Assembly (NCBI GenBank): GCA_943330235.2
Contig: CALQGY020000009.1
Span: 1 to 57,472, forward strand
From: Candidatus Kuenenia stuttgartensis
GTDB lineage: Bacteria > Gemmatimonadota > Gemmatimonadetes > Gemmatimonadales > Gemmatimonadaceae
Direction: 5' to 3'
DNA: 57,472 nucleotides
The notes beneath the pieces are model-generated. The model did not search any database, was not told where the DNA came from, and saw nothing but the letters and a program-made list of their open reading frames with translations. Every line of letters starts with the position of its first letter. Positions within the stretch are counted from its first letter, which is position 1. This document shows, piece after piece, positions 1 to 57,472 of this stretch. The translations under genes were made by a program, and so were the position numbers.

Positions 1-691
1 CGATGTTGATCTCCTTCGGGCACGCTTCCTGACACTCCCCCGCCAGGGTGCAATGGCCGAAGCCCTCGAGATCCATCTGCTCAACCATCGCCAGCGCCCG
101 CCGATCCCGTTCTGGCTGTCCCTGCGGGAGCAGGCCGAGGTGGGTGATCTTGGCGCCCGTGAACAGCGAGGCGGAGGCATTCGGGCAGGCGGCGACACAC
201 GCCCCGCACCCGATGCACGCCGCCGCATCCATCGCCTCATCGAGCACTTCCTTGCCGATGAGAATGGAGTTGGCATCACGAGCGCCACCCGTATTCACCG
301 ACACGAAGCCGCCCGACTGAATAATGCGATCGAGCGCGCCACGGTTGACGACCAGATCCTTGACGATCGGGAACGATGACGAGCGCCACGGCTCGACCGT
401 GATGATGTCCCCGTCCTTGAACGCGCGCATGTGCAGCTGGCACGTGGCCGTTCCCTTCCACGGTCCGTGGGCGTGCCCGTTGATCATCATCGCGCACGAC
501 CCGCAGATCCCTTCGCGACAATCATGCGAGAAGGCGACGGGCTCCTTGCCGGCGTTGGTCAGCTGTTCGTTGAGCATGTCGAACATCTCGAGGAACGACA
601 TGTCGCCGCTGACGCCGTCGAGCGTGTACGTCTCGAGCTTGCCCGGCGCCTGCGAGGCAGGCTGACGCCAGACGTTGAGTGTGAGCTTCAT
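1..691 (-). CDS. sdhB: Succinate dehydrogenase/fumarate reductase iron-sulfur subunit (3'-truncated by window edge)
   Basis: SdhB carries electrons from the flavoprotein to the membrane quinone site of complex II. 230 residues are visible and the frame runs off the window start. The N-terminal [2Fe-2S] ferredoxin domain has Cys58, Cys63, Cys66 and Cys84 ([10 protein letters not shown], then TATC). The C-terminal ferredoxin-like domain has [12 protein letters not shown] at 159-170 and further Cys at 214, 220 and 224 for the [4Fe-4S]/[3Fe-4S] clusters. Its ATG shares one base with the sdhA stop (TAATG), so it is the last visible gene of mdh-sdhC-sdhA-sdhB. The CAB order and the single SdhC fit the di-heme type-B enzyme. 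About 10-25 residues at the C-terminus are probably missing. Confidence 0.95.
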
Positions 692-2604
692 TATTTGTAG
701 CTCCGCGTGGAGAAGTGCACGTTGTCGTACACAAGCGGTTCTTTGTTGAGGATCGGCGGGTTTCCAGCGCCGGCATATTCCCACGCGCCCACGTACGCGA
801 ACTCGGCGTCGTTACGCTTCGCTTCGCCTTCTTCTTGGTATTCCACGCGGAAGTGGCCGCCGCAAGACTCTTCGCGGTGCAGCGCGTCGCGGCACATGAG
901 TTCACCCAGCTCGATGAAGTCCGCCACACGTCCGGCTTTCTCCAGCGACTGGTTGAGCGAACTCGCACTGCCCGGCACGTTCACGTTGCGCCAGAACTCG
1001 TCCTTCAACGCCGGAATGAGTTCGAGCGCCTTCGTCAGCCCCTCGCGCGAGCGAGCCATCCCGCAGTAATCCCACATGATCTTGCCCAATTCCTTGTGGA
1101 AGGAATCCACCGTCCGCTTGCCGCCAATGCTCAGCAGCTGTTCCGTCTGCGTGCGCACGGATGCTTCCGCCTCTGCAAACGCCGCGTGCGTCGTATCGAC
1201 CGCGGCGAGTTTGGTGCCGGCGATGTAGTCGCCGATCGTGTACGGCAACACGAAGTAGCCGTCCGCGAGGCCCTGCATGAGCGCCGACGCACCGAGGCGA
1301 TTGGCCCCGTGATCGGAGAAGTTCGCCTCACCGGCGACATGCAGGCCGGGGATGGTGCTCATCAGGTTGTAGTCCACCCACAACCCGCCCATGGTGTAGT
1401 GGACGGCCGGATAAATGCGCATCGGCACTTCGTACGGATTCTCGTCCGTGATGCGCTGATACATGTCGAACAGATTGCCGTATCGCTCGGAGATCGTGTT
1501 CTTGCCCAGCCGCTTGATGGCATCGGCGAAATCGAGGTAGACGCCTAGTCCACCGGGGCCGACACCACGACCGTCATCGCACGCTTCTTTGGCGGCACGC
1601 GACGCGATGTCACGCGGCGCGAGGTTACCGAAGCTCGGGTACTTCCGCTCGAGGAAGTAGTCGCGATCGGCGTCCGGAATCTGCGCGGGGGAGCGCTTCT
1701 CCCCCTGATTCTTCGGCACCCAAACCCGCCCGTCGTTCCGGAGCGATTCTGACATCAGGGTGAGCTTGGACTGATGCTCGCCGCTGACCGGAATGCACGT
1801 CGGGTGAATCTGCGTGTAGCAGGGATTCGCGAACGCTGCGCCCTTCTTGTGCGCACGCCAGATGGCGGTGGTGTTCGAGTACATCGCGTTCGTGCTCAGG
1901 TAGTACACGTTCCCGTAACCGCCGGTCGCGAGCACCACCGCATCGGCGGCATGCGACGTGATCTTGCCCGTCAATAGGTTTCGCGTCACGATACCGCGCG
2001 CGTGCCCGTCGATGACCACCACGTCGAGCATCTCTTCGAACGTGTGCATGTTCACGGTGCCAAGACCAACCTGCCGCTCAAGCGCCTGATAAGCGCCCAG
2101 CAGCAGCTGCTGCCCCGTCTGGCCGCGCGCATAGAACGTCCGGGACACCTGCGCACCACCAAACGAACGATTGGCCAATAGACCGCCGTACTCGCGGGCG
2201 AACGGCACGCCCTGCGCCACGCATTGGTCGATGATATTCACCGACGTCTGCGCGAGGCGATACACGTTGGCCTCGCGGGCGCGGAAGTCGCCGCCCTTGA
2301 TGGTGTCATAGAACAGCCGACGCACACTGTCGCCGTCGTTCTGGTAATTCTTCGCGGCGTTGATGCCGCCCTGCGCGGCAATGGAATGCGCGCGACGCGG
2401 CGAATCGTGGAAGACGAAGCAGGACACCTTGTAGCCCAACTCCGCCATTGTCGCGGCGGCCGCGCCACCGGCAAGACCTGCGCCCACCACGATCACCGAA
2501 TGGCGCCGCTTGTTGGCCGGGTTCACCAGCTTCATCGAGAAGCGATGCTGGTCCCACTTCTGGTCGATCGGACCGTCCGGCACCTTCGAATTCAATGTCA
2601 CCAT
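691..2604 (-). CDS. sdhA: Succinate dehydrogenase flavoprotein subunit
   Basis: SdhA oxidises succinate to fumarate at a covalently bound FAD on the cytoplasmic side of the membrane. It has 637 residues, normal for the family. The dinucleotide fold GAGLAG is at 41-46. His73 in [11 protein letters not shown] is the expected covalent FAD attachment site. HPTCIP, the RNDGRVW segment, [13 protein letters not shown] and the closing [19 protein letters not shown] motif are all present. The ATG lies one base after the sdhC stop, and the stop overlaps the sdhB start. The N-terminal 24 residues before [11 protein letters not shown] are not conserved in general, so a start at that internal Met is possible. 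Confidence 0.97.
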
Positions 2605-2605
2605 G

Positions 2606-3376
2606 TCAGCGAACCTCTCCGGATGGTACGACGGCTACCGGTGTCGGCGTGGAAGACGGCGTGGAGGCGCTCGGCATGGACTCCTGCACGGGCGGCATCT
2701 CCTGGAACGCGCCGGTCAGCGCGGCGATAGGGATGAGCATGAAGCCGGCAGCCACCACAATGGCCAGCACCAGTGCGAGCCGACGCTTGAGCGGATGCGC
2801 GGACGCCGGCGCGACGCCAAGCGTGCGGACGGCGGCCCAAGTGCCGTGATAGAGGTGGAGCGCCAAGGCGCCCATCGCCACGATGTAGAAGCCGGCAATC
2901 AACGGATTGGACAGCCCGATTCGCACGTTGTTGTACGGATCGAGGTGCGTGAACTGTGGATGCACCACGCCGAGCGTGAGCTGCAGCAGGTGGAACACGA
3001 TGAACACCAACAGCAGCACGCCACCCCAGCGAATGGTCTTCGCGGCGAAGGTCGTGACCTGCGGGCGTCGCGAGGCGTAGTCCTGCGGACGCGCGGCGCG
3101 CGAGCGCATGGTGAGCTGGTAGGCCGAGAGCGCGTGCAGCGCAACGGCCGCCACCAGCACGCCACGCACGGCGTACAGCAACGGCATGCTGGTGCGCAGC
3201 AGCAGCGCATAATGGTGCATGGCATCCTGCCCCTTAAACATGAGGAGGTTGCCGGACATATGGCCGATGACGAACAGGATCCCGATGATCCCCGTCACCG
3301 CCATCACGATCTTCTTGCCGATCGTGCTATCCCAGAATCGTGCGAGACCGTACATGGATGGGGTCGAAGAGAGCAC
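2606..3376 (-). CDS. sdhC: Succinate dehydrogenase cytochrome b558 subunit
   Basis: This is the membrane anchor and quinone-reducing subunit of complex II. At 256 residues with about five membrane segments it is the single-subunit, di-heme b558 type rather than the SdhC/SdhD pair. His39 (GHMSGN), His81, His129 and His174 or His177 sit in or near helices and are the likely heme ligands, as known for the Bacillus-type enzyme. The listed start is GTG; an ATG seven codons in (position 3355) is an equal candidate, and neither has a clear Shine-Dalgarno. After helix 5 comes a Pro/Ser/Thr-rich tail of about 30 residues. It lies 38 bases downstream of mdh, so TCA enzymes are co-transcribed. Confidence 0.93.
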
Positions 3377-3414
3377 CGGCGCGAACCCGAAGGTGCGCGC
3401 CGGCGCTGTGAAGA

Positions 3415-4455
<1,041 letters not shown>

Positions 4456-4498
4456 TTAGGTCGCTGCACGGGGGCGAGCAACACAAGCCCCTCTGACG

Positions 4499-5494
4499 TC
4501 AGCCGCCGACCTGACTGAGGGCGCGCAGGCCCCCGATTTTCATCTGGAGGAGATCGTGCGCTTTGGGCTTTTCCGCCAAGGCCTTCCGGAAGAGCGGTTC
4601 GAGGGGCTCACCACGCCGCAGGGCGTCTCGCAGCATCACCTCATGGTCGCCGAACAGGCAGGTGCGCAGTCGCCCATCGGCCGTCAGCCGGACCCGATTG
4701 CACCGCTCACAATAGGTGTGCGTCATGGGGGTAATGACCCCAATGGAGCCGGGCGCACCGGCATACCGCCAGTACACCGCCGGTCCATTGCCGAGCGCCG
4801 GCCCCGCATCGGGGAGCAGCTCGCCGAGCGCCCGCACCCGCGCGAGGACTTCGTCGCTCGGGACCACATGTTCCCACGTGAGATCGCGTAGCTCGCCCAC
4901 CGGCATCAGCTCGATGAAGCGCACGTGCCACGGATGGTCGCGCGTGAGCGCGGCGAAGTCACCCACTTCGTCATCATTCACGCCACGCATGACCACGACG
5001 TTGATCTTGATTGGCGCAATCCCCGCGCGCTCCGCCGCCGTGGCCGAGCGCACCAGATCAAAGTCGAGGTCGCGTCGGGCGATGGCGACGACTCGATCCG
5101 CGCGCAGCGAATCAGCGCTGATATTGATCCGATCAAGTCCGGCGTCGCGGAGCTCCTCCGCCATCGCGGGCAGCTTCACGCCGTTCGTGGATAAGGCGAT
5201 GTCTTCCACGCCCGGGATGTCACGCAACATCCGCACAAGCGACGCAAGTTGTGGCCTGATCGTGGGTTCGCCACCGGTCAGGCGAAGTCGTCTCAACCCC
5301 AACGGCGCGAGTTGACGCACGATCTCGGCGATCTCCTCGTACCGCAGGATCTCGTCTTTGGGCAGCCACGGGAGCCCCTCCAGCGGCATGCAGTACTGGC
5401 AGCGGAAGTTGCAGCGGTCGGTAATCGAGATGCGCAGATACTCGATGGAACGCCCGAACTGGTCCGTCAGTGTGGTCGGATGTGGCAGTGTCAC
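4499..5494 (-). CDS. moaA: GTP 3',8-cyclase (molybdenum cofactor biosynthesis protein A)
   Basis: A radical-SAM enzyme that starts molybdopterin synthesis by converting GTP to 3',8-cyclo-GTP. It has 331 residues. The SAM-cluster cysteines are Cys28, Cys32 and Cys35 (CNFRCQYC). The C-terminal second cluster is formed by CERC and a later Cys in LRTCLFG. The protein ends in Gly-Gly, the functionally important MoaA tail. The start is GTG in a GTGA overlap with the moaE stop. The gene order moaD-moaE-moaA suggests a small cofactor operon; no moaC, moeA or moaB is visible in the window. Confidence 0.96.
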   Translation of the reverse strand: MTLPHPTTLTDQFGRSIEYLRISITDRCNFRCQYCMPLEGLPWLPKDEILRYEEIAEIVRQLAPLGLRRLRLTGGEPTIRPQLASLVRMLRDIPGVEDIALSTNGVKLPAMAEELRDAGLDRINISADSLRADRVVAIARRDLDFDLVRSATAAERAGIAPIKINVVVMRGVNDDEVGDFAALTRDHPWHVRFIELMPVGELRDLTWEHVVPSDEVLARVRALGELLPDAGPALGNGPAVYWRYAGAPGSIGVITPMTHTYCERCNRVRLTADGRLRTCLFGDHEVMLRDALRRGEPLEPLFRKALAEKPKAHDLLQMKIGGLRALSQVGG

Positions 5495-5949
5495 GACGTC
5501 GGATCCACCCAGCGGCGCTCCCCATCGACGTAATGCTCGCGCTTCCAGATGGGCACGCGCTGCTTGAGCACCTCGATAATCCGCTGCGCGCCTGCGAGCG
5601 CCGGTGCGCGGCGCGCATGGGCGGCCGCGATGACGACGCTGGCGTCGCCGACCACGAGCGTGCCGATGCGATGTTCAATGGCGACGGACAACCCAGGCAG
5701 CGCCTCGCATGCCTCGATGGCTACGGCCCTCAACTGATGCTCTGCCATTGGCTGGTACGCCTCATAGTCGATCCCGGTAACCTGCCGCCCGTCGTTGTGG
5801 TGACGCACCGTCCCGACAAAAAGCGAGATGGCGCCAACGCTCGGCGATTCCACATGCGCCATCAGCTTCGCCACGTCGATGACCGCATCAACAATCGCGA
5901 TATGACGGACGCGATCTTCAGCGCGATCGGCGGATGAAACGTCGGACAC
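5491..5949 (-). CDS. moaE: Molybdopterin synthase catalytic subunit
   Basis: MoaE, with thiocarboxylated MoaD, inserts the dithiolene sulfurs into precursor Z. With the chosen GTG start it has 152 residues. Family marks are GAISLFVGTVRHHN, IDYEAYQPMAE, HRIGTLVVGDASVVIAAAHA and the catalytic Lys region VPIWKREHY. An open frame continues upstream to 6027, but that part lies inside moaD. The GTG at 5949 is preceded by GGGGGG five bases away and lies one base after the moaD stop, so it is preferred. The stop overlaps moaA (GTGA). Confidence 0.93.
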   Translation of the reverse strand: MSDVSSADRAEDRVRHIAIVDAVIDVAKLMAHVESPSVGAISLFVGTVRHHNDGRQVTGIDYEAYQPMAEHQLRAVAIEACEALPGLSVAIEHRIGTLVVGDASVVIAAAHARRAPALAGAQRIIEVLKQRVPIWKREHYVDGERRWVDPTS

Positions 5950-5950
5950 C

Positions 5951-6193
5951 TCAGCCCCCCGCGACCGGCGGGATGACCGCCACTTCGTCTCCGATAGCGA
6001 TGAGGCCGTCGGCATCGACCCAGGCATGATTCACGGCCACCAGCGGCTCGGCGGGGAGCACGTGCCCACCCGACAGGCCGCGAATGGACGCCACGAGATC
6101 ACGCACCGTGCACGGCGCCTCTAATGGGGCGTCTACACGGCGAGCGCCGAAGGCGTCAGCATATGACGCGAAGAGCAGCACAGGAATGCTCAT
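5951..6193 (-). CDS. moaD: Molybdopterin synthase sulfur carrier subunit
   Basis: An 80-residue ubiquitin-fold sulfur carrier that delivers thiocarboxylate sulfur to MoaE. It ends in PPVAGG, the Gly-Gly that is adenylylated and thiocarboxylated. Beta-grasp signatures LLFASYADAFG, VAVNHAW and IGDEVAVIPPVAGG are visible. It is first in moaD-moaE-moaA, one base before the moaE GTG. No convincing Shine-Dalgarno or molybdenum-cofactor riboswitch is seen in the 110 bases upstream. Confidence 0.92.
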   Translation of the reverse strand: MSIPVLLFASYADAFGARRVDAPLEAPCTVRDLVASIRGLSGGHVLPAEPLVAVNHAWVDADGLIAIGDEVAVIPPVAGG

Positions 6194-6304
6194 AACGCAG
6201 GGAAGTTAGTAGGCGTGCACGCAATGCGTTCAGGAATCCGCACAGCGGTTGTCATCCCGGACCATTCTCTCGCTCATGAGGCGCAACCGACCGCGGAACA
6301 CAAA

Positions 6305-6334
6305 CGCCCCGCGACGGATGCCAGTCGCGGGGCG
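6305..6334 (-). terminator. Rho-independent terminator downstream of the HU gene
   Basis: A perfect 11-bp stem (CGCCCCGCGAC / GTCGCGGGGCG) with an 8-base loop, followed on the minus strand by TTTGTGTT. It lies 22 bases after the HU-family stop, so it ends that transcript before moaD. Confidence 0.8.
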
Positions 6335-6356
6335 CGGTCCTGCGGATACACCGGCA

Positions 6357-6698
6357 TTACGACTCGTAATCGTCGTCGTCGTGATCGTCGAGGTTGGCAA
6401 TATCAATCCCCGCAACCATGGCCCGCAGCTCCTTGGATGGCTTGAAGACGGGGACCGGCCGCGCAGACACTTCCACCGGCGAGCCGGTGCGTGGATTGCG
6501 TGCCATACGCGTCTTCCGCTGGCGGATCTTGAACGTGCCGAACCCGCGGACCTCGATGTTCTTCTGTTCCTGCAGGGCGTCCTTGATGGCGTCGAGAAAC
6601 GCATCAACAACCCGTGCACAGTCCTTCTTCGAGATCGTCGGGCCAGCCGTCTGCGCGATTCGCGCAGTGACGTTCTCCACCAGATCGGCTTTCGTCAT
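6357..6698 (-). CDS. HU/IHF-family DNA-binding protein
   Basis: A small nucleoid protein that binds and bends DNA as a dimer. It has 113 residues, longer than the usual 90. The HU fold covers about residues 1-93 with MTKADLVENVTARI, the dimer core VVDAFLDAIKDAL, GFGTFKIRQRKTRMARNPRTG and the following beta-arm. The extra part is a strongly acidic tail (DDHDDDDYES) that HU and IHF normally lack. It is monocistronic, with its own promoter at 6761-6789 and terminator at 6305-6334. Whether it behaves as HU or IHF cannot be told from sequence alone. Confidence 0.92.
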   Translation of the reverse strand: MTKADLVENVTARIAQTAGPTISKKDCARVVDAFLDAIKDALQEQKNIEVRGFGTFKIRQRKTRMARNPRTGSPVEVSARPVPVFKPSKELRAMVAGIDIANLDDHDDDDYES

Positions 6699-6760
6699 GG
6701 GCTCTACCAGGGGTTCGATGCGCGCCGCACGGTGTTGCGACGCCGCCTACCGAAGGTCCG

Positions 6761-6789
6761 AACGTATGACGTTAGTGCTTGTCAGTCAA
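6761..6789 (-). promoter_or_regulatory. Sigma-70-type promoter for the HU gene
   Basis: On the minus strand, TTGACT (6784-6789) and TACGTT (6761-6766) are separated by exactly 17 bases. The expected start is about 55 bases upstream of the HU ATG. The -35 box overlaps the carA stop codon. Evidence is sequence match only. Confidence 0.5.
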
Positions 6790-7916
6790 GCGGTTGGACC
6801 ACTTGAGGCGCGGCGGGACTGGAGCGCGGTCACGAACTGGTCAAACATGGGGACGGCATCGTGCGGCCCCGGCGCAGCCTCTGGATGGTACTGCACCGCG
6901 AAGATCGGCAGCGAGCGGTGGCGCAGCCCTTCGACCGTGCCATCGTTGAGATTGATGTGCGTCACAGCCAACTCGGGAGCCCCGTCGACACCCTCAACGG
7001 TGCCGGCCACGGCGAACCCATGATTCTGGGCCGTGATCAAGACCTTCCCCGTGGCCAAGTCCTTCACTGGCTGATTCCCGCCACGATGCCCGAAGGGCAT
7101 TTTCTCGGTCCGACCGCCAAACGTCAGGCCGATTAACTGATGCCCGAGGCAGATCCCGAAGAGCGGTACCTGCGCATGAGCAATGGCGCGGATATTGGCC
7201 GGCGCGTACGTCACGGCGGATGGATCGCCCGGTCCATTGGACAGGAAGACCCCGTCGGGATGCATGGCCAGCACATCGGCGGCCGGCGTCTCAGACGGCA
7301 CGACGGTCACGCGGCAGTCATGGCTGTCGAACAGGCGCAGAATATTGCGCTTGATGCCGAAATCGTACGCGACCACATGGTACGTCGCGTCCGGGTTGCC
7401 CCACTGATAGCGCTCGCGCGTGGTGACGACGGTCGCGAGATCGAGCCCTTCCATGCTCGGGCAGGCGTCAAGAGCATCCAGCGCTTCGCGGGTGGGCGAC
7501 TCGCCCGCCGCAATCACGCCGCGCATCACGCCGCCGGCACGCAGGTGCTTGGTGAGCCGACGCGTGTCGACCTCGGTCAGCGCGGGAACGCCACCCTGCG
7601 CCAGCCACTCGGGGAGGCCCCCGGTGGCACGCCAATTGGAATAGGTCGGCGACAGCTCACGCACGACGATGCCGGCCACCTGAGGCCGGGCCGATTCCGG
7701 GTCTTCCGTGTTGACGCCGTAATTCCCGATCTGGGGCGCCGTCATCACGACGATCTGACCGGTATACGACGGATCGGTGAACGTTTCCTGATACCCCGTC
7801 ATGTTCGTGGTGAACACGACTTCTGCCACCGTGGGCATCGCTGGGCCAACGAGTCGTCCGAGAAAAAGGGTTCCGTCCTCGAGGAGGAGGAACCCTTTTG
7901 GTGCCTGCGTATGCAC
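6786..7916 (-). CDS. carA: Carbamoyl-phosphate synthase small (glutaminase) subunit
   Basis: CarA hydrolyses glutamine and passes ammonia to CarB for carbamoyl phosphate, feeding arginine and pyrimidine synthesis. It has 376 residues. The N-terminal CPSase small-chain domain opens with [12 protein letters not shown]. The C-terminal class I amidotransferase has catalytic Cys256 (FGICLGHQ) and the His344/Glu346 pair in QYHPEA. The GTG start, five bases after the secG stop, is chosen because it places the family N-terminus correctly; the longer frame lies inside secG. carB is not in the window. It is the last gene of the long pepA-to-carA array. Confidence 0.95.
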
Positions 7917-7921
7917 GTGAC

Positions 7922-8299
7922 TTACGGCTTGGCGGGCGGCGTCGCGGGCTGCGCAACCGGTGCGGCTGTCAGCGGCGAAGCGGCCGGAGCCGCCGTCGGA
8001 GCGCCCTTGGCCGGCGCGGCGGCTGGCGCGGCGAGCTTGTCGAGGACCGACTTCGGCGCCGCGCTGCGCGACGACATCAGCTGGAGGATGAACGCGAGAC
8101 CGAGGAAGATCCCGCCACACCACCAGCTGGCCTTCGTCAGCAAGTTGCCGGCCTGTCGAGTGCCCATGACCGAATCACCCGACGAGCTCGCCCCGCCGAA
8201 GTTCGCGGCGAGACCACCGCCCTTCCCCGATTGGAGGAGAATGGCGGCGCCCAAGATGAGCGCGTCGATGATGAGCAGAGTGAGGAGCAGCGTGTACAT
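7922..8299 (-). CDS. secG: Preprotein translocase subunit SecG with Ala/Pro-rich tail
   Basis: SecG is the small membrane subunit of SecYEG that assists protein export. The core has two helices: [23 protein letters not shown], then a cytoplasmic loop with [12 protein letters not shown], and [16 protein letters not shown]. The start at MYTLLL is the only one compatible with the family; the upstream frame is not SecG-like. At 125 residues it is long for the family because of a tail of about 50 residues made mostly of Ala, Pro and Thr. It lies between tpiA (103 bases upstream) and carA (5 bases downstream); the gap-pgk-tpiA-secG order is common in bacteria. Confidence 0.92.
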
Positions 8300-8402
8300 G
8301 TCGCGTGTCTGATGCGAGGCAAAAGGCGTAGACGATAGCCTTATAAAATCACGCGACGGACGACCGGATGCAAGTGCTTCCGCCCGCCAGGCGTGGGCCG
8401 AT

Positions 8403-9176
8403 TTACTCGGTGGAGGTCGCAGAACTCCGGACAATGCTGCTCCAACCGTCCGGATCGAGCGAGGCGCCCCCAACGAGCAGTCCATCGACGTCCGGTGACG
8501 AGAGCAGCGTTGAGGCGTTTCCGCGATTGACGGAGCCACCGTACAAAATCGGGACACCCGCCGCCGCCTTCTCACCAATGCGCTCGGCTAACGCCCGACG
8601 CAGGACGCCGTGAATGTCGCTGGCATCTTCCGGCGTCGCGGTCTTCCCCGTCCCGATGGCCCAGACCGGCTCGTACGCCAGCATCATGGCGCCCACTTGC
8701 GTGTCATCCATCTCGGCGATGCCCGCCGCCAACTGCCGCTCGACCACGGTCGCAGCAGCGCCCGACTCACGTTCCTCGAGCGTCTCCCCGACGCAGAGGA
8801 TCGGGGTCAGTCGCGCCTGCGCCACGAGGGCGCACTTCTTGGTCATCATGGCGTCGGTCTCGCCAAAGACGTGACGCCGCTCGGAGTGCCCCACCAGGAC
8901 AACCCGCGCTCCGACGTCGCGTGCCATCAACACCGAATTCTCGCCGGTGTACGCGCCCTGCGCCTCGCTGTGCACGTTTTGCACGCCAACCCAGATATCC
9001 GGGCGATCGCGCAAGCCATCGGTCACCGTGGTGAGCGTGATCGCCGACGGGCACAGGACGATGGTTCGGTCCTGCTGACGCGGCGTCAGCGCGAGAAACC
9101 GTTGCAGGAAGGAGCGGGCATCGGTCGGCGTGTGGTTCAGCTTCCAGTTCGCGGCGAAGACGGGTTTCAGATGCAT
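8403..9176 (-). CDS. tpiA: Triosephosphate isomerase
   Basis: It interconverts dihydroxyacetone phosphate and glyceraldehyde 3-phosphate. 257 residues from the chosen ATG. Active-site residues Lys12 (NWKLN), His97 (VGHSERR) and Glu169 ([11 protein letters not shown]) are in place, and YGGSV and LLVGGASL bind the phosphate. A TTG 57 bases upstream would overlap the pgk stop (TTGA), but the extra 19 residues are not family-like. The gene follows pgk by 53 bases in gap-pgk-tpiA. Confidence 0.96.
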
Positions 9177-9229
9177 GAGAGGGCGGGACGGTTGGCGGGA
9201 CGGCGTGGATGCGGGATGCGAGAGCACAG

Positions 9230-10426
9230 TCAACGGGTATCGAGCGCGGCGACGCCGGGCAGCGTCTTCCCTTCGAGGAACTCCAGCGAGGCACCGCCGC
9301 CGGTCGAGACGTGCGACATCCGCGATTCGAGCCCTGCCTCGGCAACCGCGGCTGCCGAGTCACCGCCACCGATGATGGTGGTGGCACCGAGGTCCGTCGC
9401 GCCCGCCATGGCGTGTGCCACGCCGCGCGTGCCGGCGTCGAACGGGGGCTTTTCGAATACGCCCATCGGTCCGTTCCACAACACCGTGCGTGCGCTGGCG
9501 ATGAGCGCGGCATAGTGGAGGACACTGTCGGGGCCGATATCGAACATGGCCTCGTCCGATGGAATCGCATCGCGTGCGACCACATGCGCCGCGTCGGTAC
9601 GATCCATCGCCGGTGCGACCATCGCATCAGTGGGCAGCACCAGCTTGTCACCGGCGCGTGCGAGTAAATCGCGGGCCATGTCGAGGCGGTCGGGTTCCAC
9701 CAGCGACTTCCCGGTTTCGAGTGCCATGGCACGGAAGAACGTGCACGCCATTGCACCGCCGATCAGCAGGTAATCCACCTTCGGGAGCAGGGCTTCAACG
9801 ACATCGATTTTGCCGGAGATCTTTGAGCCGCCAAGAATGGCGACGAAGGGACGCTCCGGGGCCGCGAGTGCGCCACCGAGATACGCCAGTTCCCGTTCCA
9901 TCAACAGTCCCGCCACCGCGGGTCGGCAATAGGCAGCCACACCCGCCGTACTGCTGTGCGCGCGATGCGCGGCGCCGAACGCGTCGTTCACATACACATC
10001 GCCCAGCTCCGCGAACTGACGAGAGAGGGCCTCGTCATTGTGCTCTTCGCCGGGGAGAAATCGCGTATTCTCGAGCAGCAAGGTTTCGCCGGCGGCCAAC
10101 GCGCGCGTGGCGGACACCGCGGTAGGCCCAACGGTCTCCGTCAAAAACTGGACGGGGCGACCGAGGCGCTCGCGCAGGCGTGTCGCCACCGGGGCAAGCG
10201 AGTACTTGGCCTCGGGGGCCCCTTTGGGGCGTCCGAAGTGCGCCAGCAGCACGACGCGGGCGCCGGCATCAAGCAGCGCGTTGATGGTCGGCAGCGCGGC
10301 CACGATCCGCGTATCGTCGGCGACCGCTCCCGCGTCGTCGAGTGGCACGTTGAAATCCACGCGCACGAGGGCGCGGCGTCCCGCCAAATCAGCGGCGGTC
10401 AGGTCACGAATGGTACGAGTCGTCAT
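9230..10426 (-). CDS. pgk: Phosphoglycerate kinase
   Basis: It transfers the acyl phosphate of 1,3-bisphosphoglycerate to ADP. 398 residues, standard length. Substrate-side motifs are RVDFNVPL near the N-terminus and AHFGRPKG. The nucleotide side includes [19 protein letters not shown] and [10 protein letters not shown]. The start at [10 protein letters not shown] is fixed by the family; the open frame further upstream runs inside gap and is not real. An 80-base spacer with a 10-bp hairpin separates it from gap. Confidence 0.97.
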
Positions 10427-10439
10427 GGGTCGGTATGCG

Positions 10440-10469
10440 CGAGCCCCGGCACGTTGGTACCGGGGCTCG
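10440..10469. repeat. 10-bp perfect stem-loop in the gap-pgk spacer
   Basis: CGAGCCCCGG and CCGGGGCTCG flank a 10-base loop, 13 bases upstream of the pgk ATG on the minus strand. No T-run follows on either strand, so it does not look like a simple terminator. It may be an mRNA processing or stability element, or a partial attenuator. Confidence 0.6.
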
Positions 10470-10506
10470 TCAGTGTGTAAGAGACGGTGCGAACGGGAGT
10501 CGCAGG

Positions 10507-11517
10507 CTAGAGTCGCGCGCCGATGAAGCGCAGCAAGTCGACGCAGCGGGACGAGTAGCCCCATTCGTTGTCGTACCAGCCCGAGATCTTCACCATCGTC
10601 TTGTTGATCACAATCGTGCTCAAGGCGTCGAGCGTGCACGAATGCGGGTCCCCGACGTAGTCGATCGAAACGAGCGGTACCTCGCTGTACCCGAGCACCC
10701 CCGCCAGCGTCGTGTCGGACGCGGCCTTGAACGCCGCATTGACTTCCTCCTTCGTCACGGCGCGCTCGACGACGCACGTCAGGTCGGTCAACGACACATC
10801 CGGCGTGGGCACGCGCACTGCGATGCCGTCGATGAGTCCCTTCACTTCCGGAATCACCAGCGCCGTGGCCTTCGCCGCGCCGGTGGTGGTCGGGATCATG
10901 GAGACGGCCGCTGCACGCGCCCGACGCAGATCCTTGTGCGGGAGGTCGAGGATCGACTGATCGTTCGTGTAGCTGTGGATCGTGACCATGGAGCCATGCA
11001 CGAATCCGAAGTTGTCGCGGATCACCTTGACCATCGGCACGAGGCAGTTGGTCGTGCACGACGCGTTCGAGATCACGTGGTGTGACGACGAATCATACTT
11101 GTCGCTGTTGACGCCCATCACGATGGTGATGTCTTCGTTCGTCGCCGGCGCGGAGATGATGACCTTCTTGGCGCCGCCTTCGATATGCTTGGCCGCATCG
11201 CTGCGCTCGGTGAACCGCCCCGTCGACTCCAGCACGATGTCGACGCCGAGTTCGGCCCATGGCAGCTTCGCGGGATCGCGTTCGGCAAGAATGCGGATAC
11301 GCTCGCCATCCACCGTGATGCCATCGGCATCCGCGGAGACCTCTCCGTCGTACTGGCCGTGCACCGAATCGTACTTGAAGAGGTGCGCCAGCGTCTTCGT
11401 GTCGGTGAGGTCGTTGATGGCGACAAATTCGAGGTCGGCGACGCCCTGCTGCTTGGCGGCGCGAAGCACCTGGCGGCCGATGCGGCCGAAGCCGTTGATG
11501 CCTACGCGAATGGCCAT
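10507..11517 (-). CDS. gap: Glyceraldehyde-3-phosphate dehydrogenase, type I
   Basis: It makes 1,3-bisphosphoglycerate with NAD. 336 residues. The N-terminal Rossmann motif is INGFGRIGR, catalytic Cys154 lies in SNASCTTNC and His181 in [18 protein letters not shown] closes the catalytic domain. It begins five bases after the comF stop, so glycolysis is embedded in an array with comF and aroE upstream and pgk downstream. Confidence 0.97.
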
Positions 11518-11522
11518 GTCTG

Positions 11523-12446
11523 TCAGTCCTGGTCGAAGTCGAGGTCTGGTACGGTACGGTCGCCCGGTTCCGGCGCCCGCCCGAAAGTGATGTAGCTGAT
11601 AATACGTGCACCGCCGGCGACGAGGGCATCCGCCGAGGCATTCAGTGTGGACGCCGTCGTGATCACATCATCCACTAGCACGACGTGTGCCCCCAGCAGC
11701 CGCGCCCTCGCCGATGGATTGGCCCTGAAGGCGTGTGAAACGTTGCCCGTCCTCTCGGACGGTGTCAACCGGACTTGGCTGCGTGTGTGCCGTGTTCGCG
11801 TTAACACATCGCGCCAGACCGGGAGATGCCAGTGCGCGGCAAGTGCGCTGGCCAGTCGCTCCGCCTGATTGTAGCCGCGCTCCCGCTCCCGAGTGGGGGC
11901 GAGCGGTACCGGGATTAGCGCGGACCGTTCCTCCGTCACGTCTCGCGGCAAGTGCAGTCGCGCCATCCGTGCCGCCATCGACGGAGCGACCCCCGCCCAG
12001 CCTTCGTACTTGAGGGCGTGCACGAGCGCCGCTCCGCTCCCCGCGTCCATGCGGCAGACCGAACGCACGGCCCGCACATGCGACGGCAAGCGCGCGCACC
12101 ACCGGCAGGGTGGTAGCTCATCCGGCGCCCCGGTTGGCGACAGTCCGGTCGGCAATGGCACCGAGGGCGACAAGCGCGGATGCCCACACCGCTCGCAGTG
12201 CGGATGCGGCATGGCGACGACCTGCGCGAGGCACGACGCGCAGACGATGCCGTCGAGCGTGCCAGCCACCGGCGCGCGACAGACGGCGCACGCCGCGGGG
12301 AGTAGCAGATCACGCAATCCACCGAGGGCGCGACCGACAAGGTGCGTCGGAGGCTCACGCCGATGCGACGCGCCGCCGACGGGCGCGTTCTGCAGACCGG
12401 GGCGTCGTGACCGCGCGGCCAGCTCCGGGGCACGCGTGCTGGTCAC
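11523..12446 (-). CDS. comF: ComF family protein (phosphoribosyltransferase-like)
   Basis: ComF proteins support uptake or processing of transforming DNA and resemble PRPP-dependent phosphoribosyltransferases; the exact reaction is not settled. 307 residues from the GTG that overlaps the aroE stop (GTGA). After a basic, poorly conserved N-terminus of about 40 residues come zinc-finger-like pairs CAVC, CASC, CERC and CRWC. The C-terminal PRTase domain has IPVPL, RERGYNQAE and the PRPP loop VVLVDDVITTASTL. The next gene, gap, starts five bases after its stop. Confidence 0.88.
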   Translation of the reverse strand: MTSTRAPELAARSRRPGLQNAPVGGASHRREPPTHLVGRALGGLRDLLLPAACAVCRAPVAGTLDGIVCASCLAQVVAMPHPHCERCGHPRLSPSVPLPTGLSPTGAPDELPPCRWCARLPSHVRAVRSVCRMDAGSGAALVHALKYEGWAGVAPSMAARMARLHLPRDVTEERSALIPVPLAPTRERERGYNQAERLASALAAHWHLPVWRDVLTRTRHTRSQVRLTPSERTGNVSHAFRANPSARARLLGAHVVLVDDVITTASTLNASADALVAGGARIISYITFGRAPEPGDRTVPDLDFDQD

Positions 12447-13354
12447 TGACGCTCGGTCGCGGCGACGTTCAAGGCATGCCACATGACGCGCCGCGGGGCC
12501 GCCATGCCGAACCAGCATTCGAATGCCGCAGCCCCCTGCTCCAGCAGCATGCGCAGTCCATCTTCGGACGGATGTCCCATCGCGCGACAGGCGCGCACCC
12601 AGGGCGTCTCACCGCGCCGATAGACCAGATCAAAGACCGCGCAGTCCGGCGCTAACAGTGCCGGAGCCACCGGCATATCATCATCGTTCAAGCCGATCGG
12701 CGTGGCATTAATGACCAGCCCCACGCCGGCCACGGCTTCATCGACAGAAGAGACCACTTTGGCGCGGACACCGAGTCGTGCCACCAGCGCCTCCGCGCGA
12801 CCGCGTGTGCGACTGACCACCCGGAGATCGCCACACCCCATCGTGTCGAGTGCGACCAACACGGCGGCGGCTGACCCGCCGGCACCGATCAGCGTGCAGG
12901 CGCGATCGCCGATACCGTGCGGATAGAGCATGGCCACGGCCGCGGCCACGCCGGCGACGTCGGTATTGTGACCAATCAAAGCGCCGCGCTCATGCCAGAA
13001 GGTATTCACGGCGCCAACCCGCGTCGCCAATGGCGAGCACATCGCACGCGATGCGACCTGCTCCTTATGCGGAATCGTCACGTTGCCCGCAACGCCGTCG
13101 CGCGCGAGCGCATCGAGCGTGGCGTCGAGTGCTTCCGGTGGTACGTCGAGTCGCTCGTAGTGCGCCGCCAAGCCGGCATGCACCAGCGCGGCGTTCTGGA
13201 ACAGGGGCGACAGGGAGTGCGCGACCGGATGCCCCAGGATAACGAGCCGCGTCGGGCGCTCACTCGCGACCAGCGGCACGTGCATCGACGCACCGTCGGA
13301 CGCACCGTCGGACGCTCCGTCGGACGCTCCGCTCGACGTACTGGTCACGGTCAT
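12443..13354 (-). CDS. aroE: Shikimate dehydrogenase
   Basis: It reduces 3-dehydroshikimate with NADPH in aromatic amino-acid synthesis. 303 residues from the chosen ATG, which lies seven bases after the LMW-PTP stop. HSLSPLFQN binds shikimate. Catalytic Lys97 is in NVTIPHKEQ, and Asp132 in GHNTDVAG. The NADP fold is IGAGGSAAA and the C-terminal motif EDGLRMLLEQGA. Residues 9-23 are a Gly-Ala-Ser-Asp tandem repeat. Starting at the internal ATG (13285) would remove the repeat and give 280 residues, closer to the family norm, so the true start is unsettled. Confidence 0.9.
   Translation of the reverse strand: MTVTSTSSGASDGASDGASDGASMHVPLVASERPTRLVILGHPVAHSLSPLFQNAALVHAGLAAHYERLDVPPEALDATLDALARDGVAGNVTIPHKEQVASRAMCSPLATRVGAVNTFWHERGALIGHNTDVAGVAAAVAMLYPHGIGDRACTLIGAGGSAAAVLVALDTMGCGDLRVVSRTRGRAEALVARLGVRAKVVSSVDEAVAGVGLVINATPIGLNDDDMPVAPALLAPDCAVFDLVYRRGETPWVRACRAMGHPSEDGLRMLLEQGAAAFECWFGMAAPRRVMWHALNVAATERQ
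13287..13330. repeat. 12-bp tandem repeat (about 3.7 copies) in the aroE 5' region
   Basis: Units of GACGCACCGTCG or GACGCTCCGTCG run head to tail on the plus strand. On the coding strand each unit encodes Gly-Ala-Ser-Asp in frame with aroE. The unit length is a multiple of three, so copy-number change would not shift the frame. Confidence 0.9.
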
Positions 13355-13361
13355 GTGCGCG

Positions 13362-13844
13362 TCACGACGCGGCGTGTTCCTGATCGCGATCGCCCTCGCG
13401 CTCCAGCCGATCAAGCACGGCACCAATCTCGCGCGACAGCTCATCAAAGGTGCCACGGTACACCGGCAGGTCACCACCGAACGGGTCGCCGATGGCCCGA
13501 CCGTCATCAGCGCCGTCCGCAAACGCGGTGAGCAGATGGCTGCGCCCCGTACCGCCGAGCGCTTGCGCCCGATCGAGATGGTGCGGCCCCATGGTGAGAA
13601 TCACATCACTCGACGCCACCAGATCCGCGGAGAGTGGTCGTGCACGATGCGCCGAGAGATCGAGCCCCCGCTCCATCGCCACCAAGAGGGACCCGTCGGA
13701 CGCGGGCGCATCGGCCCACGCACTGGTACCCGCGCTACTGACGATCACGTTCACCAAGCCGCGCTCGGCGATCAGGTGCCGCGCGATGACTTCCGCCAAC
13801 GGACTGCGGCAGGTGTTTCCGGTGCAGACAAAGAGCAGATGCAT
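13362..13844 (-). CDS. Low-molecular-weight phosphotyrosine phosphatase-family protein
   Basis: A 160-residue cytoplasmic phosphatase of the LMW-PTP/arsenate-reductase fold. The P-loop CTGNTCRS holds nucleophile Cys7 and Arg13. The general-acid Asp is in IGDPFGGD near the C-terminus. Position next to a TsaC/YwlC-type gene matches the ywlC-ywlE neighbourhood of Firmicutes, where YwlE is a protein arginine phosphatase. Thr8 after the Cys agrees with YwlE-like proteins, but substrate cannot be assigned. The start at MHLLFVCTGN is fixed by the family and lies four bases after the upstream stop. Confidence 0.88.
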   Translation of the reverse strand: MHLLFVCTGNTCRSPLAEVIARHLIAERGLVNVIVSSAGTSAWADAPASDGSLLVAMERGLDLSAHRARPLSADLVASSDVILTMGPHHLDRAQALGGTGRSHLLTAFADGADDGRAIGDPFGGDLPVYRGTFDELSREIGAVLDRLEREGDRDQEHAAS

Positions 13845-13848
13845 AACG

Positions 13849-14520
13849 TCAGGTGTCACCGACGAGATCAGGGACGCATTCACGAAGAACCGCAGCGGAG
13901 AGCACACCCGGACGAATGACGCGCGGGCGACGCCCCGTACAATCCACGACGGTTGAAGGCCGCGACGGCGAAAGCCGCCCGCCATCGAGTACATGCAAGA
14001 TGCCGCGATGAATGGCATCGGGCCACTGTTCGACGATCTCGACCGAGGACATTGCGGGGGGCACGCCGGGCCGGTTGGCGCTGGTGCTGGTGATGGGTTC
14101 ACCATAGGCCGCCAGAAGACGACGCAGCCCCGGATGCGGAGTGAACCGGACGGCGACCCCGCCCTCCGGACCGCGCAGTCGAGCCGGCACACGGCCGTCG
14201 CCCCCCTCCAGCACCAGGGTGAGCGGACCCGGCCAGAATCGTGCGGCCAGATGCGCCGCATACGTCGGCAGATGCAGATCCAACCGCGCGAGCTGCGCCG
14301 GATCCCCGATCAGCAGGAGAAATGGCTTCGCCGGCGGACGACCTTTCAATCGCACCAACGACTCCACCGACTCCTGATCGACCGCCGTACCGAATCCGTA
14401 CACGGTCTCGGTCGGATACGCGAGCACGCCGCGGTTGGAGAGATGGTCGATGATGCCACGGAGCGCGCCATCAATCTCGGCCGGCGACCAGAACGGAATC
14501 GTGAGCGACGCCAGCGTCAT
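13849..14520 (-). CDS. tsaC: L-threonylcarbamoyladenylate synthase (TsaC/Sua5/YwlC family)
   Basis: It makes threonylcarbamoyl-AMP, the precursor of t6A37 in ANN-decoding tRNAs. The window also carries a tRNA-Asn, one of its natural targets. 223 residues, so it is the short TsaC type without the Sua5 C-terminal domain. YPTETVYGFGT, LKGRPPAKPF, PGPLTLVL, VAVRFTPHP and STSANRPG are the ATP/threonine-site motifs. The ATG overlaps the ispD stop (ATGA). Confidence 0.92.
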   Translation of the reverse strand: MTLASLTIPFWSPAEIDGALRGIIDHLSNRGVLAYPTETVYGFGTAVDQESVESLVRLKGRPPAKPFLLLIGDPAQLARLDLHLPTYAAHLAARFWPGPLTLVLEGGDGRVPARLRGPEGGVAVRFTPHPGLRRLLAAYGEPITSTSANRPGVPPAMSSVEIVEQWPDAIHRGILHVLDGGRLSPSRPSTVVDCTGRRPRVIRPGVLSAAVLRECVPDLVGDT

Positions 14521-15314
14521 TCGGGCACGGTACTCAGGGCGTCCGCACGCGCAAAGTCGGCGGCGCTCGTGATCTTCATGCCGCGCTCGCTACCCTGCAC
14601 CACGACCACCGGCAGCCCGAGTCGCTCGAGGAGCGCGGCGTCATCCGTCGCCCCTACGCCATCGCGGCGCGCGGCAATGTGCGCGCGTTCCAGCAGTTCG
14701 CGGGGAAAGGCCTGCGGCGTTTGCGCACGCCACAAGTGCGTGCGATCCACCGTGCGGACGATGCGCCCGTCGGCGTCCACTTCCTTGAGCGTATCAACCA
14801 CCGGCAGCGCCGCGATGGCACCATGCCCTTTGCGGGCCTCGGCGATCACGCGTGCGATCGTGTCATCGGTTACCAGGGGGCGAGCCGCGTCGTGAACGAC
14901 GGCGATGGTCACGTGTTCCGGCAGGTCTTCAAGGCCATTGACGACGCTCTCATGCCGCTCCGCGCCGCCGGTGCTGACCAGCAGTCGCTCCACATCGCAC
15001 TGAAAGAGCCAAGGCGGCGGATCGGCCGCGTACGCCTTGGGGAGGACCACGACGACGATGGCGACGTCATCGCGCGCCATGAACGCTTGCACACTGTGCA
15101 GCAGCGCCGGCTTCCCGGCCACCCAGCGAAATTGCTTGAGCTCCGAGCCACCGGTACGCGTGCCAGAGCCGCCAGCGACGATCACGACGCCGACATCACG
15201 CGTCGATTGGATCTCGACGTCATCACTGCGCGAGCGCGCGGGCGACGGCAGCGGAATGTCGCGGCTCGGTCGTTGGGCTTCAGACGGTAATGACATGGGC
15301 TCAGGTGATTGCAT
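14517..15314 (-). CDS. ispD: 2-C-methyl-D-erythritol 4-phosphate cytidylyltransferase
   Basis: It forms CDP-ME from CTP and MEP in the non-mevalonate isoprenoid pathway. 265 residues, including about 38 extra N-terminal residues before VGVVIVAGGSGTR. The nucleotide loop GGSGTRTG and the Lys of KQF are kept, but the usual Pro of the PKQ signature is Leu (ELKQF). VVHDAARPLV, RAQTPQAF and TDDAALLERLG are conserved. The ATG shares a base with the radA stop (TGATG); ATG at 15296 is an alternative. ispF is not in the window. Confidence 0.92.
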   Translation of the reverse strand: MQSPEPMSLPSEAQRPSRDIPLPSPARSRSDDVEIQSTRDVGVVIVAGGSGTRTGGSELKQFRWVAGKPALLHSVQAFMARDDVAIVVVVLPKAYAADPPPWLFQCDVERLLVSTGGAERHESVVNGLEDLPEHVTIAVVHDAARPLVTDDTIARVIAEARKGHGAIAALPVVDTLKEVDADGRIVRTVDRTHLWRAQTPQAFPRELLERAHIAARRDGVGATDDAALLERLGLPVVVVQGSERGMKITSAADFARADALSTVPE

Positions 15315-16714
15315 CAGGATTCGGCCGACGCCCCAACGGTTTGCTGCAGGACGTCGCGCAATGTACGCACACCGATCACCTTCATATCACCGGGCACTCG
15401 GCGCGGGATCGCTCGGTCAGACAGAAACGCCTGCGTCATGCCAAGCTTGGCCGCTTCGGCGAGTCGTCGTTCCACCTGGGAGACGGGACGCACCTCGCCA
15501 CCGAGCCCCAGCTCACCCAGGAAGATTGCCCGCGCCGGTAGCGGACGATCGACCACGCTGGACGCGAGCGCGGCCACGATGGCCAGATCTACCGCTGGCT
15601 CCTGCACGCGCATCCCGCCGACGATGTTGCAGAAGACGTCAAGTTGCGCGCAGGAAAAGCCACCGCGTTTATCCAGCACCGCGAGTAAGAGCGCGAGCCG
15701 ACGTGAATCGATGCCATTGGCCACGCGCTGTGGCGTGCCGTATCCGGCCCGCGCGGCGAGCGCCTGAACCTCAACCAGCACCGGGCGCGTGCCCTCCATG
15801 AGCGCACACACCGCGCTACCACTCGCGACATCGGCGCGATCACCGACGAAGAGCGCCGACGGATTCTCGACCGGCACGAGCCCGTCGGGGGCCATGCGAA
15901 ACACGCCGATCTCATCGACGGAGCCGAATCGATTCTTCGTGGCGCGCAGCACGCGATGATCGAGCGTGCCGTCTCCCTCGAAATACAGCACGGTATCCAC
16001 GATGTGCTCGAGCGTCTTCGGACCGGCAATACCGCCACCTTTGGTCACGTGTCCAATCACGAACACGGTGGTCCCGGACTCTTTCGCAAAGCGCATCAAT
16101 CGTGCCGCACATTCGCGTACTTGTCCTACGTTGCCAGGCGCGCCTTCCAGCAGTTCCGTGTGCACCGTCTGAATGGAGTCGATCACCAGCGCATGGATAC
16201 GTCGTCCGTCCGCGCGTGGCTGCGCGGCCGTCGCCAGAATGGTTTCAAGCGACGTCTCGGTGAGCAGTGCCACGTCCCCTGCGGTTTCCGACAAGCGATC
16301 GGCGCGTAGCTTCACTTGCAGCGCGGACTCTTCGCCTGACACGTACAGCGTGGCGTAGCCCGCTGACTCCAGACGCGCCGTGACTTGCAGCAACAGGGTG
16401 CTCTTGCCGATGCCAGGCTCTCCACCAACAAGCACCATGCTTCCCGGCACGATTCCGCCACCGAGGACGAAGTCGAACTCGTTGAGTCCCGTGCGCCACC
16501 GATTGGTTTCGGCGCCGGTCACCGACCGGAGCTGCACGGTGGATGCGGCGGCACCTGCAATCGCGCGCGCGGCCGTCCGCTTGCTGGTGACAATCGCCGA
16601 CACGGGTTCTTCGGCGAGGGTGTTCCAGGCATTGCAGCTCTCGCAGCGCCCGGCCCACTTGGGGGACTCCGCGCCGCAATCCGTACACCGGTACACCGAG
16701 CGCGCCTTCGCCAT
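15314..16714 (-). CDS. radA: DNA repair protein RadA
   Basis: A RecA-like ATPase and branch-migration helicase that helps recombination intermediates mature. 466 residues. An N-terminal C4 zinc finger uses Cys10, Cys13, Cys24 and Cys27. Walker A is GGEPGIGKST (98-107) and the RadA-specific KNRFGS is at 260-265. A Lon-protease-like domain makes up the C-terminal third. Both ends are coupled: the ATG shares a base with the dnaB stop and the stop shares a base with the ispD ATG (TGATG in both cases). Confidence 0.97.
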   Translation of the reverse strand: MAKARSVYRCTDCGAESPKWAGRCESCNAWNTLAEEPVSAIVTSKRTAARAIAGAAASTVQLRSVTGAETNRWRTGLNEFDFVLGGGIVPGSMVLVGGEPGIGKSTLLLQVTARLESAGYATLYVSGEESALQVKLRADRLSETAGDVALLTETSLETILATAAQPRADGRRIHALVIDSIQTVHTELLEGAPGNVGQVRECAARLMRFAKESGTTVFVIGHVTKGGGIAGPKTLEHIVDTVLYFEGDGTLDHRVLRATKNRFGSVDEIGVFRMAPDGLVPVENPSALFVGDRADVASGSAVCALMEGTRPVLVEVQALAARAGYGTPQRVANGIDSRRLALLLAVLDKRGGFSCAQLDVFCNIVGGMRVQEPAVDLAIVAALASSVVDRPLPARAIFLGELGLGGEVRPVSQVERRLAEAAKLGMTQAFLSDRAIPRRVPGDMKVIGVRTLRDVLQQTVGASAES

Positions 16715-18219
16715 CAGAAGGGCGCCCAGTCGTCCGGGCCCTTCACCATCTTTTGACCGCCGCCGCCGAAGTCTGTCGGCGGTCCACCACCACCGAAGTC
16801 GGTCGGTGCCTGACGGCTAGAGAAGTTGTCGAACCGCGTGTACTGCTTGTGGAAGAACAGGCGCGCACTTCCGATCGGACCGTTTCGCTGCTTACCGATG
16901 ATGATTTCGGCCTTGCCCTCAAGCGTCGGATCCTTCAATCGGCCGGTCTCGTCGCGCTCAGCGTACACTTCCTGGCGGAAGATGAACATGATCACGTCCG
17001 CGTCCTGCTCGATGGCACCGGACTCTCGCAGGTCGGACAGCTGCGGACGTCCCTTGTCGTCGCCCGTACGCTGCTCCGGCGCGCGCGAAAGCTGCGACAG
17101 CGCAATCACCGGAACGCCCAGCTCCTTCGCGAGCGCCTTTAAGCCGCGCGAGATCTGCGACACTTCCTGCTGACGGTTTTCGGAGTTGGCCGGCCCGCTC
17201 ATGAGCTGCAGGTAGTCGACCATGATGAGGCCGATGTTGTGCTCCGCTTTGAGCCGTCGGGCCTTGGCACGCATTTCGAGCAGCGTGATGCCGGGCGTGT
17301 CGTCGATGAAAATGGGCGCATGACTCAGAATACCGGCGGCCTGCGCCAATCGCGGCATCGATTCATCGAGCGCCCTACCACCTTTACGCAACGCCTGCGC
17401 GTCGATGAGCGCCTCGCTCGCCAACATACGCTGCACCAGCGATTCCTTGCTCATTTCGAGCGAGAAGAACGCCACACCGGTCTTGGCGGTAATGGCCGCG
17501 TGCTGCGCGATGTTCAATGTGAACGCCGTCTTGCCCATGGACGGACGCGCGGCGACGATCACGAGATCGGCCGGTTGGAATCCCGACGTCATCTGATCGA
17601 GCTCGTTAAACCCTGACGGCACGCCGGTAATTGCCGACTCGCGCTGCGCGAGCAACTCGAGCTTTTCCATGGCGGGCCACAACAACTCTTTGATGCGCGA
17701 GAATCCCGTGCGCTCTTTGGACTGGCCCAGTGCGAAAATGCGCGATTCGGCCGCGTCCAGCAGATCGCCGGCCATCGTGCGGCCTTCGAACGCCTCGCTG
17801 ACGATCTCCGTCGAGACTTCGATGAGGCGGCGCAGCAACGCCTTCTCCTTCACGATGCGCGCGTGGTACTCCACGTTCGCGACCGTTGGAACCGCGTCCA
17901 GCAGAAACGCCAGATACTCGCGGCCACCCGCCTGCTCCAACTCTCCGCGACGATCAAGTTCATCAGCGACGGTCAGTGGATCGACGACGCGTCCACCCTC
18001 CGTGATGGCATACATCGCGCGGAACAACCGCCGATGGCCCTCGCGGTAGAACATAGTGTCGTCCACGTGTTCGACTGCACGCATCATCGCATCGGCATCC
18101 AGCAACATGGCGCCAAGGACGGACTGCTCGGCCTCTTCCGACCACGGCGGACGGCGCTCCTTGTACGGATCGCGAACGGCCGGTACGCCCGGTGCATTGG
18201 CAGGAATTAGACTGGTCAT
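16714..18219 (-). CDS. dnaB: Replicative DNA helicase DnaB
   Basis: The hexameric helicase that unwinds DNA at replication forks. 501 residues. The N-terminal DnaB domain (about 27-125) begins at PPWSEEAEQSVLGAML. The RecA-like domain has Walker A ARPSMGKTA near 224-232, Walker B IMVDYLQL and the arginine-finger region GKQRNGPIG. No intein is present. After residue 470 come two copies of PTDFGGGG (472-479, 481-488) and a tail ending GPDDWAPF, which is unusual for DnaB and resembles an SSB tip. The ATG lies 13 bases after the UDG stop; the upstream open frame is inside UDG. Confidence 0.97.
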   Translation of the reverse strand: MTSLIPANAPGVPAVRDPYKERRPPWSEEAEQSVLGAMLLDADAMMRAVEHVDDTMFYREGHRRLFRAMYAITEGGRVVDPLTVADELDRRGELEQAGGREYLAFLLDAVPTVANVEYHARIVKEKALLRRLIEVSTEIVSEAFEGRTMAGDLLDAAESRIFALGQSKERTGFSRIKELLWPAMEKLELLAQRESAITGVPSGFNELDQMTSGFQPADLVIVAARPSMGKTAFTLNIAQHAAITAKTGVAFFSLEMSKESLVQRMLASEALIDAQALRKGGRALDESMPRLAQAAGILSHAPIFIDDTPGITLLEMRAKARRLKAEHNIGLIMVDYLQLMSGPANSENRQQEVSQISRGLKALAKELGVPVIALSQLSRAPEQRTGDDKGRPQLSDLRESGAIEQDADVIMFIFRQEVYAERDETGRLKDPTLEGKAEIIIGKQRNGPIGSARLFFHKQYTRFDNFSSRQAPTDFGGGGPPTDFGGGGQKMVKGPDDWAPF

Positions 18220-18232
18220 GATCCGAGGGGAC

Positions 18233-19423
18233 TCAGCGATCGCGTGCAGGAAGATCTGAGGTGCCGTCGCGCGCGCTATCGTGCGCACGTGCGGCATCAA
18301 GAATACGGCGTGCCAGCTTCACATCATCCCACGTCGGACGCTTCCACGCCTCGTTGCGCAGGAGCGCCGCCGGATGATAGGTGACGATGACGGGAATACC
18401 GCGGTAGAGATGGACCTGGCCGCGCAGTTTGCCGAGCGAGAGCGAGGTGCCGAGCAATGTCTGCGCCGCGAATCGGCCGAGCGCGAGGATCACGCGCGGC
18501 TGGACGATCTCAAGCTGTCGGCGGAGGAACGGCTGACAGGCCGTGACCTCGTCGGGAAGCGGATCGCGGTTGGCCGGGGGGCGATGCTTCAGCACATTGC
18601 ACATATAAACCGACTCCCGGGTGAGCTGAATCGCCCCGAGAATCTTGGTCAGCAGCTGCCCGGCTTCGCCGACGAACGGCAGCCCCTGCTCGTCCTCATT
18701 GGCGCCGGGCGCCTCGCCCACGCAGACCAATTCCGCCCGAGGATCGCCGGCCCCCGGCACGGAATGCCGCGCCGTCTTGTGGAGCGCACAGAGGCCGCAC
18801 GCGGCTACCAATTCAGCGATCGCGTCCAGCGTCGATGCGGCCGCAATGCCGGCGGACATCGCGGTGGCGCTGGCGGGCGTGGCGTTGAGGGCCGACACGC
18901 CGGCTGGAAGGCCGAGCGCGGATAGCCAAGCCGGGAGGTCGGCCGACGGCGCCGCGGGCAGGTAGGGCGTGCTGGGTACGGGTTCGACAATGATGCCATC
19001 GGACCGTGGCATGGCAGCCGCTGGCTCAACCGACGGCGGAGGCGGCGAGGCGGGTGCCGGCTTCGCCGCACCAGGCGCCGCGACGTTCGCTTCTCGCAAC
19101 GTCGCGCGCCAATCGGCGCTCGCGGTCGACGCGTCAAAGCGCACGGAGGGCGGCGGGGGCGGTGCAACGTCGCTTCGCGCCTCAGCGGGTGCGTCGGCCG
19201 CGGCGGCAGCCTCACCGTGCGGGCGAGCTGGCTGTACCGCCGGTGGATTCGGCGCGCTCACGCCCACGACGCTACCGCGCGCCGTTCGAGGGGACTTTGC
19301 CCCGGGACGCGCGCCGATCAATGACAACAATTCGTCGACGGGCATGCCATCCAGCACCAGCTCGGATTCCCCAAGCTCGCGCCGTTGTTCCAAGTACAGC
19401 CGCAGCCGATCCCTAGCGTCCAC
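18233..19423 (-). CDS. Uracil-DNA glycosylase, family 4, with long low-complexity N-terminal region
   Basis: It removes uracil from DNA to start base-excision repair. The catalytic domain is the last 190 residues or so. Cys209, Cys212, Cys275 and Cys296 match the [4Fe-4S] cysteines of family 4. [20 protein letters not shown] is motif A and YHPAALLRN motif B. The protein has 396 residues because about 140 Pro/Ala-rich residues separate a short N-terminal helical segment ([15 protein letters not shown]) from the enzyme. GTG at 19423 is preferred: a GAGGTGGGG stretch lies just upstream. dnaB follows by 13 bases. Confidence 0.9.
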
Positions 19424-19486
19424 GCTACCCCACCTCGGCGCGATCGAACTCGCGCACACATCGCGTCAAGACCACTCCCACGACGA

Positions 19487-19518
19487 CGCCGCGCCGCGAC
19501 CGGAGTCGTGGCGCGGCG
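19487..19518. repeat. 14-bp stem-loop between rpoZ and the UDG gene
   Basis: CGCCGCGCCGCGAC pairs with GTCGTGGCGCGGCG (one G-U pair) around a 4-base loop, 25 bases after the rpoZ stop. It has no T-run on the minus strand. It could slow or partly end transcription of gmk-rpoZ or protect the mRNA end. Confidence 0.6.
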
Positions 19519-19543
19519 CGGAGACTACCAGTGAACGCGGTGA

Positions 19544-19750
19544 TCAGACCGGCTTACGGCGCGGCATCACCTTGTACTCGATCTGACCGGCCGCGAGCTC
19601 TTCGAGCGCGCGGGTGGTCAGCTTCTTCTCGTGCAAGGAACGATCGCGCGGGAACTCGTTGAGCACGCGAGCAAACTTCGCCGCGATCAACACACTCAGG
19701 TACTTATTGGCCGCGTGCTGGGCCACTTCCTTCGGCGTAAATACCTGCAT
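19544..19750 (-). CDS. rpoZ: DNA-directed RNA polymerase omega subunit
   Basis: The small RNA polymerase subunit that binds and folds beta-prime. 68 residues, shorter than the 80-90 of many omegas. The N-terminal half (NKYLSVLIAAKFARVLNE) and the segment KKLTTRALEELAAGQIEYKV match the family. It starts three bases after gmk, the usual gmk-rpoZ pairing. Confidence 0.88.
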   Translation of the reverse strand: MQVFTPKEVAQHAANKYLSVLIAAKFARVLNEFPRDRSLHEKKLTTRALEELAAGQIEYKVMPRRKPV

Positions 19751-19753
19751 GAG

Positions 19754-20401
19754 TTACTCGCCCTTGGTGAAAACGTTTATTTCCTGCTCCAACTGTGCGA
19801 TGAGCCCCTCGACCTGTGCCTCAACTTCATGCACGCGGTCGTGGCGAAGCCCCTCTGCATCGATGATTGCGCTGACCTGATCCACGGCACGCGAGAGGTC
19901 GTCGTTCACCACCACGTAGTGGTACCGCCCGACTTCACCCAACTCCGCGCGCGCATTTCGCAGACGCACCAGCAACCGCTCACGACTTTCGCTCTTCCGT
20001 CCCGCCAACCGATTCTTGAGAACCTCGCCGGACGGCGGAAGCACGAAGACCAGCACCGTGTCCGGAAAAGCGACGTGGAACTGTCGCGCCCCCTGCACGT
20101 CGATATCCATCAGCACATGGCGCCCAGCCGCCAGCACGCGTTGCACCTCAGACCGCAACGTGCCGTAATAGCTGCCGTGCACCTCTGCCCACTCCGCAAA
20201 CTCTCCGGCATCGCGCGCCGCTTCAAACGCCTCAGGCGTCAGGAACCGGTAGTCGCGCCCGTCCACCTCGCCTTCCCGAGGAGCGCGCGTCGTACAACTC
20301 ACAGAATAACCCACATCGGCCCGCCGCTCCAGCAAACGGCGCGCAATTGTCGTTTTGCCGCCGCCCGATGGGGCGGACAGAATGACCGGAAATGAGCTCA
20401 T
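19754..20401 (-). CDS. gmk: Guanylate kinase
   Basis: It phosphorylates GMP to GDP. 215 residues. The P-loop is SAPSGGGKTT. The GMP-binding region has SCTTRAPREGEVDGRDY and the lid has GRKSESRERLLVRL. The ATG overlaps the yicC stop (ATGA), and rpoZ follows three bases after its stop, so yicC-gmk-rpoZ form one coupled unit. Confidence 0.96.
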   Translation of the reverse strand: MSSFPVILSAPSGGGKTTIARRLLERRADVGYSVSCTTRAPREGEVDGRDYRFLTPEAFEAARDAGEFAEWAEVHGSYYGTLRSEVQRVLAAGRHVLMDIDVQGARQFHVAFPDTVLVFVLPPSGEVLKNRLAGRKSESRERLLVRLRNARAELGEVGRYHYVVVNDDLSRAVDQVSAIIDAEGLRHDRVHEVEAQVEGLIAQLEQEINVFTKGE

Positions 20402-21273
20402 TCCAGGTTCTCCACCTGTTCGCGGATCCGTTCCAACTCTTCTTTCACGGCGACCACCTCATGCAGGATGCTGGCGTCTGCGCCCTTGCTCCCGGTGGTA
20501 TTCGCCTCGCGGACCATCTCTTGGAGCAGGAACCCGAGGCGCTTGCCAACGGGTTCGCCGGCGGAGTCCGCGAGCGCCCCGCGAAAGGCCGTGATGTGCG
20601 ACCGGAAACGATCCAGTTCCTCGCTGACATCGAGACGGTCGGCCAGAATGGCGATCTCCTGCGCCAAACGCTGCTCGTCCACCGCGAGCCCCTCCGTCAG
20701 GTCACGAACGGCGGCGCGGAGTCGATCCCGATGCGCCACAACCCGCTCGGGGGCGCGGACGGCAATTCGATCGAGGGCGCCGGCCAGCAGTTCAAGACGC
20801 TGCAGCAGCACCGTAGCGAGGCGCTCGCCCTCCTCCGCCCGTGCGCGTCCGAGGCTCTCCAAGGCCCGCTCGACGATGGCAACCAACTCCGCGGCCGTCC
20901 CCGTCTCCTCGTCTTCGCGGGGCACCGCGATGACATCGGGCATCCGCAGGACGGTCGCCAGGTCAACGCCGCCATCCAGGCCGAAGCGCTCATGCAGCGC
21001 CCGTAATCGCGTGACGATCTCCGCCACGCGCGCCTCATCAATGGCAGCGACCGCGGACTGCGCGCGCTCCGTGCGCGCGGTCAGCGTCACGTGACCGCGA
21101 CTCACGCGCACGCGCATCGCCTCACGCACGTCCGTCTCCCAGCGCCCGAAGGCACTCGGCAGCTTGATACTGGGCGAGAAGAATCGGTGGTTGACCGTGC
21201 GCACCTCGACGCTCACGCGCACGGTACCCACGTTGCCTTCCGCCTGGCCGAAGCCCGTCATCGAGCGAATCAT
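20398..21273 (-). CDS. yicC: YicC family endoribonuclease
   Basis: YicC proteins are reported RNases that affect small-RNA turnover. 291 residues, standard length. The N-terminus MIRSMTGFGQAEG and RTVNHRFF are the family signature, and the C-terminal block has GFLLQEMVREANTTGSK followed by a Glu-rich helix ending in VENLE. It precedes gmk with an ATGA overlap, a pairing common in bacteria. Confidence 0.92.
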   Translation of the reverse strand: MIRSMTGFGQAEGNVGTVRVSVEVRTVNHRFFSPSIKLPSAFGRWETDVREAMRVRVSRGHVTLTARTERAQSAVAAIDEARVAEIVTRLRALHERFGLDGGVDLATVLRMPDVIAVPREDEETGTAAELVAIVERALESLGRARAEEGERLATVLLQRLELLAGALDRIAVRAPERVVAHRDRLRAAVRDLTEGLAVDEQRLAQEIAILADRLDVSEELDRFRSHITAFRGALADSAGEPVGKRLGFLLQEMVREANTTGSKGADASILHEVVAVKEELERIREQVENLE

Positions 21274-21333
21274 CGTGGCGGCAATGAAATGCGTGCGTCT
21301 CGCTGCGTCAATTGCCTCTCGAGCGTCGACACA

Positions 21334-23271
21334 TCAATTCCAGAATTCCCACCGCATGCCGTACATCTGCACGGCGGGGGGCATGGTGAGGCCGGGGATC
21401 TGCTCATACGCGCGTCCGGTGATATTGCGATACTGATAGAAAATCGTGGCGCTCTGAATGCGAATTTCGAGCAGTCCCGTCACGAGTTGCGAGGATTCGG
21501 TCGTACGCTGGATCTGCGTCTTGCCTTCAGTCCAGAAGAACGGCACCGGATCACGCAGCTCGTGCGAGACGCGCGCGTTGATCGAGAACTGTCCCTTGGG
21601 GAAACGCGACAGCCAACTGCTCACGAGCGCGACTTCGGTGCGCACGCTCAGTCGCGGGCGCGAGTACTGCGCGGCGTCCCAGTGAATGGCCTGTACATCC
21701 AGCGCGACGTCTTTGTACAGCATGCCGTGCGCGATCCCCATCACGCCGGTCGTGGCGCTCATCGGCAGACGGGCATTGGGGGCGCCCAGCAGGACGGGAG
21801 ACGCGTACTCCACCTCCCCCTCGCGGATCACCCCACCACCCAGCCACAGGCGACGATATCGGACCGCCGCTTCTGCGCGTGATGTCGTGGTCGCGATGCG
21901 CATCGTATCAAGGAACGTGCGTCGTGACTGCGACGCAGTGAACGCCAGCCAGGATAACGGGCGGGCAATACCACTGACGTCGATCTGCGTGAGCGAGTCC
22001 AGGCCGCGTCGCTCACCGACCGCGGCAAGACGATAGCGATCGGTGCCCACGCCGAGGCGGAGCAACGGGGCGTGATATGACGTCCCCGCAACCGGACGCA
22101 CGCGATCGGTGAGCGACGCGTGCCAGAGCGACGCGCGATAGCCCACGGCGAAGATCTGCTGGGTCCGCGCGCCAATGGTGTCGCGGCTGATGGTGCTATC
22201 CACCTCGGTGCCGGTGCCGCCAATCCCGCTCAGCTTCGTGCGCAGCACGCCGACGATGGCCTGCGACCACAGACCGCGCAACGAATCACCATAGGCAACA
22301 CGCGCATATGCTTCCCGGCGCGCGCCCTTGAATGCGGGGAGGCTCGTGAATCCCTCGCGCGCGGTCAGGGCATCGCGCTCGCGCGACACGCCGGAGCCGA
22401 CGAGGTCCACCGTATATCGTCCGCGCGCCCAGCCGAGTCGTGCGTCGACGATCTGCCCATTGCCATCGCCTGCGGCGCGCTGGCCGCTGCTGAACGCTGA
22501 CACTCTCCCAGACTGGGTGGCCATCTGCTGCGCCATCAACTGGAACGAGACGCCGTTGCGGAATCGTCGTCCGAGCAGCCCGCGAAACCCGTTGGTGTTC
22601 AGGTCGCCGGTGAAGATGTCGACGCGTGAGAAGGCGGTGGTCCGTCGAACGGTCCAGCCTTTCAACCAGACGCGAATTTCGCCCGCAACGCGTTCGATCA
22701 CGATTTCGTCAAGCGCCCACAGCGGCACGTCATCGAGATCCAGTACGCCGCCGTTGCGCGACTCGACGGCGTCTCGCTCCACGCCGTCGTAAAACACCCG
22801 GATCCGTGAGAAGTCGCCGTTGTACGCGGCCGCGTGAATGCCTGCCATCCATCCGGTGCGGAATGTCGTGACACCCGGGACCTGATCGAGGAGGTCCGCG
22901 AGATTCACGGCCCCGGACGTGAGGATGCGATCGCGCGAGAACGTCAGTCGCGAGGACAGCTCGGTGTCATCCGGCCGTTCAAATCGCGCCAGCGGCGACT
23001 TGATCGTATCCGCCATCTTCACACGATAAATGCTGTCGATGCGGACCTGCGCCCGCGCGTCGCGCAGGCTGTCCGCCGTGATCTTTGCGACGGCCTTGAG
23101 CGCGCTGTCCTGCGCCGCACGGACCGCGAGTGAGTCCGCGGGTCCGCGCGTGACGCTGTCGGGTTTCACCTGTGCCCCGAGCGCATGCGCTCCAATCGCG
23201 TGCGCGCAGAGGCTCAGCACGCACGCGCCCCACGCACGGCGCACGGCGCCGAGCACCCGCCTCATGTCCAT
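21334..23271 (-). CDS. TonB-dependent receptor plug domain-containing outer-membrane protein
   Basis: A predicted secreted beta-barrel of 645 residues with a signal peptide at about 1-33. After a charged linker (about 34-110) there is a plug-like segment: LADLLDQVPGVTTFRTG, IRVFYDGVERDAV, LDDVPLWALDEIVIERV. The rest alternates polar and aromatic residues as in beta-strands, and ends RWEFWN. It is shorter than most TonB receptors, and I see no TonB box or carboxypeptidase-regulatory domain, so the substrate is unknown. It starts 13 bases after pepA; an ATG two codons later is also possible. Confidence 0.75.
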   Translation of the reverse strand: MDMRRVLGAVRRAWGACVLSLCAHAIGAHALGAQVKPDSVTRGPADSLAVRAAQDSALKAVAKITADSLRDARAQVRIDSIYRVKMADTIKSPLARFERPDDTELSSRLTFSRDRILTSGAVNLADLLDQVPGVTTFRTGWMAGIHAAAYNGDFSRIRVFYDGVERDAVESRNGGVLDLDDVPLWALDEIVIERVAGEIRVWLKGWTVRRTTAFSRVDIFTGDLNTNGFRGLLGRRFRNGVSFQLMAQQMATQSGRVSAFSSGQRAAGDGNGQIVDARLGWARGRYTVDLVGSGVSRERDALTAREGFTSLPAFKGARREAYARVAYGDSLRGLWSQAIVGVLRTKLSGIGGTGTEVDSTISRDTIGARTQQIFAVGYRASLWHASLTDRVRPVAGTSYHAPLLRLGVGTDRYRLAAVGERRGLDSLTQIDVSGIARPLSWLAFTASQSRRTFLDTMRIATTTSRAEAAVRYRRLWLGGGVIREGEVEYASPVLLGAPNARLPMSATTGVMGIAHGMLYKDVALDVQAIHWDAAQYSRPRLSVRTEVALVSSWLSRFPKGQFSINARVSHELRDPVPFFWTEGKTQIQRTTESSQLVTGLLEIRIQSATIFYQYRNITGRAYEQIPGLTMPPAVQMYGMRWEFWN

Positions 23272-23284
23272 GGGCGAAGGCGCA

Positions 23285-24763
23285 TCAACGCGCGCGCGCG
23301 CGGACGAATTCCACGAACGTGCCAACCGGGGTACCCGTCGGTCCCTTGGGAATCCACCCGAGATCCGATTGCGAGTAGGCCGTGCCGGCAACATCGAGGT
23401 GCACCCACGGATAGTCGTCGACAAACTCCTTCAGGAACAACGCGGCGGTGATCGATCCGCCAGCGCGTCCGCCCGTCTGCCGCACGTCGGCCACGTCAGA
23501 CTTAATGAGCTCCTTATAGTCATCCCACATCGGCATCGGCCAGCCAGGCTCGCCCGCGCATTCGCCAGCGGCGAGCACCTCGTCCACGACCGAGCGGTCA
23601 GCACCGAAAACGCCCACGGCGCTGTGCCCGAGGCCGATGACAATCGCCCCCGTCAGGGTGGCCGCGTCGATGACCACGGCGGGATTGTAGCGCTTCGCGA
23701 GGACAAGCAAATCTGCCAGCACCATCCGCCCTTCGGCGTCGGTATTGACGACTTCGATGGTCTTGCCGTTGGATGCACGAATCACATCCCCCGGCTTGAA
23801 CGCCGTGCCAGAGGGCATGTTGGTGGTGGAGCCGATGATGCCGACGACATTAATGGGCAGCTTCATGCGGCCGATGGTCTCCATCGCGCCCATCACGCCA
23901 CCCGCGCCGGACATGTCGAACTTCATCCACTCCATCTCGGCGGCCGGCTTGATCGAGATGCCACCGGTATCGAAGCACAGGCCCTTGCCCACGAGGACCA
24001 CGGGCTGCTGATCCGCCGGACCGCCATGGTGCTCAAGGATGACGAGACGCGGCTCTTCGGGCGTGCCCTGCGCGACGGCCAAGAATGCCCCCATCTTCTC
24101 GCGCGCGAGGTCGTCGCGACCCCACACGGTGAGGCGCATGCCATGTCGTGCGGCGATTTCGCTGCCCACCTCAACGAACGTCTCGGGGACGCAATAGTTG
24201 GCCGGCATCTGTCCGAGTCGTTTCGCGATGGCTTGGCCCTCGCCCAACGCGACGCCGGCGAGAAACGCGGCCCGTGCGGTGTCCGTATCGGGCGCCAGAA
24301 CGGTCGCCGTGGTCAACGGCAACCGCCGATCCGCTTCGGCCGGCGGCGTCCGCAGATCGCTGTACTCCCAGCTGCCTGCCGCGGCACCAATCGCGAGACC
24401 TTCAATGGCGTCATCGGTCGCATCAGGCAGATACAGGTGCATCGCTCCGGTCCCGAGCTTCATGGCCTGCCGTGCGCCAATGGCCGCCGCGCGGCGGGCC
24501 GTCGTCCGCGTGAGCGGCGCCGACCCACGCCCCACCAAGAGAGCACGCTGAACCCCCTGCTCCGCCCCGACCAGCAGCAGCGTCTCGTCGCGGCCGCCTC
24601 GGAAGTCGCGTCGGGTCAGCGTGCGGGCCAGCGCACCACCCAGCGAGATGTCGAGCGCGGCCAGCGCGTCGTCCATGACAGGGGCCGACGGCAGCACGAC
24701 CACCAGGAGTGGCGTGTCCGCGGTCGACGGGGCGATGTGCGCGAGATGCAGAGTCAGCGACAT
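23285..24763 (-). CDS. pepA: Leucyl aminopeptidase (M17, PepA-type)
   Basis: A hexameric two-metal aminopeptidase that trims N-terminal residues from peptides. 492 residues. Lys260, Asp265, Lys272, Asp283, Asp342, Glu344 and Arg346 line up with the metal and catalytic residues of E. coli PepA with a constant offset of ten. The signature NTDAEGRM is at 340-347. The start at MSLTLHLAHI is chosen because the frame upstream continues into the tRNA terminator region and is not family-like. It heads the long co-directional array. Confidence 0.95.
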   Translation of the reverse strand: MSLTLHLAHIAPSTADTPLLVVVLPSAPVMDDALAALDISLGGALARTLTRRDFRGGRDETLLLVGAEQGVQRALLVGRGSAPLTRTTARRAAAIGARQAMKLGTGAMHLYLPDATDDAIEGLAIGAAAGSWEYSDLRTPPAEADRRLPLTTATVLAPDTDTARAAFLAGVALGEGQAIAKRLGQMPANYCVPETFVEVGSEIAARHGMRLTVWGRDDLAREKMGAFLAVAQGTPEEPRLVILEHHGGPADQQPVVLVGKGLCFDTGGISIKPAAEMEWMKFDMSGAGGVMGAMETIGRMKLPINVVGIIGSTTNMPSGTAFKPGDVIRASNGKTIEVVNTDAEGRMVLADLLVLAKRYNPAVVIDAATLTGAIVIGLGHSAVGVFGADRSVVDEVLAAGECAGEPGWPMPMWDDYKELIKSDVADVRQTGGRAGGSITAALFLKEFVDDYPWVHLDVAGTAYSQSDLGWIPKGPTGTPVGTFVEFVRARAR

Positions 24764-24874
24764 AGGTCGGTACGATAGCAGGGGGATGGCAAGGCCATGG
24801 CAATGCCATGGACATCCAGACGCGCAAGGTAGACAGCCAGAGCGGCGGGCGGCAAGCGAACTCACCGAACGACA

Positions 24875-24908
24875 AAGCGCCCGCTCCACACAGGTGGACC
24901 AGGCGCTT
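24875..24908 (-). terminator. Rho-independent terminator after tRNA-Asn
   Basis: On the minus strand AAGCGCC and GGCGCTT form the outer stem, TCCAC and GTGGA an inner stem, and TTTGTCGTT follows. It begins seven bases after the tRNA-Asn 3' end and separates the tRNAs from pepA. Confidence 0.6.
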
Positions 24909-24914
24909 GTCCTA

Positions 24915-24986
24915 CTGGGGCGGGAGGAGTCGAACCTCCAACCACTCGATTAACAGTCGAGCGCTCTGCCATTGAGCTACACCCCA
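24915..24986 (-). tRNA. tRNA-Asn (GTT anticodon)
   Basis: A 72-base cloverleaf. The acceptor TGGGGTG pairs with CGCCCCA, the D-arm is GCTC/GAGC, the anticodon stem CTCGA/TCGAG encloses CTGTTAA, and the T-arm is GGAGG/CCTCC with loop TTCGACT. The discriminator is G, as expected for Asn. The 3' CCA is not encoded. Confidence 0.97.
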
Positions 24987-25055
24987 TCGCAGGCAAGGTT
25001 CTGTTGGAGGCCTTACCCCACCACCGTTTTTATCCCGCAACAACTCACAACGTCA

Positions 25056-25139
25056 TGCCCAGGCCGGGGGTCGAACCCGGAAGCCCGTGAGGGCGGAGGA
25101 TTTTGAGTCCTCTGCGTCTGCCAGTTCCGCCACCTAGGC
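25056..25139 (-). tRNA. tRNA-Leu (CAA anticodon)
   Basis: An 84-base class II tRNA with a long variable arm (CGCCCTCACGGGC). The acceptor GCCTAGG pairs with CCTGGGC, the anticodon stem GAGGA/TCCTC encloses CTCAAAA, and the T-arm is CCGGG/CCCGG. Discriminator A. CCA is not encoded. It lies 69 bases upstream of tRNA-Asn on the same strand. Confidence 0.96.
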
Positions 25140-25292
25140 TTACATACATACGCTGACGCGCATACAACCGAACACGCAACCGCGCGCACCGCACTCCGTC
25201 AATTGTAGTTAGCGCGCACGCGAAATTCCACCGCCAGCGCAATTGACCCGCGCCCCAATCGACGTTCACGAGGCGCGCGGGGGCATTGGAGC

Positions 25293-25943
25293 CTAATTGT
25301 GACCATCCGGTGGACGATTCGGGCGTGGAGGCCCCCCGCGACCGGCGGGACCGCGACCAGCGGCACCGCGACCAGCGCCGGCGCGTCGATCGTCCGGTGC
25401 GCTGTCCAGCCCCATCCGCCGGCGTTGAATATCCTGAACGCCCCGTCGCAGCTCGTCCTGCAGCCCGACATATCGCGCGCGCTGCGACGGCGTGAGAAAC
25501 CGCGCCAGTTCCCGCTGTTCGCGCTCCATCAGCTCGAGTCGGCGCCGCTCGAATTTTGGCAGTTGCTCGAGCAGTTCTCCGATCTTGGTCTCGTTCACCC
25601 TGTCGCGAGACTGCAGCTCCTGCCGCATCGTAAATCGCGACGTCATCTCCTCATTCCGTAAGGCGCGGCGTTCCTCCTCGATCTTCAGCGCGACGCCCTG
25701 CAGTGACTCGAACTGTTCGTCCGTGAGCGCCAAACGCCGGCGCACGACCTGATTGATCCGCGCCTGGATCCGGTTCTCCCCTTGGCGGCCCGGTCCGTCG
25801 CTCACGCGCGCTCCACCGCGCGGCATGGGCGGCATGGGTGGCGGGTCTCGCGGCGGACCGCCCTGTGCGACCACGGCGGTACTGCAGAGTGTGAGAAACA
25901 GGAGCGCGCGAATCGCGCCGTGGCGAATGTCGTGATGCGTCAT
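25293..25943 (-). CDS. Periplasmic LTxxQ-motif protein (Spy/CpxP-like)
   Basis: A predicted exported 216-residue protein. Residues 1-26 form a signal peptide (IRALLFLTLCSTAVVAQG). Two LTxxQ-type motifs appear, LTDEQ at 73-77 and LTPSQ at 150-154, in a charged helical region as in Spy/CpxP/ZraP stress proteins. The last 25 residues are Gly/Arg/Pro-rich. The ATG overlaps the anti-sigma stop (ATGA) and GGGGAGG lies upstream. Its position suggests it is an effector or sensor of that ECF system. A chaperone role is inference from family, not shown. Confidence 0.65.
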   Translation of the reverse strand: MTHHDIRHGAIRALLFLTLCSTAVVAQGGPPRDPPPMPPMPRGGARVSDGPGRQGENRIQARINQVVRRRLALTDEQFESLQGVALKIEEERRALRNEEMTSRFTMRQELQSRDRVNETKIGELLEQLPKFERRRLELMEREQRELARFLTPSQRARYVGLQDELRRGVQDIQRRRMGLDSAPDDRRAGAGRGAAGRGPAGRGGPPRPNRPPDGHN

Positions 25944-26644
25944 TCTTCGGTTCCTCCCCGGTTCACCGGAAGGATAGGAATGGTGGTGGAGAGTTCGGTC
26001 GACGTCGATCCATCCCACCGGTCCAAGCGATCGAGCACGCCTTGCAGTTCTTCGTCGGAATAGTCACCCAGATCACCGAAAGAGACCGCTGATCCACGCG
26101 CGTCTGCACGACTCGCCCGCTCACTCGGGACGTTGCTCGTCAGACTCTCCACGGCCGCGCCGCCGACGCGCGTCGCGACGGAGCTGTCAAAGCCGATCAC
26201 CGCCTGCGCGATGTGCGTCGAATCGGCCCGACCGACGCCCATCAGACTGAGGCCACCAGACCGCACCAACATGATGGACCACCCGCCGGCCACGATCACG
26301 CCGAGGGTTGCGGCCATGCGCCACGCGCGACTCGCCCGCAGCAGAGGGGTGGTCGCACGAGCGCGACCGACAGAGGTTGGCGCGTGCAGCGAGAGCGCCT
26401 CACGCTCCACCGCTGCGCCACCCGTAGCTGTGGGCCGTGGCAGCATCGCGGTGATCTTCGCGACGTCGATGGCCACGGTGCGGTACGGCAGCGCACGGGC
26501 CGCTCGAATAAGCGCGAACTCGTGGGCGCAGGCGAGGCAGCTGGCGACATGCACCTCTGCGCGCTCACGTTCCGCCACATCGAGTGTATTCGCGGCGAGA
26601 TCGGGTAACAACTCGCGCATTTCCGCGCTGGAGCACTCAGTCAT
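25940..26644 (-). CDS. Anti-sigma factor with ZAS-type zinc finger and one membrane helix
   Basis: 234 residues. His32, Cys36 and Cys39 (HVASCLAC) form the HxxxCxxC motif of zinc anti-sigma domains, in a cytoplasmic N-terminus. A single hydrophobic helix lies at about 108-127. The C-terminal 105 residues would be periplasmic and end in an acidic region (YSDEELQGVLDRLD). It overlaps the sigma gene by 8 bases and the LTxxQ gene by 4, so all three are translationally coupled. Confidence 0.82.
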   Translation of the reverse strand: MTECSSAEMRELLPDLAANTLDVAERERAEVHVASCLACAHEFALIRAARALPYRTVAIDVAKITAMLPRPTATGGAAVEREALSLHAPTSVGRARATTPLLRASRAWRMAATLGVIVAGGWSIMLVRSGGLSLMGVGRADSTHIAQAVIGFDSSVATRVGGAAVESLTSNVPSERASRADARGSAVSFGDLGDYSDEELQGVLDRLDRWDGSTSTELSTTIPILPVNRGGTEE

Positions 26645-27197
26645 CCAGAAACTCCTTCACCGCGCGCATCGCGTTGTGATAGTGCACTCGCGCCGCCCCC
26701 TCTGAGGTGTCGAGGATACCGGCAATCTCTTTGTAGCTTCGTCCATCCTGCACCCGCAGCGTGAAGACCTCGCGCTGCATGCGCGTGAGCGCGCCAATAG
26801 CCTTTGCCAAGCGCACCGACATCTCATCGGCCAGCAATGTGTCGAGCGCGTCGTACCCGGTCGCCGTGTGGGCATCATCGACTTCAACTTCGGTGCCGCG
26901 ACGTGCGGCCGATCGCCGTCGGTCAATCACCAACCGCCGTTGGATGGTGAACAGCCACGTCCGCAGGGAGCTCTCGGCCCGAAACGCCTCCAGCGCACCG
27001 AACGCCCGCACGAATGTGTCTTGCACCAACTCTTCCGCCTCGTGTCCCATCCCCAACCGCACGGCAAACCGCGCCAGCGCCGTGGCGTGACGCTCCACAA
27101 TGCTCGTGGCGGCACGCTCATCGCCGGCCTTCCAGCGCTCGATTAACGCCCGATCGAGCGCCGCCTCCGCCTCCCCGTCGGACTCGATCACTGGCAT
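26637..27197 (-). CDS. RNA polymerase sigma factor, ECF subfamily
   Basis: 186 residues with sigma region 2 (about 30-95: ELVQDTFVRAFGALEAFR, then SLRTWLFTIQRRLVIDRRR) and region 4 (about 130-180: LTRMQREVFTLRVQDGRSYKEIAGIL, then EGAARVHYHNAMR). Regions 1 and 3 are absent, as expected for ECF. The ATG at 27197 gives a typical length; the frame stays open to 27407, and the extra 70 residues look unstructured, so the start is not certain. The membrane anti-sigma factor follows directly. Confidence 0.9.
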   Translation of the reverse strand: MPVIESDGEAEAALDRALIERWKAGDERAATSIVERHATALARFAVRLGMGHEAEELVQDTFVRAFGALEAFRAESSLRTWLFTIQRRLVIDRRRSAARRGTEVEVDDAHTATGYDALDTLLADEMSVRLAKAIGALTRMQREVFTLRVQDGRSYKEIAGILDTSEGAARVHYHNAMRAVKEFLDD

Positions 27198-27416
27198 CGC
27201 TGGGTTGGACGATGCGTCGCGGCGATCGTTAAGCGTCGCGTCAACGATGCGCAGCACCCGGCTCGCGTCAGAGGCCGTTCCAGGGCCCCCACCCGCCGAG
27301 TACGAGCTATCCGCGTGGTCGACGACGCGAGAGATTTCAAACACGGGGAGGCGCGCCTCTCCCCGCTCGGCCGAGGGGCCGTCCCCCTCTCCATCTGTCT
27401 CGACCACAGGATTCTC

Positions 27417-28115
27417 GTGTCACGCATCCCAGAGATCATCGCGCATCGCGGCGCTCCGCGCGAGTGCCTCGAGAACACGCTGGCGTCCTTCGCGCGGGCG
27501 CTCGACCAGCGCGCCGACGGGATTGAGCTGGACGTGCACGCCACGAAGGACGGCGTGGTGGTGGTGCATCATGACCACACGCTCCTGATGACGCGCGACG
27601 GCGTCGTCGCCCCTGTGCCGATTGCGGACTTGATGGCCACCGAGGCGCTGTCGTGGCCGCTGTCCGATGGCATCCCGATGCCGACGCTGGACGCCGTCTG
27701 TTCGCTGGTTGGCGACCAAGCTACGGTGTACGTCGAGGTCAAGGCGCTCGGCATCGAGGGGCCGCTCATTGCGTGCCTGAATCGACATCCTGGGGTGCGT
27801 TTCGCGGTGCACGCCTTCGATCATCGCGTCCCGGTGGCGGTGCGAGCGCAGCGCCCCGAGACCTCCATCGGCCTGTTGAGCTGCAGCTATCCGCTCAGCC
27901 TAGACGGGTTCATCGGACACGCAAACGTGAGCGCGCTGTGGCAGCAGACCCATCTTATTGACGCGGCGCTTGTGGCGGATGCCCATCGGCTGGGCGTGCG
28001 CGTCATCGCTTGGACCGAGAACGACATATCGCACGCTCGTGCGTTGATGGCGTTGGGTGTCGACGCGCTCTGCACCGACACCCCCAGCGCCCTGCGGGCC
28101 GCCCTGGAAGGCTGA
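27417..28115 (+). CDS. Glycerophosphodiester phosphodiesterase
   Basis: It hydrolyses glycerophosphodiesters from phospholipid turnover to glycerol 3-phosphate and an alcohol. 232 residues. Catalytic His10-Arg11 (AHRG), Glu19, metal residues Glu37 and Asp39 (GIELDVH) and His51/52 (VHHDHTL) are present. No signal peptide, so it is probably cytoplasmic. The GTG start is preceded by AGGA at five bases. It faces away from the sigma gene and converges with the small coiled-coil gene at 28150. Confidence 0.9.
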   Translation: MSRIPEIIAHRGAPRECLENTLASFARALDQRADGIELDVHATKDGVVVVHHDHTLLMTRDGVVAPVPIADLMATEALSWPLSDGIPMPTLDAVCSLVGDQATVYVEVKALGIEGPLIACLNRHPGVRFAVHAFDHRVPVAVRAQRPETSIGLLSCSYPLSLDGFIGHANVSALWQQTHLIDAALVADAHRLGVRVIAWTENDISHARALMALGVDALCTDTPSALRAALEG

Positions 28116-28149
28116 CCAGGCGCTTGGGGGACATCGGCCGCCTCAGCCC

Positions 28150-28512
28150 CTAGGGCTGCGCCGGCGCCTCAGGCACCGCGGCGCTGACGGCGGCGCTAGA
28201 CGCGCCCGCGCTGGTGTCGGCGGCGCTGCTCGCCGGCGCATTGGCCCGCGCGTCGGCCAGTTCCTGCTCGAGCTTACGGGCTTCGGCTTCTCGCTGTCGC
28301 AGAGCGCTCGCAAGGCGTTCTCGGGCGTCGGCATCAAGCTCCGCGTTGTTCTCCCAGGCGCGGAAGACCGCATAGCCTAACGCCTCGGCCGCCTTGTCGG
28401 CCTGCTCGCGTGCACGGTAGGCGTCAAGCCGCAGCTTGCCTTCGTCGAAGACGTCTTGAGCGGCCTTTCCTGCTTTATCGATGCTCTCTTTGACTTTGTC
28501 CCAGATGGCCAT
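28150..28512 (-). CDS. Hypothetical coiled-coil protein
   Basis: 120 residues, no family recognised. Residues 1-35 form an amphipathic helix (MAIWDKVKESIDKAGKAAQ). Residues 55-90 are Glu/Arg/Ala-rich and likely coiled coil. The last 30 residues are Ala/Ser/Pro-rich. No signal peptide or membrane segment. AGGA precedes the ATG. It lies alone between the rpmA terminator and the GDPD gene. Confidence 0.65.
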   Translation of the reverse strand: MAIWDKVKESIDKAGKAAQDVFDEGKLRLDAYRAREQADKAAEALGYAVFRAWENNAELDADARERLASALRQREAEARKLEQELADARANAPASSAADTSAGASSAAVSAAVPEAPAQP

Positions 28513-28615
28513 AATCCTGCCCTCAGCGGCGTGTGGAGTTGACGTTCACTCGGTGGTGTTCCTCCGTACGGCGGTACGCGCTGGGAGTTCCGCGCGGTGA
28601 GGGGGAGAAACGAGA

Positions 28616-28641
28616 AAGGCCCCCGCCGTAGCGAGGGCCTT
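28616..28641 (-). terminator. Rho-independent terminator after rpmA
   Basis: On the minus strand AAGGCCC and GGGCCTT form the stem with an inner CGC/GCG-type pairing, followed by TCTCGTTTCTC. It starts 21 bases after the rpmA stop. Confidence 0.75.
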
Positions 28642-28662
28642 CCGTGTAACCGTAGTTCAGGC

Positions 28663-28956
28663 TTACGCCTCGACGAGTTCTTCGCCGACTTCTTCGACGT
28701 ACACGACCGGGAGCACGCTGACCTTGTAGGCCTTCTTGCTCTTATGCTGGAACTGCACGACGCCGTCGACCAGCGAGTAGATGGTGTAGTCGGTGCCCAT
28801 GCCAACGTTCGTTCCCGGATGCCACTTGGTGCCGCACTGCCGGAGAATGATGTTGCCAGCCGTCACGAACTCACCGCCGTACTTCTTGATGCCGCGGTAC
28901 TTCGGATTTGAGTCGCGCCCGTTACGTGAAGAGCCGACGCCTTTCTTGTGTGCCAT
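28663..28956 (-). CDS. rpmA: 50S ribosomal protein L27
   Basis: 97 residues. The N-terminus [16 protein letters not shown] reaches the peptidyl-transferase centre in the known ribosome structures, and there is no cleavable Firmicutes-type extension. The C-terminal extension ending [10 protein letters not shown] is acidic and longer than usual. It follows rplU by 59 bases. Confidence 0.97.
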
Positions 28957-29015
28957 TGCTAGAACTCCAGGAGGGAAGCACGCGGATCACGCAGTGATCC
29001 ATGCGCCGCCGGCGC

Positions 29016-29333
29016 TCAGCCGAGGGTGATGTCCTTGATGCGGACTTCTGTGAACTTCTGCCGGTGCCCTTGCTTGCGGGCATAATTCTTACGGCGCTTG
29101 AACTTGAAGACAATGATCTTGTCGTCGAGGCCGTGCTTAACGATCTCACCCGTCACCTTAGCACCAACGAGCGTCGGGATACCCGTACGCACGCTGTGGC
29201 CGTCGGAGCCCAGGAGAACCTCGTTGAACTCAACGGCGGTGCCTGCATCGCCGAGGAGCGAGGGAATTCGAAGTGACTTGCCCGGCTCGGCACGGAACTG
29301 CTTGCCACCGGTGCGGATGATCGCGTAGCTCAT
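29016..29333 (-). CDS. rplU: 50S ribosomal protein L21
   Basis: 105 residues. [18 protein letters not shown] and the basic block [17 protein letters not shown] are the family signatures. It has its own promoter at 29373-29401 and is co-transcribed with rpmA, ending at the terminator at 28616-28641. Confidence 0.97.
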
Positions 29334-29372
29334 GGCTCTATCGAGTGTAAGGCGTGTTTGACGTAGCCTAGA

Positions 29373-29401
29373 AGATTATCCAGCTTGGTTTTAGGAGTCA
29401 A
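29373..29401 (-). promoter_or_regulatory. Sigma-70-type promoter for rplU-rpmA
   Basis: TTGACT (29396-29401) and TAATCT (29373-29378) on the minus strand, 17 bases apart, about 40 bases upstream of the rplU ATG. It lies just downstream of the rng stop, so the ribosomal-protein pair is expressed separately from rng. Confidence 0.6.
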
Positions 29402-29416
29402 GGCGTCAGGCCGGAC

Positions 29417-30967
29417 CTAGGTCAACGCATACTGCTGGGTCACGTCCCGCTGGGCGCCCTTCATGACCAGCTTGATCTCGTCCGGCTTGAGCAGAGGATC
29501 ATCACGCAGCTCGAGCGAGAATCCGGCCAACTTCTCGAGTCGCTTGACGAAATCGTGTTCCTGCTCGAGGACGTGGAGCGCTACCTCAGGATGCAGACGG
29601 AGCGTTACCGGCTCCTTCCGTCCCTCGGCGGCCATCCGTCGCACGGCGCGTTCCGTGCGCCGAACGATCGTTTCAGGGGTGAAGACTCGTCCCGTGCCGT
29701 CGCAGATGGGACAAGCTTCGGTCATGCTCTGGTAGTGACTCTGGCGCACGCGCTGCCGGGTCATTTCCACCAGTCCCAGATCACTGACCGCAAACGCGCG
29801 GGTCCGAGCGCGATCGCGGCCCAAATGCGTCCGGAGCTCGCCCAGCACCCGGTCGCGATTGGACTGCGTCTCCATGTCGATGAAGTCACAGACGATGATG
29901 CCGCCGACATCCCGCAGACGGAGCTGACGCGCAATTTCCCGCGCCGCTTCCGTGTTCGTTTTCAGGATGGTCTTTTCGGGATCCCGCTTGCCGGTAAACC
30001 GGCCCGAATTGACGTCGATGGAGACCAAGGCCTCCGTCGGCTCAATAATCAGGTACCCGCCGCTCGGGAGATCGCAACGGCGCTTGAAGATGTCACGCAG
30101 CTCCGTTTCGATGCCCGCCTTGTCGAACAGCGGCACGGTCTCCTCGTACAACTTGACACGCTCCACCAGTTCGGGCGCGATCCCCGTGAGGTACTCGGTG
30201 ATCTCGTTGAACACCTGCTTGGAGTCGACCGTCACGCCCTCGACCTTAGCGCTGAACAGGTCGCGCACCAAGCCGCGCGTCACATTCGTTTCGCGATGGA
30301 CCAAGGCGGGGGCACGTGTGAACTGCGTCTTCCGCTTGATCTTCTTCCAGTTGTTGATCAGCGACTGCAACTCGCGCTCGAACGTCTCGGCGGTCGCGTC
30401 TTCAGACACCGTGCGGACGATGACGCCACCGACGTCGTCCGGGAGGATGCCCTGCACCATCTGGCGCAGGCGCTGACGCTCGCTGCGTTCATCGATCTTG
30501 CGGCTGACGCCCACCTTGGACGCGAACGGCATATAGACCAGAAAACGCCCAGCGAGGGATACCTGCGCGGTAACGCGCGGTCCCTTGGTGCTGATGGGTT
30601 CCTTCGTGATCTGGACGAGAATGTCCTGACCACGCTTGAGGAGGTCTTGAATGGGCCGAACCTCTTTCCGGCCACGACGACCGCCACCTTCCTCGGTGCC
30701 GTCGTCCTCTTCATCGTCGTCGTCAGACACCGCGGCATCGTCAACGACGACGTCAGCAGCATGTAAGAACGCGGACTTTTCGGTACCGATGTTGACGAAG
30801 GCGGCCTGAATACCGGGCAGCACCGCTTCGACCTTACCGAGATACACGTCGCCAACCATTCGACGGGCATCAGGGCGATCGACCAGCAGTTCCACCAACA
30901 GGCCGTCCTCGATGATCGCAACGCGCGTCTCACGCGGCGTCGCATTCACCAGGATTTCACGCTTCAT
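29417..30967 (-). CDS. rng: Ribonuclease E/G family protein
   Basis: An endoribonuclease of rRNA maturation and mRNA decay. 516 residues, so RNase G-like with no RNase E C-terminal scaffold. The S1 domain (about 35-140) is interrupted by an Asp/Glu-rich insert (VSDDDDEEDDGTEEGGG). Catalytic Asp residues lie in VSIDVNSGRF and CDFIDM, and the zinc-link is CPICDGTG. The start at MKREILVNATP is chosen over the 20 extra upstream residues because it matches the family N-terminus. rng next to rplU-rpmA is a common order. Confidence 0.93.
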   Translation of the reverse strand: MKREILVNATPRETRVAIIEDGLLVELLVDRPDARRMVGDVYLGKVEAVLPGIQAAFVNIGTEKSAFLHAADVVVDDAAVSDDDDEEDDGTEEGGGRRGRKEVRPIQDLLKRGQDILVQITKEPISTKGPRVTAQVSLAGRFLVYMPFASKVGVSRKIDERSERQRLRQMVQGILPDDVGGVIVRTVSEDATAETFERELQSLINNWKKIKRKTQFTRAPALVHRETNVTRGLVRDLFSAKVEGVTVDSKQVFNEITEYLTGIAPELVERVKLYEETVPLFDKAGIETELRDIFKRRCDLPSGGYLIIEPTEALVSIDVNSGRFTGKRDPEKTILKTNTEAAREIARQLRLRDVGGIIVCDFIDMETQSNRDRVLGELRTHLGRDRARTRAFAVSDLGLVEMTRQRVRQSHYQSMTEACPICDGTGRVFTPETIVRRTERAVRRMAAEGRKEPVTLRLHPEVALHVLEQEHDFVKRLEKLAGFSLELRDDPLLKPDEIKLVMKGAQRDVTQQYALT

Positions 30968-31414
30968 ATTGTTTGTCCACGCAGCAGAGCGGCGGCGACC
31001 CCGCTTGACCCTGCTGGCGACGCACACGGTGATCCAACGAAACAGCCCGGCTGCTCCCTTGTCGGAACGGCTCGGACAACGTCACGGGCACCCCCACCCA
31101 GCGCGACCGATCGTTCACGCGACACGCGCCCGGTGCGGTGCTCGACCCGCGCGCGGAGCGCTGCGGGTGGCACACATCTCGGGAAAAAACGCGGTTACAT
31201 GCGATCGATGCACGTCGGCAATACGCAAATGCGTGACGCGCAGTGGGACGAACGGAGGGCGTCGGACGTCGGTACGCTGACCTCGTCCGGCCCCCTTCCG
31301 ATACGCAAACGGCCCGCGAGTCGCGCGGGCCGCCGGCGCCTGATGCGACGGCTACGAAGCTACAGGATTACAAATGGCGGAAAACAGACCACGTCGAACA
31401 GTACCGGGCCGCGC
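30968..31414 (-). other. 447-base intergenic region upstream of rng
   Basis: No gene can be supported here. It holds a terminator for the acyl-CoA dehydrogenase gene (31310-31332) and probably the rng promoter. The best but weak promoter match is TTGCCG (31216-31221) with TGTAAC (31194-31199) on the minus strand, 16 bases apart. A run of six T on the minus strand follows that box. Short open frames in the region have no family features. Confidence 0.5.
31310..31332 (-). terminator. Terminator-like hairpin after the acyl-CoA dehydrogenase gene
   Basis: A perfect 9-bp stem (CGGCCCGCG / CGCGGGCCG) with a 5-base loop, followed on the minus strand by TTTGCG. It lies 82 bases after the stop of the acyl-CoA dehydrogenase gene. 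The T-run is short. Confidence 0.5.
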
Positions 31415-32632
31415 TCACCCCAGCAATCCCTTCAGCAGATGTCGGCCGATCACGAGGCGCTGGATCTCGCTGGTCCCTTCCCCGATCTCGCAGATCTTGG
31501 CGTCGCGCATGAACCGCTCGACCGGATAGTCCTTGGTGTAGCCGTAGCCGCCATGAATCTGGATGGCCTTGATGGTCGCCCGCATCGCGAGCTCGGAGCA
31601 GAACAGCTTCGCCATGGCCGCTTCCTTGCCGTACGGAAGACCCTGCTGGGCCATCCACGCGGCGTGGTACATGAGGTGCCGTCCGGCCTCGATCTCCGTG
31701 GCCATGTCGGACAGTTGGAACTGGACCCCCTGGAACGTCGCGATGGCCGCCCCGAACTGCTTGCGCACCGACGCATACTTGAGCGCCTCGTCGAACGCGC
31801 CCTGCGCAATGCCGAGGGAGAGAGCCGCGATCCCGATGCGGCCGGCGTCCAGCGTCTTCATGAAGTTCACGAAGCCGAGCCCCTCGGGGCCGAGCAGGTT
31901 TTCGGCCGGCACCTCGACGTTGTCGAACAGCAACTCGCGGGTGTCGGACGAACGCCAACCGAGCTTGTCTTCCTTCTTGCCAGACCGGAAGCCGGGCATG
32001 GCGGTCAACGATGCATCGTGGCCGACATCGTACTGGCGGCACGCATCCAGATCGACGCTGTCCTTGGTCAGGATGAAGGAGGAGATGCCCTTGGTGCCCT
32101 TGGACGGATCGGTGACGGCCGTGACCACGAAGATCTCGCCGACGCCCGCGTGCGTGATGAACCGCTTCGACCCGTTGAGGAGGTAGTAGCCATCCTTTTT
32201 CACCGCGGTCGTACGAGTCCCGCCGGCGTCGCTCCCGGCGTTGTCCTCCGTCAGGCCGAATCCACCAAGCACTTTGCCGCTCGCCAGCAGTGGGACGTAA
32301 CGCTCGATCTGTGCGGGCGTCCCGAAATTCACGATGGGTGATGTGCCCAGCGTGGTGTGCGCGCTGATGGTGATGGAGTGCGACGCATCAACCTTGCCGA
32401 GTTCCTCGATGGCGATCATGAAGCTGAGCGTATCAAAGCCCGCGCCACCGACGTCCTCCGACCACGGTACGCCGAGCAGCCCGAGTTCACCCATCTTCTT
32501 CACGTTCTCCCACGGGAACGTGGAGTCGGCGTCGTGACCGGCGGCCACGGGGGCGACCTGCTCGCGGGCGAAGGTGCGGACCATGTCGCGCACGGCTTCG
32601 TGCTGTTCAGAAAAATAGAGGCGGTCGTCCAT
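31415..32632 (-). CDS. Acyl-CoA dehydrogenase (short/branched-chain type)
   Basis: A flavoenzyme that forms the alpha-beta double bond of acyl-CoA and passes electrons to ETF. 405 residues against about 380 for the family. FGLTEDNAGSDAG and SKRFITHAG bind FAD, KLGWRSSDTREL is the middle-domain signature, and Glu385 in GEGTSEIQR is the expected catalytic base, as in butyryl-CoA dehydrogenase. About 22 extra residues (191-212) are inserted between ILTK and PGFRSGKKEDKLGWR. recQ ends eight bases upstream. Chain-length preference cannot be read directly. Confidence 0.9.
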   Translation of the reverse strand: MDDRLYFSEQHEAVRDMVRTFAREQVAPVAAGHDADSTFPWENVKKMGELGLLGVPWSEDVGGAGFDTLSFMIAIEELGKVDASHSITISAHTTLGTSPIVNFGTPAQIERYVPLLASGKVLGGFGLTEDNAGSDAGGTRTTAVKKDGYYLLNGSKRFITHAGVGEIFVVTAVTDPSKGTKGISSFILTKDSVDLDACRQYDVGHDASLTAMPGFRSGKKEDKLGWRSSDTRELLFDNVEVPAENLLGPEGLGFVNFMKTLDAGRIGIAALSLGIAQGAFDEALKYASVRKQFGAAIATFQGVQFQLSDMATEIEAGRHLMYHAAWMAQQGLPYGKEAAMAKLFCSELAMRATIKAIQIHGGYGYTKDYPVERFMRDAKICEIGEGTSEIQRLVIGRHLLKGLLG

Positions 32633-32640
32633 GGGATTTC

Positions 32641-34473
32641 TTAAGTACGTCGAGGGCGAGACCGGCGATGTGCCGGCCGCTCAGGAGAGCGTTCAGTGGG
32701 TGCCACAGTGATCCCGAGGCATCGGTCGCACGCGCTACAATTCGTGCGGACTTTGGGATCATCGAAATAGCGCAGGAGGTACGCTCGACGGCAAGCTCGA
32801 GTCTGCGCATATCCTTGCACGGCATCAAGACGATACATACCCGATTGGCGCTTCCACTCAAGCGCTGGCCAGTCGACTGGCGGCAGCGTGGGTGCCGAGC
32901 CCCTTCCACGCAGTCGGAATCCGCCTCCCGTTCGGCCCCAGCTCACGAACTGTTCGGATTCGAGACGCTCCAATACAGGGATGATTTTCGCCGGGCCGCC
33001 TAAACTCGGGGGTAATCCGTCGAGGTCGATCGACACGCCGGCACCGAGTTGATGATCACTCGCGCGCCAGAACGCCCGGAGCACCTCCCGATCGAACGCG
33101 CGCGCTCCGACGAGCTCTCGGCCAATGCGTGACGACGTGGCGAGGAGGCGCACTCGCACCCGACCGAGAGAGGGGCGCTGGGTCATCAGGGCTCCGGCCG
33201 TTGCCAGGGCGCGCAACGCGGCGCTAATCCGGAGCTGGCCCGTCGCGGCAGGCAGCTTCTCCGCGATGTCGGCGAGCGTGAACGGTACGAACCCCTCGCG
33301 ATCGGCGTTTGCCTGCAGGATGCTCCACACGCGTTCAATCACGACGCGACCGGGGTTGGCGCTGCCGAGGAAGAACTCGTGCGTGGACCGGTCCGCATGG
33401 CTGTAGAGCAGCACACACGTGCTGGGCGCCCCGTCGCGTCCAGCGCGGCCCGCCTCCTGATAGTACGCCTCCAGCGAGCCGGGCATGGCGTGATGCACGA
33501 CCAATCGCACGTTCGGCTTATCAATGCCCATGCCGAACGCGCTGGTCGCGACGATCACGCGCGCGCGCTCCGACATGAAGGCGTTCTGCGTGCGCTGCCG
33601 TTGCGCGGCGTCGAGCCCTGCGTGATACGACACGGCGTTGATCCGCGCACGCACGAGCACCGCCGTCACGCGTTCGACGTCTCGCCGGGTGGGCGCGTAG
33701 ACCACAGCGGCACCAGGCGCACCACGCAGCCAGCGCACCGCGGCCGCATCCTTCTCGCTCGGCGTTGCACTCGACTGCACGTGGTAGAGCAGATTCGTTC
33801 GATCGAATCCGCCGACGACGACTTCGGGTGTGCGGAGCGCCAGCTGCCGGATAATGTCGTCGCGGACATCGGGCGTCGCCGTAGCGGTCAACGCGACGGT
33901 TTGAGGCGCGCCAAGCTGGTCGCGTAGATGACCCATCCGACGAAAACTCGGTCGAAAGTCATGCCCCCACTCGCTGATGCAGTGCGCTTCATCGACGGCG
34001 AGAAGCGAGATACCGATTGCGGCCAACTGCTGCGCCGTGCGCCCGGCCTCCAGTCGCTCGGGTGCGAGGTACAGCAGCTTGAGCCCACCCGCTCTCGCCA
34101 TAGAGAGGCGATTGGCGACCTCCGCGGCGGTCAAAGTGCTGTTGATGAACGCGGCGCCGATGCCGCGTCGCGTGAGGGTATCAACCTGATCCGTCATGAG
34201 CGAGATCAGCGGTGAGACGACGATCGTCAGCCCTTGGCGTACCAGTGAGGGCACCTGAAAGCAGAGCGACTTTCCACCACCGGTGGGCAACACGATAAGC
34301 GCGTCGCGCCCGGAGAGGACTGCCTGCACCGCGCGAAGCTGCGGCGGCCGGAAATCGGGATAGCCGAACCGATCGCGGAGGCACGCGCGCGCGTCATCGA
34401 GCGTGCCGACCGGATGGGCGCGCGCCGCGTCGGTGACGCGCCTGCGACGAGTGGGCTGCGGTCTGGCGAACAT
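32641..34473 (-). CDS. recQ: ATP-dependent DNA helicase, RecQ family
   Basis: A 3'-5' helicase of recombination and fork repair. 610 residues. Walker A is PTGGGKS (63-69), the DEAH box is at 161-164, and helicase motifs [21 protein letters not shown] and [10 protein letters not shown] follow. The zinc motif ([10 protein letters not shown], then CSACDRC) is at the extreme C-terminus rather than directly after the helicase core as in E. coli RecQ, and no HRDC domain is seen. About 200 residues with a winged-helix-like segment lie between. Confidence 0.93.
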
Positions 34474-34583
34474 GACACACGATACGCGCGCCCACCGATG
34501 ACGCGCGCATCGTTATCGTGCGCCACCAATCCTCCCATCGCGCGGTCGATCGGTGCCGCGGCCGCGCGACCGGAAGACCGACC

Positions 34584-37145
34584 TCAGACCGCGCGTGCGA
34601 AGTGTCCGCGTGTGAAGGCCCCGTCGAACAGTCGGCGGGTCGCCCCCAGATCGGGGTCCGTGCCGGCCTGCAGCGCGTCGATCGCGTCGCGGTAGCCGCG
34701 CACGATGTCCCGCACCGGATCGCCCGCGACGTTGAAGACGAGTTGGAACCCGCGAATCCCGTGCTGCCACAGGGCCGGGAGGTACTCCGACGCATCAATG
34801 GGACGCGAGTGCAGCAGGCGATTGCGACATGCCGAATCGGTCGCCACCGCGAACGTGTACCCCGCCGGATCGGTCAGGGACACGTTGGCGTGCTTCTGCA
34901 CACACAGATCACGGCAGGTGGTCGGCTCACGATCGAACGCTGCCGAGAGCACACAGTGCTCGATCGTCATCCCCTCGGGACGGCCGTAGACGAGCACGTC
35001 AAATCCGGCACCCTGCCATGGCGCGACCAACTGACCGATCTCATCAGTCGTCAGCTCGATGGACGCGAGCACACGTCGCGCGCCAAGCGAGAAGAGCAGC
35101 TCCGCCGTGTGCGGATTGAAGACGTTGGTGGCGTAATCGGCGATCACATCCCGTCCGGTCCCGCCGAATTCCGCGACGAGTCCGAGATGTCCGCTCAGCA
35201 GCGGCACATCGAGCGCCAACCACTTCTCAATGCGACGACGTTCCTCTGGGCGTACGATGGCCGGCGTGCGGAGTCGGAACGCGATGCCCTGCGCGGCGAG
35301 CTCCTCGCGCAGCGCCGTAACACGCGCCAGTGGCGGCGCCGGGTGCCGCAGGAACGGATCGAGTACAATCTCCGTCGCACCGCCCTCAGCGGCCGCGCGC
35401 GCGTCGGCCAGGTCATACACAATCGCACGGATTGCCGGCAGCGTCGCGCGCGTGGGCGCGCCTTGCGTGGGCGCGCCTTGCGAATCCTGCTCGGTCGCAG
35501 ACGCGAGGCTCGCCGCCGCACCCGGTAGCATGTGCACGATCTCGTTGATGCGCGCCTCGCGCACCGCGCTCTCCGACATGCGCGTCCATCCCAGCTGTTC
35601 GGCCAATTGCTCGGTGGCGTCCTGACGGAGGCGATTCAGCTCGCTGACCGGGAGGAACAACCCATCAGCGAGACCGGTGACGTCGATCGTTCCGAGCTTG
35701 AACGCGCTCTCACCGAGCCGTCCGAGCTGCTCGCGTAGCTGCACCAGATCGAGCGCGCGCTTGCTGGCGGGCGAGAGCGGTACTTCGCCACGCACGGTGA
35801 CTTCGATCTCGCCAAGCTGCCAGATGGTCTTCAGTGGACCGCCGGCATGTCCAAACACCCGGACGTCCACTCGCAGCGCGCCGACGCGTTCCGGGATGAC
35901 GACATTGGCGAATGACGCTTGGGCCGATCGCATGAGCGTCGCATCGTTGGTACGCACGACGCGCCATCCGTCGTCGACGCGCGATCGTGGTGCGGAGAAC
36001 CGCAGTCCGATCACCTGCCGATGGATCCCGTTGCGCGTGGAGACATTCCGGATGCTGTTGACGGTTCCGCCAATGGTCGCGGACGCCCCCTCGGCAGGCG
36101 GCTCGAAACCGAGACCGTCCCCGATCGCGATGGCATGCGATACGTCGACGACGAGATCATTCCCCTCGCGGCCGACGACGTTGCCAATGAGCAGGCCTTT
36201 GTTGTCCGGCTGCGTGCGCGTGATGTAGTCGCGCCCGTCCCGCCCGCCGTACATACCGCCAGTGTTGCCGCGGCTAAAGATCTGCACCAGCGGCTCGACA
36301 GCTTCCAGCGACGGCGCCCGACCGGTCTCGCCGCGCTCGATGGCATCAAGCCAGCCACGATAGGCTTTGGTGACCGTCGCGACGTACTCGGGCTTCTTCT
36401 TGCGGCCCTCGACCTTCAAACACCCGACGCCGAGCTTGGCGATTTCCTCAAGATGCTCGTAGGCCGCGAGGTCCTTGGTGGAGATGAGATAGCCGGTGTC
36501 GAGCGTGGCACCTGTCGTGTCGTCGGTCAGGGTGTAGTCCTTCCGACAGGACTGCGCGCAGGAACCGCGATTGGCCGAGCGCTCGGAGATCATCCCCGAC
36601 ATGAAGCACTGCCCCGAATACGAGATGCAGAGCGCGCCATGGACAAAGGTTTCCAGCCCCAGCGCGGGCACCGCAGCGCGGATGCGACGGATGTCTTCCA
36701 GGGTGTTCTCGCGCGCCAACACCACACGATCAATCCCGAGTCGTTGCATGACATCCGCGCCACCGGCATCGTGCACCGTCATCTGGGTGCTGCCGTGAAT
36801 CTCAAGCTGCGGATAGATCTGCTGGATGAGGCGAACGACGCCCAGATCCTGCACGATCGCCGCGTCGATGCCGCGATCCACACACTCGCCCAGATACGTG
36901 AGAGCCTGCACCAACTCGGCCGACTTGATCAGCACGTTGAAGGTGAGGTACACGCGTGCCCGACGCGCATGAGCGATCGCACAGGCCTGCTCCAGCTCAT
37001 CGAGCGTGAGCTGCGCGCCCTCGTCGCGGGCGTTGTACATGGACGCGCCGAGATAGACGGCATTGGCGCCATTGGCGACGGCTGCGCGCACCGCGTCGAG
37101 CGTGCCGGCGGGAGCGAGGAGTTCAGGGATGCGAGTGACGGACAT
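34584..37145 (-). CDS. U32 family peptidase (large form)
   Basis: 853 residues. The U32 domain fills the N-terminal third with LLAPAGTLDAVRAAV at the start and the signature ETFVHGALCISYSGQCFMSG at 165-184. Cys173, Cys180, Cys196 and Cys200 are placed as in the cluster-binding members. The middle and C-terminal parts match the long form that carries the DUF3656-type domain and a repeat-like end region. Family members include the 23S rRNA hydroxylation factor RlhA, so an RNA-modification role is as likely as proteolysis. The start at MSVTRIPELL is preferred over a longer frame without family likeness. Confidence 0.88.
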   Translation of the reverse strand: MSVTRIPELLAPAGTLDAVRAAVANGANAVYLGASMYNARDEGAQLTLDELEQACAIAHARRARVYLTFNVLIKSAELVQALTYLGECVDRGIDAAIVQDLGVVRLIQQIYPQLEIHGSTQMTVHDAGGADVMQRLGIDRVVLARENTLEDIRRIRAAVPALGLETFVHGALCISYSGQCFMSGMISERSANRGSCAQSCRKDYTLTDDTTGATLDTGYLISTKDLAAYEHLEEIAKLGVGCLKVEGRKKKPEYVATVTKAYRGWLDAIERGETGRAPSLEAVEPLVQIFSRGNTGGMYGGRDGRDYITRTQPDNKGLLIGNVVGREGNDLVVDVSHAIAIGDGLGFEPPAEGASATIGGTVNSIRNVSTRNGIHRQVIGLRFSAPRSRVDDGWRVVRTNDATLMRSAQASFANVVIPERVGALRVDVRVFGHAGGPLKTIWQLGEIEVTVRGEVPLSPASKRALDLVQLREQLGRLGESAFKLGTIDVTGLADGLFLPVSELNRLRQDATEQLAEQLGWTRMSESAVREARINEIVHMLPGAAASLASATEQDSQGAPTQGAPTRATLPAIRAIVYDLADARAAAEGGATEIVLDPFLRHPAPPLARVTALREELAAQGIAFRLRTPAIVRPEERRRIEKWLALDVPLLSGHLGLVAEFGGTGRDVIADYATNVFNPHTAELLFSLGARRVLASIELTTDEIGQLVAPWQGAGFDVLVYGRPEGMTIEHCVLSAAFDREPTTCRDLCVQKHANVSLTDPAGYTFAVATDSACRNRLLHSRPIDASEYLPALWQHGIRGFQLVFNVAGDPVRDIVRGYRDAIDALQAGTDPDLGATRRLFDGAFTRGHFARAV

Positions 37146-37172
37146 CCCGAGGAATCTAGTCGGCGGTCCAAG

Positions 37173-37204
37173 GGCCGACGGATCCGTGCATGGATCCGCC
37201 GGCC
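37173..37204. repeat. 13-position stem-loop between the 50-residue gene and the U32 gene
   Basis: GGCCGACGGATCC faces GGATCCGCCGGCC around a 6-base loop, with one A-C mismatch. It lies 28 bases upstream of the U32 start and 18 bases after the stop of the small gene. No T-run follows on the minus strand. Confidence 0.55.
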
Positions 37205-37222
37205 GCTCAGTGTGCCGCGGCA

Positions 37223-37375
37223 TCAGTCTTTGGCGCGCCCCAGAAAGCGCAGGACGAGTGCAATGGCCACACAGCCAATGCCGACCCACCGCGCGATTTC
37301 ATTCTCGTTACGCATGGCGAACGCGAACGCGGCGATCCCCACGATCAGCAACGCCAGCCGCACCCGCAATATCAT
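37223..37375 (-). CDS. 50-residue membrane protein with two hydrophobic helices
   Basis: Starts MILRVRLALLIVG and ends RFLGRAKD. Two hydrophobic segments (about 5-20 and 30-44) flank a polar turn, MRNENEIARW. The ATG overlaps the stop of the AtuA C-terminal gene (ATGA), which strongly supports translation. It is basic at both ends, as expected for a cytoplasmic-ends hairpin. I recognise no family, and function is unknown. It is too short for most automatic ORF cut-offs. Confidence 0.65.
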   Translation of the reverse strand: MILRVRLALLIVGIAAFAFAMRNENEIARWVGIGCVAIALVLRFLGRAKD

Positions 37376-37734
37376 GCGGCGGCCGGATGCGCTGGGAGCG
37401 CGAGCGCGTGCGCGACGTCATCAGGTACATCGATGATCATGCGCAGGAGCGCGGTGGAATAGACCTTGCCCTGCGCGTCGGTCTTGAGCGACAGCGTCCC
37501 GCCGCCGTCCAACGCCCCGTGCAGGAGAAAATTGAGCGCGCCGAGGTTGGGGAGTTCGAAGCGAACCACATCCCCGTTGATCTGACCGGCGAAATGCTGC
37601 GCAACGCGCTCGCGCGTCACATACGTGGCGAGCACGTCATACCATTCGGGCCTGAGGGCGATGAGACCAACATTGGCCGTGTCGCCCTTGTCGCCGCTGC
37701 GCGCGTGGGCGATGTCGAGTAAACGAACGTGCAT
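37372..37734 (-). CDS. AtuA C-terminal-like domain protein
   Basis: 120 residues. The N-terminus LLDIAHARSGDKGDTANVGLIA matches the small domain that in some bacteria is fused to the C-terminus of AtuA (acyclic terpene utilisation). FELPNLGALNFLLHGALDGGG is the second recognisable block. Here it is a separate gene five bases after AtuA, so the two probably form a complex. The reaction of AtuA proteins is not established; they occur beside acyl-CoA carboxylases. Confidence 0.82.
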   Translation of the reverse strand: MHVRLLDIAHARSGDKGDTANVGLIALRPEWYDVLATYVTRERVAQHFAGQINGDVVRFELPNLGALNFLLHGALDGGGTLSLKTDAQGKVYSTALLRMIIDVPDDVAHALALPAHPAAA

Positions 37735-37739
37735 GGCGA

Positions 37740-39134
37740 CTACTCCAGGATGCGAACAGCGGTGGACACGGCGCGCTTATCGAGCAGCGCGGGCCAATAC
37801 GCGACGATTTCTTCAACCTTCGGTCGCCCACCGGCAAAGCCGGTGACGCTTGGCGGACCATTAAGCACCAGCGGAACGATCTCGCGCGTGAAGCGCTCGA
37901 CCGCGGCACGGTCCTCGCCGCGCACGCCGATGCGGAACTGCACTTCCGGCGCGTCGCGACCATCGCCGGCGAGTGCGCCGTGCGTCGAGGTGGCGCCGAC
38001 GAACTCGGTCAGGATCTGATCGAACTTGAGACCAAGATTGTCGAGCCGTTCGCGGAGGACGCGATCGGCCAGCTGCGCCTTCTCCATGGCGTCCGGCCAC
38101 GAGTAGACGAGCGATCCAACGGCCTTGTAGCCCGCGCGATAGGCGATGGAGACCTTGAGGAACGGCGTCGGCGGTCCACCGGTGATCCCGTGGACGCGCA
38201 CACGATTCTCGCCGTCCGGCGCCACGCGGATGCTCGTGAAGTCGGCCACCACGTCGGGCGTGATGTACGCATTCGGATCGCCCATCTCGTACACGAGCTG
38301 TTCGGTCACGCTCGGGACGGACACGCGACCGCCGGTACCCGGATGCTTCGTGATCACAAAGGTGCCATCGCTGCGCGCTTCCGCGATGGGGTATCCAACG
38401 TTCGCGAGATCGGGGATGTTGCGCCAATCGTAGAGACAATTGCCGCCGGAGCTCTGCGCACCGCACTCGAGAATGTGTCCCGCGATGATACCGGCGGCCA
38501 GGCGATCCCAATCATCGGCAGCCCAGCCGAACTCATGTCGCAACGGCGCCATGGTGAGAGCGGTGTCCGTACTGCGCCCGGTCACGACGACGTTGGCGCC
38601 CTGCTGCAGGGCCTCCACGATGGGCGTGGACCCGATGTACGCGTTGGCCGAGAGCACGCGATCGCGGATGGTGCTGAGCGGAGCGCCCGTATCCATGTTC
38701 GCGAGCAGGTGCCCCGCCGCCATCAGTTCATCGAGGCGATCCAGGACGTCATCACCCGAAACGACGCCCACGCGAATCCGTCCGCGCACACCATTCTTGC
38801 TGGCCGCTTCGAGCACGGCGTCGGCGCAGGCGGCCGGATTCACGCCACCGGCATTCGCGATGACTTTGACCCCGCGATCGGCGACGGCGGGAAAGATACT
38901 TTCCATCGCGCCGATGAAGTCGCGCGCGTATCCCATGCGCGGATCGCGCTCTTTCTGCTTCTGGAGGATCGACATCGTGACTTCGGCCAGGTAGTCGAGC
39001 ATCAGGTAATCCACCTGACCACCTTCCACCTGACGACGCGGCGCTTCCAGCCAGTCGCCCCAGAAACCTTGCCCGCTGGCGACACGGACCACGCGCGCGG
39101 CGTCGTCCGGCGCACTCCTGTTGCTCTCACTCAT
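37740..39134 (-). CDS. Acyclic terpene utilisation AtuA family protein
   Basis: 464 residues. The family segments [52 protein letters not shown] and [12 protein letters not shown] are clear. In Pseudomonas AtuA belongs to a citronellol/geraniol degradation cluster with the geranyl-CoA carboxylase AtuC/AtuF, but many bacteria without that pathway carry it next to a carboxyltransferase, as here. GGTGGAG lies upstream of the ATG. It follows the carboxyltransferase by 37 bases. Its biochemical role is not known to me. Confidence 0.85.
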
Positions 39135-39171
39135 GCTAGCTCCACCGTCGAGAGACGGATGATCGTCGGGT

Positions 39172-40785
39172 TCAAACCGATGCCGTCGGCATTGGTGGCA
39201 ACACGAAGGCCCCGAGGTGCGGACCGGGATTGCGGCTCGCCGCGCGTAACGCGAGCGCGAGATGCGAGCGGGTGTCTTCCGGATACAGGATCGCGTCGGC
39301 AAAGCCACGCGCCGCTGCGTACCGAGCGTCCAGTTGATGTTCGTAATCGGCGCGCATCGCGTCAACGGCCTGCGTCACCTCAGCCGATGGCGCGCCGCCC
39401 GCCACACGCGCGGCGTCCAGCGCGGGGCCGTGAACGGCCTGCACGGCGGCGGCACCTTCCATCACCGCCATGCGGCCGGTGGGCCACGTAAAGATGAAGT
39501 CCGGGTCGAACCCCTGACCGGCCATCGCGTAGTAACCCGCGCCACTCGCGTGGTTGACCGTCAGGACAATTTTGGGGACACGCGCACACGCCATGGCTTC
39601 GACGAAGTGCGCACCGGCGCGAATGATGCCTTCGTGTTCGGCCTCCGGACCCACCATGAATCCGGATACATCTTGCACGAAGAGCAACGGAATGCCTTGA
39701 CGGTCACACCGCTCGATGAAGAACGCGACCTTCTCGGCGCTCTCCGCGTAGATGATGCCGCCGAACCGCGGCTTCTCGCCTTCGCGCCCCTTGATCAGAC
39801 CGCGCTGATTGGCGATCACACCCACCGTCATCCCTTCGATGCGCGCGTCGCCGCAGATCATTTCCTTGGCGAGATTCGGCTGGAACTCGTCGAGCTCCCC
39901 ATCGTCCAGCACGGTGCGCAACAGTGCATGCATGTCGTAGGACATGCGATGATCGTTGGGCAGTAACTCATACAATTTTTGCGGCGGCTCCGCGGGCGGG
40001 CGGTGCGTGGGCGCGTCGTGCTCGCGCGGACGCGGGAGCCGTGCGACCAAATCACGCAGCTTGTTCAGGCACGCCGTGTCGTCATCGACCGCGTAATGTG
40101 CCACGGCCGAGACCTCGGTGTGCGTCACGGCGCCGCCCAGCGTTTCGCCATCGACGGTTTGACCGGTCGCGCCCTTCACGAGATTCGGCCCGCCCAACCC
40201 CATGAACGAGGATCCCTTCACCATGAGGATCACGTCGCTCAGCGCCGGCAGGTACGCACCGCCAGCGACGCACTGCCCCATCACAGCCGCCAGCTGCGGG
40301 ATGCGCAGATAGCGACGCATGATGGAGTTGTAGTAGAAAATGCGCGCCGCCCCATACTGTCCGGGAAACACACCGCCCTGATACGGGAGGTTCACGCCGG
40401 CGGAATCGACCAAATAGATGATCGGAATGCGACAGCGCATCGCGATCTCCTGAGCCCGCAGAATCTTGGTGATCGTCTCGGGCCACCACGAGCCCGCTTT
40501 CACGGTGGCATCGTTCGCGACCACGACCACTTCACGCCCTTCGACTACGGCGACCCCGGTGATGACACCGGCGCCGGGGGCCTGTCCATCATACTGATCG
40601 TAGGCGACCAGTAAGCCGATCTCGAGGAACGGCGTCCCCGGGTCCCGCAGGCCTTCGACGCGCTCACGGGCCGTGAGCTTGCCCTGCGCATGCTGCTTCT
40701 TGATGCGCTCCGCCCCGCCCCCTTCACGTAGCGTCGCCTCAAGCGCGCGGAACTCGTCGGCGAGCTGTTTCAGCCGACTGCTCAC
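39172..40785 (-). CDS. Acyl-CoA carboxylase carboxyltransferase (beta) subunit
   Basis: It transfers carboxyl from biotin to an acyl-CoA. 537 residues. Both crotonase-like halves are present: the N-terminal half with [14 protein letters not shown] and [15 protein letters not shown], and the C-terminal half with [19 protein letters not shown] and [13 protein letters not shown]. The sequence is closest in style to methylcrotonyl-CoA or geranyl-CoA carboxylase beta subunits. No biotin carboxylase or biotin carrier gene is in the window. The GTG start overlaps the B12-subunit stop (GTGA), linking it to the mutase. Confidence 0.9.
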
Positions 40786-41195
40786 GCGTCCTGCTGTTCG
40801 CGGGCCGCGAACCATTGGCGAATGTAATCCACCAGATCCTGCGTGCTGGTGCCGGGACCGAACAGGCGCGCCACGCCGCGCGCGCTGAGCGCCTCCATGT
40901 CTTCCTTTGGGATGATGCCGCCGCCGGTCAGCAGAATGTCATCGCGACCGGCCTCCACGAGCAGGTCCCGCACGCGTGGAAACAGCGTCATATGCGCACC
41001 GCTCAGGATCGAGAGCCCGACGACATCGACGTCTTCCTGGATGGCAGCGGTGGCAATCATTTCCGGCGTCTGATGCAGGCCGGTATAGATCACTTCCATG
41101 CCCGCGTCACGGAGCGCGGCGGCAACGACTTTAGCGCCACGATCATGACCATCAAGGCCAGGCTTGGCGACGAGCACACGGATAGGTCGGGTCAT
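40782..41195 (-). CDS. Cobalamin-binding small subunit of an acyl-CoA mutase
   Basis: 137 residues, a stand-alone B12-binding domain. Asp15-x-His17-x-x-Gly20 (LDGHDRG) supplies the lower-axial His ligand, and SILSGAH and LTGGGIIP are the other B12-domain motifs. It partners the large subunit at 42527, from which it is separated by a methyltransferase gene and the plus-strand BLUF gene. It is coupled downstream to the carboxyltransferase (GTGA). Confidence 0.93.
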
Positions 41196-41237
41196 CGGGG
41201 TCGGTTCAGGAGGGAGCCGAAAGATATCATCGGGGAG

Positions 41238-41993
41238 TTACGGTTCACGTCGGGCGATGAGCAGCATCTCGCCGGATCGCCGACCGAGCGGCCGAGGCGA
41301 CCACGCGTCGAAGGCCTGCTCTACCACCAGGCCGACCTCGCGCATCCGCGCGGCAAGCTCGGAGGCGGTGTACAGTCGAATGCGGTGGGTCCGCTCGCCC
41401 TCGCCGGTGGGGCCGCGCCACGTCGAGGTGATTTCGAGAAAGCCACTGAGGGGGTCGAACGAGCGTTCCTGCCCCCACATAGTGCCGTCCGCAGTGCTCC
41501 ACCAGTCGCGGTGGAGGAATTTGGCCATCACGCCGTCGCGGCTACCGCCGTGCCAGATCAGCACTCCACCCGGCTTGAGGACGCGCGCAAATTCGCCAAG
41601 AACTTTCAGGTCATCGCCCGGGTCGTCAAAGAATCCGAACGACGTGAACAGGTTGACGACGGCATCGAAGCGGCGCGTCCAACGCGAGGGCAGCTTTCGC
41701 ATGTCGCCCTGCGAATAGCGGAGCGACGCAGACGTGCCACGTGCCCGCGCCACATCCAGTAAGGTCTCGGAGTAATCCAGTCCATCGACGAGAAACCCGG
41801 CCTCGGCCAAGAGATGCGCGTGCCGCCCCTGACCGCAGGGGCAGTCGAGCACGCGGGCGCCGGAGGGCAGCTCCAGCAGCTCGAGCAGACGCGCGACTTC
41901 CTTCCGATCTTGGACGAGATCGAACAAGGGTTCGTATTCGTGCAGATATCCCGCATCGAAATGTGTCGCCCACCAGGGGGTATTCGTCTTCAT
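41238..41993 (-). CDS. Class I SAM-dependent methyltransferase
   Basis: 251 residues. Motif I is VLDCPCGQGRHA (about 48-59), the acidic end of beta-2 is LVDGLDYS, and later motifs are FDAVVNLFTSFGFF and VLKPGGVLIW. Substrate unknown. It is 42 bases upstream of the B12-binding subunit and probably in the same transcript, and it is divergent from BLUF. Confidence 0.85.
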   Translation of the reverse strand: MKTNTPWWATHFDAGYLHEYEPLFDLVQDRKEVARLLELLELPSGARVLDCPCGQGRHAHLLAEAGFLVDGLDYSETLLDVARARGTSASLRYSQGDMRKLPSRWTRRFDAVVNLFTSFGFFDDPGDDLKVLGEFARVLKPGGVLIWHGGSRDGVMAKFLHRDWWSTADGTMWGQERSFDPLSGFLEITSTWRGPTGEGERTHRIRLYTASELAARMREVGLVVEQAFDAWSPRPLGRRSGEMLLIARREP

Positions 41994-42092
41994 GCGAGCA
42001 CGCTAGACGTCACCGCGATCCAACACAAGCAGTTGGCCCCGCTGAAGGGGCCGGGATCTGTGCGGCATCGACGACTGGATCGAGGAAAGTAG

Positions 42093-42530
42093 ATGCATAA
42101 CATCCGATTGATCTATGCGAGTGAAGCGCAGCCCGGTCTGCCCTATCCGGACCTGACACGACTCCTCGTGCGCGCGCGCGCGCACAACACGTCGGAGGCC
42201 ATCACCGGCATCCTGTGCTACGGCTCCGGATTGTTCCTTCAGGCCATCGAAGGAAGGCGTACGGCCGTGAACACGCTGTATCACTCCATCGCCCGCGACG
42301 AGCGCCACGGGGCATGCCAACTGATGTCGGTGGAGGAAATCGACACGCGCGTGTTCGGGGAATGGTCGATGAAGCTGGTGGGATGGGACGACGTCGCGAC
42401 CGAGAACCGGCGGCGGATTCTGCACCGCCACTCCGGTTCGACGATCTTCGATCCGCGGGAGATGACCGGCCCCCAAGCGCTGGAATTCCTTCGCGAGCTC
42501 GCGGAGAGCGAACGCTTGTCGGCCGCTTAG
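42093..42530 (+). CDS. BLUF-domain blue-light sensor protein
   Basis: A flavin-binding photoreceptor of 145 residues, essentially one BLUF domain (1-97) plus a short helical C-terminus with no output domain. The key photocycle residues are all present: Tyr8 (LIYAS), Asn32 and Gln50 ([19 protein letters not shown]), Trp91 and Met93 ([10 protein letters not shown]). AGGA lies upstream of the ATG. It is a lone plus-strand gene within a minus-strand locus, and its TAG overlaps the TAA of the mutase large subunit. A short BLUF protein would act through a partner, which cannot be named from sequence. Confidence 0.92.
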
Positions 42531-44221
42531 AAGAACACGGGTTCGCGATACGCGCCGAAGACATCTTCGAGCGCGGCGCGAATTTCGTACAACGTGCAGT
42601 AGGCGCGCGCGCAGTCCAAGATGAACGGCACGACGTTGGTCTCGCCCCGCGCCGCGACGCGCAGCGCGTCCAGGCGCGTGGCGACGAGCGCGTTGTCGCG
42701 AGACGCGCGCATGTCGGCCATGCGCTGACGCTGTTCGCGATCCGCCTCCTCACCGATGCGCAGAATCGGAATGCCAAGTTCCGGCTCGTCCGTGACGAAC
42801 TCGTTGACGCCCACCACAAGCCGGCGGCGCTGCTCGATCTCCCACTGCTGCCGTGCCGCGCTCTCCGCGATGCGCTTCTGGAACCACCCCTCCTCCAGCC
42901 CCTTGACCACGCCGCCGATCTCGTTGATCTGCGCAAACAGCGCCTCGGCTTCGGCCTCGAGCTGGTCCGTCAGCGCTTCGACGTAATACGAGCCGCCTAA
43001 CGGATCCATCACGTTCGGCACGCCGGTCTCGTACGCCAGGACCTGCTGCGTGCGGAGCGCGACTTGCACCGCGGACTCGGTGGGCAACGAGAGCGTTTCG
43101 TCCATGGAGTTCGTGTGCAGCGACTGCGTACCGCCCAGCACCGCGGCGAGCCCTTGATACGCGACGCGCACGACGTTGTTCATCGGCTGCTGCGCGGTGA
43201 GCGTGACGCCGGCCGTCTGCGAGTGAAAGCGCATCATCCATGAGCGCGGATTCTTCGCGCCGAACCGCTCCTTCATGTGACGCGCCCAGATGCGTCGTGC
43301 GGCACGCAGCTTGGCGATCTCTTCGAAGAAATCGTTATGGATGTCCCAGAAGAACGACAGGCGCGGCGCAAACTCATCGACGTCGAGGCCACGGGCGACG
43401 CCGCGCTCGACATATGTGAAGCCGTCGGCCAGCGTGAACGCCAATTCCTGCGCCGCGGTGGATCCTGCTTCGCGAATGTGATAGCCCGAAATGGAAATGG
43501 TATTCCAATTCGGCGCGTGCTCAGCACACCACGCGAAACCATCCACGATCAGGCGCAGCGCCGGCTCGATGGGGAAGCACCAGGCATGCTGCGCCATGTA
43601 CTCCTTCAGGATGTCATTCTGCACGGTCCCCTGCAGCTTGGAGGCCGGAATGCCCTTCTTCTCGGCGGCCGCGATGTAGAAGCAGAGCAGAATGATGGCA
43701 GGCCCATTGATCGTCATGGACGTCGAGACCTGATCGAGCGGAATCCCCTCGAACAGGGTCTCCATGTCGGCCAGCGAGGAAATCGCAACGCCGCACTTAC
43801 CGACCTCGCCTTCGGACCGGATGTGATCGGAGTCGTAGCCCATCAGCGTCGGAAAGTCGAACGCCACCGACAGACCGGTCTGGCCTTGTGAGAGCAGGAA
43901 CTTGTAGCGCTGATTGGTCTCCCGGGCCGTGCCGAAGCCCGCGAACTGCCGCATCGTCCACAGCTTGCCGCGGTAGCCGGTGGGGTGGATGCCGCGCGTG
44001 AAGGGCCACTGCCCGGGTAGTTCAAACGCCGTGCCGGCCGAATTTTCAAGGTCGAGCGCGGTGTACAGCGGCGCGACTTCGGTGGCCGAGTTGGTGTACG
44101 CGACATCGCGCTTGCGACCACTCTCATACTGCCCACGCCACGCGCCGACCTCCTCGCGCAACCGGTCGAGTTCGGCCTGTTGCTGGCGTACCACGTCTTC
44201 GAGTTCGCTGATCGTTGTCAT
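42527..44221 (-). CDS. AdoCbl-dependent acyl-CoA mutase large subunit (methylmalonyl-/isobutyryl-CoA mutase family)
   Basis: It rearranges the carbon skeleton of an acyl-CoA with adenosylcobalamin bound by a separate small subunit. 564 residues, the catalytic TIM-barrel half only. [34 protein letters not shown] and [18 protein letters not shown] are conserved; His248 is the catalytic-site His. Phe93 and Gln211 occupy the positions that are Tyr89/Arg207 in methylmalonyl-CoA mutase and Phe80/Gln198 in isobutyryl-CoA mutase, so isobutyryl-/butyryl-CoA is the better guess. The ATG overlaps the meaB stop (ATGA). Confidence 0.9.
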
Positions 44222-45348
44222 GATGCTGTTCCCTGGAGAAGTGCCGCGTTGGACACATGCACGGCGCCAACCAAGAGCGCCTCGCTGCGTGCGCGAAGCG
44301 CATCGGCGACCGCGAAGGGCGCGATCGTACCGGCTTCGAGCAGAGGCAGCTGTCCTTCCAGCCACGAAAGCGTCTCCTGATCGTGCCAGAGGCGCTGCTT
44401 GATCTGTTGTTCCACCACTTCCATCACCCGCTCGCGGAGACGTTGCAGCCGCCGCACCCGTAATTCACCACTGGACACGAGATACCGAAAGTGCCGATCG
44501 AGCGCATCGACAAGCTCGCTCAGCCCCTCGCCCTGCGCGGCCACGCTGCGCAGGACCGGCGGGGTCCACGTCTCCGGCGCCTCCTCCATACCCGCAGCCC
44601 GTGCCGCTCGGGCCGGGTTGAGCGCATTGCGCATCGCGTCCCGATCCACCATCGCTGATAGGTCTACGCCGTGGTGGGCTGGGACGTTCGACGCGGCACC
44701 GGCACGCAAGCCGAGCATCAACTCGATGTCATTGCGCAAGCGGTCGGCCCCAGGACGATCCGCCTTATTCACAGTGAAGACATCCGCGATCTCCATGACA
44801 CCGGCCTTGAGGGTCTGGATCGAGTCGCCCGACTCAGGGACCAGCACGACGAGGGTCGTGTCCGCGGCCCGCGAGATATCCAGTTCACTCTGCCCGACAC
44901 CAACCGTCTCGAGCAGGATGACGTCCATGCCGAACCCATCGAGCACGTCGCAGACCTCGCGCGTGGCGGTGGCCAACCCACCGAGCGAGCCGCGTGTGGC
45001 CATGGACCGGATGAAGACGCCAGGGTCCAGCGCCACCTCTTCCATTCGAATGCGATCGCCGAGCAGTGCCCCGCCCGTGAACGGCGACGTGGGATCGACG
45101 GCGACGATGCCGACCGTCAGCCCTTGGTTTCGGTATGCGCGGGCGAGTCGTGTGGTGAGGGTGCTTTTCCCGGCGCCCGGCGGTCCGGTGATGCCGATGC
45201 GACGCGCCCGTCCGAGATCCGGATGGATCGTGGCGAGCAGCTGATCGAATCCGGGCCGGTGGTTCTCGACAATGCTGACGGCGCGCGCCAATGCCGCGCT
45301 TTTGCCCGCGCGGAATCCGAGCATCACGCGCTCAAGCGCCGTGCTCAT
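44218..45348 (-). CDS. meaB: MeaB/ArgK-type G-protein chaperone of the acyl-CoA mutase
   Basis: A GTPase that gates cofactor loading and protects B12 mutases. 376 residues. P-loop GPPGAGKST (55-63), ETVGVGQSE (switch region) and NKAD (base recognition) are present. It is coupled by ATGA overlaps both to the mutase large subunit downstream and to the CNNM/CBS gene upstream. Confidence 0.94.
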
Positions 45349-46319
45349 GGCTGCCCCACCGCGCCGTCGGGTGACGGCTCATCGTGTTCGTCGCGAATCT
45401 CGCCCACCAATTCCTCCAACAGGTCTTCCAGGGTCACCAGCCCGACGACGTGCGTCTCGTCGGCATAGACAATAGCCAGCTGACGCCGAGCACGCAGCAG
45501 CTCGAACAGGAGTTCGTTGGCTGGCTTGGTCGGGGACGTGCGCGTGATGGGCCGCAGCGGCGGCATCCGCTCACCCGCCAGCTTGAACACATCGAATACG
45601 TGCAGCATCCCCACGATGTCGTCCAACGAATCACGATACAGCGGCACCCGACTATACCCGGACTGCGACAGCCGCTCGGCAACATCACGCGCGGAACCCG
45701 CTGCGTCGAGTGCGAAGATGTCGGCGCGCGCCGTCATGACGTCGGCAACGGTTTTGTCTCCGAACTGCATGACCCCGGAGATGATGGCCATCTCTTCCGT
45801 GGAGCCCATCCCGTCGAACGCGCCGTCGCGCAGAAGATTTTCAAGGCCTTCGCGCGCCTCCGAGTCCGGAGTTGCTGATCGCGGTGCCACGAGTCGCGCG
45901 GCAGCGTGGGCGATGCGCAGGAACGGCGTGACGGTCAGGTCCAGCAGGCGAAGGACGGGGATGAGGCTGGGGACGAGTTGCGGTGCCCAGCGCCGACCGA
46001 TGGCGCGCGGCAGCAGCTGGCCAAGCACCAGCAGCAGGGTGATCCCGATCACGGCATCACGCGCGAACGCCCACGGGCGATCGCCTTCACTACCGGCGAG
46101 GATGGCGCCCCAGACGAACACCGCCAGGGTGGTGCCGGTCCCCGCGGCGTGCGCCAAGCGCGCTGGGCGCTCGAGATACTGCCGCATGGCCTGCGTCGCA
46201 GGCTGGCGATGCTCAATCCAGTGGCGAAGCCACAGTCGGCTGACCGCGCGCACGGCGGTCGCGCCCGCGGTGAGCAGCGCCACCACGAAGATCGTCACGA
46301 GGAGGCTCAACCACGGCAT
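45345..46319 (-). CDS. CNNM/CBS-domain membrane protein (HlyC/CorC family, short form)
   Basis: 324 residues. The N-terminal half is a CNNM-type membrane domain with three hydrophobic stretches. Two CBS domains follow (about 185-310: VADVMTARADIFAL, SRVPLYRDSLDDIVGMLHVFDVF, VGLVTLEDLLEELVGEIRDE). It ends right after the second CBS and lacks the C-terminal CorC_HlyC domain that its upstream neighbour has. A role in divalent-cation transport or sensing is family-based. One-base overlap (TGATG) upstream and ATGA overlap with meaB. Confidence 0.88.
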   Translation of the reverse strand: MPWLSLLVTIFVVALLTAGATAVRAVSRLWLRHWIEHRQPATQAMRQYLERPARLAHAAGTGTTLAVFVWGAILAGSEGDRPWAFARDAVIGITLLLVLGQLLPRAIGRRWAPQLVPSLIPVLRLLDLTVTPFLRIAHAAARLVAPRSATPDSEAREGLENLLRDGAFDGMGSTEEMAIISGVMQFGDKTVADVMTARADIFALDAAGSARDVAERLSQSGYSRVPLYRDSLDDIVGMLHVFDVFKLAGERMPPLRPITRTSPTKPANELLFELLRARRQLAIVYADETHVVGLVTLEDLLEELVGEIRDEHDEPSPDGAVGQP

Positions 46320-47617
46320 CAGGTGGATCCCCCCGTCTCGGCGATGGTCTGCCGTTCGAGATACACCCGTTCGATCTTCCGACGTACCACGCGCTCGACA
46401 ATGGCGCGAAACGGTCCGATGGGGAGCGATTCTCCGGCGCGCGGCACCCGTCCCAAGAGCTCCAATACCAAGCCGCCGACGGTCGTGACATCATCCCGGC
46501 GGAAGTCGTGATGGAGCGCGTCGGACAGGTCATCAAGCGTCAGGCGGCCGGAGACCCAGTACCGCAGATCTTCTTCCGACTCGATCTGGCGCTCTTCATC
46601 GTCGTACTCATCGCGAATCTCACCGACGAGCTCCTCGAGGACGTCCTCGATGGTGACCAGCCCCGCAGTGCCGCCGTACTCGTCGGCGACGATCACCATG
46701 TGACGTCCGGCCGCACGGAATTCGCGCAGCAGGTCGGCGATGCGTTTACTGGGCGGGATGAACGTGGTCGGTCGAATCAGCGACTGCCACCCGGCAGAGG
46801 GCTCCTCATCGGCAATCACCGCACCGAGCAGATCCTTCGCATAGAGGATACCAACGATCTCGTCGACCGTCTCGTCGAACACCGGCACCCGCGAGTGCTG
46901 CGCACTCCGGACCCGATCGAGCACTTCCGACCACGGGGTCTCTCGTTCGAGACCGATGATATCCACCCGCGGGACCATGACTTCTTCGGCCGTCGTTTCA
47001 CCGAAGTCAAAGACACCGAGCAGCAGGTCGCGTTCATCATGAGAGACGTCCGCTTCGGTGTTGATGACGTCGCGGAACTGCGCCGCGGCTTCTTCGCGAC
47101 GTTCCACCGAGTTGTCCGCGTCCGAGATGGCTTCGGTGAAGAGTTGATCCATCGACTCACCCAGACGCACGACGGGCGTAAAGGCGAACTCCAACAGACT
47201 CGCCCAGACACGCACACGGTCGTAGACGTGATCACCCAGCGCGTCGCCGATGGCACGCGCCGTGCTCTCGGCCAGCGTCACGGTGATCAGGCCGGAGACG
47301 ATCAGCAGCGCGACCGCCTGCATCTCGGTGCGCTCGGCCAGTCCGAGCGCGAGCGCGAGCGCGCTGCCAGCGATTCCATGGCCCAGGAGTCGCGCAAAGG
47401 AGAGCGCGCGATGAGCGCGCTCGCGCGACGCAACCGGACGAATCACGGTGGGTAGCGGTACGCCGGCCCCCCGGTCGACGGGACTTGGCGACCCATGCTC
47501 AGCCAGCAGTGCGCCGTCGGCCACCGCAGCGAACGCCGCCATCGCGGCGCCGCCAAGCGCACATCCCCACGCGAGCGAGCTCACGCGATCACCGGGCGCG
47601 TACCGTCGCGCCCCCAA
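46319..47617 (-). CDS. Hemolysin/CorC-family CNNM-CBS transporter-associated protein
   Basis: 432 residues from a TTG start; a GTG at 47584 is an equal or better candidate (421 residues). Hydrophobic N-terminal CNNM-like region, two CBS domains (EEVMVPRVDIIGLE, SRVPVFDETVDEIVGILYAKDLL, GTAGLVTIEDVLEELVGEIRDEYD) and a C-terminal CorC_HlyC domain (YWVSGRLTLDDLSDAL, FRAIVERVVRRKIERV). phoH-ybeY-corC is the conserved ybeZ-ybeY-ybeX order of many bacteria. Here it is followed by a second, shorter paralogue. Confidence 0.9.
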   Translation of the reverse strand: MGARRYAPGDRVSSLAWGCALGGAAMAAFAAVADGALLAEHGSPSPVDRGAGVPLPTVIRPVASRERAHRALSFARLLGHGIAGSALALALGLAERTEMQAVALLIVSGLITVTLAESTARAIGDALGDHVYDRVRVWASLLEFAFTPVVRLGESMDQLFTEAISDADNSVERREEAAAQFRDVINTEADVSHDERDLLLGVFDFGETTAEEVMVPRVDIIGLERETPWSEVLDRVRSAQHSRVPVFDETVDEIVGILYAKDLLGAVIADEEPSAGWQSLIRPTTFIPPSKRIADLLREFRAAGRHMVIVADEYGGTAGLVTIEDVLEELVGEIRDEYDDEERQIESEEDLRYWVSGRLTLDDLSDALHHDFRRDDVTTVGGLVLELLGRVPRAGESLPIGPFRAIVERVVRRKIERVYLERQTIAETGGST

Positions 47618-47630
47618 CTACTTCGATCGT

Positions 47631-48104
47631 TCATGCGGAGCGTGATGGGTTGAGCCACAATCGCCGGAGCAATTGCTCCTGTCGACGCCACATGGGCGAC
47701 GTCGTGCGCGATTCATCCTCCGGGTGCAACCAACCGCAGGCGTGCAGCGTGCCATGCACAACCAGTCGCGCGATTTCTTCCCGCACCCCGACGCCGTGCT
47801 CCTGCGCCTGCGCGCGCGCCACGTCCGGGCAGATGTAGATGTCCGCCAGCACCACACCGCTCGGATCGGCGCCCATCGCGAACGTGATCACATCGGTCGG
47901 GCCACGATGTCCGAGATGGACGCGATTCAGGCGTGCCATCGTACGCGAATCGACGAGCGTAATCGACAGCATGGCGCGCGTGACGCGCAACGCACGCAGC
48001 ACCTCGCGCGACAACTCCATGAGCCGATCGCAGGCGACGGGCGTGCGGACGCCGTCCGTTTGCACCGAGACGGCGCGTTCGCTGGACTGTCGGCGACCGG
48101 TCAT
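47631..48104 (-). CDS. ybeY: Endoribonuclease YbeY (rRNA maturation factor)
   Basis: A zinc metalloprotein needed for 16S rRNA 3' maturation and ribosome quality control. 157 residues. His117, His121 and His127 in HGTLHACGWLHPED are the zinc ligands. TDVITFAMG and LADIYICPDVA are further family marks. The ATG overlaps the phoH stop (ATGA). Confidence 0.95.
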   Translation of the reverse strand: MTGRRQSSERAVSVQTDGVRTPVACDRLMELSREVLRALRVTRAMLSITLVDSRTMARLNRVHLGHRGPTDVITFAMGADPSGVVLADIYICPDVARAQAQEHGVGVREEIARLVVHGTLHACGWLHPEDESRTTSPMWRRQEQLLRRLWLNPSRSA

Positions 48105-49066
48105 GCGCTGGCCTCGTCCGCGGAGTAGGCACGGATGATGTCGCGGACCAGCCGGTGTCGCACCACGTCGGCATCGGTGAAGTAGTGAAAGCCGATGCCT
48201 TCGATACCGCGGAGGATACGCTCGACCTGCGTGAGTCCGGACTCCTCACCGCGCGGCAGGTCCACCTGCGTCTTGTCGCCGGTGATCACGATCTTGGAGT
48301 TCACCCCCAAGCGCGTCAGAAACATCTTCATCTGCAGCCCCGTCGCGTTCTGCGCTTCGTCGAGAATGACGAAGGAGTCGCCCAAGGTCCGCCCGCGCAT
48401 GAAGGCCAGCGGCGCGACCTCAATAGTGCGCGTCTCGATGAGCTTCTGGATGCGATCGACCGGAATGAGATCATCAAGCGCATCGTACAATGGCCGCAGA
48501 TAGGGATCGATCTTGGCCTGCATGTCACCGGGGAGGAATCCGAGACTCTCCCCCGCCTCGACGGCGGGACGCGCCAGCACGATGCGACGGACGCGCTTGC
48601 GCATCAGCGCGTCAACGGCCGCCGCGACGGCGAGATACGTCTTTCCGGTGCCGGCCGGCCCGATACCGACCACGATATCGTGCTGGCCGATCATCTTGAG
48701 ATACTCCGCCTGTCCGGGCGTCTTCGCTTGCACGCCCCGCCGCGCACCGGGTACGACCAAGGAGCCCGCAGTGGCACCGGGCGCATCATTCGGGCGATCG
48801 ATCAGCGAGAGGCGTAGGACGTCATCCGCCGTCACGACGCGGCCCTCACGCGCCATGGTGACGAGGGCGGTCGCGATCCCCTCGGCGCGCGCGACCGCGT
48901 CCGCGTCACCGGTGATCGCGAGCGAGTCGCCGCGCAACGCGATCCGCGCACCGGAGAGCTTCGCCAACTCCACGAGATTCGCATCGTTCACGCCAGCGAG
49001 AAGGAGGAGATCGGCGCCTTCCACCGTAACGCGCGCCGTGACCGGCGCGAGGGTGGTATCGGTCAC
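48101..49066 (-). CDS. phoH: PhoH family ATPase (YbeZ-like)
   Basis: 321 residues. An N-terminal KH-like segment (about 10-80) precedes the ATPase. Walker A is GIGPAGTGKTYLA near 134-146, with LARPAVEAGESLGFLPGD and FVILDEAQNAT following. PhoH proteins pair with YbeY in RNA metabolism. The GTG start overlaps the aspS stop (GTGA). Confidence 0.95.
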   Translation of the reverse strand: MTDTTLAPVTARVTVEGADLLLLAGVNDANLVELAKLSGARIALRGDSLAITGDADAVARAEGIATALVTMAREGRVVTADDVLRLSLIDRPNDAPGATAGSLVVPGARRGVQAKTPGQAEYLKMIGQHDIVVGIGPAGTGKTYLAVAAAVDALMRKRVRRIVLARPAVEAGESLGFLPGDMQAKIDPYLRPLYDALDDLIPVDRIQKLIETRTIEVAPLAFMRGRTLGDSFVILDEAQNATGLQMKMFLTRLGVNSKIVITGDKTQVDLPRGEESGLTQVERILRGIEGIGFHYFTDADVVRHRLVRDIIRAYSADEASA

Positions 49067-50874
49067 GCAGAATCTCCAGATCGCTTGACCTGGATGCCGA
49101 GTTCGTCGAGATCATGCATAGATACAGCCACCGGCGCGCCTTCGAAGAGTGAGCGCGCCGCGGTGGTTTTCGGAAACGCAATGACATCGCGGAGTGACGG
49201 CGCGCGCGACAGCAGCATCGCGATCCGATCAAATCCAAACGCGATGCCACCATGCGGCGGGGCGCCGGCGCGCAGGCCTTCCAACAAGAACCCGAAACGA
49301 CGTTCCTGCTCGGCTGTGTCACCAATGCCGAGCAACGTGAACATGCGCGACTGGACCGCCGGATCGCTGGTACGGATGCTGCCGCCGCCCAACTCCGTGC
49401 CGTTCAACACGACGTCGTAGGCGAGTGCACGCCAACGCGCCGGATGATCGGGGTGCGCCTGCATGTCGTCGGGATGCGACGCGGTGAACGGGTGATGCAC
49501 CGCGGCCAGGGCACCGGTCTCGGGATCTTCCTCGAACATGGGGAAGTCGAGCACCCACAGAAAACGCGCAGCCTCATCGTCGATGAGATCGAGCCGCTTG
49601 GCGCACTCCTGTCGCACGCGGTCGAGTGCCGGACTGGCGATACGATCGGCGGCCGCGACAAAGAGCGCCAGGTCGCCGTCCTGCAATGCGAACTCGGCCC
49701 CTGTTTCGTCGGTCAAGAACTTCGCGAGCGGTCCGTCGTAGGCGCCATCGGCACGCCGGAGTCGCAGTAAACCACCCGCGCCGGCACTCTTGGCCAACGC
49801 TTCCAGTTCGTCCACCTGCTTCCGGCTCCACGCCGCCCCGCCGGGCACCACCAGACCTCGCACGCGCGCACCGGCCGCCAGGGCCGTCTTGGTCACCACG
49901 AAATCGAGCTTCGCGAACGTGGCGCTGTAGTCGCGCAGGCGCAGATCATAGCGCAGATCGGGACGATCGCAGCCGTACGTCTCCATCGCGTCGGCATACG
50001 ACATCCGCTCGAACTGCGCGGGAATCTCGTGGCCGGCTTCGCGCCAGAGCGCCCCGATCAGTCCCTCGGCCAGCGTGAAGATGTCCTCACGCTGAATGAA
50101 CGACGCTTCGATGTCGATCTGCGTGAATTCCGGCTGGCGATCGGCGCGGAGATCTTCGTCGCGGAAGCAGCGAGCGATCTGGAAATACCGATCGAAACCG
50201 CTGCACATGAACAGTTGCTTGTAGATCTGGGGCGACTGTGGCAGCGCGTAGAACTCGCCCGGATGCACGCGGCTGGGCACGAGATAATCGCGCGCGCCTT
50301 CGGGGGTGGGCTTGGTGAGAATGGGCGTCTCGAGCTCGAGATAGCCACGATCACTCAGAAAGCGACGGCTGACCTGGAGGAGGCGATGCCGCAGCACCAA
50401 GTTGTTCTGCAGTTCCGGGCGGCGCAGATCGAGGTAGCGATGACGCAACCGCAGCTCCTCGGCGGCCATCTTTTCGCCGCGGCCACGCGCGACGGGGAGC
50501 GCCGGCGTTACCGCTGGCCCGACCACCTGAATGGACGTCACACGGATTTCGATGTCGCCGGTGGCCATGTCGGGATTGATGCGCTCCGCCTCGCGGGCGA
50601 CGACTTCCCCCTCGCACAGAATCACCGACTCTACACCCACCGCCGCGGCCGTCGCCGACGCTTCCGCCGAGGACCACGCGGGGCCGAACGCGAGTTGCAG
50701 CAGCCCCGTGCGATCACGCAGATCGATGAAGACCAGCCCGCCGAGATCGCGACTGCGATGCACCCAACCACCCAGGTGCACGGTGCGCCCGACGTCGGCA
50801 CGGCCCAACTGGCCGCACGCATCGGTACGGAGCGACGTCGCCATCACGGAACGATCTGCGGAACTCTCGGTCAC
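49063..50874 (-). CDS. aspS: Aspartyl-tRNA synthetase
   Basis: It charges tRNA-Asp (and, if non-discriminating, tRNA-Asn) with aspartate. 603 residues from a GTG with AGGAG eight bases upstream; an ATG at 50844 would give 593. The OB-fold anticodon domain (LGGWVHRSRDLGGLVFIDLRD), motif 2 (CFRDEDLRADRQPEFTQID), the bacterial GAD insertion domain and motif 3 (GIAFGFDRIAMLL) are in order. The visible sequence does not let me decide discriminating versus non-discriminating type; the adjacent genes do not include GatCAB. Confidence 0.96.
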   Translation of the reverse strand: MTESSADRSVMATSLRTDACGQLGRADVGRTVHLGGWVHRSRDLGGLVFIDLRDRTGLLQLAFGPAWSSAEASATAAAVGVESVILCEGEVVAREAERINPDMATGDIEIRVTSIQVVGPAVTPALPVARGRGEKMAAEELRLRHRYLDLRRPELQNNLVLRHRLLQVSRRFLSDRGYLELETPILTKPTPEGARDYLVPSRVHPGEFYALPQSPQIYKQLFMCSGFDRYFQIARCFRDEDLRADRQPEFTQIDIEASFIQREDIFTLAEGLIGALWREAGHEIPAQFERMSYADAMETYGCDRPDLRYDLRLRDYSATFAKLDFVVTKTALAAGARVRGLVVPGGAAWSRKQVDELEALAKSAGAGGLLRLRRADGAYDGPLAKFLTDETGAEFALQDGDLALFVAAADRIASPALDRVRQECAKRLDLIDDEAARFLWVLDFPMFEEDPETGALAAVHHPFTASHPDDMQAHPDHPARWRALAYDVVLNGTELGGGSIRTSDPAVQSRMFTLLGIGDTAEQERRFGFLLEGLRAGAPPHGGIAFGFDRIAMLLSRAPSLRDVIAFPKTTAARSLFEGAPVAVSMHDLDELGIQVKRSGDSA

Positions 50875-51038
50875 GAACAAGGCTCCTGGCGAACGAGCGC
50901 CGAGGGAAAGAGCATGCGTCGGGCGGGCACGCGGAATGCCGCACGACAGGCGGTCACTTGGGAGGGGTAACTGAAACAAAATACATGACTTAGCGCATCC
51001 ATGGTAGCGAAGATCCGAGGGCAGCGTGGCTTGATTGC

Positions 51039-51067
51039 TTGTTCGTCTCCCCGCGACCCGCTACACT
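51039..51067 (+). promoter_or_regulatory. Candidate promoter giving a leaderless or near-leaderless transcript
   Basis: TTGTTC (51039-51044) and TACACT (51062-51067) are 17 bases apart. The ATG of the next gene is only seven bases after the -10 box, so the transcript would start at or next to the start codon. Confidence 0.4.
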
Positions 51068-51074
51068 CAACGGT

Positions 51075-51968
51075 ATGCGCCGCAAGTTCTTGTGCGGGCT
51101 TGCCGCGATCGTGTGTGCCCCCGGGCTCGCCGCGCAGTCAGTGCCCGCCCGCGATCTCTGGGAGTTCCCGCTCGGAGCGGTGCTCGAGCCTGCCGCCTTG
51201 GCCACCGAGCCAGGTGGTGGTCTCTGGAACCCTGCGTCCACGCATCTCGGGCGGAATGAGAAATGGCGCATCGGTGTGGCATCGGTCGCGTCGGCCTCCG
51301 CGCAAAGTGTCGACGGCCAGTTGCTCTCGGCGTCGTATCGACGCCAGACCGGCGTGACGGTGGGGTTTTCCGTCGCACGCACGTCCGTCGCCAGCATCCT
51401 GCGCACCGACACCGATCCACAAGCGGTGGGCGACGTGCCCTATTCCAGCCTACTGCTTTCGGCGACCGCGGCGCGACAGTTGCTCCCTCACGTCACGGCT
51501 GGCGTCGCCATGCGCTATCGCGAAGGGCGCGCGGACCGATCGGTGGATCATGCGATCGCCGCCGATGTCGGTGTGGTGGTCGATGGATTGCCTGTGCGCG
51601 ACGCACGCGTGGCGGTGTCCAGCTTCCTCTGGCGCCCGGGACGGGAAATTCAGGATCGACCCGCGATCGTCGCGGCCGCCGATCTGCGCCTGATGGGCGA
51701 CGTGCATCGCGAAACGCGCATCGGCTACAGCCTTAACGGCGTGAATCGGGGCGCGAAAGAACTCGGCCCGTTTGTGGCGTGGCGGTTCGATCGGGCGGAT
51801 CTCCGGGCCGGGTATCTGCGTACCACCGCGTCGGGACGCACCGTGTCGCGCGTTCGGTCAGGAATTGCATTGCATTACGCACGCTATGTCGTTGGCGTCG
51901 CGCGCGAGGAAGGGGCGTCCGGCCTCGGTCCGCTGTACCAGTTCACGCTCAGCTCCCTGATTCGCTGA
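51075..51968 (+). CDS. Predicted outer-membrane beta-barrel protein
   Basis: 297 residues with a signal peptide at 1-21 (RRKFLCGLAAIVCAPGLAAQS). After GGGLWNPAS, a segment resembling PorV/UPF0164-type barrels, the sequence alternates hydrophobic and polar residues in short strands to the end. No enzyme motif is seen. The chosen ATG places the signal peptide correctly. The TGA shares a base with the rlmN ATG (TGATG), so the two are co-expressed. Confidence 0.65.
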   Translation: MRRKFLCGLAAIVCAPGLAAQSVPARDLWEFPLGAVLEPAALATEPGGGLWNPASTHLGRNEKWRIGVASVASASAQSVDGQLLSASYRRQTGVTVGFSVARTSVASILRTDTDPQAVGDVPYSSLLLSATAARQLLPHVTAGVAMRYREGRADRSVDHAIAADVGVVVDGLPVRDARVAVSSFLWRPGREIQDRPAIVAAADLRLMGDVHRETRIGYSLNGVNRGAKELGPFVAWRFDRADLRAGYLRTTASGRTVSRVRSGIALHYARYVVGVAREEGASGLGPLYQFTLSSLIR

Positions 51969-53125
51969 TGTCATCCGCATCGTCCGTCACACAGGCCCTC
52001 GATTCGTTGGTCGAGTCATCAACGGGGTCGGCCGCCGAACCATCGCCCCTCGGCAATAATTTGCTGGATCTCGATCCGGATCAGGCGATTGAGCGACTCC
52101 GCGCGTGGTTCGCCGAGCATGGCGAGCCCGCGTATCGGGCGACGCAGGTGTTCGGTCGGTTGTGGGATCGGCCCGTGGCGTCGTTTGACGAGATCACGGA
52201 GATTCCCAAGCGTCTGCGTGAGGCGCTCGCGGCGACGTTCACGATTCCGTCGCTGGAACTGACCGACCGTCAGCGTTCCATCGATGGCACCGAGAAGTTC
52301 CTGTTCCGGTTGGACGATGGGCAGCTGATCGAGACGGTCGCGATTCCTGACGGGAATCGCATGACGCTCTGCATTTCGTCGCAGGCCGGCTGCGCGCTTC
52401 AATGTGCCTTCTGTGCGACTGGCGCGATGGGATTCCAGCGCAACCTGAAGCCGTCGGAGATTGCCGGTCAGGTACGCGCGTTGCGGATGCTGACGCCCGC
52501 CATTCTCGCGACGAACGTGGTGTTCATGGGGATGGGCGAGCCCATGATGAACTGGAAGGCCGTCTCGCCGTCGCTGACGCTGCTCAATGATGCACGCGCG
52601 CTCGGAATCGGTGCGCGACACATCACCATCTCTACGGTCGGTGTGCTCCCGGGCATCATTGCGCTCGGCGAACGCCCCGAACAATTCCGTCTCGCCATCT
52701 CCATTCATGCGCCGACGGACGAGCTTCGTCGCTCCTTGATGCCCGTCAACATCAAGTATCCGTTGTCCGATGTCGTGGCTGCTGCGGCGGCCTTCGACCG
52801 TCGTGTGACGTTCGAGTATGTGATGCTGGGCGGCGTCAACGATCAACCGCTGCACGCCGCGCAATTAGCGCTCCTGGCGCGTGAATGTCGGGCCTTCGTG
52901 AATCTCATTCCGCTGCACCCCGGCGGATCGATGGGGTTTGCGCCGAGCACGGGTCCCGTGATTTCCGCCTTCGCACGTGCACTTCGCGCCCGGCACGTGG
53001 AGACGGCTGTCCGGCGGAGCCGCGGACTCGATATCGCGGCCGCGTGCGGTCAGCTACGGACGGAACGCCTGGGGCGGCGCCTTCCAATCGCTGCCGATCA
53101 GCACGGTGAAGTCGACGTAGTGTAG
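51968..53125 (+). CDS. rlmN: 23S rRNA (adenine2503-C2)/tRNA methyltransferase RlmN
   Basis: A radical-SAM methyltransferase that makes m2A2503 in 23S rRNA and m2A37 in some tRNAs. 385 residues. The cluster cysteines are Cys142, Cys146 and Cys149 (CALQCAFC). The catalytic pair is Cys135 (TLCISSQAGC) and Cys360 (AACGQL), matching Cys118 and Cys355 of E. coli. MGMGEPMMNW and ISTVGVLPGI are further marks. After CGQL there are about 22 extra residues, and this tail overlaps the oppositely oriented LytR_C gene. Confidence 0.95.
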   Translation: MSSASSVTQALDSLVESSTGSAAEPSPLGNNLLDLDPDQAIERLRAWFAEHGEPAYRATQVFGRLWDRPVASFDEITEIPKRLREALAATFTIPSLELTDRQRSIDGTEKFLFRLDDGQLIETVAIPDGNRMTLCISSQAGCALQCAFCATGAMGFQRNLKPSEIAGQVRALRMLTPAILATNVVFMGMGEPMMNWKAVSPSLTLLNDARALGIGARHITISTVGVLPGIIALGERPEQFRLAISIHAPTDELRRSLMPVNIKYPLSDVVAAAAAFDRRVTFEYVMLGGVNDQPLHAAQLALLARECRAFVNLIPLHPGGSMGFAPSTGPVISAFARALRARHVETAVRRSRGLDIAAACGQLRTERLGRRLPIAADQHGEVDVV

Positions 53126-53545
53126 CGAGTCGGCGCGCGTTTCGATCGCGCCCGTACCGAGTGCCTTCCGGAGTCGCTGCGCCCACGCGCTGTGACCGGA
53201 ATGCATCAGGATCAGCGTCGTGCTCCGCCGCGCGCGCGCGTCGCTGTCAAAGTCCACGACGTCGTAGCCGAAGTCCCGCAGCCGCTGTGACGCGCGTCTG
53301 GCGAGTCCGTGCGTCGTCGTGGTGTTCAGCACTCGAATGCGAATGCGGGTACCGACGGGCGCGCGGGCGGACGTATCTGACACCGGCGTCGGTGCGACCT
53401 GCGTCAGCTCCGCGGCCTGCGACGATTCATACGAGCCCGCGATGACGCCAGCACCGATGATGCCGACAATGAGCACGGTGAGCAGTCGGCTGGTCCGACG
53501 CGTCGGGCGCTGCATCGGCGCCCCCGGGAGCATGCCGCGATTCAT
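53054..53545 (-). CDS. LytR C-terminal domain-containing membrane protein
   Basis: 163 residues. A membrane helix at about 20-37 anchors the protein with the rest outside. Residues 70-163 match the LytR_C domain (RIRVLNTTTTHGLARRASQRLRD, then DFTVLIGSDW). There is no LytR-CpsA-Psr catalytic domain. The ATG overlaps the YqeK-like stop (ATGA). Its last 72 bases overlap the end of rlmN tail to tail. Confidence 0.8.
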   Translation of the reverse strand: MNRGMLPGAPMQRPTRRTSRLLTVLIVGIIGAGVIAGSYESSQAAELTQVAPTPVSDTSARAPVGTRIRIRVLNTTTTHGLARRASQRLRDFGYDVVDFDSDARARRSTTLILMHSGHSAWAQRLRKALGTGAIETRADSLHYVDFTVLIGSDWKAPPQAFRP

Positions 53546-54075
53546 CGGATGTCGTTCCACAGCCGCACCGTTTCGTGCGCCAACCCTTTGCCCGACCGTA
53601 AGGCCCACTCAATCCGCAGGCGCACGACGTCGCGAAAGACCGCATCGAACGCGGTCGGGACGCGCGCGGCCAGCAGCGCGCGCTCAGTCTGCAGAAACGG
53701 GCGGCCCGGTTCGAGAAAGTCCGCCATGTAGAGGGCGCGACCGGTGCGCTGCCATGCCGCACAGCCCACGGTGTGCCACCGGATGGCCTCGAGCACCGGA
53801 TGACGCGATTCGCCTTCAATCGCTAACCGCGAAGCCGCGGCAGGTCCGTGCAGCATGCCGACGGGCCGGTCGAGTTCTCCGGTGATCATGCGCAGTGCGT
53901 ACTCGCCCTCGTCACGCAGAGCATCATGCCAACGCCCCGCGTCGCGCCACGCGAGGGCTTCATCGATGTCGAGCTCCATCGCCACCGACCACTGCTCCAA
54001 CACGTGCACGACGCGCGCGATATGTTCGCGTCGCTTCGGCGTGACCACCGCCCAGACCGGCAATTGCAGCGTCAT
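53542..54075 (-). CDS. yqeK: YqeK-like HD-domain hydrolase
   Basis: 177 residues. The HD-domain pattern of YqeK, a symmetrical Ap4A hydrolase in Firmicutes, is visible: His24, His50-Asp51 (GRWHDALRD), MLHGPAA with His76, AIRWHTVG with His101, and YMADFLEPGR with Asp119. The start at MTLQLPVWAV is seven bases after the trpA stop; a longer frame exists inside trpA. YqeK next to a LytR-type gene recalls nadD-yqeK-lytR-rsfS of other bacteria, but nadD and rsfS are not adjacent here. Confidence 0.75.
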   Translation of the reverse strand: MTLQLPVWAVVTPKRREHIARVVHVLEQWSVAMELDIDEALAWRDAGRWHDALRDEGEYALRMITGELDRPVGMLHGPAAASRLAIEGESRHPVLEAIRWHTVGCAAWQRTGRALYMADFLEPGRPFLQTERALLAARVPTAFDAVFRDVVRLRIEWALRSGKGLAHETVRLWNDIR

Positions 54076-54082
54076 ACGCGCA

Positions 54083-54862
54083 TCAAGCCGCGTCGATCGC
54101 CGCTCGCAGCGAGGCTGTGAGTGCAATGGCATCGTCCACCGACCGCTCGGCGGCGCGGACGATCGCGCTGCCCACGATCACGCCGTCGCCCAGGCGCGCC
54201 ACCGTGGCCGCCTGGGCGGGCGTCGAGATGCCGAAGCCGACGCAGAGCGGGAGGTTGGTCGCGGAGCGCAGACGCGCGACGGTCGCCGGCAAATCGTCGG
54301 ACAGGGTGTCCTGCTCACCGGTCACGCCCAGACGACTGATTAGGTAGACGAACCCGCCACCGTGGCTGCTGATTTCGGCCATGCGCGCCAGCGGCGTGGT
54401 CGGTGCAACCAACCGGACGAAATCGAGACCGCTGGCGCCAAACCACGCTTCACGCTCAGGGTCGGCGCCGACCGGCAAATCCGTAATCAGGACACCGTGC
54501 ACCCCTGCGCGCTTGGCGCGCTGAAGCACGTCCGGTCCGCCGGCGAGGATGGGATTGAGATAGCTGAACAGGACGATCGGCACGCTGACGTTCGCTTCAG
54601 CGATCAGCGCGAGCGTCTTCTCAAGCGTCATGCCGTGTTCGATGGCAATCTGCGAGCTGCCCTGAATGACTGGCCCGTCCGCGAGCGGATCGGAGAACGG
54701 CACGCCGACTTCAATGATGTCCGCGCCGGCGCGCTCAAGTCCACGGAGCAACAACACGCTCTGCTCGGGATCGGGATGCCCCGCCGTCATGTAGCAGACC
54801 AAGGCGCGCCGACCGGCGGCAGCCAGCAGTGCGAAACGTTCGGAAATCGGAGACAGGGTCAC
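54083..54862 (-). CDS. trpA: Tryptophan synthase alpha subunit
   Basis: It cleaves indole-3-glycerol phosphate and passes indole to TrpB. 259 residues from a GTG four bases after the HD-GYP stop; an ATG at 54913 inside HD-GYP is possible but less likely. Catalytic Glu51 and Asp62 lie in IIEVGVPFSDPLADGP. TDLPV, GFGIS and GDGVIVGSAIV are phosphate-site motifs. trpB is not nearby, so trpA is separated from the rest of the trp genes. Confidence 0.95.
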   Translation of the reverse strand: MTLSPISERFALLAAAGRRALVCYMTAGHPDPEQSVLLLRGLERAGADIIEVGVPFSDPLADGPVIQGSSQIAIEHGMTLEKTLALIAEANVSVPIVLFSYLNPILAGGPDVLQRAKRAGVHGVLITDLPVGADPEREAWFGASGLDFVRLVAPTTPLARMAEISSHGGGFVYLISRLGVTGEQDTLSDDLPATVARLRSATNLPLCVGFGISTPAQAATVARLGDGVIVGSAIVRAAERSVDDAIALTASLRAAIDAA

Positions 54863-54866
54863 AGGC

Positions 54867-56327
54867 TTAGGCGAAGTAATCAGCGACGCGGATGCCGTAC
54901 CGTTCTGGATCATCGGTACGGACGATGGTGTGGACGTACTGACCGGACTCGTCCTTCACCGTGAGGTCCCACAGGAACGTATCGATGAGCGGATTCCCCA
55001 TCGGGTCCGACAGGAGCCTGATGACCGGACGCGAGAGCGCGGAGAGATCCTCATTGGCCGCGTGGACCAGTGCCAGCTCGTGCGTATCAAGGACCACGAC
55101 CGTCCCGACCGGATAGATACCGGTCAAGTTGATGAACGCTTTCACGATCACGGGGTCGAGGCCCAGGCGTGGATTGTCGCGCATGCCACGCAAGACATCG
55201 GCAGGACTCCACGGCGTCGCATCGTAGGCGCGCGAAGTCGTCGCGGCATCGAAGCCGTCCGCCACCGCAATAATCTTGCTGTACAGCGACAGCTGTCGCG
55301 GCCGAACGGGCTTCGGATAGCCGGACAGATCGATGCGCATGTGATGCTCATACGCGGCCGTGATGGCCCGCCACGAACGGCCGGCGCCGATGGGCATGGC
55401 AAACAGGCTGAGCACGCCTTCCCACGGGTGCGTATGGAGCAGGGCGCGTTCCTGTTCATCAAGCGGCCCGATCTTGTTCAGCAATTCTTGGGGCAGCATC
55501 GATTTGCCGATGTCGTGCAGGAGCGCCGCCAGACCAAGGTCGAGCAGCTGCACCTTGTTGAGGCCAATGCGGCGACCGAGCGACACGGACAGAATGCACA
55601 CGTTCACGCTGTGGACGAACGTATACTCGTCGAACTCCCGGAGCGTCGTCAGCCCCAACATGGAGGCCGAGTCTGTGAGAATGGAGTCCACAATGCCCTG
55701 CACCGCACGCTTGACACGCTTGAGTCCCGGACTGCGCCCCAGTCGCGTGGACGACATGACGGCACGTGTGACGTCCAGAGATCGCGCATATGTCTGGCGA
55801 GAGCGCTCCCGTTGGTCGACATCCGGCTCACCGCCGATCCCGATCTCTTCGGTCGGTCGCGACAATTCGAAGTCCGTTACGGCCGAACGCGTCAATCGGT
55901 CCGCGAGCTGCGTCAGTTGGTCCTCGTCAGGCCGCTCGCTGGGCGGTGACTGGAGGAAGGCCAGCAGAACCACCCAGGCCCGCAGCTCCGGTAGCCGCAC
56001 GAGGCTGAACCCGCCGATACCCGCGTCGCGAAAGAGGCCGAGCACGTTGGAGACGGCGGCGTAATTGTCCAGCGTCAGTCGCAGACGGGTATCGTTGACG
56101 AAGAGGTAGTCGGCCGCGCGTCGCAGCTCACACCCCTGCGCCTCTGTCATCACCCGCTCGGCCGCCGCCGAGAGATCCTGTAACGAGCGTTGCGCGGCGG
56201 CATTTTCCACGGGATACAAGCGCACCGCGCGCACGGCTCCATGAAGCGCGACCACAAACGCGCGTGCGGTTCGTTGCGCCTGCGCGGCAGCATCCGGCTG
56301 ACGGACCGTCGTCTCATGCTCCATCAT
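54867..56327 (-). CDS. HD-GYP-type domain protein with variant GYP motif
   Basis: 486 residues. The N-terminal 200 residues are helical and of no recognised family. The HD-GYP domain begins near 230 with His239, HDIGK at 271-275, the HTHPWEG segment (298-304), and EHHMRIDLSGYP at 327-338, where classical c-di-GMP phosphodiesterases have HHE-x-x-DG-x-GYP. Metal-site residues are mostly kept, but Met and Arg replace the usual Glu-Lys and Ser replaces a Gly. Activity on c-di-GMP is therefore plausible but uncertain. ATGA overlap with the HEAT gene. Confidence 0.85.
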   Translation of the reverse strand: MMEHETTVRQPDAAAQAQRTARAFVVALHGAVRAVRLYPVENAAAQRSLQDLSAAAERVMTEAQGCELRRAADYLFVNDTRLRLTLDNYAAVSNVLGLFRDAGIGGFSLVRLPELRAWVVLLAFLQSPPSERPDEDQLTQLADRLTRSAVTDFELSRPTEEIGIGGEPDVDQRERSRQTYARSLDVTRAVMSSTRLGRSPGLKRVKRAVQGIVDSILTDSASMLGLTTLREFDEYTFVHSVNVCILSVSLGRRIGLNKVQLLDLGLAALLHDIGKSMLPQELLNKIGPLDEQERALLHTHPWEGVLSLFAMPIGAGRSWRAITAAYEHHMRIDLSGYPKPVRPRQLSLYSKIIAVADGFDAATTSRAYDATPWSPADVLRGMRDNPRLGLDPVIVKAFINLTGIYPVGTVVVLDTHELALVHAANEDLSALSRPVIRLLSDPMGNPLIDTFLWDLTVKDESGQYVHTIVRTDDPERYGIRVADYFA

Positions 56328-57427
56328 GTGCCTCCCCGCAGGGCGCGGGTCACCGCGCTCCGCACGACCACTTCCTTCGTGTCGGCGGAGCGCTCGAGTG
56401 CATCAATGGCGGCGGGGAGACCGATCAGGCCCAGCGCCCGTGCAGCGCATGCCCGCATGTCGACGGGCTCCTTTGCCCCGAGCAGCCCCCGCGCATTCAG
56501 GATCCCATCGAGTTCGGCGACACCGGCGTCACCGCAGAGCGTGCCGTAGGCTTCAAAGAGGGCCATCTTCTCGCCGAGGTCGGACGTGCGCAGCTCCTTG
56601 CGTCGGAGCGCCTGCGCGAGACGCGGGAGCGCACCGGCGTGGCGTCGGGCCGCGATCGCGCGAAACGTTGCGACGCGCACATCGCGGTCTTGGTCATCGA
56701 TGGCACGTTCGAGTGCTTGCAGCGCGCCCGGCGATCCGATGTCAGCCAACGCCGAGACAGCTTCCGTGCGCATCTTGGCATCATCGCCGCGCAGCACGCG
56801 GGAGAGTCCGGGGACCGCCGCCGGGGTGGCCAATGTCGCGGCCACACGCACGGCACCACGAACGATCGCCGCGTCCTCGTGCTCGAGAAGGCGCGCGAGT
56901 TCGCCGGTGTGCGCGCGTGCGAGACTCAGCGAGGCCCGTTCGATCGCGGCGCGGGCCGGTGAGGCGGTGGCGGCTCCGAGCCAGCTCACCAGCGGCATGA
57001 GCGCCGCGGGGCGCAACTCCCCGAAGAGACTTTCGAGCAATGAGGCCGTCGGGGTGCGCACGCCTTCATCGAGCGCTTGCAGCAGCTGCGCCATCGCCGC
57101 CGGTTCGCTGAGTCGTGACGGCAGTTCGCGGAGCGCGCTCGCCACCTCATCGCTGTGATCACCGCGCCGCAGCGTTGCCTGTGACTCGCGCAGTACGTAG
57201 CCGACCTGTTCGAAATCACCGGCAGAGAGGCATTCGAGCAGCAGCTGATCGATCGCCTCGAGCGCGCGCAGTGCGCCACCGGAGGCCTCGGGCAGCTCGA
57301 CAATGTCGAACAGAATCGCGAACGCCTGACGACGGTGATCCTCGCTGTACTCGCGCTTCAGCTCCTCCTCGAGGTAGGCGATCTCCTTCCGGTCGAGGAA
57401 GTACAAGGAGGAGTCAAAATTCTCCAT
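56324..57427 (-). CDS. HEAT-repeat protein (5' end may lie outside the window)
   Basis: 367 residues from the first ATG. The C-terminal two thirds are HEAT/armadillo-like repeats (AAVPGLSRVLRGDD, SPGALQALERAIDDQD, HAGALPRLAQALRR). No enzyme motif; probably a protein-interaction scaffold for the coupled HD-GYP gene. The frame has no stop between 57427 and the window end, and the 15 codons there encode a Gly/Ser/Ala linker-like stretch, so the protein may be longer. Confidence 0.8.
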   Translation of the reverse strand: MENFDSSLYFLDRKEIAYLEEELKREYSEDHRRQAFAILFDIVELPEASGGALRALEAIDQLLLECLSAGDFEQVGYVLRESQATLRRGDHSDEVASALRELPSRLSEPAAMAQLLQALDEGVRTPTASLLESLFGELRPAALMPLVSWLGAATASPARAAIERASLSLARAHTGELARLLEHEDAAIVRGAVRVAATLATPAAVPGLSRVLRGDDAKMRTEAVSALADIGSPGALQALERAIDDQDRDVRVATFRAIAARRHAGALPRLAQALRRKELRTSDLGEKMALFEAYGTLCGDAGVAELDGILNARGLLGAKEPVDMRACAARALGLIGLPAAIDALERSADTKEVVVRSAVTRALRGGT

Positions 57428-57472
57428 ACGGACGATGGACGGTCCGCTGGCACCGCCTGACGCGCCGCTTGA

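Follow-up and report, generated by a model that had tools for sequence, protein, structure and literature searches.

Isobutyryl-CoA mutase of Streptomyces cinnamonensis consists of a large subunit, IcmA, and a separate B12 subunit, IcmB, and IcmA carries Phe80 and Gln198 at the two specificity positions. In the fused enzyme IcmF (Cupriavidus metallidurans, 4xc6), the B12, G-protein and mutase domains lie in one chain, whereas 2-hydroxyisobutyryl-CoA mutase (HCM; HcmA/HcmB, 4r3u; Methylibium) has a split architecture. Methylmalonyl-CoA mutase (MCM; ScpA, MutB) belongs to the same superfamily, uses the same B12 chemistry and binds the substrate carboxylate through a Tyr and an Arg. According to Jost et al., as quoted in a passage of PMC7238569, two positions separate the acyl-CoA mutases, the sites singled out being Tyr and Arg in MCM. 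A passage of PMC9974510 further states that IcmF also interconverts pivalyl- and isovaleryl-CoA.

The window (the whole 57,472-nucleotide stretch of DNA that was analysed) carries a mutase locus that resembles IcmA/IcmB in having a large subunit with Phe and Gln at these positions and a separate B12 subunit. It differs from IcmA/IcmB in its occurrence in Gemmatimonadota, in the clustering of MeaB, mutase, B12 subunit, carboxylase and AtuA genes, and in a small subunit that is seemingly common to an MCM large subunit. IcmF has Phe and Gln in the same columns and occupies the role of the window gene in 17 genomes, but what IcmF joins in one chain is here distributed over three genes, and the IcmF equivalog model scores 336 bits here, of the 1500 required. 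HcmA/HcmB offers the nearest solved structure, although HCM has Ile and Asp where the window protein has Phe93 and Ala120. The Tyr/Arg carboxylate site of MCM, present in ScpA, MutB and a paralogue on contig C26 of the same genome, is missing from the window protein.

Substrate-site residues of the mutase large subunit

The large subunit, an acyl-CoA mutase of 564 amino acids assigned to the isobutyryl-CoA mutase type, is encoded on the minus strand at 42527–44221, stop codon included (ATG at 44221, stop at 42527–42529, coding sequence without the stop 42530–44221). It is matched by PF01642 and TIGR00641, each at 745 bits, and contains the conserved stretch [11 protein letters not shown]. By position from that ATG, and by alignment, the Phe93 codon (43943–43945, minus strand) falls at the site of MCM Tyr89 and the Gln211 codon (43589–43591, minus strand) at that of MCM Arg207. 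In the translation, Phe93 lies within [12 protein letters not shown] and Gln211 within [15 protein letters not shown]; position 120 is Ala.

Among the best five PDB matches obtained with phmmer, Phe93 and Gln211 stand opposite the Tyr and Arg of human MCM (2xij, 8gju) and of the 6oxc MCM, and opposite the Ile and Gln of the HCM 4r3u. Chain 5req_A, also aligned by phmmer, has Phe at the Phe93 site; 5req, which we take to be the Tyr89Phe mutant of Propionibacterium MCM, thereby agrees with the Tyr89 numbering of the original prediction. A MAFFT alignment with named references gave Tyr/Arg in E. coli ScpA, in the Ilyobacter and Halopenitus proteins and in three Streptomyces plasmid homologues, Phe/Gln in a Deinococcus plasmid homologue, and Ile/Gln together with Asp in the Ala120 column in the Methylibium protein (L053) and Xaut_5021. 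The last of these had been considered as a possible pivalyl-CoA mutase and was set aside as HCM-like. Xaut_5043, presumably the Xanthobacter pivalyl-CoA mutase, has Leu at the Phe93 site and a residue other than Gln at the second, poorly aligned site, a combination that differs from the Phe and Gln of the window protein. An AlphaFold2 model of the mutase built from 17 rows reached a mean pLDDT of 65.9, with stretches below 50 that include residues 35–94 and 211–213, so the equivalence of the two sites rests on sequence alignment.

Conservation was assessed on distinct sequences, defined as those differing in their last 400 residues, from unnamed and named genomes. Phe/Gln with Ala at 120 was present in 150/150 sequences more than 60% identical to the large subunit, a set selected by similarity to the large subunit or to its orthologue L050. 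By contrast, all 60 paralogues at 45–60% identity, the second mutase of the same genome included, had Tyr/Arg with Ala at 120; this count includes two MutB chains from two genomes and leaves aside reference rows L052–L061 and the rows below 45% that are not Phe/Gln (MutA chains, without these motifs). The Phe/Gln pair is thus not a chance feature of one sequence. In a tree of 48 rows, built with a quick method without bootstrap, the Phe/Gln set of the window type formed a separate clade (SH-aLRT 99) and the Tyr/Arg proteins grouped with ScpA and MutB (SH-aLRT 93), with IcmF on a very long branch apart from both.

The second mutase of the same genome (G000:C26:21427-22926) is 55% identical to the window protein, has Tyr/Arg and ends without a B12 domain; judged from its sequence, it is the genome's own, separate enzyme for the methylmalonyl-CoA reaction. 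In our sample of 298 genomes of the phylum, the window protein was matched in 287 and the Tyr/Arg paralogue, at E 1e-190, in 261. Collectively, the PDB matches, the MAFFT alignment and the conservation counts confirm the original prediction that Phe93 and Gln211 sit where MCM has Tyr and Arg; the references by which it proposed to check this (MCM, HCM and pivalyl-CoA mutase), aligned here by sequence, left Phe and Gln, with no Tyr or Arg, at the two sites. Its assertion that a plain MCM label would be wrong was likewise supported, as PF01642 and TIGR00641 assign that label by homology only and both specificity positions contradict it.

Gene neighbourhood and metabolic context

The mutase start overlaps by 4 bases the gene of the G-protein chaperone MeaB (44218–45348, minus strand; PF03308, TIGR00750 334 bits). 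Downstream on the same strand lie a class I SAM methyltransferase gene (41238–41993, PF13649), the B12-binding small subunit (40782–41195), an acyl-CoA carboxylase beta subunit (39172–40815; PF01039, and, among the top-ranking PDB matches, AccD1 and methylcrotonyl-CoA carboxylase beta), an AtuA-family protein (37740–39134; PF07287 516 bits) and its ferredoxin-like partner (37372–37734; PF23544 100 bits). We compared this order with named loci, the best 80 of 585 from a contig scan and mostly titled as Gemmatimonad- taxa. MeaB was upstream on the same strand in all 71 of these 80 loci with more than 1.5 kb of upstream sequence. Among the 41 with at least 8 kb downstream, again from the best 80 of 585, that flank held the small subunit in 39, carboxylase beta in 39, AtuA in 36 and the ferredoxin-like partner in 31. 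A scan of two loci, L214 and L216, showed an enoyl-CoA hydratase gene next in order in both. No cobalamin riboswitch was detected in the window at the gathering score.

Three further genes of the region are recorded here as observations in their own right. The SAM methyltransferase gene separates the genes of the large and small mutase subunits in many loci of the same family. A BLUF blue-light sensor gene (42093–42530, plus strand) runs towards the 3′ end of the mutase gene and, across the loci examined, was seen in the window's own genus and in named loci 89–90% identical in the mutase (24 matches, some of them duplicate fetches); its neighbour is thus a B12 enzyme, and light sensitivity is a property of adenosylcobalamin. 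In family f2, the position of the large subunit and the small-subunit gene are separated by a baeRF release-factor-like gene (L161:10546-11670, L294:540-1730 and L295:6317-7516), with a PF18854 match in L161 and frames alike by eye in L294 and L295.

The neighbourhood as a whole points to branched-chain amino acid breakdown without telling valine from leucine; its carboxylase and AtuA members favour leucine over valine. The part in valine or branched fatty acid metabolism put forward in the original prediction may nonetheless apply. Methylmalonate-semialdehyde dehydrogenase was over the cut-off in 10/25 genomes, the window's own included, so the classical valine route is not clearly missing. 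3-Hydroxyisobutyrate dehydrogenase (HIBADH) was over the cut-off in 0/25 genomes, but the controls gave only 1/14, and PF16113 matched in 25/25 genomes and is non-specific. The idea that valine is degraded only by way of the mutase was dropped on these three results.

AtuA had no meaningful PDB match by sequence. Its AlphaFold2 model (pLDDT 83.6) matched citramalate lyase 9evf_A in Foldseek with a TM score of 0.73 and an E value of 2.7e-25, the only match below E 0.001. HMG-CoA lyase was over the family cut-off in 1/25 genomes (controls: matches in 14/14, of which 3 were over the cut-off), and the window's own genome gave no match to it. AtuA appears as an acetate-releasing lyase in a listing in PMC4847356. 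Taken with the structural model, this suggests that AtuA, together with its ferredoxin-like partner, may stand in for HMG-CoA lyase through an acetate-releasing cleavage of 3-hydroxy-3-methylglutaryl-CoA.

IcmF in place of the large subunit, and the probable partners of the small subunit

The best match to the large subunit was stronger than E 1e-190 in 251 of the 298 genomes and weaker in 36, and 11 genomes had none; this value served as the score cut for the window-type gene, the strongest Tyr/Arg match being 1.9e-186. A second search covered 35 of the 36 weak-match genomes, all except G272 (four matches, best 4.4e-186). Nine held fragments of the window type, interrupted at contig ends (G147, G286, G236, G179, G216, G238, G231, G274 and G053), which brings the genomes with the large-subunit gene, whole or in pieces and without IcmF, to 260. 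An open frame of 715–1495 amino acids aligning like IcmF was found in 17, and the IcmF equivalog model returned the same 17 of the 298 genomes and no other, 16 of them over its curated cut-off. Tyr/Arg-type matches only were present in G182, G122, G132, G280, G095 and G273 (the fragments of G095 and G273 read as Tyr type), G210 and G259 had a carboxyl-terminal piece resembling the window type, and G275 was ambiguous.

None of the 17 IcmF genomes yielded a window-type gene or piece in the second search. A hypergeometric value of 7.8e-18 for this zero overlap was set aside, having been computed with 261 genomes and with related genomes treated as independent. The IcmF genomes span 8 genera, and four of these (g1, g2, g7 and g70) hold both IcmF members and window-type members without IcmF, so that, provided the genera are natural groups, four or more separate replacements are likely. 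The IcmF genes of G107 (L294) and G148 (L295) are flanked by MeaB and by the baeRF-like frame found ahead of the small subunit, and run in the opposite direction; in relatives, for example L161, this slot holds the window-type gene. Both genomes belong to family f2, and this slot replacement may be one event. G026 and the single-contig genome G019 retain the cluster from MeaB through to the AtuA partner, except for the large-subunit gene; G019 has a Tyr/Arg mutase, IcmF and one small subunit.

All 20 distinct IcmF sequences and pieces had Phe/Gln in the same columns, in a mutase part about 37% identical to the large subunit. As a Tyr/Arg mutase stays beside IcmF in 14 of the 17 genomes, the methylmalonyl-CoA function is not what IcmF replaces. 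The replacement provides independent support, at the level of genome content, for isobutyryl-CoA as the probable substrate and, indirectly, for the predicted interconversion with butyryl-CoA: the isobutyryl-type reading of the original prediction gains from 17 genomes with IcmF in place of the large subunit and no genome found with both. As a separate observation, in G068 (L209/L300) and G069 (L292) both mutase systems are replaced, by IcmF and MutA/MutB, with the genes within one 19-kb stretch.

The small subunit (40782–41195, minus strand; 137 amino acids) is matched by TIGR00640 at 175 bits, has 2yxb and 4r3u_C as its best PDB matches and carries DGHDRG, the DxHxxG motif expected of the B12 subunit of a split isobutyryl-CoA mutase. 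It is the only one found in its genome (91.6% complete), and the 16 kb around the Tyr/Arg mutase on C26 contained none. At E 1e-15, a small-subunit match was present in 278/298 genomes, of which 260 had exactly one and 18 had two, leaving 20 with none. IcmF is present in 11 of the 18, where the second match may be the B12 domain of IcmF itself; the other seven genomes with two matches are G102, G119, G133, G168, G110, G154 and G223. The 20 genomes without a match comprise 11 without a mutase and nine, all drafts, with at least one large subunit (G124, G137, G043, G179, G216, G231, G060, G182 and G280). These nine count against a shared small subunit, unless gaps in the draft sequences account for them; G043 has a small-subunit piece at a contig end, and in G060 (97% complete) no small subunit was found within 5.7 kb beyond the mutase gene.

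Among the 14 single-contig genomes of the sample, 12 have both large subunits, and each of the 12 has one small subunit; the remaining two are G019 and G069, the latter with MutA, MutB and IcmF. A small-subunit match was present in all 14 IcmF genomes that keep the Tyr/Arg mutase, with an E value of 2e-57 or better in 13 and of 6.7e-35 in G279. G068, G069 and G288, which are without a Tyr/Arg orthologue, gave only weak B12 matches (7.5e-30 to 8.9e-33). Such values fit B12 domains that form part of other chains: the best match of G069, 7.5e-30, is at the level of such a domain, and the matches of G068 and G069 were read as such. The small subunit therefore follows the Tyr/Arg mutase across the IcmF genomes, though its gene adjoins the Phe/Gln one. 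From this genome content, we infer that the small subunit is probably not dedicated to the Phe/Gln large subunit and is shared with the Tyr/Arg one. A precedent is described in a passage of PMC5719088, in which ActD of the actinonin cluster, a mutase large subunit, has a small partner encoded at another site. A literature search for a small subunit common to two mutases found none, in a search narrow enough to say little.

Substrate, subunit sharing and meaning for the class

We consider it very probable that a split isobutyryl-CoA mutase dependent on adenosylcobalamin is encoded here, and that its small subunit also serves the Tyr/Arg mutase. In this model, the large subunit (42530–44221), the B12 subunit (40782–41195) and the loading chaperone MeaB (44218–45348) would constitute one split mutase; Phe93 and Gln211, in place of the carboxylate-binding Tyr and Arg, would favour isobutyryl-CoA as the substrate; and the same small subunit would partner the separate large subunit of a methylmalonyl-CoA mutase encoded elsewhere.

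Three other assignments were weighed against this one. An MCM with altered substrate residues, as the database label has it, could appeal to the 745-bit matches to PF01642 and TIGR00641 and to the 55% identity with the Tyr/Arg paralogue, but the invariance of Phe/Gln in 150/150 orthologues, the separate Tyr/Arg mutase in the genome and the persistence of that mutase beside IcmF in 14/17 genomes make it highly improbable. The substrate of ethylmalonyl-CoA mutase bears a carboxylate as well, and the lost Arg argues against that identity. For HCM, the best PDB match (4r3u, 555 bits) and the Gln common to both proteins have to be set against its Ile90, which is Phe here, and its Asp117, which is Ala in all 150 orthologues and which, in the numbering and role at the substrate-hydroxyl site that we assume for the 4r3u type, would define that specificity; we regard this identity as scarcely credible.

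A mutase acting mainly on pivalyl-CoA or isovaleryl-CoA and feeding a leucine route, beside a methylcrotonyl-CoA-type carboxylase, is unlikely. It would fit the carboxylase beta subunit, for which AccD1 and methylcrotonyl-CoA carboxylase beta rank high among the solved matches and which is found in 39 of the 41 eligible downstream flanks among the best 80 of 585 loci. Against it, the presumed pivalyl-CoA mutase Xaut_5043 carries Leu in place of the Phe and lacks Gln at the second site, where the alignment is poor. The IcmF that replaces the large subunit has this activity too, according to a passage of PMC9974510, but is named for its isobutyryl/butyryl activity. With about 37% identity and a place in a distant clade, IcmF may share these residues without sharing the substrate range, and by analogy with IcmF the isobutyryl-CoA mutase proposed here may have a side activity on pivalyl-CoA or isovaleryl-CoA.

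Extended to the whole class, it is quite likely that one B12 subunit acts as an interchangeable module for isobutyryl-CoA and methylmalonyl-CoA mutases, and that the former lost its large subunit to IcmF, whose architecture is different, on several occasions (in two genomes at the same gene position), after which the B12 subunit would serve the other partner. What seems new here is the one B12 small subunit for two mutases. The analysis corrects the homology label of a gene present in 260 of 292 sampled genomes of its class and gives the class a predicted route between straight and branched C4 acyl-CoA. The natural losses and replacements offer a system for studying what allows one B12 module to recognise two large subunits, and the same system suits the question of a G-protein chaperone that loads both mutases. 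The repeated replacement by IcmF also illustrates how a substrate can be suggested by comparative genomics alone.
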